Positions 1 to 43,287 of a stretch of 43,287 nucleotides of DNA are shown here, piece after piece. The position numbers were made by a program, and so were the translations under genes. Position 1 is the stretch's first letter, and every line of letters starts with the position of its first letter. The notes beneath the pieces were generated by a model. That model saw only the letters and a list, made by a program, of their open reading frames with translations, did not search any database and was not told the DNA's origin. This stretch comes from Candidatus Gastranaerophilales bacterium (GTDB lineage Bacteria > Cyanobacteriota > Vampirovibrionia > Gastranaerophilales > Gastranaerophilaceae), in assembly GCA_947589115.1 (NCBI GenBank), contig CANPZP010000009.1, positions 1 through 43,287 of the forward strand, written 5' to 3'.

Positions 1-134
1 GCAGCATCTTCTGCTTTTAAACCCGGGTCATTTATAGCAACATAATTAATTTTGTCAAAGATACCTTCTTTGATTGCCGCTCTTAAAGTGTTTCTTCCGA
101 TTCTTCCGAATCCGTTAATTGCAACATTTACCAT
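1..134 (-). CDS. gap: Glyceraldehyde-3-phosphate dehydrogenase, N-terminal part (cut by window edge)
   Basis: Glycolytic enzyme that oxidises and phosphorylates glyceraldehyde 3-phosphate with NAD in the cytoplasm. Only the first 44 residues lie in the window; the rest is beyond position 1. Translation from the ATG at 134 gives the family start MVNVAINGFGRIGRN, which carries the Rossmann dinucleotide-binding motif GFGRIGR, followed by the VAINDPG strand that contacts the cofactor. A Shine-Dalgarno sequence (AAGGAG) lies a suitable distance upstream of this ATG, and a sigma70-type promoter is visible at 186-214, so the gene appears to be transcribed on its own or as first gene. The NAD or NADP preference and the catalytic Cys cannot be judged from this fragment. 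Confidence 0.93.
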   Translation of the reverse strand, partial: MVNVAINGFGRIGRNTLRAAIKEGIFDKINYVAINDPGLKAEDA

Positions 135-185
135 AGCTTTTTATCTCCTTTTTCTTATCTACCATGATTATGTGTTCATGAGTTA

Positions 186-214
186 TTTATAAATTAAACA
201 TAAAGTTTAATCAA
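186..214 (-). promoter_or_regulatory. Putative sigma70 promoter of gap
   Basis: On the minus strand a -35 box TTGATT (209-214) and a -10 box TATAAA (186-191) are separated by 17 bp and lie about 50 bp upstream of the gap start codon. Spacing and sequence fit a housekeeping promoter. Recognised by eye only. Confidence 0.5.
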
Positions 215-426
215 GTAAATTATTTAAAAAAGAGATTTAGAAGATATTTTTACCTTTTTTGATGTTTCAATCTCTTCACACACTTTTTTGAGTGTTACTG
301 CCGTTTTTGCTATTAAACTTTTAATTTCGCTTTTTACATCATAAATGTTAGAATTTTATTAGTGCTGTAAATAATCTACAAGAGAGGAGAATGCCAATTA
401 AATATTTATAATCTTATTGACAATAG

Positions 427-660
427 CTATATATCGAGTACCAAATCTTGAACTTTACAATTTAAAGCAGACGCAATATCCATTAAAATAGCAAGACTTG
501 GGAATTTTTCCCCTCGTTCAATACAACCGATATAATTTCTGGCACTTGAAATTCTAAAAGCTAACTCTTCCTGAGAAAGTTTTTTGTTAGTTCTAATATT
601 TCTTATATTCATTCCCAGCTTTTTATATGAGTTTAAATGTCTGCTTTTATCCTTATTCAT
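427..660 (-). CDS. Small XRE-family helix-turn-helix regulator
   Basis: A 77-residue protein that is almost only a Cro/C1-type HTH DNA-binding domain (about residues 14-72). The pattern LSQEELAFRI, then SARNYIGCIERGEKFPS, is the classic helix 2-turn-helix 3 of the XRE family, ending in the usual LDIASAL helix. It has no effector or dimerisation domain, so it probably acts as a small DNA-binding switch, possibly autoregulatory. It is divergent from the small membrane protein gene at 805. Its start codon overlaps one of two direct copies of TACCACCTAT (plus-strand reading), and the only Shine-Dalgarno-like sequence (GGTGG) sits very close to the ATG. The target genes are unknown; restriction-modification or prophage control is possible but nothing in the window supports it. 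Confidence 0.8.
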   Translation of the reverse strand: MNKDKSRHLNSYKKLGMNIRNIRTNKKLSQEELAFRISSARNYIGCIERGEKFPSLAILMDIASALNCKVQDLVLDI

Positions 661-704
661 ACCACCTATTTTGGTGTATTTTTTAAGACTTTTCTACCAC
701 CTAT
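660..704. promoter_or_regulatory. Direct repeat TACCACCTAT x2, candidate operator of the XRE regulator
   Basis: Two identical 10-bp copies (660-669 and 695-704) start 35 bp apart. The first overlaps the start codon of the XRE gene. The first copy also forms a short inverted repeat CACC-N6-GGTG. The position between the divergent genes fits autoregulation by the HTH protein; this is inference. Confidence 0.35.
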
Positions 705-804
705 ATAGTTGCGTAAAGATTATTTATAAGTATTTACAAAAAATATGACCTTTTAGTATACTAATATAATGTAATCTTTGAATTCATAAAAACGGAGTGA
801 ATAT

Positions 805-1158
805 TTGAAATATATAACTAATACCTTAATAATTTTATTGGCAATATATAGCACCTTCTTTTGGTTAGGTGCTTCGGTTAATGCAAATATCAATTTTGAA
901 GCAAAAACATACATTGGTCGTTCCGCTAAAATTACTATTAATGATTTTCATACAAAAGGAGTTGATAATTCTTACATTCCGCTCTCAACTGTTATCATCG
1001 AAGAACCGGATGATAAAATGGTTTTATCTATTGTTCTAAGTGTGCTTTTATGTCCTCTTTTTCTGCTTATGAAAGGTAAAGATGCTAAAATTCCTGCAGG
1101 AACTCTTAAAACCATATACACAATAACGGATGTTTACATTAAACCTCAAGTTATCTGA
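805..1158 (+). CDS. Small membrane or exported protein of unknown function
   Basis: A 117-residue protein starting at TTG, chosen because GGAG (794-797) lies 7 nt upstream and no better ATG is present. Residues about 5-27 are a hydrophobic signal segment with a possible cleavage after the VNA region. A second hydrophobic stretch (about 72-88, VLSIVLSVLLCPLFLLM) follows. The tail reads KGKDAKIPAGTLKTIYT and ends in a short beta-rich segment. This lysine-rich, PAGT tail pattern after a membrane helix is seen in small envelope proteins, but I cannot name a family. A -10-like TATAAT (765-770) and a 10-bp palindrome TAGTATACTA (754-763) lie upstream. It is divergent from the XRE regulator. No function is assigned. 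Confidence 0.62.
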   Translation: MKYITNTLIILLAIYSTFFWLGASVNANINFEAKTYIGRSAKITINDFHTKGVDNSYIPLSTVIIEEPDDKMVLSIVLSVLLCPLFLLMKGKDAKIPAGTLKTIYTITDVYIKPQVI

Positions 1159-1210
1159 TTTTTTATGTTTTTGTTATAATTTATAATGAAATAAGATAAA
1201 TCAGGCTTGT

Positions 1211-1846
1211 ATGACAACTAAATTTTCAACAAAAGCAGCAAAAAGCTTTAATATTTGGCGCAGAATGTTTCAATATATTGCTTGTAACACTGTTATTATT
1301 AATATGATTAAGTCCCAATATAAGGTTATTAAAGCCGAAGGTATTGAAAATATTGATAAATCAAAAAAATATATAATAGCAAGCAACCATGTGACAGGTT
1401 ATGACCCGTTTTTTATAGCAAATCAATATAAACTTACAATAGCTTACATGGCAAAAAAACAGTTATTTGAAACATTTTGGTCTATGGTTTTAATGGATTG
1501 GTGCGGAGCTTTTGCGGTTGACAGAGATAAAGTGGATGTTTCAACAATAAAAACTGCATTATCAATAAAAAAGACAAATTGGCATTTAGGTCTGTTCCCG
1601 CAGGGGACAAGATGTAACAACGGAAAAATTGAGAATATTACCAAAGGTTTTGCTTCTATTGCAAAAAAAATGGATATTGATATTCTTCCGATTGCAATTA
1701 TTGTTAAAGAAAATCCTAACGGAGAAAAAACAATGCAGCTTAAAGCAGGTAAACCCATATCAAGTAAAGGAAGCGTTGAAGAAATTGTTGATGAATGGGC
1801 TAATACCGTTTGCAAACTGGGCGGGTTTGAATACGTGCCCTCTTAA
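1211..1846 (+). CDS. plsC: PlsC-like 1-acyl-sn-glycerol-3-phosphate acyltransferase (copy 1)
   Basis: Transfers an acyl chain to lysophosphatidic acid in phospholipid synthesis at the inner membrane. The 211-residue protein carries the acyltransferase block I, NHVTGYD, with His60 and Asp65 of the HX4D catalytic motif. Block III is FPQGTR at 129-134, which binds the phosphate. Block II corresponds to the FAVDRDK segment. It lacks long membrane spans apart from a hydrophobic N-terminal region. The ATG at 1211 has only a weak CAGG upstream. The second acyltransferase gene begins 20 nt after its stop, so the two probably form an operon. The exact substrate of each copy is unknown, and one could serve a different acyl acceptor such as a lipid A or ornithine lipid precursor. 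Confidence 0.9.
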   Translation: MTTKFSTKAAKSFNIWRRMFQYIACNTVIINMIKSQYKVIKAEGIENIDKSKKYIIASNHVTGYDPFFIANQYKLTIAYMAKKQLFETFWSMVLMDWCGAFAVDRDKVDVSTIKTALSIKKTNWHLGLFPQGTRCNNGKIENITKGFASIAKKMDIDILPIAIIVKENPNGEKTMQLKAGKPISSKGSVEEIVDEWANTVCKLGGFEYVPS

Positions 1847-1866
1847 TATAAAGAAAGAGTTTACGG

Positions 1867-2571
1867 ATGGGAAAAACAGAAATTAAGAATAAAAACTATA
1901 CAAAAAGAGAAGTATGTGACTTTACCGAAGGAAAGTATAAATTCCAGCTTTTCGGGCGCTGGCTTATATCCAGAACTATTCTGCCTATTTTTTATAAAAT
2001 TGAGTATATAGGAAGAGAAAATATTCCGCAGGATAAAAATTTTATTGTTGCGCCTAATCATATTTCATATCTGGATCCGTTTGTATCCGGAGAAGCGGTA
2101 AAAAAACCTATTGCTTTTATGGGCAAAAAAGAGTTATTTCAAAATAAGACACTGGCTTTTCTCCTTGACGGATTAGCTTGTTTTGCGGTTAATCGTGAAA
2201 AATTGGAAGTATCCACCATTAAAACAGCAATAAATGTTTTCAAAACCAATCGATGGATGCTTGGTATTTTCCCTCAAGGCGGTATCAGACGTAACTTCAA
2301 AATAGAAAAAATTAATAAAGGTTTTGCAGTTATTGCCAAGCAAATGAAAACAGATATACTCCCAATCGGTATCACAGGCAGTGAAAAATATAATTGGATT
2401 CCTTTTAAAGGTAATCTTAAAATTATTATCGGCGAGCCTATTTCTTATAATCAAGAGATTGATGAAATAATTGACCAATGGGGACAAAAAGTTGCCGATA
2501 TGATTGGATACGAATATATCAAGGATGAAATCACAGAAAATAAAGCCCCTGTTGATAAAGTTAATGCATAG
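1867..2571 (+). CDS. PlsC-like acyltransferase (copy 2)
   Basis: A 234-residue paralogue of the preceding gene, and its likely operon partner. Block I is NHISYLD with His65 and Asp70, so the catalytic pair is intact. Block III reads FPQGGIRR (135-142) instead of FPQGTR, replacing the conserved Thr by Gly next to the phosphate-binding Arg, which is shifted by one. Block II is FAVNREK. The N-terminal hydrophobic segment (about 33-45) resembles the membrane-contacting helix of the family. A GAAAGAG sequence precedes the ATG. The stop codon ends exactly where the stop of the convergent cheA begins, with no terminator between them. The altered block III suggests a different acceptor or reduced activity; this is inference. 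Confidence 0.87.
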   Translation: MGKTEIKNKNYTKREVCDFTEGKYKFQLFGRWLISRTILPIFYKIEYIGRENIPQDKNFIVAPNHISYLDPFVSGEAVKKPIAFMGKKELFQNKTLAFLLDGLACFAVNREKLEVSTIKTAINVFKTNRWMLGIFPQGGIRRNFKIEKINKGFAVIAKQMKTDILPIGITGSEKYNWIPFKGNLKIIIGEPISYNQEIDEIIDQWGQKVADMIGYEYIKDEITENKAPVDKVNA

Positions 2572-5187
2572 TTATACGACAGCCAGTCCGTGAAGTGTAT
2601 TTCTCATTAAATCATACGGATTTATTATAAGGCATATCTCACCCGACGGCAATGTTGTAATCCCGCTTATATTCCTTATTTTAAGTATGGGCGCCGATAA
2701 TTTCTTTTGAAATATTTCTTGCGACCCTATTAATTTATCCACAATAAATGCTGCATGCTCGCTTTGTAATTCAGTTATTATTACCGTTACATCTTCTTGT
2801 TTTAATGGTTCATCAGATTTATATCCGAATATTTCGGATAAATTATATACGGGAACAGGATTATCTTCAAAAATTATGTATTTTTGATTGTCTTTATTTA
2901 TTATTTCCCCCATATTAACTTGTTTTACATATTTTACCGCATTTATGGGTATTGCATACTTCTGGTCGTTTACACATATTATAAATGTCTTTAGTGTCGA
3001 CATTGATAAAGGAACTTTTATAGTAACTCTGCAGCCTTTATTCAATACTGAATCAACAGTTATATCACCATTCAGTCCGGCTATTTTCGTTTTGACGACA
3101 TCTAATCCTACTCCTCTTCCGGATATTTCCGTTACTGATTCTTTTGTTGAAAATCCGGGGAGAAATATTAATTTCATTAACTGCTCGTCAGTCAGATTTT
3201 TTATTTCTTCTTCCAATAAAATCCCTTTTTGAAGAGCAGTTTCTTTTACCTTATCAAGATTTATTCCGTATCCGTCATCTTCTATTACTATAACAACATT
3301 ATTCTCCGCTTGCTTTGCAGATAATCTTATTATACCTGTTTCTTTTTTATTATTTTTTATTCTGTCCTGAGGAGTTTCTATCCCGTGAGATATAGAATTT
3401 CTGATTATATGAATCAGAGGCATTTTTATTTCTTCTATAATTTTTTTATCAACGGTTGTATCACTCCCGGATATATATATATCTATTTTTTTATTATTTT
3501 CTTTTGCTATATCTCTTACCATTCTAGGAAATGAATGAAAAATTGCAGCAAGCGGTAATACCCTTATTCCTTTTGCTATTGATTCTATTTCCAATGCAGT
3601 TTGATGTAATTTATTATCATCTTCAGATATGTTTTTATATAAATCTGTAAAATCTTTATTTAAATCATTTATTATATCAAAATTTTCATTAAAAAAATTC
3701 AATATTTTTTTATAGAAAATATTAGCCATTTCATTATTATCCGAAAAAAAGCCTTTCTTTTCGTAGTATTTAATATAATTAAATATTTTTTTACTTTCAA
3801 TCTGCCATTTTACAAAATTATTGTTTAATAAAGATAAATCTACCAGATGTTCTCTGTTTTTTATACCGTTAATTAACAGTTCTCCGGTTCTTGATATTAA
3901 ATTGTCAAGCTTTGATATGTCTACTCTTAAAGTCTTTATTTCCTGTAAATCAAACGGAGTTAAATTCTTATTAAAATTATCATAATTTTCATTAGATACA
4001 ATAGTATTTTTTTCTTCAACTATAACTTCATTTTTACTGTCGTTAATATCAATATTTAACATATCCTCAACTAAATTTAAACGCTGAAGCAGAAAGCTTA
4101 AATTTTTACATTGCTCTTCATCCCCTTTATATATACCCCGAGCTAAGTATATACACTGCAATACTACCATATAACAATCATTGTCTATATTTATATCTTT
4201 TTTGATTAATAACTCCAGTATATTTACTGTCTTATTTATGACATTATCCGCTTTTTCATTTTCATTTTGTTCGGATATCTCAATTAATAACTCATTCAAT
4301 TCATAAATATATTTTTTTTCATATCTTATTTTAGGCAATATAGATAATACTTTTTCAAACTTAACATCAATATTAGCTGTTAAATTATTGGAATCTTTAA
4401 TATTTTCAGTATTTTCTTCTTTCTTGTTTTGAATTTCAACACTGTTATGACTTATTTCTTTATTAACTGAATATATTTTATTTCTTAATTCTGTTATTGC
4501 TTTTCTATAATACTCTAAATCATTTTCGGGATGTTCATCGGAATTAATAAGCAATAAAATTCCGGATATTTCATTTTTTATTTCCGAATAATTTGTATGT
4601 GAATAAATTTCATTAAGTCTTGTTAAATTATCAGCGGCAACGGACATAATTTCCTGAAATTCATCCTCTTGGGTTTCACGCTCCATAATAAACATTAACT
4701 CAAGTAATATGGCATTTACATCTATATTATTTATTTCTTTTTCATTTTGAACTTTATTGTGAGGCTCTTCAACCGGTACCATTCTGTTATATGTTAAAAA
4801 ATTATTTAATTTATTTACCGTTTCGATAACCTCATTACCATATGGATCCGAACCAATTTCCACTGTTTTTTGTATCAGATTTTGAACAAAGTCACATACA
4901 TCATAAATAAGTTGAAAAAAATTAATATTAATTTTTACATTATCATCTTTCCAATAAATAAGAATATCTTCAATTTTATGCGCAATGTCCTGAATACTTT
5001 TAAATCCGAGCATTCTTGCAGAACCTTTTAAAGAATGAGATAATTGCATCAGGCGCTTTAACGGCTCTTTATTTTCAGGGTTTTTTTCAAGTTCCAAAAA
5101 GCCGTCATTCAACCCTTGAATCATTTCTTCACTTTCAGTTTTAAAAATATTTAAAATTTCTTTATATTCTTCGGGATTGTATTCCAT
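2572..5187 (-). CDS. cheA: CheA-type chemosensory histidine kinase
   Basis: An 871-residue cytoplasmic kinase that reads out chemoreceptor arrays. The order is: HPt domain at about 1-110 with the phosphorylated His51 in LSHSLKGSA; a long helical region 150-400 without a recognisable CheY-binding P2 domain; the P3 dimerisation helices from about 418; the HATPase domain with N box HIIRNSISHGIE (593-604), G1 DDGYGI, the GFSTKE segment and G2 SGRGVGLDVV; and a C-terminal CheW-like domain from about 732. There is no C-terminal receiver domain. P3 is longer than usual (about 455-520 is extra). It follows the MCP gene by 11 nt with its own AGGA, so both form one operon. It probably signals to a type IV pilus or other surface motility system, since no flagellar genes are visible here. 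Confidence 0.93.
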   Translation of the reverse strand: MEYNPEEYKEILNIFKTESEEMIQGLNDGFLELEKNPENKEPLKRLMQLSHSLKGSARMLGFKSIQDIAHKIEDILIYWKDDNVKININFFQLIYDVCDFVQNLIQKTVEIGSDPYGNEVIETVNKLNNFLTYNRMVPVEEPHNKVQNEKEINNIDVNAILLELMFIMERETQEDEFQEIMSVAADNLTRLNEIYSHTNYSEIKNEISGILLLINSDEHPENDLEYYRKAITELRNKIYSVNKEISHNSVEIQNKKEENTENIKDSNNLTANIDVKFEKVLSILPKIRYEKKYIYELNELLIEISEQNENEKADNVINKTVNILELLIKKDINIDNDCYMVVLQCIYLARGIYKGDEEQCKNLSFLLQRLNLVEDMLNIDINDSKNEVIVEEKNTIVSNENYDNFNKNLTPFDLQEIKTLRVDISKLDNLISRTGELLINGIKNREHLVDLSLLNNNFVKWQIESKKIFNYIKYYEKKGFFSDNNEMANIFYKKILNFFNENFDIINDLNKDFTDLYKNISEDDNKLHQTALEIESIAKGIRVLPLAAIFHSFPRMVRDIAKENNKKIDIYISGSDTTVDKKIIEEIKMPLIHIIRNSISHGIETPQDRIKNNKKETGIIRLSAKQAENNVVIVIEDDGYGINLDKVKETALQKGILLEEEIKNLTDEQLMKLIFLPGFSTKESVTEISGRGVGLDVVKTKIAGLNGDITVDSVLNKGCRVTIKVPLSMSTLKTFIICVNDQKYAIPINAVKYVKQVNMGEIINKDNQKYIIFEDNPVPVYNLSEIFGYKSDEPLKQEDVTVIITELQSEHAAFIVDKLIGSQEIFQKKLSAPILKIRNISGITTLPSGEICLIINPYDLMRNTLHGLAVV

Positions 5188-5198
5188 TATTTTTCCTG

Positions 5199-6236
5199 TT
5201 AATTAACAATATTATCTTTAATATTTGTTGATAATTCTGAAAATATTCTTATGTTTTCTATATTTTCTTCCACTGTTTTTATGGATTCAGATATACCCTG
5301 CTGCATATTCTCAATTACTTCCAATACCTCATTAGTAATAGTTTGCTGGTCTATAGATGAAGTATGAATTTCTTCCAATTCTTCCGATAAATTTTTAATA
5401 TTGTTTACTAACAAAGAGAAATTATTATTAATTTCATCAACATTTCTTACATCAGATTCAACCTCTTTTGCGCCGTCCTCAGTGGCAACTATAGTTGAAG
5501 AGGTCGTTTGTTCTATTTCGGCAACCAGTGTCGTAATTTTTGTGGTAGCTTGTCTGGATTCATCAGCCAATTTTCTGATTTCACCCGCAACAACCGCAAA
5601 ACCTTTACCGTATTCACCTGCTCTTGCTGCTTCAACTGCTGCATTTAATGCTAACATGTTTGTCTGTTCCGAAATATTTTCAACTATACTTACGGTTGAA
5701 CCTATTTGCTTTACATAATCCGTTAATTCTATTATTAATTCCGCTATAATTTGTATCTTTTGTTTCAAATTCTGCATCGATACTATATTGTCATTTATCG
5801 ATTTTAATTCTTTGCCTGAAAAATCGTATGTTTCTTGTACTTTCGAACATATCATTTGTGTTTTTTCTTTTGATCTTATTGAATTATTTTTAAATGATTT
5901 TACCGACTGAACTACATTTTCCAACATGTCCATATAATTTTGTGTTATTTGACGATGTTTTTCACTCAATTGCAAAACTCTGCTTGATATCTTTTGAAAT
6001 TCTTTTAATTCATTATCGATTAATTTATCCATAGACCTTAATAAATCATTCTTTGATAATTGATATTGGATATAATACAATGCTAATACTACAAATTCCC
6101 ACATTAACATTGTTGTCTTATCTTCATTTATCATAATAATAGCTATAATAGCTATTGTTGCAGCACCTAAGAACAAAGTATCATATATATTTTTTGCTGC
6201 TAAACGATTGGTTAAACTCACATCTTTCCTTGGCAT
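5199..6236 (-). CDS. Methyl-accepting chemotaxis-like receptor without a periplasmic sensor domain
   Basis: A 345-residue receptor. Two hydrophobic segments (about 19-36 and 43-58) are joined by a loop of only a few residues, so no extracytoplasmic ligand domain exists. The rest is the long signalling coiled coil, with the conserved hairpin tip [20 protein letters not shown] (188-207) and [19 protein letters not shown] (210-228), which contacts CheA and CheW. No HAMP or PAS domain is evident. The start is fixed by AAAGGAG just upstream of the ATG. It is first in the operon with cheA and divergent from the double CheW gene. Input may come from a membrane state or a partner protein, as in PilJ-like or energy-sensing receptors; that is inference. 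Confidence 0.9.
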
Positions 6237-6326
6237 TTTTAACTCCTTTTAAAGTTAATTATAGTTCATATTTTTTATTTTATAATCATTAATTTATAGT
6301 ATAATATTATAAAGGTTTTATCTCTA

Positions 6327-7355
6327 ATGAACAACAATTATGAATTAATTTCGGATTCCGAAATAACAGAATCATATAAATATTACATCGTTTTCAATAT
6401 AAAAGATAAACGATATGCAATTAATATAAAAAATGTTGTTGAAATAATAAATCTTCCTGATATAGAAATATCAAAGAATATGCCTCAAAATATTATCGGG
6501 ATTTTTGATTATAACGGGCTAATGATTAAAGCTGTTGATTTAACAAGCTTATTAGGTGAAACACCAGAAAGTTTCTCGGTAGATGATAAATTAATTGTTC
6601 TGATTTCGGAAGGAGATTTTTTCGCAATCCATACTAAGTTTGTCGAAAATATTATTTCTTTTGATTCAAAGTTTATTCAGCCCGTGCCTTACAGTCTTGA
6701 AAATTCTTTGGTAAACTCCATTTTTAAATCGGATTCCGAATTTATTAATATTATTGATATTGCAAATTTAAATAAAATTATTTCCGAAGAAAATGCAAAA
6801 ATATCGGATTTTGATTATTCCGCACTATTTCCTGCGGATGATAAATCAAAAAAAATATTAAGTCTAAGAACACAGAAAAATAAACTTCCCAACTCGGGAT
6901 TTGCATTCCCCATGAACTTTAATATTAACAACCAATACATTCTTTTTACTCTTGATGATTTTAACTATTATCTTGATTTAAAATACGTAAAAGAATTTGT
7001 ATCATTAAAAAGGTTAAATATAACCAAACTTCCTTATACACAAGATTACATAAGAGGAATTATTAATATCAGAGGGGATTTTTTGGTAGTTGTTGATTTA
7101 AAAAAATTTTTTAACAAAGACACAAATTCAGACTCAAACAAATTGATTATAGCGGAAAGTAAAGATTTTAATATTGCATTCATAGTCGATGATATAAAAT
7201 ATATTAAAACTTTAAAGAATATTCAAAAAACATATTCGGATAAACCCATCTCACCTTACATATACGCTGAATTTACGGAAAACAATAAAATATCCTCCAT
7301 TATTAATTTTGAAAAAATTATTAATGACGAAAAGTTATATATAAATATAAGTTAA
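6327..7355 (+). CDS. Tandem CheW-domain coupling protein
   Basis: A 342-residue cytoplasmic scaffold that links receptors to CheA. It contains two CheW folds in tandem. The first is about residues 17-155 (YYIVFNIKDKRYAINIKNVVEII opens the typical beta barrel). The second is about 200-335 (YILFTLDDFNYYLDLKYVKEFV, then RGIINIRGDFLVVVDL, the conserved CheW core). No receiver domain follows, so it is not CheV. The start ATG has AAGG 11 nt upstream and a TATAAT at 6300-6305. It is transcribed away from the MCP-cheA operon, sharing an about 90-bp divergent control region. The stop overlaps the convergent proS stop by four bases. The doubled domain may bridge or cap receptor-kinase rings. Confidence 0.88.
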   Translation: MNNNYELISDSEITESYKYYIVFNIKDKRYAINIKNVVEIINLPDIEISKNMPQNIIGIFDYNGLMIKAVDLTSLLGETPESFSVDDKLIVLISEGDFFAIHTKFVENIISFDSKFIQPVPYSLENSLVNSIFKSDSEFINIIDIANLNKIISEENAKISDFDYSALFPADDKSKKILSLRTQKNKLPNSGFAFPMNFNINNQYILFTLDDFNYYLDLKYVKEFVSLKRLNITKLPYTQDYIRGIINIRGDFLVVVDLKKFFNKDTNSDSNKLIIAESKDFNIAFIVDDIKYIKTLKNIQKTYSDKPISPYIYAEFTENNKISSIINFEKIINDEKLYINIS

Positions 7356-9085
7356 TTTTTCAGCATTAATATTCTGTTTACAGCTTCATCCGGTGATATA
7401 ATATCGGTTTTACCCGTTTGTCTGTCTTTAAATTCAACAAGATTATCCGTTATTGTTTTACCTACCGTAATTCTGTAGGGAATACCTATTAAATCCGCAT
7501 CTTTTAATTTAACACCGGCTCTTTCGGGACGATCATCAATTAAAACTTCAACATTATTATCAAGTAATTTTTTATAAATATTTTCAGCGGAAGTCATTTG
7601 AAGTTCATCTTGGTCACTGACAGGAACAACAATAACAGTAAATGGCGCAATGGATAAAGGCCATTTAATTCCCCATTCATCATGATGTCTTTCAACTGCT
7701 GCCGCAGCTGTTCTTGTTATACCTATTCCGTAACAACCCATTATAAACGGTTTTTCCTGACCGTCTTTATCGGTAAAAGTTGCATTCATTGCTTTTGAGT
7801 ATTTTGTACCGAGTTTAAATATATTCCCGACTTCTATACCTTTTGTAACTTTCAATGCACTATTACAATTTACACATTTATCATTTTCTTCAACAAGTCT
7901 TATATCGGTTATTTTAGAGGGCAAGTCTATATCTATTCCCCAATTAGCACCGACTAAATGTTTATCTGTTTGATTTACACCTATAACAAAATTTTTCAAA
8001 TCTTTTACTGTTTCATCAGCAATAATTTCAACATTTTTTAAACCTTTAGGCCCGATAAAACCTATTTGTGCATTAAATCCGGAAGCTTGCATTATTTCTT
8101 CTATTTCTCCCGAACTTGCAATTCTTATATCGTTACCCGAAAATGCATTCATTAATTTAGTTTCTTCAACATTTCTGTCCCCTCTGATTAATGCAGCAAC
8201 ATATTTACCGTCAATTACATAAATTAAACATTTACATATTACACTTGAAGGAATATTTAAATATTCCGATAATTCTTCTATAGAATGTGTATTTGGAGTG
8301 TCTACAATTTCTTGAGATGTAAACTTACCGTCTGTTTCCGTTTGATTTAAAAGTGAAACAGCATGATTTGAATTTGCACTGTAATCACAATTAGGGCAAT
8401 AAAATACATCGTTTTCTCCTGCATTATTTTCAGAATCTTCATTAACAAGCACCATAAATTCATGTGAAACACTTCCGCCGATTGCACCGGAATCAGACTG
8501 TACCATTTTTGTTTCAAGTCCGCATCTTTCAAAAATTTTTTTATATGCATCAGCCATTACACTATATGATTTATCAAGCCCTTGTTCATCAACATCAAAG
8601 CTGTATGCATCCTTCATAATAAACTCACGGCCTCTTAATAAGCCAAACCTGGGTCTTATTTCATCTCTGAATTTAGATTGTATTTGATATAAATTAACAG
8701 GGAGCTGTTTATATGAACGAATACCCTCTCTGGCTATTGATGTTATAACTTCTTCATGGGTAGGTCCCAAACACATTTCACGGTTATGTCTGTCTTTTAA
8801 GCGCATTAATTCTTTACCGTATACATCCCATCTTCCTGATTCCTGCCATAATTCAGAAGGCTGAACAAAAGGCATTAAAAGCTCCTGTGCGCCTGCCGAA
8901 TCCATTTCTTCTCTTACTATATTTTCTATTTTCTTTATAACACGCCACATTAAAGGCAAATAATTATATACACCGTTTGCAAGTTTTCTTATATATCCGG
9001 CTCTAACCAATAGTTTATGACTTATTACCTCCGCATCGGAAGGAAATTCTCTTAAAGTCTGTATAAATAATTTTGACATTCTCAT
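7352..9085 (-). CDS. proS: Prolyl-tRNA synthetase, bacterial type with editing domain
   Basis: Charges tRNA(Pro) with proline. It has 577 residues, the normal length for the bacterial ProS form that carries an inserted YbaK-like editing domain. The class II core shows LGPTHEEV, then FRDEIRPRFGLLRGREFIMK (motif 2 region) and the later GCYGIGITRTAAAAVE (motif 3). The insertion at about 245-390 holds the deacylase domain, including YVAALIRGDRNVEE. The C-terminal anticodon-binding domain starts near 470. The N terminus MRMSKLFIQTLRE matches the family, supporting the ATG at 9085 over the third-residue ATG. GAGG lies 11 nt upstream. No operon partner is obvious; the HD-GYP gene begins 80 nt downstream on the same strand. 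Confidence 0.96.
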   Translation of the reverse strand: MRMSKLFIQTLREFPSDAEVISHKLLVRAGYIRKLANGVYNYLPLMWRVIKKIENIVREEMDSAGAQELLMPFVQPSELWQESGRWDVYGKELMRLKDRHNREMCLGPTHEEVITSIAREGIRSYKQLPVNLYQIQSKFRDEIRPRFGLLRGREFIMKDAYSFDVDEQGLDKSYSVMADAYKKIFERCGLETKMVQSDSGAIGGSVSHEFMVLVNEDSENNAGENDVFYCPNCDYSANSNHAVSLLNQTETDGKFTSQEIVDTPNTHSIEELSEYLNIPSSVICKCLIYVIDGKYVAALIRGDRNVEETKLMNAFSGNDIRIASSGEIEEIMQASGFNAQIGFIGPKGLKNVEIIADETVKDLKNFVIGVNQTDKHLVGANWGIDIDLPSKITDIRLVEENDKCVNCNSALKVTKGIEVGNIFKLGTKYSKAMNATFTDKDGQEKPFIMGCYGIGITRTAAAAVERHHDEWGIKWPLSIAPFTVIVVPVSDQDELQMTSAENIYKKLLDNNVEVLIDDRPERAGVKLKDADLIGIPYRITVGKTITDNLVEFKDRQTGKTDIISPDEAVNRILMLKN

Positions 9086-9164
9086 ATAATATATAACCTC
9101 ATTAAATGTTTATGAATCTATATTATCACAAAATTCAGAAGTTACTCTTTATAAGAGAAAATTT

Positions 9165-10172
9165 TTATACTACACCCGTTTCTTCATTTATACTTTGGAT
9201 ATCCTGAAGCGAGGAAGGAAGCACCTGCTCAAATACATCAACAACTATAGGGTCAAATTGCTTTCCCGCAAGTTCTTTAATATTATTTAAAGCCTGTAAC
9301 GGTGAAATTTGTTTTCTGTATATTTTAGGTGTCACCATGGAATCAAAAGCATCCGCAACCGCTATAATTCTTGAGCCGATTGGTATTTCATCACCTTTTT
9401 TACCATACGGATAACCGTTTCCGTCATAAAATTCATGATGATACTTGATTATTTCCACTACTTCTTTTAATTGTTTTATATCGTCCAATATTTTAATACT
9501 ATGATGGACATGCTGTTTAATTTGAGAAAACTCTTCAGGAGTTAAAGTTTCAACTTTAGCAAGTATATCATCCTTAACACCTATCATCCCTATATCATGC
9601 AAAAGTCCTGCCAACTCAATTTTACCCGTGGTTATAGGACTTAAATGCAGAGCTTTAGCTATTCTCAAAGAATAAAAAGTTACTCTTTTACTTCTGCCGA
9701 GCGTATATTTATCCTTTGAATCCAGTGCTTCAACAATTGCTGTAATTGTTCCCGCTAAAAGCTCTTTTAAATCATTTACCAATGCACTGTTATCCGTTTT
9801 TAACTGCCAATACTCAAGTGCATTTTCTACCGTAAGTGTTAATTCATCAGGGCTGTAAGGTTTTTTTATGTATCTGTATATTTTTGCATAGTTTATGGCA
9901 TCAATTAATATACCTGCATCCGAATATGCAGTGACTAACAATCTCATACAATCCGGAGAAATTTCACAACAGCGTTTTAAAAACTCAACACCGTCCATTT
10001 CCGGCATCTTATGGTCAGATAATATACAGTTAAACTTTTCACTTTTTAATATATCTAACGCAGCCAACGGTGAAGTGGATTTTACTATATCATACTTACC
10101 TCGTAATGTACGATACAGTAACGCAAGGTTATCCGGTTCATCATCCACTATTAAAATCTTGTATTTATCCAT
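9165..10172 (-). CDS. Response regulator with HD-GYP output domain (RpfG-like)
   Basis: A 335-residue receiver-phosphodiesterase fusion. The receiver (1-120) has the acidic pair Asp10/Asp11, the phospho-acceptor Asp53 in LSDHKMPEMDG and the conserved Lys104 in YIKKPYSPDE. The HD-GYP domain (about 140-330) has HDIGMIG (His192, Asp193), HHEFYDGNGYP (245-255) with an intact GYP signature, and the following AVADAFDSM. Members of this family hydrolyse cyclic di-GMP. The ATG lies inside the end of the upstream kinase gene (8-base overlap) with a GGAGGA sequence in the kinase's last codons, so the pair is translationally coupled. The kinase at 10165-11796 is the likely phosphate donor. Confidence 0.93.
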   Translation of the reverse strand: MDKYKILIVDDEPDNLALLYRTLRGKYDIVKSTSPLAALDILKSEKFNCILSDHKMPEMDGVEFLKRCCEISPDCMRLLVTAYSDAGILIDAINYAKIYRYIKKPYSPDELTLTVENALEYWQLKTDNSALVNDLKELLAGTITAIVEALDSKDKYTLGRSKRVTFYSLRIAKALHLSPITTGKIELAGLLHDIGMIGVKDDILAKVETLTPEEFSQIKQHVHHSIKILDDIKQLKEVVEIIKYHHEFYDGNGYPYGKKGDEIPIGSRIIAVADAFDSMVTPKIYRKQISPLQALNNIKELAGKQFDPIVVDVFEQVLPSSLQDIQSINEETGVV

Positions 10173-11796
10173 TATTTCCTCCGGCTACAAGATTTGTATT
10201 TAAGCTTTCCCTGTCTATAGTTAAAGGCAGTGTTATTATAAATTTTGTACCTTCATTTTTCTTAGATTCAACTCTTATATCACCTTGATGATTTTTTATG
10301 ATTTTATAAGTGATAGACATCCCCAAACCTGTCCCTTGTCCGACGGGTTTAGTTGTAAAGAACGGATTAAATACTTTTCTTGCGGTTTCTTCATCCATTC
10401 CCATTCCGTTATCTTCTATTTCTATAATGAATTTTTTTGCTGCTTCATCCGGCTTCAATCTAATCCAAATATCCCCTTTATCTTCTATCGCACCTGCCGC
10501 ATTATCAAGTATATTCATAAATACTTGGTTTAATTGTCCGCCGAAAGCTTCTATCCTCGGTAAATCATTGGGATATTCTTTATGAATTTCAGCTTTATTT
10601 TTTAATTTATTGTGCAATATATTTAATGTCATATCCATCTCATGCGCAATATCCACATAAGTTATAGCAACTTCTTCCATTCTTGAAAAACTCTTTAAAT
10701 CCTGAATTATATTTTTTGCCCGTTCCGCACCTTCTTTACAACTCTTTATCAAATCAGGCATATCGGACTTTAAAAATTCGTAATCTATTTCTTCTTTTTT
10801 CTTATCTATTTCTGATTTTTCTTCCGGTTTAAGCGAACCGTCATACGAAGTGTACTGTTCAATAATATCCATCAAATCAGAAGAATAATTTCCCAAGTGA
10901 GTCATATTACCATATATAAAGTTTATGGGGTTATTAATTTCATGCATAATCCCCGCAACCAGCTCGCCTAAAGACTTCATTTTTTCGGAATGCACCATCA
11001 TTGCCTGAGTATTTTGAAGCTCGGCATAAGCATTTTTTAATTCTTTTGTTCTGTCCTGTACTTTTACCTCCAATGATGAATATAATCTTTGAAGCGCATT
11101 CGTCATCATATTAAATGAACTTATTAATTCATTTATTTCATTATACTTTGTATTATCAAGTCTTACCGATAAATCACCTTTTGCAACTTGTGATACCGTT
11201 TTTTGCATTTTTAATAACGGTTTTGAAATACTCCTTGCCAATATATATGATACGCAAAGGCACAATAAAAGTATTATTCCGAAGAATACCATCATATTAT
11301 CAGCAACTTGTTTATATAAAATTCCGGATTCATTAGGTACAAGTAAATATACATTACTGTTGAACTTATTAATATATACTATTTTATAATTACTGAAATT
11401 TGCATTTTTTAATTTAAAAGTTGATAAATTATCAGGAATTGAATATATATATTCCGTTCCTTTCGGAAGAGTCGAATACAATTCATTACCCGACGAATCT
11501 GTTACCACTATATGTTTAATTTTTAAATCGTCCATCAGAATTTCATTCAAATGTTCTTTGATTTGAGAATAATTTTTTGTATACAAATCAATATTAAACG
11601 TTTTTATATTGTTAACAAATTCAGAAGAAATATTTTTATCTATATCTCTTATACTATCTCTTGTATAAACATACATAAAAGACTCAAATACACCCACCAT
11701 TAACACAATCGTAAGCATAACGGTAATCATTATTGTGTTATTTATTCCGAAGGATATTTTAACACTTCTTTTACTTTTCTTTTTTTTCTTACCCAC
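10165..11796 (-). CDS. Membrane sensor histidine kinase
   Basis: A 543-residue two-component sensor. The order is: a very basic N-terminal tail, membrane helix 1 (about 22-44), an extracytoplasmic sensor of about 120 residues, membrane helix 2 (about 166-187), HAMP (190-240), a coiled coil, HisKA with GELVAGIMHEINNP carrying His285, and HATPase with the N box region QVFMNILDNAAGAIED, EDNGMGMDEE and GTGLGMS. The HEINNP form of the H box is that of the HPK4 (NtrB/ZraS-like) class. The start is a GTG with AGGA 8 nt upstream; no ATG fits better. The gene overlaps and is coupled to the HD-GYP regulator, so the pair probably converts an envelope signal into changes of cyclic di-GMP. Confidence 0.92.
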   Translation of the reverse strand: MGKKKKKSKRSVKISFGINNTIMITVMLTIVLMVGVFESFMYVYTRDSIRDIDKNISSEFVNNIKTFNIDLYTKNYSQIKEHLNEILMDDLKIKHIVVTDSSGNELYSTLPKGTEYIYSIPDNLSTFKLKNANFSNYKIVYINKFNSNVYLLVPNESGILYKQVADNMMVFFGIILLLCLCVSYILARSISKPLLKMQKTVSQVAKGDLSVRLDNTKYNEINELISSFNMMTNALQRLYSSLEVKVQDRTKELKNAYAELQNTQAMMVHSEKMKSLGELVAGIMHEINNPINFIYGNMTHLGNYSSDLMDIIEQYTSYDGSLKPEEKSEIDKKKEEIDYEFLKSDMPDLIKSCKEGAERAKNIIQDLKSFSRMEEVAITYVDIAHEMDMTLNILHNKLKNKAEIHKEYPNDLPRIEAFGGQLNQVFMNILDNAAGAIEDKGDIWIRLKPDEAAKKFIIEIEDNGMGMDEETARKVFNPFFTTKPVGQGTGLGMSITYKIIKNHQGDIRVESKKNEGTKFIITLPLTIDRESLNTNLVAGGNNG

Positions 11797-11864
11797 TTTT
11801 TAATTCCTATATTTTTTGTTTACACATATATTTAACAATATTTTTCTGTGTTTTACAAGTTTTA

Positions 11865-14486
11865 TTATAATTTTTCAACAGATTTTTTAGGGCCGATGAC
11901 AGTTAAAACGTAAGGTCTGTTAAAATATTTATTAGCAACTCTTATAATATCCCGTACATTAACAGAATTAATTAATTCAGGATATTTATGTATAAAATCC
12001 CAATCTCTGCCGGTTATTTCAAGAGAACTTAAAACGGAAGCTTTATCCATATTTGTTTCCATGGATAATACAAAATTACCCATAAGTTTATCTTTAGCTT
12101 CCGATAATTCTTTATCGGTAACAAATTCTTTTTTGAATCTGTCAACTTCCGAGAACAAACCGTTTTTAGCCTGTAAGCTTGTATCGGGATTAGTGGCAAT
12201 ATAAAGAGCAAATACTCCCTGATTAACTCTTGCCGAAAAACTTGAACCTACCTGATATGCTAAACTTTGCTCATCTCTTAAATTGGTAAATAATCTTGAA
12301 CTCATGCCCGAACCCAATATTGCATTTATTACCTGCAATACAGCCCAGTCATGTTCATTTGTTACTCCGTCCGTTAACCAGCCTAATAATACCCACGTTG
12401 CTTGTGAATCTTTATCAATCTTTACGATTTTATTTTGATTTAATAATTTAAATTTATTCTTGTATTGAGCAAGATTAACTTCTTCATTTGTTCCGTTTTT
12501 TAATAAATTTGAAAAATAATTTATATATTCTTGCTCGTCAACATTTCCGTTTATTGAAATAACTACATTTTTTGCATCAAATATACTTCTATAGTATTCG
12601 TCCACATCTTCTTTTTGTATGGAAGGAATAGTTTTTTCAAGGAGTTTTCCCGTATTACCGTATGGCGTATTATTCCATAATGCGGATTTAAATTCATCAA
12701 ATCCGAGGGCATCCGGAGTATTATATCTGTTTTTAACGGATATTAACTTATCCGCTTTTACTTTTTCGATATCAAAAGTATCTAATGAAGCATCTTTAAC
12801 TATTTCTTTAAATACATCAAGAGCCAAATCCTTTTCATTTTTAGTAAATTTCAGAGCAATACTAAAGGAATCCCCGTCAACTGAAGGTGAAAGTCTTATT
12901 CCGTTTTCCTCTAAAATTTGAGAAAGCTCCTGACTTTTATATTTTTTTGTCCCTTTTAATAATGTATCTGCGGTAATTAATCCTACTCCGGGTATTTTTT
13001 CAATACTGTTTCCGCCTCTTGATGACATATCTATTGCGACTATATCGTTTGCAGGATTCTTTGTTATTATTAAAATTGCTCCGTTTTCTAATATATATTT
13101 CGTGGTTGTATTGTCGGAATTAACTACTTTTGCGGTGTAATTACCGTGACTTTCTTCTGTATTATCCGATAATTCTTTCTTTTCGGGTCTTATCACCGAT
13201 ATTACTGCGGAATTTTCATCTAAATATTCCTTTGCAACCCGTTTTAAATCTTCTGCCGTTACTTTTTTTATATTATCCAAATAATTTTTATAATATGAGG
13301 TATCATCAGTTATTGTAACAGTATAACCTATTTCTCCCGAAATATTTGACACCGATTCACGAGCATAGTATGTATCACGTTCTATAATATTTTTTGCTTT
13401 ATTTATTTCTTCCGGTGTTATCTCATTTTTTTTGAGTTTATCTATCTGTGCAAAAATTTCACTTTTTAATCTGTTTAAATCTTCGGTTAAATAATTTGCC
13501 GAAATATAAAATATAGAATCATCCTTCATTGAAGAATGTACAGCAGAAATAGAGTGTACAAGCTGTTTTTGCTCCTTTAAGTCCTTATATAATCTTGATG
13601 ATTTTCCGTCACCTAATATTGTCGCCAAAACATCAAGTGCATAAGAATCTTTATCAGTCATAGATTTACAGCCCTTAAAACCTACCAATATATAACCTGT
13701 TTCTACATTCATGTCCTGTATTGTTTCAATTTGTGATGATGGTTTTTTGTCTGTTTTATATAAAGATTTTTTCTGATTTTTTTTATCGGAATTTATTATT
13801 GCAGGTTTATTAAATTTTTCTTTTACTGCAGCAAGCGCTTTTTGAGTATCTACATCCCCTATTATAACTGTAGTCATCTTATCAGGAGTATACCATTTAT
13901 TATAAAAATCAAGAATCTGTTCTCGTGAAATAGTTTCTATTACTTCTTTTGTTCCTATTACATCCCGTTTATAGGGGTGATTTTTATAGAATCCTTTTAT
14001 TAAATTTCTGTATAGCACGGTTGTAGGTTTATCGTTATTTTTAGATATTTCTTCAATAACTACTTTTCTTTCTTTTTCAAGTTCTTTTCTCGGAATTAAC
14101 GGGTTTAATAACATATCCGAATGTAAATCTAATGCCAAATCAAAATAATTAGAAGGAATTAATATATAATAATGCGTAAAATCCTTACTTGTTGCGGCAT
14201 TAGTAATTGCACCTTTTGATTCTAATATTGTATCAAATTCTTTTGAAGGATGTTTTTGACTGCCCTTAAAAAACAGATGTTCCAAAAAATGTGCCGCTCC
14301 GTTATTTTCATCCGTTTCATTTATTGAACCCGTTTTAATCCATGTATCTATTATTACTATAGGATTATCATGCATTTCTTTTATAACTACGGTTTGATTA
14401 TTTTCCAGTTTATATGTATTATAATCTGCGCCATATGCTATCAACCCTATTAAAAATACTATTGTCAAACTTAATATTTTCTTCAT
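11865..14486 (-). CDS. Secreted M16-family zinc protease, two-module form
   Basis: An 873-residue inverzincin-type metallopeptidase. Residues 1-20 are a signal peptide (MKKILSLTIVFLIGLIAYGA). The first M16 module has the inverted zinc motif HFLEH (66-70) and the downstream ELEKERKVVIEEI segment with the third ligand Glu. The second module (from about 450) repeats the fold (SSRGGNSIEKIPGVGLITAD) but has no HXXEH, as is normal for the non-catalytic half. It resembles the PqqL/YmxG-type and cyanobacterial processing proteases, likely periplasmic, degrading peptides. AAGGG precedes the ATG. The gene stands alone between two intergenic stretches. Its substrate cannot be told from sequence. Confidence 0.92.
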   Translation of the reverse strand: MKKILSLTIVFLIGLIAYGADYNTYKLENNQTVVIKEMHDNPIVIIDTWIKTGSINETDENNGAAHFLEHLFFKGSQKHPSKEFDTILESKGAITNAATSKDFTHYYILIPSNYFDLALDLHSDMLLNPLIPRKELEKERKVVIEEISKNNDKPTTVLYRNLIKGFYKNHPYKRDVIGTKEVIETISREQILDFYNKWYTPDKMTTVIIGDVDTQKALAAVKEKFNKPAIINSDKKNQKKSLYKTDKKPSSQIETIQDMNVETGYILVGFKGCKSMTDKDSYALDVLATILGDGKSSRLYKDLKEQKQLVHSISAVHSSMKDDSIFYISANYLTEDLNRLKSEIFAQIDKLKKNEITPEEINKAKNIIERDTYYARESVSNISGEIGYTVTITDDTSYYKNYLDNIKKVTAEDLKRVAKEYLDENSAVISVIRPEKKELSDNTEESHGNYTAKVVNSDNTTTKYILENGAILIITKNPANDIVAIDMSSRGGNSIEKIPGVGLITADTLLKGTKKYKSQELSQILEENGIRLSPSVDGDSFSIALKFTKNEKDLALDVFKEIVKDASLDTFDIEKVKADKLISVKNRYNTPDALGFDEFKSALWNNTPYGNTGKLLEKTIPSIQKEDVDEYYRSIFDAKNVVISINGNVDEQEYINYFSNLLKNGTNEEVNLAQYKNKFKLLNQNKIVKIDKDSQATWVLLGWLTDGVTNEHDWAVLQVINAILGSGMSSRLFTNLRDEQSLAYQVGSSFSARVNQGVFALYIATNPDTSLQAKNGLFSEVDRFKKEFVTDKELSEAKDKLMGNFVLSMETNMDKASVLSSLEITGRDWDFIHKYPELINSVNVRDIIRVANKYFNRPYVLTVIGPKKSVEKL

Positions 14487-14767
14487 TACTTATCCCTTTT
14501 TATTTCCCCTAATTTATATTATACACTATATTATTTTTATTTTTATTAGGTTAAGTTACTTATTTTCTTATTCATTTAGTTTACAAATTAATTCGTACAT
14601 ACTTCTTTTATACGAAAATTTTAAAAATAAAAATAAATTTATTCATAATTATGTATGATTTAAATCTTTATTCAAATTGCTAATATTACACTATATTCCT
14701 TGGAAAAATAAACAATGATACACATATCCCTAATCTACAGCTATGATTAATTCATAGCTTTTTTCTT
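14487..14767. other. AT-rich intergenic stretch between the M16 and GT-C-like genes
   Basis: About 280 bp with no credible open reading frame on either strand. The only structured element I find is the terminator-like hairpin at 14739-14764 whose T-run is on the plus strand. Upstream control signals of the M16 gene must lie here, but no consensus promoter is clear. Confidence 0.5.
14739..14764 (+). terminator. Terminator-like hairpin, T-run on plus strand
   Basis: AGCTATGA (14739-14746) and TCATAGCT (14752-14759) form a perfect 8-bp stem with a 5-nt loop, followed by a run of five Ts, then C and more Ts. It sits just past the stop of the minus-strand gene at 14768, but on that strand the stem is followed by GTAGATTAG, not by a T-run. 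It may work in both directions, or end an unannotated plus-strand RNA. Confidence 0.45.
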
Positions 14768-16192
14768 TTATATCTTTTCCGGCTCCGTTTTTTTATACAA
14801 AATATAAATCTCTTTTTCTATTGGCGTACTTAAATTTATATTTGAGGTTTTATATATTTCTTTATAACCGTTTGATTCATTAAAAATGATATCATCCTGA
14901 ACAATAACGTAATCACTTTGAATATAATTATCTTTCGTTTTTTCTTTCCCGTTCTTTTCAAAGTTGTAATAAGTTATATATTGATTATTAGGAATATAAA
15001 ACAATTTTTTATCGGGTAAATATGCGGATATTGATGAAAATGTATAGGGAAGTCCGATTACCATAAATGTGTTTTCTTCTTTTATATTTTGTTTTATGTA
15101 TTCAGATATTTCTTTTGAACCGCTGAAATTATATTTTATATCCTTATATATAACGGGAAACGAAGTTATAAAACTTATAATAAATATTAAATAAATACTA
15201 TATTTTAAATATTTTTTATTTTCTGTTTTATTGTCGTTATTTAAAACCCAATAACAAAATAATAAAATTAAAAGGCTGACAAAAACTTTTTGATACGGTA
15301 TCCCTCCAAACCAAAATTTGTTAAGAACATAAAAAATAAATCCCGAACTTAAGGTATATATTAAAAATATTTTTTTATCCGCTTTAAAGAAATTATATAA
15401 AATTACAACCGCCAAAAGATAAAATATATATATTAAATAATTAAATTTGGCAACAATATTGCAAAACACCCATATAAAATTAATAATCGTATAACTTATA
15501 AAACGATGCAAGTTTAAATAATTTTCTATAATTTTATTTTCTGCGGGAACGCTCATAAATAATAAAAGCATAAATAAAAAGTATACTGATAAAATCAAAA
15601 CGGGATATAAATCAGATATTTTTTTATTTTTAAAACATTCAATAAGTTTTTCAATCCCGAATAAAACAAAAAGAATCCCCGAAAAACCAAAAACTAAAAT
15701 ATGGGTTTGAGAACATAAAATTATGAGTAAAGAATATATAAAAGGATTTTCTTTTCTTTTAGGGTAAAAGTATGCCAAAAGAAATATAGATAAAGGAATT
15801 AAAGAATAATTTCTCGCAATAACAGGGAAAAAATATAACATGCCGGAACTGAAAATAACAATGGTTTTAAAAAAATTATTAAAAGGAGCCTTAAACAGAA
15901 AAAAAACAACCGAAGCCAAAACAAATAACCAGCTTAAAAATTGCATAACATAAACGCTGCAGCCCAATTTAGCAAAAGGGAACAGTAAAATATACCAAAG
16001 AAAAGGATGCCCTTCAATTCTTGCCGTTTTCAAAACATCAATAAAATTTAAATCTCTTACTATACACCAAACCTGAGCTTCATCCCTCCAAATTTCATGA
16101 TTAAATAATGTAAAAACAGAAATTATAAAATATAAAAACAAAATCAAGAAATAATATTTATTATTTAATATAAAATTTTTAACAGTATTCAT
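14768..16192 (-). CDS. Polytopic membrane protein, GT-C glycosyltransferase-like
   Basis: About 474 residues with roughly eleven to thirteen hydrophobic helices. The start is set at the ATG at 16192 because AAAGGAG (16198-16204) is 5 nt upstream; a longer in-frame start 19 codons earlier has no such signal. The first extracytoplasmic loop has the acidic segment HEIWRDEAQVW followed by EGHPFLWYILLFPF. This layout, an acidic pair in loop 1 and a conserved HP before the next helix, is typical of GT-C enzymes that use polyprenyl-phosphate sugars (PMT/ArnT-like superfamily). The C-terminal domain (about 375-470) is soluble and extracytoplasmic. Sugar and acceptor are unknown. The GT2 enzyme at 27836 could supply a lipid-linked sugar; that link is speculation. 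Confidence 0.75.
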   Translation of the reverse strand: MNTVKNFILNNKYYFLILFLYFIISVFTLFNHEIWRDEAQVWCIVRDLNFIDVLKTARIEGHPFLWYILLFPFAKLGCSVYVMQFLSWLFVLASVVFFLFKAPFNNFFKTIVIFSSGMLYFFPVIARNYSLIPLSIFLLAYFYPKRKENPFIYSLLIILCSQTHILVFGFSGILFVLFGIEKLIECFKNKKISDLYPVLILSVYFLFMLLLFMSVPAENKIIENYLNLHRFISYTIINFIWVFCNIVAKFNYLIYIFYLLAVVILYNFFKADKKIFLIYTLSSGFIFYVLNKFWFGGIPYQKVFVSLLILLFCYWVLNNDNKTENKKYLKYSIYLIFIISFITSFPVIYKDIKYNFSGSKEISEYIKQNIKEENTFMVIGLPYTFSSISAYLPDKKLFYIPNNQYITYYNFEKNGKEKTKDNYIQSDYVIVQDDIIFNESNGYKEIYKTSNINLSTPIEKEIYILYKKTEPEKI

Positions 16193-16271
16193 AACAGCTC
16201 CTTTATTAAATGATACTATAATTGAATACAAAAAATAATAATGTAACACTTTGTAAGTTATAAAAGGAATA

Positions 16272-16321
16272 ATTATTGTCCGAAAGCATTGTTTTGACTA
16301 TGCTAAATTTCGGACAATAAT
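16272..16321. repeat. Perfect 14-bp inverted repeat upstream of the permease start
   Basis: ATTATTGTCCGAAA (16272-16285) is matched exactly by its reverse complement at 16308-16321, with a 22-bp spacer that itself has a short GCAT/ATGC pairing. The right arm ends 3 bp before the permease ATG, covering the place where a ribosome binding site would sit. It has no T-run, so it is not an intrinsic terminator. It may be an operator or an mRNA hairpin. Confidence 0.7.
16276..16320 (+). CDS. Possible 14-codon leader peptide ahead of the permease
   Basis: A TTG at 16276 is preceded at 7 nt by AAAAGGA (16262-16268), the only good ribosome binding site in this region. The frame reads MSESIVLTMLNFGQ and stops with TAA at 16318-16320, 3 nt before the permease ATG and in the same frame. 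Ribosomes translating it would run through the 14-bp hairpin and could restart at the permease. A short frame of this size can arise by chance, so the call is tentative. Confidence 0.28.
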   Translation: MSESIVLTMLNFGQ

Positions 16322-16323
16322 AT

Positions 16324-17766
16324 ATGGATAATGAAATAAAAAGAACATTAAATTTAAAAGATTCAATATCTGTAGTAGTAGGCTCAATGATAGGCTGCGG
16401 AATATTTATAGTATCCGCTGATATAGCCCGTCAGGTAAATAATGCCTGGTTTTTGATATTAGTATGGATTATAGCCGGATTATTTTCATTAGCAGGAGCC
16501 GTAGCATATATAGAACCCGTATTAAATATACCCGATAACGGCGGGCAATACATATTTTTAAAAAAAATGTTTAATGATTTAACTGCATTTTTGTACGGAT
16601 GGTCGCTTCTTTTAGTTATACAAACCGCTACTATAGGAGCCGTTTGTATAGCTGTAGGTAAATTTTTAGGGATTATTTTCCCTAAAATCAGTTCCGAAAT
16701 ATTTTTAATAAATCTTCCTTATCTGAAAATTTCAACTCAGCAATTATGTGCTTTATTTATATGTATCTTATTATCTTTTATCAATTCAAAAGGAATTAAA
16801 TACGGAGTTTTAACACAAAATATTTTTACCGTAACAAAAGTATTATCTATAGTGGGAGTTATAGTTTTTGCAATATTTTTGGGCTGCAGCCATTCAATTA
16901 TATCTTCAAATTTTGTAAATACCCTAAGTATAAACGATTTTTCCTTTACAAATACGGAAATAATATCCGCAGCAACGGTGGGTGCTATTTTTGCAATGGT
17001 AACATGGAACAATATTACTTTTATCTCGGGAGAAATAAAATCACCCGAAAAAAATATCCCCTTAGCATTATTCTGGGGAGTAATAATTGTTATGTTTCTG
17101 TATTTATTGATTAATATATTATATGTATTTTCAATCCCCATAGAAGCAATAAAAACAGCACCCGAAGATGTTGTAGCCGTAGAACTGATGCAAAGAATAA
17201 CCGGAGATGCGGGAAAATTTATTATAGCAATAATAATAATGATATCAGCAGCAGGAAGTGCAAACGGACTTATTATGACAGGAGCAAGAGTCTATTGCCA
17301 AATGGCAAAAGATAATCTCCTTTTTAATAAACTTTCGGTTGTGAACGAAAAAACAAATTCTCCCGTTAATTCTCTCGTGCTTCAGTGTTTTTGGTCTTGC
17401 GTCTTTATTACATTCTGCGGTAATTACAGTGAATTACTTGATTATGTTATTTATGCGGCATTAATATTTTATGTTCTCACAGCCATAGGAATATTTGTTT
17501 ACAGATTCAAGCATAAAGAACATATTAAAAAGAAAATAAACAGCTTTTTTGCATTATTTTTTATAATTACGGGAAGTTTTATTATTTATTCTCTTACCGT
17601 CCATAAATTTGTAAATTCAATGAAAGCACTATTAATAATTTCTACCGGAATTCCGATATATTTTTTATGGAAAAAATACGGAAAACGAAGTACTTGTGCA
17701 AATTTGAAAAAAAATGTATCATATACACAGGAGCTAAGAGAAGAGGTTAGTAATGATAATAGATGA
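16324..17766 (+). CDS. APC-superfamily amino acid permease
   Basis: A 480-residue inner-membrane transporter with about 12 helices. The first helix carries the family substrate motif GSMIGCGIFIVSADIA (GXXIGXGIF). Helix 6 has the break region ISAATVGAIFAMVTWNNITFISGEIKSP; the segment after it fits the amino acid/polyamine/organocation fold. Substrate (amino acid import or amino acid exchange) cannot be read from sequence. No Shine-Dalgarno is free in front of its ATG: the 14-bp inverted repeat covers the site, and a possible leader peptide ends 3 nt earlier. Its last codons overlap the start of pilT by 14 bases, so translation of the two genes is coupled although their roles differ. Confidence 0.88.
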   Translation: MDNEIKRTLNLKDSISVVVGSMIGCGIFIVSADIARQVNNAWFLILVWIIAGLFSLAGAVAYIEPVLNIPDNGGQYIFLKKMFNDLTAFLYGWSLLLVIQTATIGAVCIAVGKFLGIIFPKISSEIFLINLPYLKISTQQLCALFICILLSFINSKGIKYGVLTQNIFTVTKVLSIVGVIVFAIFLGCSHSIISSNFVNTLSINDFSFTNTEIISAATVGAIFAMVTWNNITFISGEIKSPEKNIPLALFWGVIIVMFLYLLINILYVFSIPIEAIKTAPEDVVAVELMQRITGDAGKFIIAIIIMISAAGSANGLIMTGARVYCQMAKDNLLFNKLSVVNEKTNSPVNSLVLQCFWSCVFITFCGNYSELLDYVIYAALIFYVLTAIGIFVYRFKHKEHIKKKINSFFALFFIITGSFIIYSLTVHKFVNSMKALLIISTGIPIYFLWKKYGKRSTCANLKKNVSYTQELREEVSNDNR

Positions 17767-18853
17767 ATTATTGAGTGAAGTAATAAAATTTAAAGCAAGC
17801 GACTTGCACGTATCAGCAGGACTTCCTCCGATTATAAGGGTTGACGGAAACTTATTAAGAACAAAACACGACATATTAACCCCAACCGCAGTTGAAGATT
17901 TATTATTTCCAATGTTAAATAACGAACAGAGAAGAACCCTTGAACAACAATGGGAACTTGATATGTCATACGGTATAAGCGGTATAGGACGTTTCAGGGT
18001 AAACGTATATAAAAACAGAAATACATATGCAGCCGCATTCAGAACCGTAAACAGTGAAATCCCTTCATTTGAAACATTGGGATTATCTGATGTAGTAAGA
18101 AGTATAACGGAAAGACCAAGAGGACTTATACTTGTAACAGGGCCTACGGGAAGCGGTAAGTCTACAACATTAGCTTCCATGATTGACTATATTAATGAAA
18201 CAAGAAATGAACATATTTTAACTATCGAGGATCCTGTCGAATTTGTTCACAAATCAAAGAAAAGTATTATTCACCAAAGAGAACTTGGTCAAGATACACG
18301 CTCATTTGCCAATGCACTTAAATCAGCATTAAGAGAAGACCCCGATATTATATTGGTCGGCGAAATGCGTGATATTGAAACTATCAGCTTGGCAATAACC
18401 GCAGCTGAAACAGGTCACTTGGTATTCGGAACTTTGCATACATCCTCCGCCAGCCAAACTATTGACCGTATTATAGACGTATTCCCCGAAGGTCAGCAAA
18501 CACAAATAAGAGTTCAATTGGGCGGTTGTCTTGAAGCCGTATTTGCACAAACTCTTCTTCCTAAATTAACTCCTACGGGACAAAAGAAAGGCCGTGTAAT
18601 GGCGCAGGAAATTCTTATTAAAACAAACGCTATTGCAAATATGGTTAGAGAAGGAAAATCAGCTCAAATCTATTCGGCTATACAAACAGGTGCCGGCTCA
18701 GGCATGCAAACGCTTGAAATGGCTCTCAGCCAATTATACAGAGAAAAACAAGTTACTTTAGAAGATGCTTTAGCTAAATCTCAGCGCCCTGAAGAATTTA
18801 GACGACTCGCAGGTATCAGAGCAGGCGCTGAAGATGATGAAGAAGAAATGTAA
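17753..18853 (+). CDS. pilT: Type IV pilus retraction ATPase
   Basis: Hexameric cytoplasmic ATPase that depolymerises type IV pili and drives twitching. The 366 residues show the N-terminal PAS-like module with KASDLHVSAGLPPIIRVDG, Walker A GPTGSGKST (130-138), the Asp box TIEDPVEF, HQRELGQDT, Walker B DPDIILVGEMRD, the His box FGTLHTSSA, and the C-terminal NMVREGKSAQIYSAIQTG region that marks PilT rather than PilB. All catalytic positions are kept. AAGAGG precedes the ATG, which is inside the end of the permease gene. A strong terminator follows at 18881-18912. The acidic tail (EDDEEEM) is unremarkable. It is the only plainly active pilus motor in the window. Confidence 0.97.
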   Translation: MIIDELLSEVIKFKASDLHVSAGLPPIIRVDGNLLRTKHDILTPTAVEDLLFPMLNNEQRRTLEQQWELDMSYGISGIGRFRVNVYKNRNTYAAAFRTVNSEIPSFETLGLSDVVRSITERPRGLILVTGPTGSGKSTTLASMIDYINETRNEHILTIEDPVEFVHKSKKSIIHQRELGQDTRSFANALKSALREDPDIILVGEMRDIETISLAITAAETGHLVFGTLHTSSASQTIDRIIDVFPEGQQTQIRVQLGGCLEAVFAQTLLPKLTPTGQKKGRVMAQEILIKTNAIANMVREGKSAQIYSAIQTGAGSGMQTLEMALSQLYREKQVTLEDALAKSQRPEEFRRLAGIRAGAEDDEEEM

Positions 18854-18880
18854 TCTATTTCTTTAAAAGTAAATTTCTTA

Positions 18881-18912
18881 AAAAGATAAATCAAAAGATT
18901 TATCTTTTTTTT
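18881..18912 (+). terminator. Intrinsic terminator after pilT
   Basis: A 12-bp stem (AAAAGATAAATC with GATTTATCTTTT) and a 4-nt loop are followed by a run of Ts to 18912. It lies 28 nt after the pilT stop and ends the permease-pilT unit. Confidence 0.85.
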
Positions 18913-18956
18913 AAGAAAAATTAAATTCCTTTACTATTTATGATTGCATTTTATTC

Positions 18957-18985
18957 TTGAAATGATATTATCAATTTATTATTAA
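18957..18985 (+). promoter_or_regulatory. Putative promoter of rpsO
   Basis: TTGAAA (18957-18962) and TATTAA (18980-18985) are spaced by 17 bp, between the pilT terminator and rpsO. By-eye match only. The resulting leader of roughly 40 nt contains the Shine-Dalgarno sequence and could hold an S15 autoregulatory site, though I see no clear pseudoknot. Confidence 0.42.
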
Positions 18986-19030
18986 AGACTTACCCACCGA
19001 AAAGTCACAAATTTACAAAAGGAAACACGT

Positions 19031-19306
19031 ATGGCAATTAACTTAAAAAACAAATCAAAAATTATAGAGAAGTTTGGAAAAAATGCGCAGGATACAGGAA
19101 GCGTAGAAACTCAAATAGCTCTTCTTTCCGAAAAAATAACCGAATTAACGGAACATCTTAAAAATAACCCTAAAGATTTCCAAGGCAGAAGAGGTTTATT
19201 AATGATGGTAGGAAGAAGAAAAAGATTACTTTCTTATCTAAAAGACAGAAATCTTGATGATTACAGAAAATTAATTAAAACTCTTAAAATAAGAGAAGCA
19301 AAATAA
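19031..19306 (+). CDS. rpsO: 30S ribosomal protein S15
   Basis: A primary 16S rRNA-binding protein of the small subunit central domain. It has 91 residues, close to the usual 88-89. Family hallmarks are DTGSVETQIALLSEKI, then LTEHLKNNPKDFQGRRGL and the basic MVGRRKRLLSYL that contacts rRNA. GGA lies about 7 nt before the ATG. It is flanked by its own promoter-like sequence and a terminator, so it is monocistronic here and not followed by pnp as it is in many bacteria. Confidence 0.97.
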   Translation: MAINLKNKSKIIEKFGKNAQDTGSVETQIALLSEKITELTEHLKNNPKDFQGRRGLLMMVGRRKRLLSYLKDRNLDDYRKLIKTLKIREAK

Positions 19307-19334
19307 ATAACATATTCCATATAAAAACTACACT

Positions 19335-19360
19335 AAAAAACCGCTTAAAGGCGGTTTTTT
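19335..19360 (+). terminator. Intrinsic terminator after rpsO
   Basis: An A-tract, CCGC stem, 6-nt loop TTAAAG, GCGG stem and six Ts. The flanking A and T runs extend the stem to 10 bp. It lies 28 nt after the rpsO stop. Confidence 0.85.
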
Positions 19361-19369
19361 ATATTGCAT

Positions 19370-19400
19370 AAAAAAAAGAGGACTTGTTAAAGGTCCCCCT
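19370..19400 (-). terminator. Intrinsic terminator on the minus strand
   Basis: Read on the minus strand, GGGGGAC, a 9-nt loop and GTCCTCT form a 7-bp stem with two G-U pairs, followed by eight Ts (19377-19370). On the plus strand two of those pairs would be A-C mismatches, so the element is oriented to minus. It lies 190 bp past the stop of the ATPase-like gene at 19589, leaving either a long 3' UTR or an independent small RNA. Confidence 0.6.
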
Positions 19401-19588
19401 GAAATCTTTTTCAATTTCCTCGCGTGTTAGTAAAGGTTAGTAAGTAAGGTAAGTATGAATATTATAAATTATCTCTTTCTTATTCCTCGTATTTATATAA
19501 AGTATTTTTTTCAGCCGAAATTGACTAAAATAATAAAAATTTAATAAAAGTTAACAATTAAGTCTGAATTACTATAAAATTAATAAAT

Positions 19589-20971
19589 TTAATTTAAAAA
19601 TTTACTTAAATCCGTTTTATCAAATACTTCTATTCTTGACTGGCTGTGAACAAATATAATGCAGGAGATAAGAGGTTTAAACATTTCAAAATCGCTGTAT
19701 GAAAGTTTTTTGTTTAAGTCTGCCATATTATCAGCCAAGAACTCCGTTATAAGAATTTTATTTTTAAAAATAAGCGAACTGAAATAATCAAGTGCATTTT
19801 TAGACGTAATACCTTCAAAATAAATAATATCAGGAGATTGAAATTCAATGAATCTCATAACTTTATCCATATTAAACCCGATATTTTCATTTAATTCACA
19901 CTGATTAATATTATCAAGATTGTATTTTGCTATTGATTCAATAGTCATAATATTTTTATTTTCTTTAGGAAGGTCATTTAAAAGAGAATAAATAATATGG
20001 GTTTTACCGGCTAAAGAAGCACCGCAGACAAGCGTTATTCCGGGAGTACTTAAAGAATAGCGTATTGTATTAATTTGATTTTCACTTAAACCTATTTCAT
20101 TTAATTTTTTTGGAGGTTTATATATTTTTAAAGATATTCTTTCTCCGTTAATTGTGGGGAAAGCCGAAATACTTGCCGTAAGGGTTAAATCTTCCGCTTT
20201 AAAAACTAATTTCCCCAATTGAGGCAGTTCGCATACATTTGCATCCAAAGAAGAAAGTGTTTTTAATTTTGACAAAAACGGAACTACTAATACGGAAGGT
20301 ATTTGACCCGTATTTATTATTTCGTTTCCCTGTCTGAAATTAACACTTAAGCCGTTTGGTACATGTTCAAAAAATAGCTCATGTACTCCGTTTGTTATTG
20401 CCTGTTTTAATATTGCTCTTATTAATATTTGTATATGCTCATCGGAAAGTACGTCATTATTGAGTTCTTCCTGCCAATCTAATTTATTTTCATTTTCATC
20501 AATATTAATCTGCCCGACAGAATTTTCATTATGATAGTATTCTTCAATCTTTTCTAAAACAAGTGATTCCGCACAAACCACAGGTTCAATATCACAGCCG
20601 GTTTTCTCAACTATTTTATCAATCGCAAATAAATCCAAAGGATCAGCCATTGCAACAGTTAATACATTCTCTATTTTAAACAACGGAATTATTTTGTATT
20701 TTTGCGCATCAATATAATTTATGTATGACAGGCAAGATTTATCAAGTGTGTAATCTTTTAAATCAACATAGGGGATATGAAGTTTATTTTCCAAAAACTT
20801 TAATAAAACTTCTTCGCTAATTAAATTTGATTTAATTAGAATAGTTCCGATATTAACATTTTGAGAATCGGCAAGTTCATGCGCTTTTTCAATATCATCA
20901 TAGCTTACCAGCCCATCTCTTACCAAATCGTATTTTAATTTTTCCAGTGTTTTATTTGTTACTCGTTCCAT
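19589..20971 (-). CDS. PilB/GspE-like protein with MshEN domain and degraded ATPase site
   Basis: A 460-residue relative of secretion and pilus-assembly ATPases. Residues about 14-145 form an MshEN-type domain (NIGTILIKSNLISEEVLLKFL), a fold that binds cyclic di-GMP in MshE. The C-terminal half matches the GspE core, but key parts are lost. Walker A is unusual yet possible (GASLAGKT, 317-324). The Arg-rich RRLPQDGR region reads CELPQLGK. Walker B is DIIYFEGI with Glu displaced. The His-box Thr-Leu-His is replaced by TEFLAD. The zinc-binding tetracysteine is absent. It is third in an operon behind a kinase and a receiver (3 nt after the receiver stop, TTAGGA as ribosome site). Probably a regulatory or structural partner of the pilus motor rather than a motor itself. 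Confidence 0.82.
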   Translation of the reverse strand: MERVTNKTLEKLKYDLVRDGLVSYDDIEKAHELADSQNVNIGTILIKSNLISEEVLLKFLENKLHIPYVDLKDYTLDKSCLSYINYIDAQKYKIIPLFKIENVLTVAMADPLDLFAIDKIVEKTGCDIEPVVCAESLVLEKIEEYYHNENSVGQINIDENENKLDWQEELNNDVLSDEHIQILIRAILKQAITNGVHELFFEHVPNGLSVNFRQGNEIINTGQIPSVLVVPFLSKLKTLSSLDANVCELPQLGKLVFKAEDLTLTASISAFPTINGERISLKIYKPPKKLNEIGLSENQINTIRYSLSTPGITLVCGASLAGKTHIIYSLLNDLPKENKNIMTIESIAKYNLDNINQCELNENIGFNMDKVMRFIEFQSPDIIYFEGITSKNALDYFSSLIFKNKILITEFLADNMADLNKKLSYSDFEMFKPLISCIIFVHSQSRIEVFDKTDLSKFLN

Positions 20972-20974
20972 TAA

Positions 20975-21337
20975 TTATCCTAAGTATTTTTTTACTTTCT
21001 CAACAACAAAATCAACATTAAACGGTTTTGTAATATATTCATCGGCTCCGGTTTCTTCCCCTATTATTTTATCCTCTTCTTGGGAACGAGCCGTTATCAT
21101 TAATATAGGAATATCTTTATATTTATTATCATATTTTAAAAGTCTGCTTATTTTATATCCGTTTATTTTAGGCATCATAACATCAAGTATAATTAAGTCA
21201 GGATTAGCTTCTCTTGCTAATTTTAAACCGGCCTCGCCGTCCATTGCCGTAATACATTCGTATCCGTTTGACTCCAATACGAATTGAAGTATCTCTATTA
21301 TATCCGCTTCATCATCAACTATTAATATTTTTTTCAT
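20975..21337 (-). CDS. Single-domain response regulator (receiver only)
   Basis: A 120-residue CheY-like or PilH-like receiver with no output domain. It has the acidic pair and phospho-acceptor of the fold (LIVDDEADI; ILDVMMPKINGY with the accepting Asp at about 52), the switch Thr in MITARS, and the Lys in ITKPFN. All residues for phosphotransfer are present. The ATG at 21337 is preferred to the GTG one codon upstream because GAGG is then 6 nt away. Its start overlaps the end of the kinase gene by 23 bases, so they are coupled. The kinase at 21315-23399 is the likely donor. The protein may act by binding a partner, perhaps the MshEN/ATPase-like protein encoded next. Confidence 0.92.
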   Translation of the reverse strand: MKKILIVDDEADIIEILQFVLESNGYECITAMDGEAGLKLAREANPDLIILDVMMPKINGYKISRLLKYDNKYKDIPILMITARSQEEDKIIGEETGADEYITKPFNVDFVVEKVKKYLG

Positions 21338-23399
21338 CACTATCCTCTTTTGAAAAAATACTTACTTTTTTTAACAGTTCATCGGCTGTTTGTGCATCTC
21401 TCGGATACAATGCCGCTGAATAAACTATATCACATTCTTCATATCCTGTAGCATTTGCTTTTATATATCCGTCTACTTTTCTTACTTCAAAATCAAATAC
21501 AAACGAATCTACATCCACACTGTATACATAATAATATCTTTTGTTATCTTCCGTATAACTATATTCTTTATATACGGTATTTTTTCTTATAACATCATCC
21601 GATATAATTTTATCCGTAAAAGATTTTCCATCAACTATATTTTCCCTGAATGCACATAACGAAACATTTAATCTGTCTTGTTTTGCTTTTTGTATATCCT
21701 GCTCCAGAGATAATTTAAAAATTTCTTTTTCACTCATTAAAGGAATAGCCAAATAAAATACGGAGCCTTTATTTATTTCACTGTTAAGCCAAATAAAACC
21801 TTTATGAGCATCCATTAACCGCTTTGCTATTGGCAGCCCCAAACCGGAACCGCCTACTTTTCTGCTTAATGAGTTTTCTATTTGTTTAAACTGCTCGAAA
21901 ACCTTATTCCAATTCTCTTTTGCAATTCCTATCCCGTTATCTTTTACCGCTATTTGTATATATTCATCACTCATTTCAGACGGCAGACTATCAAAAAACG
22001 GATTCTCTCTTATATCCTCTTTACTTATTTTTTTGCTTGTTATTTCTATTTTACCGTTCTCTTTTGTAAATTTTATTGCATTTGATATAAGATTTGTTAA
22101 TACCTGCTCCATTCTTTGTGTATCTACATACACCATCCCTAAATTATTATCTAATTGGGATTCAATTGTAATATTTTGCTCTTTTGCAAGATTTTCCAAC
22201 GTATTTTTTACCAATTCAACAGTCAAATTAATATTAGCCTTCTCAAAACGAAATTCCATTTTCCCTGCTTCTATCCTTGATAAATCCAATAAATCATATA
22301 TAATTGCAGATAATCTCGTAACATTTCGTTTTGCTAAATTTAAAAACTTTTCCATGGCATCATTTACTTCACCCGTTGTCCCCTTTAGTATTATATCTAA
22401 TGCACTGTTTATTGACGTTAACGGTGTTCTTAATTCATGCGACACGATGGAAATAAATTCGGATTTTAATCGTTCCAATTTCTCTAACTTTATATTGGTA
22501 TCCTTTATTTCTTCATACAAAATTGCGCTTTCCAAAGGCAGTGATACTTGTTTTACCAAGGTTGAAAAACATTTTGTATCATCGGGTACAAAATCCTGCT
22601 CTCTGAATACTTCTATTATTCCGTAAAATTTATTCTTTATATTTACGGGGGCAAATAAATTATCATAACCTAATATATTTAAATCATGCTCACCATAATT
22701 ATCTTTATTATGCTTTACTATTTTTATGTCATCTATTAAAGGATTTATGGAAAACAAATTTTTAAAATTTAATAATGCCCTTAATTTTATTGCATTTTCC
22801 AATCTTTGAGATACGGGAAATATTGATTTAATTATTAATTGTATATCATTTACTTCATTTAGTATCAGTGCATAGCACAAAGATAATGATAAACTTTGCT
22901 CTAATCCGTCAGTCATAATATTGATTAAATTTGTTTTATCCAAAGAACCGGCAAGCTGAGTACTCGTATTATATAAGACGTTTAATTGATATAAACTTTT
23001 TGCAAGTTCATTATTATTCTTTGATAACGTTTTAAAGGTTTCATATAAATTTAAATTTGTATTTATACATGACATAAATAATTGTTCATTTATAGGTCGT
23101 GTTACATATGAATTAACATATTTTAAAATATCATAATTAATATTTTTTTCCGGCAATAATACAACGGTTCGTATGTCTTTTGTCTGAATAAGCAATTTAT
23201 ATTTTCTTATAATACTTACTATGTCTAAGTTTATAGATTCCGAATCAAAAATAAATAAAGGAATGTTGTCACTGTTTATATAGCTTTCAATTTCATCTTC
23301 ATCAGATAAACATATCATTTCAAAAGAAAATTTTGAAATAACGGACTTTAAATCCTTTTCGGTATTGGCATTATCTGAAACAAGAATAAATTTAGTCAT
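21315..23399 (-). CDS. Multi-domain histidine kinase with pseudo-receiver, GAF and GGDEF-like tail
   Basis: A soluble 694-residue kinase. The N-terminal 110 residues have a receiver-like fold with decayed chemistry (ILVSDN for the acidic pocket, FIFDSES at the Asp position, TRP in place of TKP). A GAF-like domain follows (about 145-295). HisKA carries His321 in SIVSHELRTPL. HATPase has NLISNAIKFT, DNGIGI and GGSGLGLPIA, so the kinase core looks active. Residues about 560-685 resemble a GGDEF domain in its outer parts (LEQDIQKAKQDRLNVSL at the start, VYSAALYPRDAQTADELLK at the end), but the GG[DE]EF active loop is missing. TTAGG lies before the ATG. It heads an operon with a receiver and a PilB-like protein. 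Confidence 0.88.
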   Translation of the reverse strand: MTKFILVSDNANTEKDLKSVISKFSFEMICLSDEDEIESYINSDNIPLFIFDSESINLDIVSIIRKYKLLIQTKDIRTVVLLPEKNINYDILKYVNSYVTRPINEQLFMSCINTNLNLYETFKTLSKNNNELAKSLYQLNVLYNTSTQLAGSLDKTNLINIMTDGLEQSLSLSLCYALILNEVNDIQLIIKSIFPVSQRLENAIKLRALLNFKNLFSINPLIDDIKIVKHNKDNYGEHDLNILGYDNLFAPVNIKNKFYGIIEVFREQDFVPDDTKCFSTLVKQVSLPLESAILYEEIKDTNIKLEKLERLKSEFISIVSHELRTPLTSINSALDIILKGTTGEVNDAMEKFLNLAKRNVTRLSAIIYDLLDLSRIEAGKMEFRFEKANINLTVELVKNTLENLAKEQNITIESQLDNNLGMVYVDTQRMEQVLTNLISNAIKFTKENGKIEITSKKISKEDIRENPFFDSLPSEMSDEYIQIAVKDNGIGIAKENWNKVFEQFKQIENSLSRKVGGSGLGLPIAKRLMDAHKGFIWLNSEINKGSVFYLAIPLMSEKEIFKLSLEQDIQKAKQDRLNVSLCAFRENIVDGKSFTDKIISDDVIRKNTVYKEYSYTEDNKRYYYVYSVDVDSFVFDFEVRKVDGYIKANATGYEECDIVYSAALYPRDAQTADELLKKVSIFSKEDSDEKNINS

Positions 23400-23450
23400 T
23401 ATAAACCTAATCTGAAATATAACAGTAACATTATAACAAAATATGAAATT

Positions 23451-25820
23451 TTAGTTAATATCAACGACACTAACTCCGTCACCGCCCTCGGCATTTTCAC
23501 CGGGACGAAATTTTGCAACATAGGGCGAATTTGATAAATACTCTCTTATAACTTGTTTTAAAGCGCCCGTACCATGCCCGTGAATTATATAAACCGGAGT
23601 TAGATTAACCATACTTGCTTTATCAAGATATATTTCTACTTCTTCTAATGCTTCCTCGCATCTAAATCCCCTTAAATCAAGCGTTTGCGATAAATTATGA
23701 CGTTCTATCGAAAAATCTTTTTTATAAACTCCCTTGGCTTTATTTTCACGTTTTATTAAATTTTTATTTAATACTGCCAATTTATTTTGTTTGATTTTTG
23801 TTTTTAAATCACCCATAAGTATTTGAACATTCTTATTTTTATCGGGTAGAGTTAATATTGTAACTTCTTGATTTAAATCCGTAATCATAACCTTATCACC
23901 GGTTTTAATCTTAGTCCAATCAATAGGAGTATACTTTTGCGCAATTTCATTTTCTGCTTTATTAAAACTATCTCTTAATTCCGCCTCCATGTTCTGCAAT
24001 CTGTGAAAACTTCTTCGTGCAATTATTTCGGTTTTTTCTTCACGCATTTGTTTTAATATTTCTTTAATTTCTTCTCTCGCTTCTTCAATGGCTGTTTCAT
24101 ATTTTTTCTTATATATAAGAATATTCTTCTTTTTATTATTTTTTATATCAATTAATTTATCATTGAGGCTTTGCTCCAAGCGCTTAACATTTTCTTCTTT
24201 TTCCAAAATAATTTTTTTCGAATCTGAAAGTTCCTGCTGGGTTTTTTGAAGTTCTTCAAGTACTTTTGCACCCGAATCCTTTTCATTAAAATATATTTCT
24301 CGAGCCAGATTAACAATTTCATCCTTCAATCCCAAGTTTTTACCGACCGAAATTGCGTTACTTGCTCCGGGAATACCTATTAATAATTTATATGTAGGTA
24401 ATAATGTTTTTATATTAAACTCAACCGATGCGTTTACATATCCTTGTTTTAAATATGCCAAAGATTTTAACTCTCCGTAATGAGTTGTAACAATTACGAA
24501 AGCCCCCGAAGATTTAAGATATTCTAATATAGCTTGAGCTAAAGATGCACCTTCCTTCGGATCTGTTCCGGAGGATATTTCATCAAGCAGTATAAGAGAA
24601 TCCGCATCCGCATTATTAATTATATTTACAATATTTTTCATATGAGCAGAAAAGGTTGATAAATTTTGAATAATACTTTGTTCATCCCCGATATCCGAAA
24701 AAACCTTCTTAAACGGATAGATTTCAGCTTCATAACAAGGCAGATGCAATCCGGCTTTTGTCATTAGAGTAAATAACCCTATTGTTTTTATTACTACCGT
24801 TTTTCCTCCCGTATTGGAGCCTGTTATAATCATGCAATTTTTTTCGGAATCCATATAAAAATCATTTTCCGTAATATCTGATTTTGATTTCATTAATACG
24901 GGATTTTTCATAAGCTTTATATTTATAACTTTTTTATCCGAAATTTTTGCAGCCGCAGCATCAATTGAAGCACTATATTTTGCCTTTGCAAAAATAAAAT
25001 CCAGTTCAATTAATTGTTCATTTGATTTTTTTATTTCCTCCGCATTTTTACCTATTTCTTCGGATAATGATTTTAATATTTTTGTAATTTCACAACGGAT
25101 TTGAATATTAATTTCCCTGAGTTTATTGTTTAATCCGACAAGAATTTCAGGTTCTATATAATATGTTTGGTTAGATTGAGATACGTCATGAACTATTCCC
25201 GATACCTTATTTTTACACTCCGCTTTAACCTGAAATACTGTCCTTTCATCCCTTTGGGTATAAACCGTATCTTGCAAATTATTCGTAAAATCAGCATTTT
25301 GAAGCAGAGATGATATACAAGTTCTTATATTCTGATTTGTATCTCTTAATGCCTGATAAAGTCCTTTTAATTCTCCCGTTGCATCTTCTTTAACAGTTAA
25401 ATTAGGTGTAAACGTATTAAAAATCTTATCTTCAAGTTTCTTATCAGTAAACAGTAATTCCTTCATTTGTGATAATTCAAAATAATCTTTTGAATTACCA
25501 TCAAGAAAATTTTTCATTAATCTTGAAGTTTTTAAAGAATAAGCAATATTAACAATTTCTTCTTCCGTTAAACAAATTTTCTTTTTAGCATCTACAAGAC
25601 TGTAATTAATTTCAAAAATATTATCCAATGGAATATTTAAAGCTTTGTTAATAATATCTCTTGCTTGAGAAGTTAACAATAGTTCATATTTAATAGTATT
25701 AACATCATCAAAAACCTGAGCATGAAGGCAGCGTTTTTTGCCGGATTCACTAATCGCATAAGAAGATAAATACGTTAAAACCTTGTCAAATTCTAAAATT
25801 TCATAAGTTTTATTATCCAT
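23451..25820 (-). CDS. mutS2: MutS2 DNA-binding ATPase/endonuclease
   Basis: MutS paralogue involved in ribosome rescue or suppression of recombination, depending on species. It has 789 residues, the usual size. Walker A GSNTGGKT is at 334-341, and Walker B with signature LDEISSGTDP near 414. A long coiled coil runs about 515-640, and the C-terminal Smr nuclease domain (about 715-789) shows LDLRGFRCEEAL and IIHGHGTGALK, both hallmarks. The start MDNKTYEILEFDKVL matches the family. No Shine-Dalgarno precedes the ATG. Instead a TATAAT at 25827-25832 ends 6 nt before it, just after the HU terminator, suggesting a leaderless transcript. Confidence 0.96.
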   Translation of the reverse strand: MDNKTYEILEFDKVLTYLSSYAISESGKKRCLHAQVFDDVNTIKYELLLTSQARDIINKALNIPLDNIFEINYSLVDAKKKICLTEEEIVNIAYSLKTSRLMKNFLDGNSKDYFELSQMKELLFTDKKLEDKIFNTFTPNLTVKEDATGELKGLYQALRDTNQNIRTCISSLLQNADFTNNLQDTVYTQRDERTVFQVKAECKNKVSGIVHDVSQSNQTYYIEPEILVGLNNKLREINIQIRCEITKILKSLSEEIGKNAEEIKKSNEQLIELDFIFAKAKYSASIDAAAAKISDKKVINIKLMKNPVLMKSKSDITENDFYMDSEKNCMIITGSNTGGKTVVIKTIGLFTLMTKAGLHLPCYEAEIYPFKKVFSDIGDEQSIIQNLSTFSAHMKNIVNIINNADADSLILLDEISSGTDPKEGASLAQAILEYLKSSGAFVIVTTHYGELKSLAYLKQGYVNASVEFNIKTLLPTYKLLIGIPGASNAISVGKNLGLKDEIVNLAREIYFNEKDSGAKVLEELQKTQQELSDSKKIILEKEENVKRLEQSLNDKLIDIKNNKKKNILIYKKKYETAIEEAREEIKEILKQMREEKTEIIARRSFHRLQNMEAELRDSFNKAENEIAQKYTPIDWTKIKTGDKVMITDLNQEVTILTLPDKNKNVQILMGDLKTKIKQNKLAVLNKNLIKRENKAKGVYKKDFSIERHNLSQTLDLRGFRCEEALEEVEIYLDKASMVNLTPVYIIHGHGTGALKQVIREYLSNSPYVAKFRPGENAEGGDGVSVVDIN

Positions 25821-25837
25821 AAAATTATTATAACGAA

Positions 25838-25870
25838 AAAAGGAGGATAAGAAAAACTTATCCTCCTTTT
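25838..25870 (-). terminator. Intrinsic terminator of the HU gene
   Basis: A 14-bp perfect stem (25838-25851 with 25857-25870) and a 5-nt loop, followed on the minus strand by further Ts. It lies 16 nt after the HU stop and immediately upstream of mutS2, separating the two genes. Confidence 0.88.
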
Positions 25871-25886
25871 AAACTTAAGAAAATAT

Positions 25887-26180
25887 TTATTTCTTAGAAA
25901 GAACTTTACCGTCAACGATTTCTTTAAATTTCTTTCCTGCCGTAAATACAGGAGCAGTTTTAGCAGCTATTTTAATAGATGCTCCTGTTTGAGGATTACG
26001 TCCCGTTCTTGCAGCTCTTTTTCTTGATTCAAAAGTACCAAATCCGACTAAAGTTACTTTCTTTCCTTTAGCAACTGTTTTTTCAATAGTTGACATAATT
26101 GTATTAATTACATCATAAGCTTCTTTTTGAGTAACTTTTGCCTTTTTCGAAACTTCTTGTACTAATTCTTCTTTATTCAT
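25887..26180 (-). CDS. hup: HU-family nucleoid protein
   Basis: Small dimeric DNA-bending protein that compacts the nucleoid. It has 97 residues with the family signature GFGTFESRKRAARTGRNPQTG, and the DNA-intercalating arm with the RNPQTG proline is present. The N-terminal helix pair starts MNKEELVQEVSKKAKVTQ. AAAGGGG precedes the ATG, a strong promoter lies at 26216-26243 and a strong terminator follows, so it is a highly expressed single gene. IHF-type subunits cannot be excluded from sequence alone, but there is no second subunit gene nearby. Confidence 0.96.
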   Translation of the reverse strand: MNKEELVQEVSKKAKVTQKEAYDVINTIMSTIEKTVAKGKKVTLVGFGTFESRKRAARTGRNPQTGASIKIAAKTAPVFTAGKKFKEIVDGKVLSKK

Positions 26181-26215
26181 AGAATAAGTCCCCTTTCTAA
26201 AAATACCACATATCT

Positions 26216-26243
26216 ATTATATGTGTTTTTGAAATATAGTCAA
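26216..26243 (-). promoter_or_regulatory. Sigma70-type promoter of the HU gene
   Basis: Minus-strand TTGACT (26238-26243) and TATAAT (26216-26221) are separated by 16 bp, about 36 bp before the HU start codon. It is the best promoter match in the window. Confidence 0.72.
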
Positions 26244-26272
26244 TAGTTTATTACAATTTGAATTATAATCTC

Positions 26273-27769
26273 CTATTTGTTTTTCATGGTAGGGAACGCA
26301 ATTACGTCACGAATAGTGGCAGATGCGGTAAGGAGCATAACCAATCTATCAATACCCATACCCATACCGCCAGTAGGAGGCATACCGAATTCAAGTGCGT
26401 TAATGAAATCTTCGTCTATATCACATGCCTCTTCATCCCCCTGAGCTTTTTGCAGCGCTTGTGCTTCAAAACGTTCTCTTTGGTCTATAGGGTCGGTTAA
26501 TTCGGAAAATGCATTTGCCAATTCCCAGCCGTTTACTTTTGATTCAAACCTTTCGGTTAAGCGGGGATTATTTCTGTGAACTTTTGCTAAGGGAGAAATT
26601 TCTCTGGGATAATCCATGATATGAACGGGTTGAATAATATACGGCTCTACTTTATCTTCAAATACAGCCTCAACGATTTTACCCCAATTCATATTTTCAT
26701 CAAGTTCAACACCTAACTTTTGTGCCGCTTGCTCAGCCTCTTTAGATGTTGTAAATTCATTAAAATCAACTCCCGTTGCTTCTTGTATTGAGCCTATCAT
26801 TGTTTTTCTGTCCCACGGCGGAGTTAAATCTATTTCATTTTCTCCATATTTAATTTTTGTTGTCCCCAATACTTCTTTAGCAACAAAAGCAACCATATTT
26901 TCCGTTAATTCCATCATATCATTATAATCGGCATATGCTTGATATAACTCTATTGTTGTAAATTCGGGGTTATGCAGCGAGTCTATACCTTCATTTCTGA
27001 AACAACGGTTAATTTCAAAGATTTTTTCGGATAAACCGCCCACCATTAATCTTTTTAAATGAAGCTCAGGTGCTATTCTCATATACATGGGGATATCAAG
27101 TGCATTATGATGTGTTTCAAACGGTCTTGCATTAGCTCCGCCTGCCTGAGAATGAAGCATGGGTGTTTCCACCTCTAAAAAACCTCTTGATGTTAAATAT
27201 TCTCTTATTTTTTGTATTATTAATCCTCTTTTTCTGAATGTTTCTTTTACTTCAGGATTCATTATCATATCTACATATCTTTGACGATATCTTGTTTCTA
27301 CATCGGTTAATCCGTGAAATTTTTCGGGTAAAGGTTTTAATGATTTTGTTAATATTTCAAAATCTATAGCTTTTATACTTAATTCACCTCTCGGAGTTCT
27401 TCTTATATCTCCTGTAAATCCCATTATATCGCCTATATCAACGAGTTTTAATAATTTTAGTTTTTCTGAATCTATATTTTGTTTATGTGAAAATATTTGT
27501 ATTTTTCCCGTATCATCCATTAAATCAATAAACATGCCTGAATTTCTTATAGCCATTACTCTTCCGGCAACACTGTAACGGTCCTGGGTTTCTTCTTGGG
27601 CAGGTAAATCTTTATATTTTCTCTGTAATTCCTCTGCAGATGCCGTTTTTTCATATTTATAAGGATATGGATTTATCCCCTTTTCTCTTAAATCATTCGC
27701 TTTTTGTATTCTGCCTTGTCTTATTACATCTATTGAAGATGTCTGCACTTTTATATCAGATTCTTGCAT
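26273..27769 (-). CDS. lysS: Lysyl-tRNA synthetase, class II
   Basis: Charges tRNA(Lys). The 498-residue protein has an N-terminal OB-fold anticodon-binding domain (about 55-165, YSVAGRVMAIRNSGMFIDL), then the class II core. Motif 1 lies near RRGLIIQKIREYL, motif 2 is FEINRCFRNEGIDSLHNPEF, and motif 3 is GGMGMGIDRLVMLLT near the C terminus. Lengths and order match bacterial LysS. GGAGG lies 6-7 nt before the ATG. The first 20 residues are an unstructured extension. It is divergent from the GT2 gene, with 66 bp between the start codons. Confidence 0.97.
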   Translation of the reverse strand: MQESDIKVQTSSIDVIRQGRIQKANDLREKGINPYPYKYEKTASAEELQRKYKDLPAQEETQDRYSVAGRVMAIRNSGMFIDLMDDTGKIQIFSHKQNIDSEKLKLLKLVDIGDIMGFTGDIRRTPRGELSIKAIDFEILTKSLKPLPEKFHGLTDVETRYRQRYVDMIMNPEVKETFRKRGLIIQKIREYLTSRGFLEVETPMLHSQAGGANARPFETHHNALDIPMYMRIAPELHLKRLMVGGLSEKIFEINRCFRNEGIDSLHNPEFTTIELYQAYADYNDMMELTENMVAFVAKEVLGTTKIKYGENEIDLTPPWDRKTMIGSIQEATGVDFNEFTTSKEAEQAAQKLGVELDENMNWGKIVEAVFEDKVEPYIIQPVHIMDYPREISPLAKVHRNNPRLTERFESKVNGWELANAFSELTDPIDQRERFEAQALQKAQGDEEACDIDEDFINALEFGMPPTGGMGMGIDRLVMLLTASATIRDVIAFPTMKNK

Positions 27770-27835
27770 TTTACCTCCATATTCTTTATATTGATTCTAT
27801 CACTAAAATTATTTTTTTTATATTAAAATCATATT

Positions 27836-28528
27836 ATGGAAAAAGTAAGTATAATTATACCCGTATACAATGAAAAAGATACAATCAGCCTTATCATAGA
27901 TAAGGTTGAAAAAGCAGATTTTGCCGGTCTTGAAAAAGAAATTATTATAATTGATGATTCATCAACCGATTCTACAACCGATATTTTAAAAGCAATGCAA
28001 GGGAAATATAAAATATTTTTTCATGAAAAAAACCAAGGTAAAGGTGCCGCAATAAGAACAGGTATCTGCGCTTGCGAAGGTGATTATATTGTTATACAGG
28101 ATGCGGATTTAGAGTATTCTCCCGAAGATTATAACTTATTGCTTCCCTTATTAATAAACGATGAAGCGGATGTTGTTTACGGTTCCAGATTTTTAAATCC
28201 CGATAACCATAAAAACTTTATGTCTAAAAACAGGTTAGCCAATAAATTTTTAACTTTATTAACTAATATACTGTTTTCAACATCTATTACAGACATGGAA
28301 ACATGCTATAAGGCTTTTAAAAGTTCTGTTTTAAAAGGAATAACCATAAAATCCGACAGATTTGATTTTGAACCGGAAATAACCGCAAAAGTAATAAGAA
28401 AAAAAGCGAGATTAAAAGAAAAAGCCATTTCTTACAACGGAAGAGGGCATGAAGAAGGTAAAAAAATTAATTGGAAAGACGGTATTAAAGCTATATTTAC
28501 AATTATAAAATACAGGTTTTTTGATTAA
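27836..28528 (+). CDS. GT2 glycosyltransferase, polyprenyl-phosphate sugar synthase type
   Basis: A 230-residue soluble enzyme of the DPM1-like subgroup, which loads a sugar from a nucleotide donor onto polyprenyl phosphate. The opening IIIPVYNEKDTI, the DDSSTDST segment and the metal-binding QDADLEYSP (DXD-type) are intact. NQGKGAAIRTG is the usual donor-binding loop, and a later MSKNRLANKFLT follows. It lacks the C-terminal membrane helices of GtrB-type enzymes. No Shine-Dalgarno is seen; TAAAAT ends 6 nt before the ATG. The stop is one base from the convergent trxB stop. Sugar identity is not readable. It could feed a GT-C enzyme such as that at 14768. Confidence 0.86.
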   Translation: MEKVSIIIPVYNEKDTISLIIDKVEKADFAGLEKEIIIIDDSSTDSTTDILKAMQGKYKIFFHEKNQGKGAAIRTGICACEGDYIVIQDADLEYSPEDYNLLLPLLINDEADVVYGSRFLNPDNHKNFMSKNRLANKFLTLLTNILFSTSITDMETCYKAFKSSVLKGITIKSDRFDFEPEITAKVIRKKARLKEKAISYNGRGHEEGKKINWKDGIKAIFTIIKYRFFD

Positions 28529-28529
28529 T

Positions 28530-29486
28530 TTACGATTCTGCCGTAACGGATAATAATTTATTTTCCAAATATTTAACGGCACTGTTTGCGGCAATTGCTC
28601 CGTCAGAAGCTGCTGTTACAACCTGTCTTAAAGGAGTATTCCTTACATCACCTGCCGCATATACTCCTTCTATTGAAGTTTGCATGTTGATATCAGTTTC
28701 AATAAATCCGTCATTAGTTTGTTTTAATTGTCCGTTAAAATAGCAGGTATTTGCACTCAGCCCTATATAAGGAAATACACCGTCCACATCCAGTTCTTTA
28801 ACGGAATCTGTTTTTAAATCCTTTAATAACAACTTTTCAACCGTATTTGAACCTTTAATTTCAACGGGAATTGCACAAAGAATAAATTCCAATTTTTCAT
28901 TTTGAGAAGCACGCTGACAAACAAGCCTGTCAGCTCTTAAACCTTCACGTCTGTGAATAATGTATACTTTTTTAGCAAATTTAGTTAAATAAAGAGCTTC
29001 TTCAAGCGCCGAATTTCCTCCTCCTATTACCGCAACCGTTTTATCTTTATAAAATGCACCGTCACAAACTGCGCAATAGCTGACGCCTCGCCCTTTAAAC
29101 TCCTCTTCTCCTTTTATATTTAATTTTTTTGCCTGTGCTCCGGTTGATATTATCACTGTTTTTGATTTAAATATTTTATCTTTTGTTTCTATTTCTTTTA
29201 ATTCGGAATTTAAATTTATTTTTTCTATTTCAACCATAGGAAATTTTTGGACGCCGAATTTATCGGCATGCCGTTCAAATTTTTCCATCAATTCAAAACC
29301 TTCTATCTGTGAAAATCCGGGATAATTTTCTATTTCAAAGTAATTGGAAGGCTGACCGCCAAACATATTTATATCAAGTATTGCAGTTTTGATATTACCT
29401 CTTGCAGCATAAATTCCGGCACTAAATCCCGCCGGGCCGGAACCAAGTATTACACAATCAAATATTAATTCTTCCTTATTATTCAT
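28530..29486 (-). CDS. trxB: Thioredoxin reductase (FAD/NADPH)
   Basis: Flavoenzyme that passes electrons from NADPH to thioredoxin. The 318 residues show the FAD site GSGPAGFSAGIYAARG (15-30), the redox CAVC (Cys138, Cys141), the NADPH-binding GGGNSALEEA (155-164) with HRREGLRAD, and the C-terminal FAD motif GVYAAGDVRNTPLRQ. Length and order are those of the low-molecular-weight bacterial TrxB. GAGGG precedes the ATG. It follows, by 20 nt, a gene for a secreted protein of unknown function on the same strand, so the two may be cotranscribed. Ferredoxin-dependent relatives lack the HRRE arginines, which are present here, so NADPH use is likely. Confidence 0.95.
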   Translation of the reverse strand: MNNKEELIFDCVILGSGPAGFSAGIYAARGNIKTAILDINMFGGQPSNYFEIENYPGFSQIEGFELMEKFERHADKFGVQKFPMVEIEKINLNSELKEIETKDKIFKSKTVIISTGAQAKKLNIKGEEEFKGRGVSYCAVCDGAFYKDKTVAVIGGGNSALEEALYLTKFAKKVYIIHRREGLRADRLVCQRASQNEKLEFILCAIPVEIKGSNTVEKLLLKDLKTDSVKELDVDGVFPYIGLSANTCYFNGQLKQTNDGFIETDINMQTSIEGVYAAGDVRNTPLRQVVTAASDGAIAANSAVKYLENKLLSVTAES

Positions 29487-29506
29487 TTTCCCTCACCCTT
29501 TTCCGA

Positions 29507-30004
29507 TTATAATCCCAAAATTCCCGAAATCGGCGCTCCTGAAATTTTAGTTCCTCTTACTTGAAATTCGACGTAATCTTCTTTAATAAGTTTCCCGTTT
29601 TGATACGTTTTTATACTTATTCTGTCTACTCCCGTAAAATTATCACCTTGTATAGTTAAAATAGGTGTTTCTAATGATTCTTCATCCGGATAATTTGTTC
29701 TTTTCTCAAATTTTACCGTTTTTCCCTTTACATCATTTACCGTTATATCCGCTCTTGCTCCGGATAACGGATTCATTAATGTTATTACGTCTTTATTTCT
29801 TGTCAGAGTCCAAATATCTACACTTGTTGAATCAAACAAGTCTTTATTTGTTGTTTTTGTACATACTGACACAACTTTCCAATCTCCGTAAAATTCCTTC
29901 GGAACTTTATCGGTCATCTCAATTGCACCGGTTATCATTTCCGCTTGACAGGGCATTATTGCCGTAAAAATTAATATTATAAAATTTAATATTATCTTCT
30001 TCAT
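29507..30004 (-). CDS. Secreted protein of unknown function
   Basis: 165 residues with a clear signal peptide (about 1-21, MKKIILNFIILIFTAIMPCQA, cleavage after CQA). The mature part is rich in beta strands (YGDWKVVSVCTKTTNK, SVDIWTLTRNKDVITLMNP, VKFEKRTNYPDEESL) and has one Cys. The strand pattern suggests a lipocalin-like or immunoglobulin-like barrel in the periplasm, but I recognise no family motif. No Shine-Dalgarno precedes the ATG; the 5' region is nearly all A and T. It is upstream of trxB by 20 nt, possibly in one operon. No function is assigned. Confidence 0.68.
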   Translation of the reverse strand: MKKIILNFIILIFTAIMPCQAEMITGAIEMTDKVPKEFYGDWKVVSVCTKTTNKDLFDSTSVDIWTLTRNKDVITLMNPLSGARADITVNDVKGKTVKFEKRTNYPDEESLETPILTIQGDNFTGVDRISIKTYQNGKLIKEDYVEFQVRGTKISGAPISGILGL

Positions 30005-30171
30005 ATTATTTATTTAATTATTTTTTTTGATAAATCAAATCCCCTGTTTTAAAAATTTTACTATTATTTTTTAATTATGATAAATGCTAATTTAAATTTG
30101 ACTTTATTCGATAACTTGAGTGATAAGACCTGTATAAGATGAGTTAAACCAAAATTCAAAACAGCTTTTAT

Positions 30172-31065
30172 TCAGCAGTTATCACACTTATCCAACAAAT
30201 ATTTTTTTATATCAATATTTAATTTTTTAAAATTTTCAACTAATTTTTCATTTGAAGAAATTTTATAATCTTTATCGGAAGAAATAATTATAACATTGGT
30301 TATATCTGTTACTCTTTCATCTATATTATAAAAAGACTTGTAATAAATTTTGTCCGAATAATTTCCCTTAAAAACGGTATTATTATTAAAATATTTTTTA
30401 TAAATCGGGAAATATTTTTTGAAAAATATATTTTTCTTATTTGAAAAATCAGGACTTGCGCACATATTAGAAACAAAAATACCCGATTTTTTTAATGCCG
30501 ATTTAATAAGATTAAAATATTCGGATTGCAAAAATCTTAAATCAATTCCTACATTATTTGCCACATCCGTAACTATTAAATCATATTTTGTTTTATTTGA
30601 GCGTAAATACGTTATACCGTCCTGAAGAATAAATTTAAATTTTTCTGACGGAATAAAATTAAAATATTCGGAAGCTATAAACGGCATATTAATTTCAATA
30701 TCAACAACATCAATATTTTTTAAATCGGGATAAAGAATTTCAAAGTCATTGACAAGTTTACCCGTACCGAGTCCTATTAATAATATTTTCTTAATTTTTT
30801 GATTCATTAAATAAGGAATCAAAAAATAATTTATATACGGAAGATTCCCCTTATAATAATCGGTATTAATAAAACCTGCCTGATATGTATTATTAAAATG
30901 GACAAATCTTCCTGCTTCATTTTCCGCAACAGTAATATAATGAAAATCAGATTCAAGCTCAAATAAAATTTTATCCTTAAACTTTTTATTGTTCATTTTC
31001 GCTAAAAGTGAAGGATTGGGTTTTTTTATTGCTAATTTTTCAGGGATTAAAATTTTTTTATTCAT
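30172..31065 (-). CDS. Spermidine-synthase-like methyltransferase-fold protein
   Basis: 297 residues related to polyamine aminopropyltransferases. A small N-terminal beta domain (about 35-75) is followed by the Rossmann fold with GLGTGKL (98-104), acidic VDIE (121-124) that would hold the ribose, LQDG (147-150) and TDVANNVGIDLRF (166-178). In SpeE the corresponding parts are GGGDGG, EID, DG and a DSTDP loop. The YHE of the putrescine site is not seen, and the gate loop lacks TDP. It may therefore use another acceptor or only bind S-adenosyl-type cofactors. TATAAT ends 6 nt before the ATG, with no Shine-Dalgarno. It is divergent from the HD-GYP gene. Confidence 0.75.
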   Translation of the reverse strand: MNKKILIPEKLAIKKPNPSLLAKMNNKKFKDKILFELESDFHYITVAENEAGRFVHFNNTYQAGFINTDYYKGNLPYINYFLIPYLMNQKIKKILLIGLGTGKLVNDFEILYPDLKNIDVVDIEINMPFIASEYFNFIPSEKFKFILQDGITYLRSNKTKYDLIVTDVANNVGIDLRFLQSEYFNLIKSALKKSGIFVSNMCASPDFSNKKNIFFKKYFPIYKKYFNNNTVFKGNYSDKIYYKSFYNIDERVTDITNVIIISSDKDYKISSNEKLVENFKKLNIDIKKYLLDKCDNC

Positions 31066-31132
31066 AAATTAATTATATAATAACTAAAAATATTGTATAA
31101 TATAATAAAATCCGTGCTGAAAAAGGACTAAT

Positions 31133-33034
31133 ATGCCTGTAAAAAATTTTAATAAATTAAAAAATAATTCTGTTGAACAAGCTGAAAATCTGCTTTCTGA
31201 AGCAATTAATTTTTATGGTAATAACAATTATAAACATGCAGTCAATAAATTATCACAAGCTCATAAAATATTTCTCGCACACAAAAATATTTCAAAAGTA
31301 TCAGTATGTTTATCCTTAACTGGATTAATAAAATACTTAAATAAATCTGAGGGTTATTATAAATCGCTCTTACTGCTTGAAGATTCCAAATTTTTGGCTG
31401 AAAGCTGCAAAGATAAAGTTGCAGCCGGGGTTAATAAATTTTCATTCGGTCAAATATTTTATATTGAAAATAAATACAACGAATGTATATATTATTTATC
31501 ATGCTGTCTGGATGCTTTAAATCAATACCCGCTCTTAAAAGTTAAATCTTTGGAATTATTAGCATTAACTTATATAAGAGTTCAAAATATAAAAATGGCA
31601 TTAACATATTTAGAACAGGCAATAGTACTGGCAAAAGAATATGAATTTAAACTAATATATGATGAATTAAAAGAAATATCAAAAAATTATATAAATTCAA
31701 ATTCCACACTACAACAAGCATTAATATACAGAGATAAAAATAAAAAAAATAAAGAGCAGGACACAACCTTATTACTTGCACTGTCCACAATAGCAAGAAC
31801 CGTTAATGCCGAAGCTAATATAGACAAACTTTTAATTACAATAGCGGAACAAACAAGATTAGTATTAAATGCGGACAGGTGCAGTGTATTCTTATATGAT
31901 AAAGCCAAAAATGAATTATGGTCAAAAGTAGCACTCGGTATGAAAAGCGAAGAAATCAGATTTTCTGCGGATAAAGGTTTTGCCGGATATGCCGTTAAAA
32001 CCGGTGAAACTTTAAGAATTAAAGACGTTTATAAAGATGAACGTTTCAATAAAGAAATTGATAAACATACCGGCTATAAAACATACAATCTTTTATGCAT
32101 GCCCATAAGGAACATAAAATTTGAAATAATAGGTGCATTTCAGGTTTTAAATAAGAAAAACGGTGATTTCACGGTTGATGACGAAAATATTTTATTGGCA
32201 ATAGGAACAAATGCAGGCATTGCTATAGAGAATAACTTATTATTCAATATTCAGCAAAGAATGCTCGAAGAGCAGAAAAAACTGTTTGAAGGACTTATTG
32301 ATACATTAGCAGCTTCAATAGATGCAAGAGATAAAATAACATTAGGTCATTCTAACCGTGTAAAATTATATTCAGAATTAATATGCGGTAAACTTGGATT
32401 AAATAAAGATATTACAAATATTATTTCAAAAGCCGCAATGCTTCATGATATAGGAAAAATCGGTATAAGGGACAGTGTACTCCAAAAAAAAGGCAAATTA
32501 ACCGAAGAAGAATATGAACATATCAAAGAGCATGTAAAAATAACCTATGATATATTATGTAAAACCAATATTAATGACTCGTTTTCCGAGATTACCGAAA
32601 TAGCATCATCACACCATGAAAGATATGACGGAAAAGGATATTTCAGACAATTAAAAGGAGAAGAAATTCCGTTAGGAGGAAGAATACTTGCAATAAGTGA
32701 TGTTTTTGATGCCATTACCTCAGTTCGTCACTATCGTGACAGAATGCCGATTGATTCTGCGCTTAAAATCATTTATGAAGGTAAAAATACTCATTTTGAC
32801 GGTAAAATTGTTGACTCCTTTTTTGAAATACCTTTAGATGTTATTACCGATATTCTTATTTCGGAATACAATCTTAAACTAAATGAAACCGACAGAAAAA
32901 TTCTCAATTCATGCAGTTTAAATGAATTTTATAATATGCTGGCAAAGAATAACAATACACCAAAAGAAAAAAAGATTATTAATATATTTAATTCATATTA
33001 TATAAGAGAAGTAAATAAAGAATATCAAGGATAA
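31133..33034 (+). CDS. TPR-GAF-HD-GYP signalling protein
   Basis: A 633-residue soluble protein. Residues about 10-200 are helical repeats of TPR type (YKHAVNKLSQAHKIF; MALTYLEQAIVLAKEY). A GAF domain follows (about 215-370, RCSVFLYDKAKNELWSKVA and a helix ending AIENNLLF). The HD-GYP domain spans about 390-570 with HDIGKIG (His438, Asp439) and HHERYDGKGYF (494-504), where the final Pro of GYP is Phe. The metal ligands appear kept, so phosphodiesterase activity is still likely. The C-terminal 60 residues are extra. AAAGGA precedes the ATG and TATAAT is at 31096-31101. A NarL-type regulator follows by 4 nt, so it is an operon. No receiver or kinase domain is present. Confidence 0.9.
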   Translation: MPVKNFNKLKNNSVEQAENLLSEAINFYGNNNYKHAVNKLSQAHKIFLAHKNISKVSVCLSLTGLIKYLNKSEGYYKSLLLLEDSKFLAESCKDKVAAGVNKFSFGQIFYIENKYNECIYYLSCCLDALNQYPLLKVKSLELLALTYIRVQNIKMALTYLEQAIVLAKEYEFKLIYDELKEISKNYINSNSTLQQALIYRDKNKKNKEQDTTLLLALSTIARTVNAEANIDKLLITIAEQTRLVLNADRCSVFLYDKAKNELWSKVALGMKSEEIRFSADKGFAGYAVKTGETLRIKDVYKDERFNKEIDKHTGYKTYNLLCMPIRNIKFEIIGAFQVLNKKNGDFTVDDENILLAIGTNAGIAIENNLLFNIQQRMLEEQKKLFEGLIDTLAASIDARDKITLGHSNRVKLYSELICGKLGLNKDITNIISKAAMLHDIGKIGIRDSVLQKKGKLTEEEYEHIKEHVKITYDILCKTNINDSFSEITEIASSHHERYDGKGYFRQLKGEEIPLGGRILAISDVFDAITSVRHYRDRMPIDSALKIIYEGKNTHFDGKIVDSFFEIPLDVITDILISEYNLKLNETDRKILNSCSLNEFYNMLAKNNNTPKEKKIINIFNSYYIREVNKEYQG

Positions 33035-33038
33035 ATGT

Positions 33039-33692
33039 ATGTATAAAATATTAATTGTAGAAGACCATGCATTAATAAGATTCGGATTAAGAACGGCTTT
33101 TGAAACTAAAGATTTTATTAGCGGGATATATGAAGCGGTATCGGGAGAAGATGCCGTCGAATTAGTTAAAAATAATGATATAGATGCCGTTATTATGGAT
33201 TTAGGACTTCCAAATATGGACGGAATTGATACAACAAAAAAAATAAAATCCTTGAATAAAAATATAAAAGTAATTATTCTTACCTCTCATAATAGTGAAG
33301 AAGAAGTAATAAACTCAATAAAAGCCGGAGCATGTGCATATTGTTCTAAAGACATTAATCCCGAAAAGTTAGCGGATATTTTATTATCCGTAATGGAGGG
33401 TGCAATTTGGTTTGATTCTAAAATATCACATGTTATTCTTAATGCGGTTTGCGAAAACAATGAACCAAAAAAATTCAATGCGGATGAATACTATAATTTA
33501 ACAGACCGGGAAAAAGAGGTATTATATTATATTTGTGAAGGATTAAATAACAACGAAATTTCAAAAATATTGGATGTTAGTGTTAATACAGTTAAAGTTC
33601 ATGTATCAAGTATAATCCAAAAACTTGAGGTGGAGGACAGAACTCAGGTTGTTGTTAAAGCATTAAAAAGTTTTAAAAAAATCAATACTTAA
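33039..33692 (+). CDS. NarL/FixJ-type response regulator
   Basis: A 217-residue transcription factor. The receiver domain (1-120) has the acidic pair Glu8/Asp9, Asp54 as phospho-acceptor in VIMDLGLPNMDG, and the switch segment ILTSHNSEEEV, with the Lys at about 104 in YCSKDI. The C-terminal LuxR-type HTH (about 150-212) has LTDREKEVLYYICEGLNNNEI and VNTVKVHVSSIIQKLEV. The gene is 4 nt behind the HD-GYP gene, with AGGA at the junction. No histidine kinase is next to it, so phosphorylation must come from elsewhere. Its stop overlaps the convergent LOG gene by 11 bases. Confidence 0.93.
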   Translation: MYKILIVEDHALIRFGLRTAFETKDFISGIYEAVSGEDAVELVKNNDIDAVIMDLGLPNMDGIDTTKKIKSLNKNIKVIILTSHNSEEEVINSIKAGACAYCSKDINPEKLADILLSVMEGAIWFDSKISHVILNAVCENNEPKKFNADEYYNLTDREKEVLYYICEGLNNNEISKILDVSVNTVKVHVSSIIQKLEVEDRTQVVVKALKSFKKINT

Positions 33693-34257
33693 AAACAAAT
33701 TCTTTGGGTGTATAGTTTTTTATATATTCAAACATTGCATCAATACTTTCTGCAATATAATAAAGAGATTTTGTTTCTTCTTTGGCAAATTTATATTCAT
33801 AAACGGTTTTAAACATTGAAAAAAGGTTATTATAATATCCGTCAAAATTAAGGAAAATTATAGGCTTATCGTGATAACCCAATTGTTTTGCAACAATAAT
33901 TTCAAAAATTTCTTCAAAAGTACCGAATCCGCCGGGAGCAGCAACAAATACATCGGCATATTTTTCCATTGTTGCTTTTCTTTCACGCATATCTTTTGTA
34001 ATAATAACTTTAGCTAATTTATGGTTTTCAAGACCGAAAGAAGCAATTCTTTCGGGAATAACACCCGTAACTTCAGCGCCGTTTTGAAGTGCGTTATCCG
34101 CTATTACCCCCATCATACCTACGGTTGTTCCGCCGTACACCATATTATAATTATTTATTCCTATATTCTTTCCTAACTCTTGCGCAAATTTATAGAACTT
34201 CTCCGGCAGATAATTACTTGATGATGTATATACACATATTGTTTTCTTCTTTTCCAT
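33682..34257 (-). CDS. LOG-family protein (cytokinin riboside 5'-monophosphate phosphoribohydrolase-like)
   Basis: 191 residues of the Rossmann-like LOG family, which removes ribose 5-phosphate from nucleotides and is often mislabelled as lysine decarboxylase. The signature PGGFGTFEEIFE is complete, as is the earlier YGGTTVGMMG nucleotide-binding loop and VITKDMRERKATM. The start is taken at ATG 34257, because GAGG lies 6 nt upstream; a TTG 4 codons earlier would place that GAGG inside the gene. The murI terminator lies just upstream, so it is transcribed separately from murI. Its physiological substrate in this organism is unknown; housecleaning of nucleotides is a common proposal for such proteins. 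Confidence 0.9.
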   Translation of the reverse strand: MEKKKTICVYTSSSNYLPEKFYKFAQELGKNIGINNYNMVYGGTTVGMMGVIADNALQNGAEVTGVIPERIASFGLENHKLAKVIITKDMRERKATMEKYADVFVAAPGGFGTFEEIFEIIVAKQLGYHDKPIIFLNFDGYYNNLFSMFKTVYEYKFAKEETKSLYYIAESIDAMFEYIKNYTPKEFVFKY

Positions 34258-34272
34258 CTTTATCCTCAATAT

Positions 34273-34317
34273 AAAAAAAGCACATGAAGGAATTTTTTTA
34301 ATTTACCCCTTCATGTG
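34273..34317 (-). terminator. Intrinsic terminator of murI
   Basis: CACATGAAGG (34281-34290) and CCTTCATGTG (34308-34317) form a 10-bp perfect stem; on the minus strand seven Ts follow (34279-34273). It lies about 45 nt after the murI stop. Confidence 0.85.
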
Positions 34318-34361
34318 AACAATCACAATCTTTTAATATTATAAAGAATAAATAATATGTG

Positions 34362-35171
34362 TCAAACTTTTTTAGTGCATACCAAATCTAATTGATTTAT
34401 TTCTTCGGCATATTGAACATCATAAAATAATTTAGATGTTTTAATAAAATGTTGGGGATTAGAACTTACATAAAATATGGGTTCGTGATTTTTTTCTTCC
34501 GCTAATAATTCATTATTTAATAAATCTGAATATATTTCTTTTGCAAAGATTTTTGCAGGATCTATAAACATTTCGGAATCCGTAAATTTACTCAAAATAC
34601 TCATCAAATAAGGATAATGCGTACAGCCTAAAATAATCTTATCAGGTTTATACTCAAGCATTTTATCCAAATGATATTTAACGTCAGATATGCTTTCTTG
34701 TGTATTTTGAAGTTGATTTTCAGCAATACTTACCCAATTGGGACATGCTATTTCAAAAACTTCAGTATTTTGTGAATATTTTTTTATTTGATTTCTGTAT
34801 GCATGTGAATTTACCGTGCCGTTTGTAGCAAAAACACCTATCCTTTTATAATTTTGAAGTGCTATTTGTTTTGAAACATTTTGTACGGTTGGATATATTT
34901 TAAATTTATACCGTGATTTTAAAAAATCATAAGTTAAAGCGGAGGTTGTATTACAAGCCATTACCACAGCTTTAACATTTTTGGACTCAAAAAAATTAAA
35001 AATATTTTTTGTTATTTCAATTAGTTCTTCACCTGATTTATTCCCGTAAGGAAGATTAAGGGTATCGGCAAAATATAAATAATTTTCATTAGGCAGAAGT
35101 TTTATAAGCTGCGAAAAAACACTTAAACCTCCGACACCTGAATCAAATACCCCTATAGGTGAATTATCCAT
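34362..35171 (-). CDS. murI: Glutamate racemase
   Basis: Makes D-glutamate for peptidoglycan. The 269 residues carry the GVFDSGVGGLSVF opening (7-19), the first catalytic Cys73 in ACNTTSA, the second catalytic Cys183 in GCTHYPYL with His185, and YFADTLNLPYG. Both acid-base cysteines are present, so it is a functional racemase. GGAG lies about 11 nt before the ATG and within the last codons of the upstream amidase, whose stop is 5 nt away. The two therefore form a cell-wall operon, amidase then racemase, ended by the terminator at 34273-34317. Confidence 0.96.
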   Translation of the reverse strand: MDNSPIGVFDSGVGGLSVFSQLIKLLPNENYLYFADTLNLPYGNKSGEELIEITKNIFNFFESKNVKAVVMACNTTSALTYDFLKSRYKFKIYPTVQNVSKQIALQNYKRIGVFATNGTVNSHAYRNQIKKYSQNTEVFEIACPNWVSIAENQLQNTQESISDVKYHLDKMLEYKPDKIILGCTHYPYLMSILSKFTDSEMFIDPAKIFAKEIYSDLLNNELLAEEKNHEPIFYVSSNPQHFIKTSKLFYDVQYAEEINQLDLVCTKKV

Positions 35172-35176
35172 TTCTA

Positions 35177-37225
35177 TTAATTCTCCGATAAATATCTAAT
35201 TATGCCTTCAGCAATTGCTTGAGCCGAATCCGTCTGCCTTTTTTCGGAGGTAAGATTATGACGTTCTTTTTCATTTGATATAAATCCTAATTCCAGTAAA
35301 ACGGCAGGAGCTTCTGTATGGTTTATAACATAAAATTTTGACTTAAACAAGCCTCTGTCCGCCGCAGTTACTTTAGACGTTATTTCTTTATGCATTACCT
35401 TTGCGAGGGCATATCCTTTTTCGGAATAATAATGGGTTTCTATACCGTTTATCTCGCTTTTTACACTCGAATTTATATGAATACTTACATATATATCCGC
35501 ACCGTTTGAATTTGCTATTTCAACTCTGTCCGCCAAGGTAAGGGTTTTATCAACAGCCCTTGTCATTATTATATTTGTCAGTCCCTTTTGTCTTAGTATT
35601 TCTCTTACTTTTAAAGCTATTTGAAGAGTAAGATTTTTTTCTAATATTCCGCTTCTTAACGCCCCTGTATCATTTCCGCCATGCCCGGGGTCTATAACTA
35701 TTATCTTATTCTTTATTTTTTTAATATCCGCAGGTGTATTTACGTTAGATTTTTTTCTTGTTACTTTATCTTTCTTTATAGGTTTTTTATCCTTTATACT
35801 GTCAGATAAATTTTCTTTAGTTATTACTTCTTTGCTAAATGAAGAGTCTGAGCCTTGTTTAGATATCCTTAAATCAGGAAGAGTCTTTCGTTCAATATTA
35901 TTACCCGAAGAAGGTATTTGCAGCGTTTTTTGTTTTGTAAATACAAGCCTTAATTGCGACCCGTTTAGAGTTTCATAACAATCCACCAATGAATTTATAT
36001 CGGCAGGAAATGTTATTTGATATACATTAGCAGCAATTTTTTTTGCCTCAAATCCTGTTTTATTGGTTAATGCTACTTTATTAAATGATTCGGTATTAAA
36101 TTCCGTTAAATTATAAAAAGTGACATTTAATTTATTCATTTCTTTTTTTATTGAATATATAACGGGATTAGAAAAAATTATATTTATTACATCGGTTGTA
36201 TTATTAACATTTTGTTCTTTAAAATAAGCCAATTTACTCGGTACAATATTTTGAGCTATTGAAGATACATTATTTTTATCGGCAAAAATTACCGATTGAA
36301 GCGTGGAAGAATATATGGGTATATAATTATCCGTATTTGCTGTTTTTATAACAACTCTTGCAACGGAAGGTTCAAATTGACCTATTTTAGCGGTAACGGA
36401 CTCCGACAATTTAAATTCTTTATCTCTTAATTCCTGTAATACTATTGTATTTGGCAAATCATAAACAATTCTTGAAGGCTGGGATAAAATTACGGGTTTT
36501 TTAATATTAATTACTCCTATACCTTCAATAATTAAATTAGAATTTAATACCTTAACTTTTTCAAGAAAAAATCTTGATTTTAATCTTGCCTGTTTTTGTT
36601 CAATATTCGGACGAACGAGTTCATTATTCCCTTCTTTAAATGCTTTTTGCACTTTTTGAAATATTTCATCCGATTCTGACACTTTTGGCATTTCTTCCGG
36701 TATTACTATTGCTTTATCATAATAATCCGTTGAACTTTCTTTCGTTTCTCTGTATATTTGAGTTAAATATGGCTGCAGGGGTATTTCATTACTCAGTTTT
36801 ATAATTATATTACTCTTAAATCTTAAAACTTTAATCTGTTTTGAATCATAATTCGGCGAATTAAGAATAACAATTCTTACAACATCTGGCTGTGTTGAGT
36901 TTTGTGCTATTTTTAACTGCCTCATTCTGCTGTTTTTTATTGAAAATGTTTTATTCGGAAAAGTTATTATTGCATTTTCAATGTCAAAAAACACTCTGTC
37001 TTGTATTTGTTTTTTTACTATTTTTATATCCCCGGAATCCGCTCCTTGTGATGTACCTAGAAATATTATTGAATCCGAATTATCAAAATTTATACTGTTT
37101 ATTTTAAGACTTTCAACGGCTAAGACCGCATTAATGTTATTTAAGATATTTGTATTCTGGAACAATGACGGTATAAATGCGGATATTATATATATTAAAA
37201 ACGCTATTGTGATTTTTTTTATCAT
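35177..37225 (-). CDS. amiC: AMIN-domain N-acetylmuramoyl-L-alanine amidase (AmiC-like)
   Basis: Splits the amide bond between MurNAc and the stem peptide in the periplasm. A 682-residue protein with an N-terminal signal or anchor (about 1-20). Two AMIN domains are recognisable (about 40-150 and 215-310) and a third beta region follows (about 340-430); they target peptidoglycan. A Lys/Ser linker precedes the Amidase_3 domain (508-682). Zinc ligands are His515 (DPGHGG), Glu529 and His583 (SIHINSS), with catalytic Glu645 (LLELGF). All are intact. It lacks a Shine-Dalgarno; TATTAT ends 7 nt before the ATG. It is divergent from the GT9 gene and heads the operon with murI. Multiple AMIN domains recall cyanobacterial AmiC. 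Confidence 0.93.
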   Translation of the reverse strand: MIKKITIAFLIYIISAFIPSLFQNTNILNNINAVLAVESLKINSINFDNSDSIIFLGTSQGADSGDIKIVKKQIQDRVFFDIENAIITFPNKTFSIKNSRMRQLKIAQNSTQPDVVRIVILNSPNYDSKQIKVLRFKSNIIIKLSNEIPLQPYLTQIYRETKESSTDYYDKAIVIPEEMPKVSESDEIFQKVQKAFKEGNNELVRPNIEQKQARLKSRFFLEKVKVLNSNLIIEGIGVINIKKPVILSQPSRIVYDLPNTIVLQELRDKEFKLSESVTAKIGQFEPSVARVVIKTANTDNYIPIYSSTLQSVIFADKNNVSSIAQNIVPSKLAYFKEQNVNNTTDVINIIFSNPVIYSIKKEMNKLNVTFYNLTEFNTESFNKVALTNKTGFEAKKIAANVYQITFPADINSLVDCYETLNGSQLRLVFTKQKTLQIPSSGNNIERKTLPDLRISKQGSDSSFSKEVITKENLSDSIKDKKPIKKDKVTRKKSNVNTPADIKKIKNKIIVIDPGHGGNDTGALRSGILEKNLTLQIALKVREILRQKGLTNIIMTRAVDKTLTLADRVEIANSNGADIYVSIHINSSVKSEINGIETHYYSEKGYALAKVMHKEITSKVTAADRGLFKSKFYVINHTEAPAVLLELGFISNEKERHNLTSEKRQTDSAQAIAEGIIRYLSEN

Positions 37226-37308
37226 ATTATTTATAATAATCGTTCTGTATCTAATATCAAATTTTTAACAAAAAATAAGAAAAGTAAATATTATGCTATT
37301 ATACAATT

Positions 37309-38298
37309 ATGAATAAAAATATTAAAAAAATTTTAATAATAAGAACGGGAGCAATAGGAGATGTAGTTCATACAACGGCATTATACCGTGCCATTAAAAA
37401 AAATAATCCCGATATACTTATCCACTATATGACAAGTGAACTTATTTCCCCTTTACTAACTAATGACCCTGATATTTCTAAAGTTATAAATATTAATCCG
37501 AAATTTAAACTATTTTCTTCTTATGCAATAAATCTGGCAAAACTTTTAAAATCGGAAAAATATGATGCGGTAATAAATTTACAACCCTCACTAAAAATTA
37601 ATGCATTAATATTTTTAGCGGGAATAAAAAATAAATGTAATTATAAGAAAAGATTTAAAGTTCATGCGGTAACTAATTTTTGGCAGACAGGATTAAAATT
37701 TTTTCCTGAACTAAAAGAAGAAAAAGAATTAAAATTATATTTACCGAAAGAAAAAACTGAAGAAGCAAAAACATTTTTAAACAATTATAAACGGCCTATA
37801 ATAATAATAAATGCAGGCGGAGTACTGTCAAAAAGGCAAGGCAGAACATATCCCGCAGATAAATGGCTTGAACTCGGAAATAAAATTCAGGAAAAAGTCC
37901 AAGGAACAATAATATTAAACGGTATTAACGAGGATAAAGAAATCCTTTCTCCGTTAAATAATATTAAAAATTCCGTAAATTTAATCGGAAAACAATCACT
38001 GATTGAATCTTGTTCTGTAATTTCTCAAGCGGATTTATTGATATCGGGAGATTCAGGCCCTTTACATATAGCTTCAGCTTTAAATGTAAAGACTATCGGA
38101 TTATATGGTTCAATGCCGGCCAAAAGAACAGGAATATATTCCGGAGGACATAATATCGTATCCCATAAAAAATGCGTGCCTTGTAACAAAAGAAAATGCA
38201 AATATATCTATAATACAAACAAACTTTATGCGCCTTGTATGGAAGAGATTTCAGTTGATGATATTTTGAATATTATATTTGAGGATTTAAAAAGATGA
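37309..38298 (+). CDS. GT9-family heptosyltransferase-like glycosyltransferase
   Basis: A 329-residue enzyme of the ADP-heptose:LPS heptosyltransferase family, which builds the lipopolysaccharide inner core or a related glycan. The opening ILIIRTGAIGDVVHTTAL is the family start. The C-terminal nucleotide-binding half has SGDSGPLHIASALNVKTIGLYG and a Cys-rich CVPCNKRKC segment typical of many GT9 members. The acceptor-side Asp in the GDVV segment is present. There is no Shine-Dalgarno, and TATTAT ends 6 nt before the ATG (37297-37302). A second -10-like TATTAT with TTAACA at 18 bp lies just upstream. Its last codons overlap the pectate lyase start by 4 bases, so the two are coupled. Confidence 0.91.
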   Translation: MNKNIKKILIIRTGAIGDVVHTTALYRAIKKNNPDILIHYMTSELISPLLTNDPDISKVININPKFKLFSSYAINLAKLLKSEKYDAVINLQPSLKINALIFLAGIKNKCNYKKRFKVHAVTNFWQTGLKFFPELKEEKELKLYLPKEKTEEAKTFLNNYKRPIIIINAGGVLSKRQGRTYPADKWLELGNKIQEKVQGTIILNGINEDKEILSPLNNIKNSVNLIGKQSLIESCSVISQADLLISGDSGPLHIASALNVKTIGLYGSMPAKRTGIYSGGHNIVSHKKCVPCNKRKCKYIYNTNKLYAPCMEEISVDDILNIIFEDLKR

Positions 38299-39410
38299 TT
38301 AAATTATATAAAATCACTTCTTTGTTAATTGTAATAACAATAATAATCTGCACAACAAATATGATATACAATCATAAAAAATATAATTCAATATATCAAA
38401 TGAAATGGACAAAAGCAGCAAAAGAATTTGATAATAATTTTTTTAAAACACCCGAGGCAGTTAGAATAGGAAATAATTTACTTTTATTTCAAAAAACAAG
38501 CGGAGGGTGGCCTAAAAATACAAGGATGCAAGATAAAATTCCGCCTGAAATAGTTCCTCAGGTTATGTATACAAAAGATTATGTTTCTTTATCAACCGTA
38601 GATAATGATGCAACCACAACAGAAATAAGATACTTAGCAAGACTATATAATGTAAAAAAAGATAAAAAATATAAACAAGCGGTTATATCAGGGATTAATT
38701 ATCTTTTACAAGCTCAATATAAAGACTCCGGAGGATTTCCTCAATACTATCCTGCTGACTATAATGATTATCATTTGGATATAACATTTAATGACAATGC
38801 AATAATTAATATATTAAAAATTATGCAGGAAATAACAAAGAAAAAATATCCTTTTAATTTTTTGGATGATACCATTGTTAAAAAAGCCAAAATTGCTCTT
38901 GATAAGGGAATAGACTGCATTTTAAAGACTCAGATTATACAAAACGGTGAGTTAACCGGATGGTGCGGTCAATATGATTCTTTAGGATTATTCCCTTTAG
39001 AAGGCAGAGCTTATGAACCTATTGCCATATACAGTAAAGAATCGGCAAACATACTTTTATTTCTTATGTCTTTAAAAAATCCTTCTCCGGAAATTATAAA
39101 TGCAATAGAAAACGGTGTAGCCTGGTTTGAAAAATCAAAAATAACCGGTAAAAAATTAACCGTTATCTCAAATGTAAAAGGTGAAAAGGATATAACAGTC
39201 ACACAATGCGAAGAATGCCCTCCCATATGGGCAAGGTTTTATGATATAGATTCCAATCAGCCTATATTTTCTGACAGAACAAATAAAATATACAATAAAC
39301 TTGAAGATATAGACTACGAAAGAAGAAATAATTATGACTGGTATTTCTTAGACGGAGATAAAGTTTTTGAAAAATATAAAAAATGGAAAAAGAATAAAAA
39401 AAGAAATTAA
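38295..39410 (+). CDS. Pectate lyase family 10 (PL10)
   Basis: Cuts polygalacturonate by beta-elimination. A 371-residue protein with an N-terminal hydrophobic signal-anchor (about 5-24), so it is exported or tethered; the Cys after it lacks a good lipobox. Family blocks are in order: QKTSGGWPKNTRM, DNDATTTEIRYLARLY, AQYKDSGGFPQYYPA, ITFNDNAIINILKIM, GWCGQYD, GRAYEPIAIYSKESA and the PPIWARFYDIDSNQPIFSDR stretch. The GRAYEP block holds the Arg used as base in PL10, and the acidic calcium-site residues are in the ATTTE and FNDNA blocks. It overlaps the GT9 gene by 4 bases. Tethered pectinase in a small-genome gut bacterium suggests dietary pectin use or envelope polymer trimming. Confidence 0.88.
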   Translation: MIKLYKITSLLIVITIIICTTNMIYNHKKYNSIYQMKWTKAAKEFDNNFFKTPEAVRIGNNLLLFQKTSGGWPKNTRMQDKIPPEIVPQVMYTKDYVSLSTVDNDATTTEIRYLARLYNVKKDKKYKQAVISGINYLLQAQYKDSGGFPQYYPADYNDYHLDITFNDNAIINILKIMQEITKKKYPFNFLDDTIVKKAKIALDKGIDCILKTQIIQNGELTGWCGQYDSLGLFPLEGRAYEPIAIYSKESANILLFLMSLKNPSPEIINAIENGVAWFEKSKITGKKLTVISNVKGEKDITVTQCEECPPIWARFYDIDSNQPIFSDRTNKIYNKLEDIDYERRNNYDWYFLDGDKVFEKYKKWKKNKKRN

Positions 39411-39427
39411 TAAGGTATAATAATCCA

Positions 39428-40006
39428 ATGATAGAAAAAGCTGAAAAAGAACTAAATAAACTTTTAAACGGAAATAAAAATTTTATAAACGGAACTTTGA
39501 CAAAGAAGAATATGTCATTAGAAACGTTAAATAAATATGCATTCCATCAGGAACCATATGCTTGCATACTAACCTGTTCCGATTCAAGAGTAGTACCCGA
39601 AATTATTTTTGATTGCGGAATAGGAGAACTCTTTGTTATAAGAGTAGCCGGCATGACTTTAGGTGCAAATGTTATTGAAAGTATGGAATATGCCGTCAAA
39701 AAACTGGAAATTCCTTTATTAATATTATTAGGTCACGATGACTGCGGAGTTATGAAATATGCAAAAGAACATTACCCTGAGCCGTCTGAATATTTTCCCT
39801 CTTTATTAAAATCGGTTTATCCTGTTTTAGATTTAAAAGAAGATATCTCATGTCATAATTTCTTTTCCCGTCAACATACTATATGGGTTGAAGATTATAT
39901 ACTTAAACATTCGGTTATTATTAATAAAGCAGTTAAACAAAATAAACTTCTTATTGCCAAATGCCATTTTAATCACGCAACCGGACTGGTGGATATTATT
40001 GATTAA
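39428..40006 (+). CDS. Beta-class carbonic anhydrase
   Basis: Interconverts CO2 and bicarbonate in the cytoplasm. The 192 residues show zinc ligand Cys50 with the Asp52-Arg54 dyad in CSDSRVVPE, then GELFVIRVAG, and ligands His103 and Cys106 in GHDDCGVM. All active-site residues are kept. It is slightly shorter than plant-type enzymes. The ATG at 39428 has TATAAT (39416-39421) ending 6 nt before it and only a distant AAGG, so a leaderless start is possible. The upstream pectate lyase ends 17 nt earlier. No carboxysome genes are near, so general bicarbonate supply for carboxylases is the likely role. Confidence 0.94.
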   Translation: MIEKAEKELNKLLNGNKNFINGTLTKKNMSLETLNKYAFHQEPYACILTCSDSRVVPEIIFDCGIGELFVIRVAGMTLGANVIESMEYAVKKLEIPLLILLGHDDCGVMKYAKEHYPEPSEYFPSLLKSVYPVLDLKEDISCHNFFSRQHTIWVEDYILKHSVIINKAVKQNKLLIAKCHFNHATGLVDIID

Positions 40007-40024
40007 ATAATTTTTATTATATCT

Positions 40025-40052
40025 TTGACTATTTTTTTTGATATCAGATAAT
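40025..40052 (+). promoter_or_regulatory. Putative promoter of nadE (leaderless)
   Basis: TTGACT (40025-40030) and GATAAT (40047-40052) are spaced by 16 bp. The -10 box ends 6 nt before the nadE ATG, so transcription would begin at or next to the start codon. Confidence 0.55.
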
Positions 40053-40058
40053 ATTTTT

Positions 40059-41837
40059 ATGAACAAGATTGTATTGGCACAAATCGATACCATAGCCGGA
40101 AATATAAAATATAATTCGGAAAAGATACAAAATTGCATTAATAAAGCAAAAGAAAATAATGCGGATTTAATTATATTTCCGGAACTGGCACTTATAGGAT
40201 ATCCTTTCGGGGATATATTTATGAGGCATGAAGCCATAATAAAAAAACAGCTGAATGCACTTGAAGAAATAACATCCCATACACAAAATATAACGGTATT
40301 ATTGGGATTCGCCGAGCCTACTCATGATACAAATAAGAAACCGTTTTATAACTCCGTTGCAGTTTTAAAAGACGGACAAATAATAAACATAATTAGAAAA
40401 AGACTGCTTCCTAACTACGGAGAATTTAACGATTACAGATATTTTGAGCCTTCGGAAGAAACATCCGAAATTTTTGAAATAAACGGTGAAAAATTCGGGG
40501 TGTTAGTATGTGAGGACAGCTTTAATGATAAATCCTTCTTCAAAAATGAGAGTATTTACAATATAGATCCCATAGAAGAACTAATAAAATTAAAGCCTGA
40601 CACATTAATTAACTGTTCATGTTCTCCCTCAAGATGTGCGAAAGAATATATAAAAAATTCTTTATTTTCATCAATAGCAAAAAAATATAAAGTTAATTAC
40701 ATATATGTCAACCAAGCAGGTTATGCGGATAACCTTTGTTTTGACGGCTCTTCAAGAATATACGACAAAGAAGGCAATATAACTTTAAGAGCAAAATCCT
40801 TTGAAGAAGATTTTGTTATTACCTCCTCTGACGGATTTAAAGGAATAATTAACAAATTGCCCACAGGTGCGGATAAAAAGATTGATAAGTCTAATTTCGA
40901 TTTAAATTATAGAAATGATTTAGACAGAACTTACAAAAGTATAATATTTTCAATAAGAGAATACTTTAAAAAGAACGGATTTACAAAAGCTGTATTAGGT
41001 CTTTCAGGAGGATTGGATTCTTCCGTATGCGCAGTATTACTCTCAGATGCCATAGGAAAAGAAAATGTATGGGGTATTTCAATGCCCACTGCTATTACAT
41101 CAAAAGAAAGCAAATCTGATGCACAAATTTTAGCAAATAATTTAGGTATTAATTTTCAAGAAATACCTTTATTAGAAGGACTTGAAAGCTTAAAAAAAAT
41201 GCTTAACGGCGCTTTTGATAAAATTTTAACGGAAAAATACACAAATCCTACAACTATAGAAAATTTACAGGCAAGGTTAAGAGCCACTATATTATGGAGT
41301 ATTTCTAATGAATATAAACAAATGCTTCCTATTGCCACAAGCGATAAATCGGAAGCATATATAGGATATGCAACAGTTAACGGTGATATGTCAGGCGGAT
41401 TTGCTCCCATTGCCGATGTTACCAAAACTAAACTTTTTGCTCTTGCGGATTTTCTGAATAATTCAAGGCCGGAAAAAAATGTCATTTCCTCCTCAATACT
41501 TGAAAAACCGCCCGGTGCAGAATTAAAAATTAACCCTTTAACAGGTAAATCAGTTTGTGCCGAAGAAGAAAATATGCCTTATGAATTTCTTGATGAAATT
41601 ATATGGTTTGTTGAAAATAACGGATTCGGGTTTGATGATTTAATTAATCATAAATTTTATTTTGAAACTAAACACTCCGTTTCTAATGAACAAAAAAACG
41701 AATGGATTAATAAATTCTTTTATAAATCTAAATTTGCCGTTTACAAATGGCACATTATGCCTCCTTCGGTTATTGTTGATATACATTCAATTAATTCGGC
41801 AGAATACAGACAGCCGATTATTTCTCAAATTTTTTAA
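40059..41837 (+). CDS. nadE: Glutamine-dependent NAD+ synthetase
   Basis: Last step of NAD synthesis: amidates nicotinate adenine dinucleotide using ammonia from glutamine. It has 592 residues from the ATG at 40059; a TTG 7 codons earlier was rejected because the ATG matches the family start MNKIVLAQIDTIAGN and fits the promoter spacing. The glutaminase (nitrilase) domain has the triad Glu42 (FPELALIGYP), Lys114 (RKRLLPNYGEF) and Cys151 (VLVCEDS). The synthetase domain opens with LGLSGGLDSSVCAVLL, the PP-loop ATP site, and ends with KWHIMPPSVIV. Both domains look complete. A hairpin follows its stop but terminates the other strand. Confidence 0.96.
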   Translation: MNKIVLAQIDTIAGNIKYNSEKIQNCINKAKENNADLIIFPELALIGYPFGDIFMRHEAIIKKQLNALEEITSHTQNITVLLGFAEPTHDTNKKPFYNSVAVLKDGQIINIIRKRLLPNYGEFNDYRYFEPSEETSEIFEINGEKFGVLVCEDSFNDKSFFKNESIYNIDPIEELIKLKPDTLINCSCSPSRCAKEYIKNSLFSSIAKKYKVNYIYVNQAGYADNLCFDGSSRIYDKEGNITLRAKSFEEDFVITSSDGFKGIINKLPTGADKKIDKSNFDLNYRNDLDRTYKSIIFSIREYFKKNGFTKAVLGLSGGLDSSVCAVLLSDAIGKENVWGISMPTAITSKESKSDAQILANNLGINFQEIPLLEGLESLKKMLNGAFDKILTEKYTNPTTIENLQARLRATILWSISNEYKQMLPIATSDKSEAYIGYATVNGDMSGGFAPIADVTKTKLFALADFLNNSRPEKNVISSSILEKPPGAELKINPLTGKSVCAEEENMPYEFLDEIIWFVENNGFGFDDLINHKFYFETKHSVSNEQKNEWINKFFYKSKFAVYKWHIMPPSVIVDIHSINSAEYRQPIISQIF

Positions 41838-41865
41838 AAAAAACCCTTCTTATTTATAAGAAGGG
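41836..41865 (-). terminator. Strong intrinsic terminator on the minus strand, no known gene upstream
   Basis: A 9-bp perfect stem (CCCTTCTTA at 41844-41852 and its complement at 41857-41865) with a 4-nt loop is followed, on the minus strand, by eight Ts (41843-41836). On the plus strand the stem is followed by GGATGAGC, so it is not a nadE terminator. The T-run overlaps the nadE stop. Confidence 0.7.
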
Positions 41866-42157
41866 GATGAGCACTAAGAATAAGCAATCAGAAGAGTTGA
41901 GGATTTACTTTTATATAATAGTGGATTTTCCTTTTTCATTCATTCGACTTAATGACTATATTTGTTAGTTATACTTTTGTTTAAATAAGCATATATCATA
42001 TTTGTATTGTTATTTTAATAAGCAGGAAAAGAAAATAAATAAAATTAAAAGGCGAACAAGTAATTATAATCTATAAAACTTAAATTATGTTAACAATATA
42101 TACGTTATTTTATTATTTTGGTAGAATAAATATTATAACAGATATAGAGAGTAAAAG
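41838..42157. other. Intergenic region between nadE and the coiled-coil gene
   Basis: About 320 bp without a credible reading frame. It contains the minus-strand terminator at 41836-41865 and, about 41866-41930, a less AT-rich block that would be the 3' end of any minus-strand RNA. The right end must hold the promoter of the coiled-coil gene; TATAAC (42133-42138) is a possible -10. Confidence 0.45.
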
Positions 42158-43287
42158 ATGGCTGCTGATAATTATAAGGAAATTTTGGAAGAAGTTTGTA
42201 ATAAAATTAAAAACATAAATTCAGTTAATGAGATAGATATTTCTGATATAAAAAATTCTGTTGAATCTATAGAAAATCTTGTTACTGATACTCAAGCAAA
42301 ATTAAATTTTCAGGAAATAAAAGAAAAACTGGAAACCATATCTTATAATATAAACAGCTGTAATGAAGCTTATGTAAAAAATTTATACAATGACATAAAT
42401 AATTTAAAAACAGATTTAGGAAACGTAGAAAAATTTTTAGAAAATATCCGCAATAATCAAAACTTATCATTAACAACAGCGGAATTTGAGGAATTTCAAA
42501 AGCAGCAATTAGACTTTAATCTTAAAAATCAAGAGAATTTATTTAAAGAATTAGAACAGATTAAAGATAAAACTCAATCACCCTCAGGCAGTGAAAATCT
42601 CGGTAAGCTTGAATCAGACTTAAATAACCTTCACGGTGCACTTTCTTCATATCTTGAACAAATCATTTCCAATGTTCAAAAATTTCCTAATTTAGAAGAA
42701 ATTATGTCAGTTATGAACAATATTAATAAAGTTCATCAGCATAACATTTCAGAAACTAACGAATTAGTAAAAGAACTGCAAACGAGTGTTTCAAATTTCA
42801 GTTCCGATTTAAGGAATAGTGATTTTGCAAAACAAATCTCAAAAATCAGCGCTATATATGAAAGCTTAAATATTGTACAAGCTTGGGTGGAAAAAGCCGG
42901 ATATATAAATAAATCCATTGAAAGTTTATATTCAAAACTGGGCGATAACCTTAACTTTAACGATTGGTCGCAAAAAATTGATTCTATATATAATAACATT
43001 CAGGATTTAAGCAATTTAACATTAAGAATAGATGAATTTAATGCTTCGGTTGACGAAATAGAATCCAATTTAAGCAAAAATGCGTTCACTAATATTACCG
43101 GAAATATTGATTTTGAAGATGCCTTTAATAAAGTGGATATTGTTTATGAAAATGTATCCGAACTGAATAATATTGCATCAAAAATAGATAAAGTTGACTC
43201 TTCGGTATCTGATTTATCTGAAATAACAGATAAAATTGATATTGTTTATGAAAATATATCGGAACTGAATACTTTAGTAGAAAAAAT
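42158..43287 (+). CDS. Coiled-coil repeat protein of unknown function (cut by window edge)
   Basis: At least 376 residues, open to the window end. The ATG at 42158 is preceded by GAGAG at about 6 nt. The protein is acidic, rich in Asn, Glu, Ile and Lys, with no signal peptide or membrane helix. It is almost wholly predicted helix with repeated hydrophobic spacing (NSVESIENLV; NNLKTDLGNVEKFLENI; KVDSSVSDLSEITDKID), typical of long coiled coils. Near the visible end a 34-residue unit begins to repeat: DIVYENVSELNN returns as DIVYENISELNT, 102 bp apart (43136 and 43238). More copies may follow outside the window. No homologous family is recognised; a cytoplasmic scaffold or surface-exported filament protein are both open. 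Confidence 0.8.
   Translation, partial: MAADNYKEILEEVCNKIKNINSVNEIDISDIKNSVESIENLVTDTQAKLNFQEIKEKLETISYNINSCNEAYVKNLYNDINNLKTDLGNVEKFLENIRNNQNLSLTTAEFEEFQKQQLDFNLKNQENLFKELEQIKDKTQSPSGSENLGKLESDLNNLHGALSSYLEQIISNVQKFPNLEEIMSVMNNINKVHQHNISETNELVKELQTSVSNFSSDLRNSDFAKQISKISAIYESLNIVQAWVEKAGYINKSIESLYSKLGDNLNFNDWSQKIDSIYNNIQDLSNLTLRIDEFNASVDEIESNLSKNAFTNITGNIDFEDAFNKVDIVYENVSELNNIASKIDKVDSSVSDLSEITDKIDIVYENISELNTLVEK
43136..43287 (+). repeat. Tandem 102-bp (34-residue) coding repeat, first two units
   Basis: GATATTGTTTATGAAAAT recurs exactly 102 bp later (43136 and 43238), and the following codons keep the residues SELN. The second unit is cut by the window end. The repeat is in frame within the coiled-coil gene. 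Confidence 0.6.

Follow-up and report, generated by a model that had tools for sequence, protein, structure and literature searches.

The window, a 43,287-nucleotide stretch that makes up contig 9 of a Gastranaerophilales genome (assembly size 1.82 Mb), carries adjacent genes for a histidine kinase, a single-domain receiver and a short relative of the pilus extension ATPase PilB, which we call pseudo-PilB. This PilB-like family is found with the kinase and the receiver almost everywhere in the order Gastranaerophilales and, judging from its sequences, is almost certainly inactive as an ATPase. Named relatives, at up to 86% protein identity, place the genome in this order. All three genes are on the minus strand (Table 1). 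With the ATG at 21337 as the receiver start, the kinase and receiver genes overlap by 23 bases (26 bases with the upstream GTG); a 3-base gap separates the receiver stop from the pseudo-PilB ATG at 20971. The ORF positions and spacing in the initial annotation of this DNA were confirmed.

Table 1. Features of the three-gene locus, in window coordinates.
Feature	Position	Strand	Description
Histidine kinase gene	21315-23399	-	694 aa; soluble; Pfam HisKA and HATPase_c; orthologues across all sampled families; N-terminal receiver-like domain, middle without domain assignment, HisKA-HATPase_c core, GGDEF-fold tail
Degenerate receiver-like domain of the kinase	23055-23399	-	Residues 1-115
HisKA-HATPase_c kinase core	21738-22466	-	Residues 312-554; phospho-acceptor His321
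Kinase C-terminal tail	21318-21737	-	GGDEF fold without GGDEF motif and without RxxD I-site
Single-domain receiver	20975-21337 (ATG)	-	ORF 20975-21340 from upstream GTG; Asp52 counted from the ATG
PilB-like protein (pseudo-PilB)	19589-20971	-	460 aa; ND0/MshEN_N, ND1/MshEN_C, ND2, RecA core
MshEN_N/ND0 of pseudo-PilB	20780-20971	-	Four-helix part; both c-di-GMP motifs altered
MshEN_C/ND1 of pseudo-PilB	20525-20779	-	60% mean pairwise identity; most conserved part of the family
Walker A of pseudo-PilB	20000-20023	-	GASLAGKT; intact in the window sequence

Conservation of the three-gene unit

The kinase, receiver and pseudo-PilB genes are contiguous in 65 of the 78 loci with enough upstream sequence, which come from several Gastranaerophilales families and are not all independent. 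Retention of the gene order on this scale indicates that the arrangement is not a matter of chance. Conservation of the order was thus borne out, and the description of the genes as one unit, made together, agrees with their joint inheritance in a fixed order across loci. The receiver adjoins pseudo-PilB in 73 of the 78 testable loci. In one family (f3) the trio is split: pseudo-PilB has moved and is next to atpD, and the kinase-receiver pair is still together elsewhere. Some loci (for example L074 and L110) have an extra gene inserted between the kinase and the receiver.

In a first sample all 58 genomes gave a match, several of them (such as G057, a relative from the same class) through a full-length PilB only. 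A profile built from 30 members of the family found the short PilB-like protein at an E value of 1e-50 or better in 190 of the 289 class genomes; among the matches listed all were in Gastranaerophilales and none in a genome of another order. A search at 1e-10 of 16 genomes from other orders of the class did not find the short form and returned only full-length PilBs, with open frames of at least 538 aa. When a PilB model was run against a sample of the phylum, no short form running from ND0 to the RecA fold was evident outside the order among the matches listed, with the short ORFs there inspected in part. An orthologue of the kinase was not found in four class genomes from other orders, which gave matches to the kinase core only.

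The genes flanking the trio differ among the loci: PilT and S15 are neighbours solely in the window genome, and MutS2 and HU solely in one other. None of PilB, PilC, PilQ, PilP and PilT was found near the trio in any of the loci searched, except for the PilT of the window itself. The initial annotation had tied the unit to this neighbouring pilT; as the adjacency is peculiar to the window genome, we rejected a partnership between the two. Prepilin-like genes turn up close to some of the loci, too sporadically to be counted as conserved neighbours.

Comparison of species of the same genus, for which dS is high and the ratios are therefore rough, gave dN/dS values of ∼0.07 for pseudo-PilB, ∼0.03 for the receiver and 0.04-0.10 for the kinase core. 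Pseudo-PilB is under strong purifying selection. The corresponding value for the kinase tail, from same-genus comparison against the window and equally rough because of the high dS, is 0.17-0.44. The trio is functional, and the kinase tail is its loosest part.

Pseudo-PilB: ancestry, catalytic motifs and cyclic di-GMP

Pseudo-PilB matches the Pfam families T2SSE (95.8 bits, above the gathering threshold) and MshEN (65.9 bits), the latter in keeping with the MshEN domain originally assigned to the third protein. Its nearest relative in the PDB is PilB (4.6e-45), and Foldseek returned GspE and PilB structures with values down to 3e-23, with 4pht as the best fold match. Homology to PilB extends over ND0, ND1, ND2 and the greater part of the RecA core of the protein, and its ND2 and RecA fold have a common origin with those of PilB. 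The family forms a single clade (100/100 support) apart from every sampled PilB of the phylum, in a tree that gives the family no rooted origin, the family's stem being long and the PilT outgroup too distant.

Three catalytic elements, the Asp box, the GE(I/L/M/V)RD Walker B motif and the His box, are each found in 0 of 96 distinct pseudo-PilB sequences, and the C-terminal part is missing from the family. The PilB of the window genome has all three, and Walker A as well. Against the NCBIfam model TIGR02538, pseudo-PilB scored 180.5 bits (equivalog cut-off 675.65) and covered the profile to about position 390 of 564. The true PilB of the window genome also falls below this cut-off (531.8 bits), so the missing C-terminus and motifs of pseudo-PilB carry more weight. 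The initial annotation had called the third protein an inactive pilus-ATPase relative, which the loss of the catalytic motifs supports; its description of a damaged PilB/GspE core is right about the three catalytic elements and the missing C-terminus, but not about Walker A, which is intact. From the motif pattern, the core reads as selectively dead rather than merely damaged. Walker A is kept in 92 of the 96 sequences and lost in three from family f6 and one from f4, so ATP binding is dispensable in some lineages; in most, the protein would be expected to bind ATP without turnover. In place of EDPVE there is a conserved ESIxK, and Glu386, which precedes the usual Walker B Glu by one position, is invariant (96/96). 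Replacements conserved in this way indicate that the altered site is itself constrained. The C-terminal half is less conserved than the rest, MshEN_C being the best conserved.

The c-di-GMP-binding motifs of MshEN domains are two copies of RLGxx(L)(V/I)xxG...LxxxLxxQ, and mutation of the Gly of the first motif abolished binding in MshE (PMC5013675). In pseudo-PilB this Gly is a Lys in 94 of 96 sequences. The first Arg has become Lys in motif I and, for the most part, Asn in motif II, and a different residue stands in place of the closing Gln of each motif. Of the two, motif II has changed less, and one relaxed motif survives in 41 of the 96 proteins; two relaxed published motifs were never found together in any of them, and the window protein has no relaxed motif. 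The NCBIfam c-di-GMP motif model NF053729 gave 26 bits for pseudo-PilB, below its cut-off of 38, and 45.4 bits for the true PilB of the window genome. The suggestion that the MshEN part senses c-di-GMP is thus not upheld. The motifs point the opposite way to that proposal: true PilB probably reads c-di-GMP and pseudo-PilB does not. The PilBs of Xanthomonas and Pseudomonas likewise have no c-di-GMP motif, and the N-terminal domain of the Xanthomonas protein binds the regulator PilZ (PMC8389850); loss of the motif in pseudo-PilB therefore fits a role in protein docking.

The kinase and the receiver

The window kinase has clear Pfam matches to HisKA and HATPase_c and the phospho-acceptor His of a HisKA histidine kinase. 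The sequence SHELRTP is nearly invariant among 75 homologues and His321 is kept in all 75, consistent with the active-looking kinase core originally described. The N-terminal receiver-like domain was overlooked in the initial annotation; Response_reg scores 31.8-44.8 bits at this position in three homologues, and D52 is kept in 70 of the 75 kinases, with the acidic pair lost. The middle of the kinase gave no GAF or PAS match.

The tail of the window kinase itself gave no Pfam match to GGDEF; 4 of 37 homologous tails did (best E value 1.7e-4). An AlphaFold2 model of the tail (pLDDT 87.6) had GGDEF structures as its top matches in Foldseek and VIA, and VIA-align 2 placed it on 6khu with a Z of 13.7 and an r.m.s.d. 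of 2.9 Å over 120 residues, the leading matches all being GGDEF. The GG(D/E)EF active site is absent from the 37 aligned tails, and the RxxD I-site has been lost in the window lineage and is kept in three distant homologues only. Both the GGDEF likeness of the tail and its description as a decayed fold are therefore well founded. Several lineages, including some genera, have no tail at all.

The receiver scores 100 bits against Response_reg and has the phospho-Asp (in LDVMMP), the acidic pair (DD), the T and the K of a single-domain response regulator, with no output domain; this is the phosphorylatable lone receiver that had been proposed. Its pairing with the adjacent kinase is an assumption. 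A CheA gene is also present on the contig.

Proposed function and relation to known systems

Our leading proposal, which we hold tentatively and with a little less than even confidence, is that the trio is a dedicated phosphorelay in which a c-di-GMP-blind pseudo-PilB serves as the output and binds to the pilus assembly motor. The soluble kinase, with its intact residues, would autophosphorylate and pass the phosphate to the lone receiver encoded beside it, a transfer suggested by the conserved adjacency of the two genes. The receiver, in either its phosphorylated or its unphosphorylated state, would bind pseudo-PilB, as their common operon suggests. Pseudo-PilB, in which the docking half of PilB (ND0/ND1 and ND2) is preserved, as is the ATP-binding loop in most sequences, is predicted to act without ATP hydrolysis and without sensing c-di-GMP. 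At the pilus platform it may compete with the PilB hexamer, cap it or co-assemble into it. Pilus extension might thereby follow the signal from the kinase, independently of the c-di-GMP that true PilB apparently still reads. In the GspE-GspL and PilB-PilZ complexes it is the N-terminal domains that form the docking surface for partners (PMC8389850), and MshEN_C is the equivalent of the N-terminal subdomain of GspE that contacts GspL. The window genome encodes PilB, PilC, a secretin and PilT; pilus motors are present across the class, so their co-occurrence with the trio is uninformative. The proposed pilus output is the weakest step, since the trio has no conserved neighbour among the pilus genes. 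A bolder form, in which pseudo-PilB is a phosphorylation-gated poison subunit that halts pilus extension by joining or capping the PilB hexamer, and is fixed in the whole order, we consider unlikely.

The absence of pilus genes from the conserved neighbourhood also favours another reading, that pseudo-PilB acts as a scaffold for the kinase and receiver or localises them, with a final output other than pilus extension, such as the organisation of the cell pole or a different envelope machine. The weaker conservation of the C-terminal half, the persistence of the trio in some families where Walker A has been lost and the position of the f3 gene beside atpD all speak for such a role. The best conserved parts, however, are the docking domains derived from PilB; the simplest explanation for this is that PilB partners have been retained, and we regard a scaffold as rather unlikely, if the most serious of the alternatives. 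The initial reading was that the MshEN domain binds c-di-GMP and that the trio integrates this signal with phosphorylation. It is favoured by the MshEN fold, by the several GGDEF proteins in these genomes, by the milder changes in motif II with its one surviving relaxed motif in some proteins and by the RxxD of the three distant kinases; the substituted Gly, the closing Gln missing from both motifs, the score below the NCBIfam cut-off and the failure of any protein to keep two motifs nevertheless make it improbable.

Two further explanations concern the core itself. The invariant early Glu might take over Walker B catalysis and make pseudo-PilB an unusual yet active ATPase, as its constancy and the near-universal Walker A would allow; but there is no Asp box or His box anywhere, the C-terminal part is missing and family f6 keeps Glu386 despite losing Walker A, and we think this very unlikely. 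Loss of every catalytic motif except Walker A is what a decaying PilB remnant with no present function would also display. The reading frame is, however, intact in nearly all genomes of the order and the operon has been kept, and decay, rejected by the dN/dS of the gene, retains hardly any credence. If the proposed phosphorelay with pseudo-PilB as its output is real, two-component signalling can reach a pilus motor directly, bypassing c-di-GMP. The host order comprises gut and environmental, non-photosynthetic relatives of cyanobacteria of which little cell biology is known, and the trio offers a small, concrete and testable gene set. Pseudo-PilB also gives a reason against annotating such proteins as PilB or as a type II secretion ATPase.

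Pseudo-enzymes are common regulators in other settings; on the poison-subunit reading, pseudo-PilB would be, to our knowledge, the first pseudo-ATPase paralogue that governs a type IV pilus motor. A literature search for PilB as a pseudo-ATPase found nothing, and searches on MshEN with receivers, degenerate GGDEF with a histidine kinase and Gastranaerophilales pili found nothing describing the trio; no catalytically dead PilB paralogue acting as a signalling output is described in the papers and family libraries searched. In the TadZ/CpaE-type pilus localisers a degenerate, receiver-like signalling domain steers a pilus machine, although these differ from the trio in ATPase family and gene set. 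With the extension ATPases PilB, MshE and GspE, of which PilB is the best relative in both the PDB and NCBIfam, pseudo-PilB shares ND0-ND1 (MshEN), ND2, the RecA fold and Walker A. It differs from them in having no Asp box, catalytic Walker B or His box, in missing ∼170 C-terminal profile positions, in the loss of the c-di-GMP motif and in its place in a kinase-receiver operon. The Xanthomonas PilB-PilZ-FimX system (PMC8389850) resembles the trio in that proteins with degenerate REC and GGDEF domains control the extension motor through its N-terminal domain; FimX, however, is not a kinase, has an EAL domain and binds c-di-GMP, whereas the trio adds a PilB paralogue and has no PilZ or EAL. CpiA, an inhibitor of PilB in Acinetobacter baylyi (PMC8213720), is a separate protein that restrains PilB, the role proposed here for pseudo-PilB, but it is not homologous to PilB, and its control is transcriptional rather than by phosphorylation. 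The PilG and PilH proteins of the Pil-Chp system are also CheY-like receivers that act on pilus motors; they are driven by a CheA-type kinase and have no PilB paralogue as a partner, and direct contact with PilB is not reported (PMC11656802). Every part of the trio comes from a known family, and it is as a module that it is new: the trio is a two-component system whose output protein is new, and in none of its nearest working analogies, FimX-PilZ-PilB, CpiA and PilG/PilH, does a PilB paralogue serve as the response element.

Composition of the trio and the true PilB

The trio of histidine kinase, lone receiver and pseudo-PilB (a PilB paralogue) varies between families. In family f6 (loci L116, L117 and L119) the Walker A motif is also gone from pseudo-PilB and the GGDEF-fold tail of the kinase is shortened or absent; the operon is nonetheless intact. 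In family f3 (L104, L115 and L118) pseudo-PilB has left the operon and is located directly upstream of atpD-atpC, which encode the F1 ATPase beta and epsilon subunits. At two further loci, L074 and L098, kinase and receiver are separated by an oppositely oriented prepilin-like gene. The true PilB of the window genome, the full-length pilus extension ATPase, scores above the NCBIfam cut-off for the c-di-GMP motif and carries ∼170 additional residues N-terminal to its MshEN domain.

Signalling and other genes of the window

The HAMP histidine kinase and receiver-HD-GYP protein are probably a kinase/c-di-GMP phosphodiesterase pair. The CheA cluster may form a chemosensory system, and its CheA is a further candidate kinase for the lone receiver of the trio.

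Coordinates of the features discussed
Sequence	Positions	Feature
Window	2572-7355	Grouped genes: CheA (Hpt-HATPase-CheW), methyl-accepting protein, two-CheW protein
Window	9165-11796	Overlapping genes: HAMP histidine kinase, receiver-HD-GYP protein
Window	31133-33034	Second HD-GYP-type protein, with GAF; adjoins LuxR-type regulator
Window	38295-39410	Pectic acid lyase gene (Pfam Pec_lyase, 326 bits)
L074	3535-4290	Prepilin-like gene
L098	4516-5229	Prepilin-like gene
L124	2143-4371	True PilB
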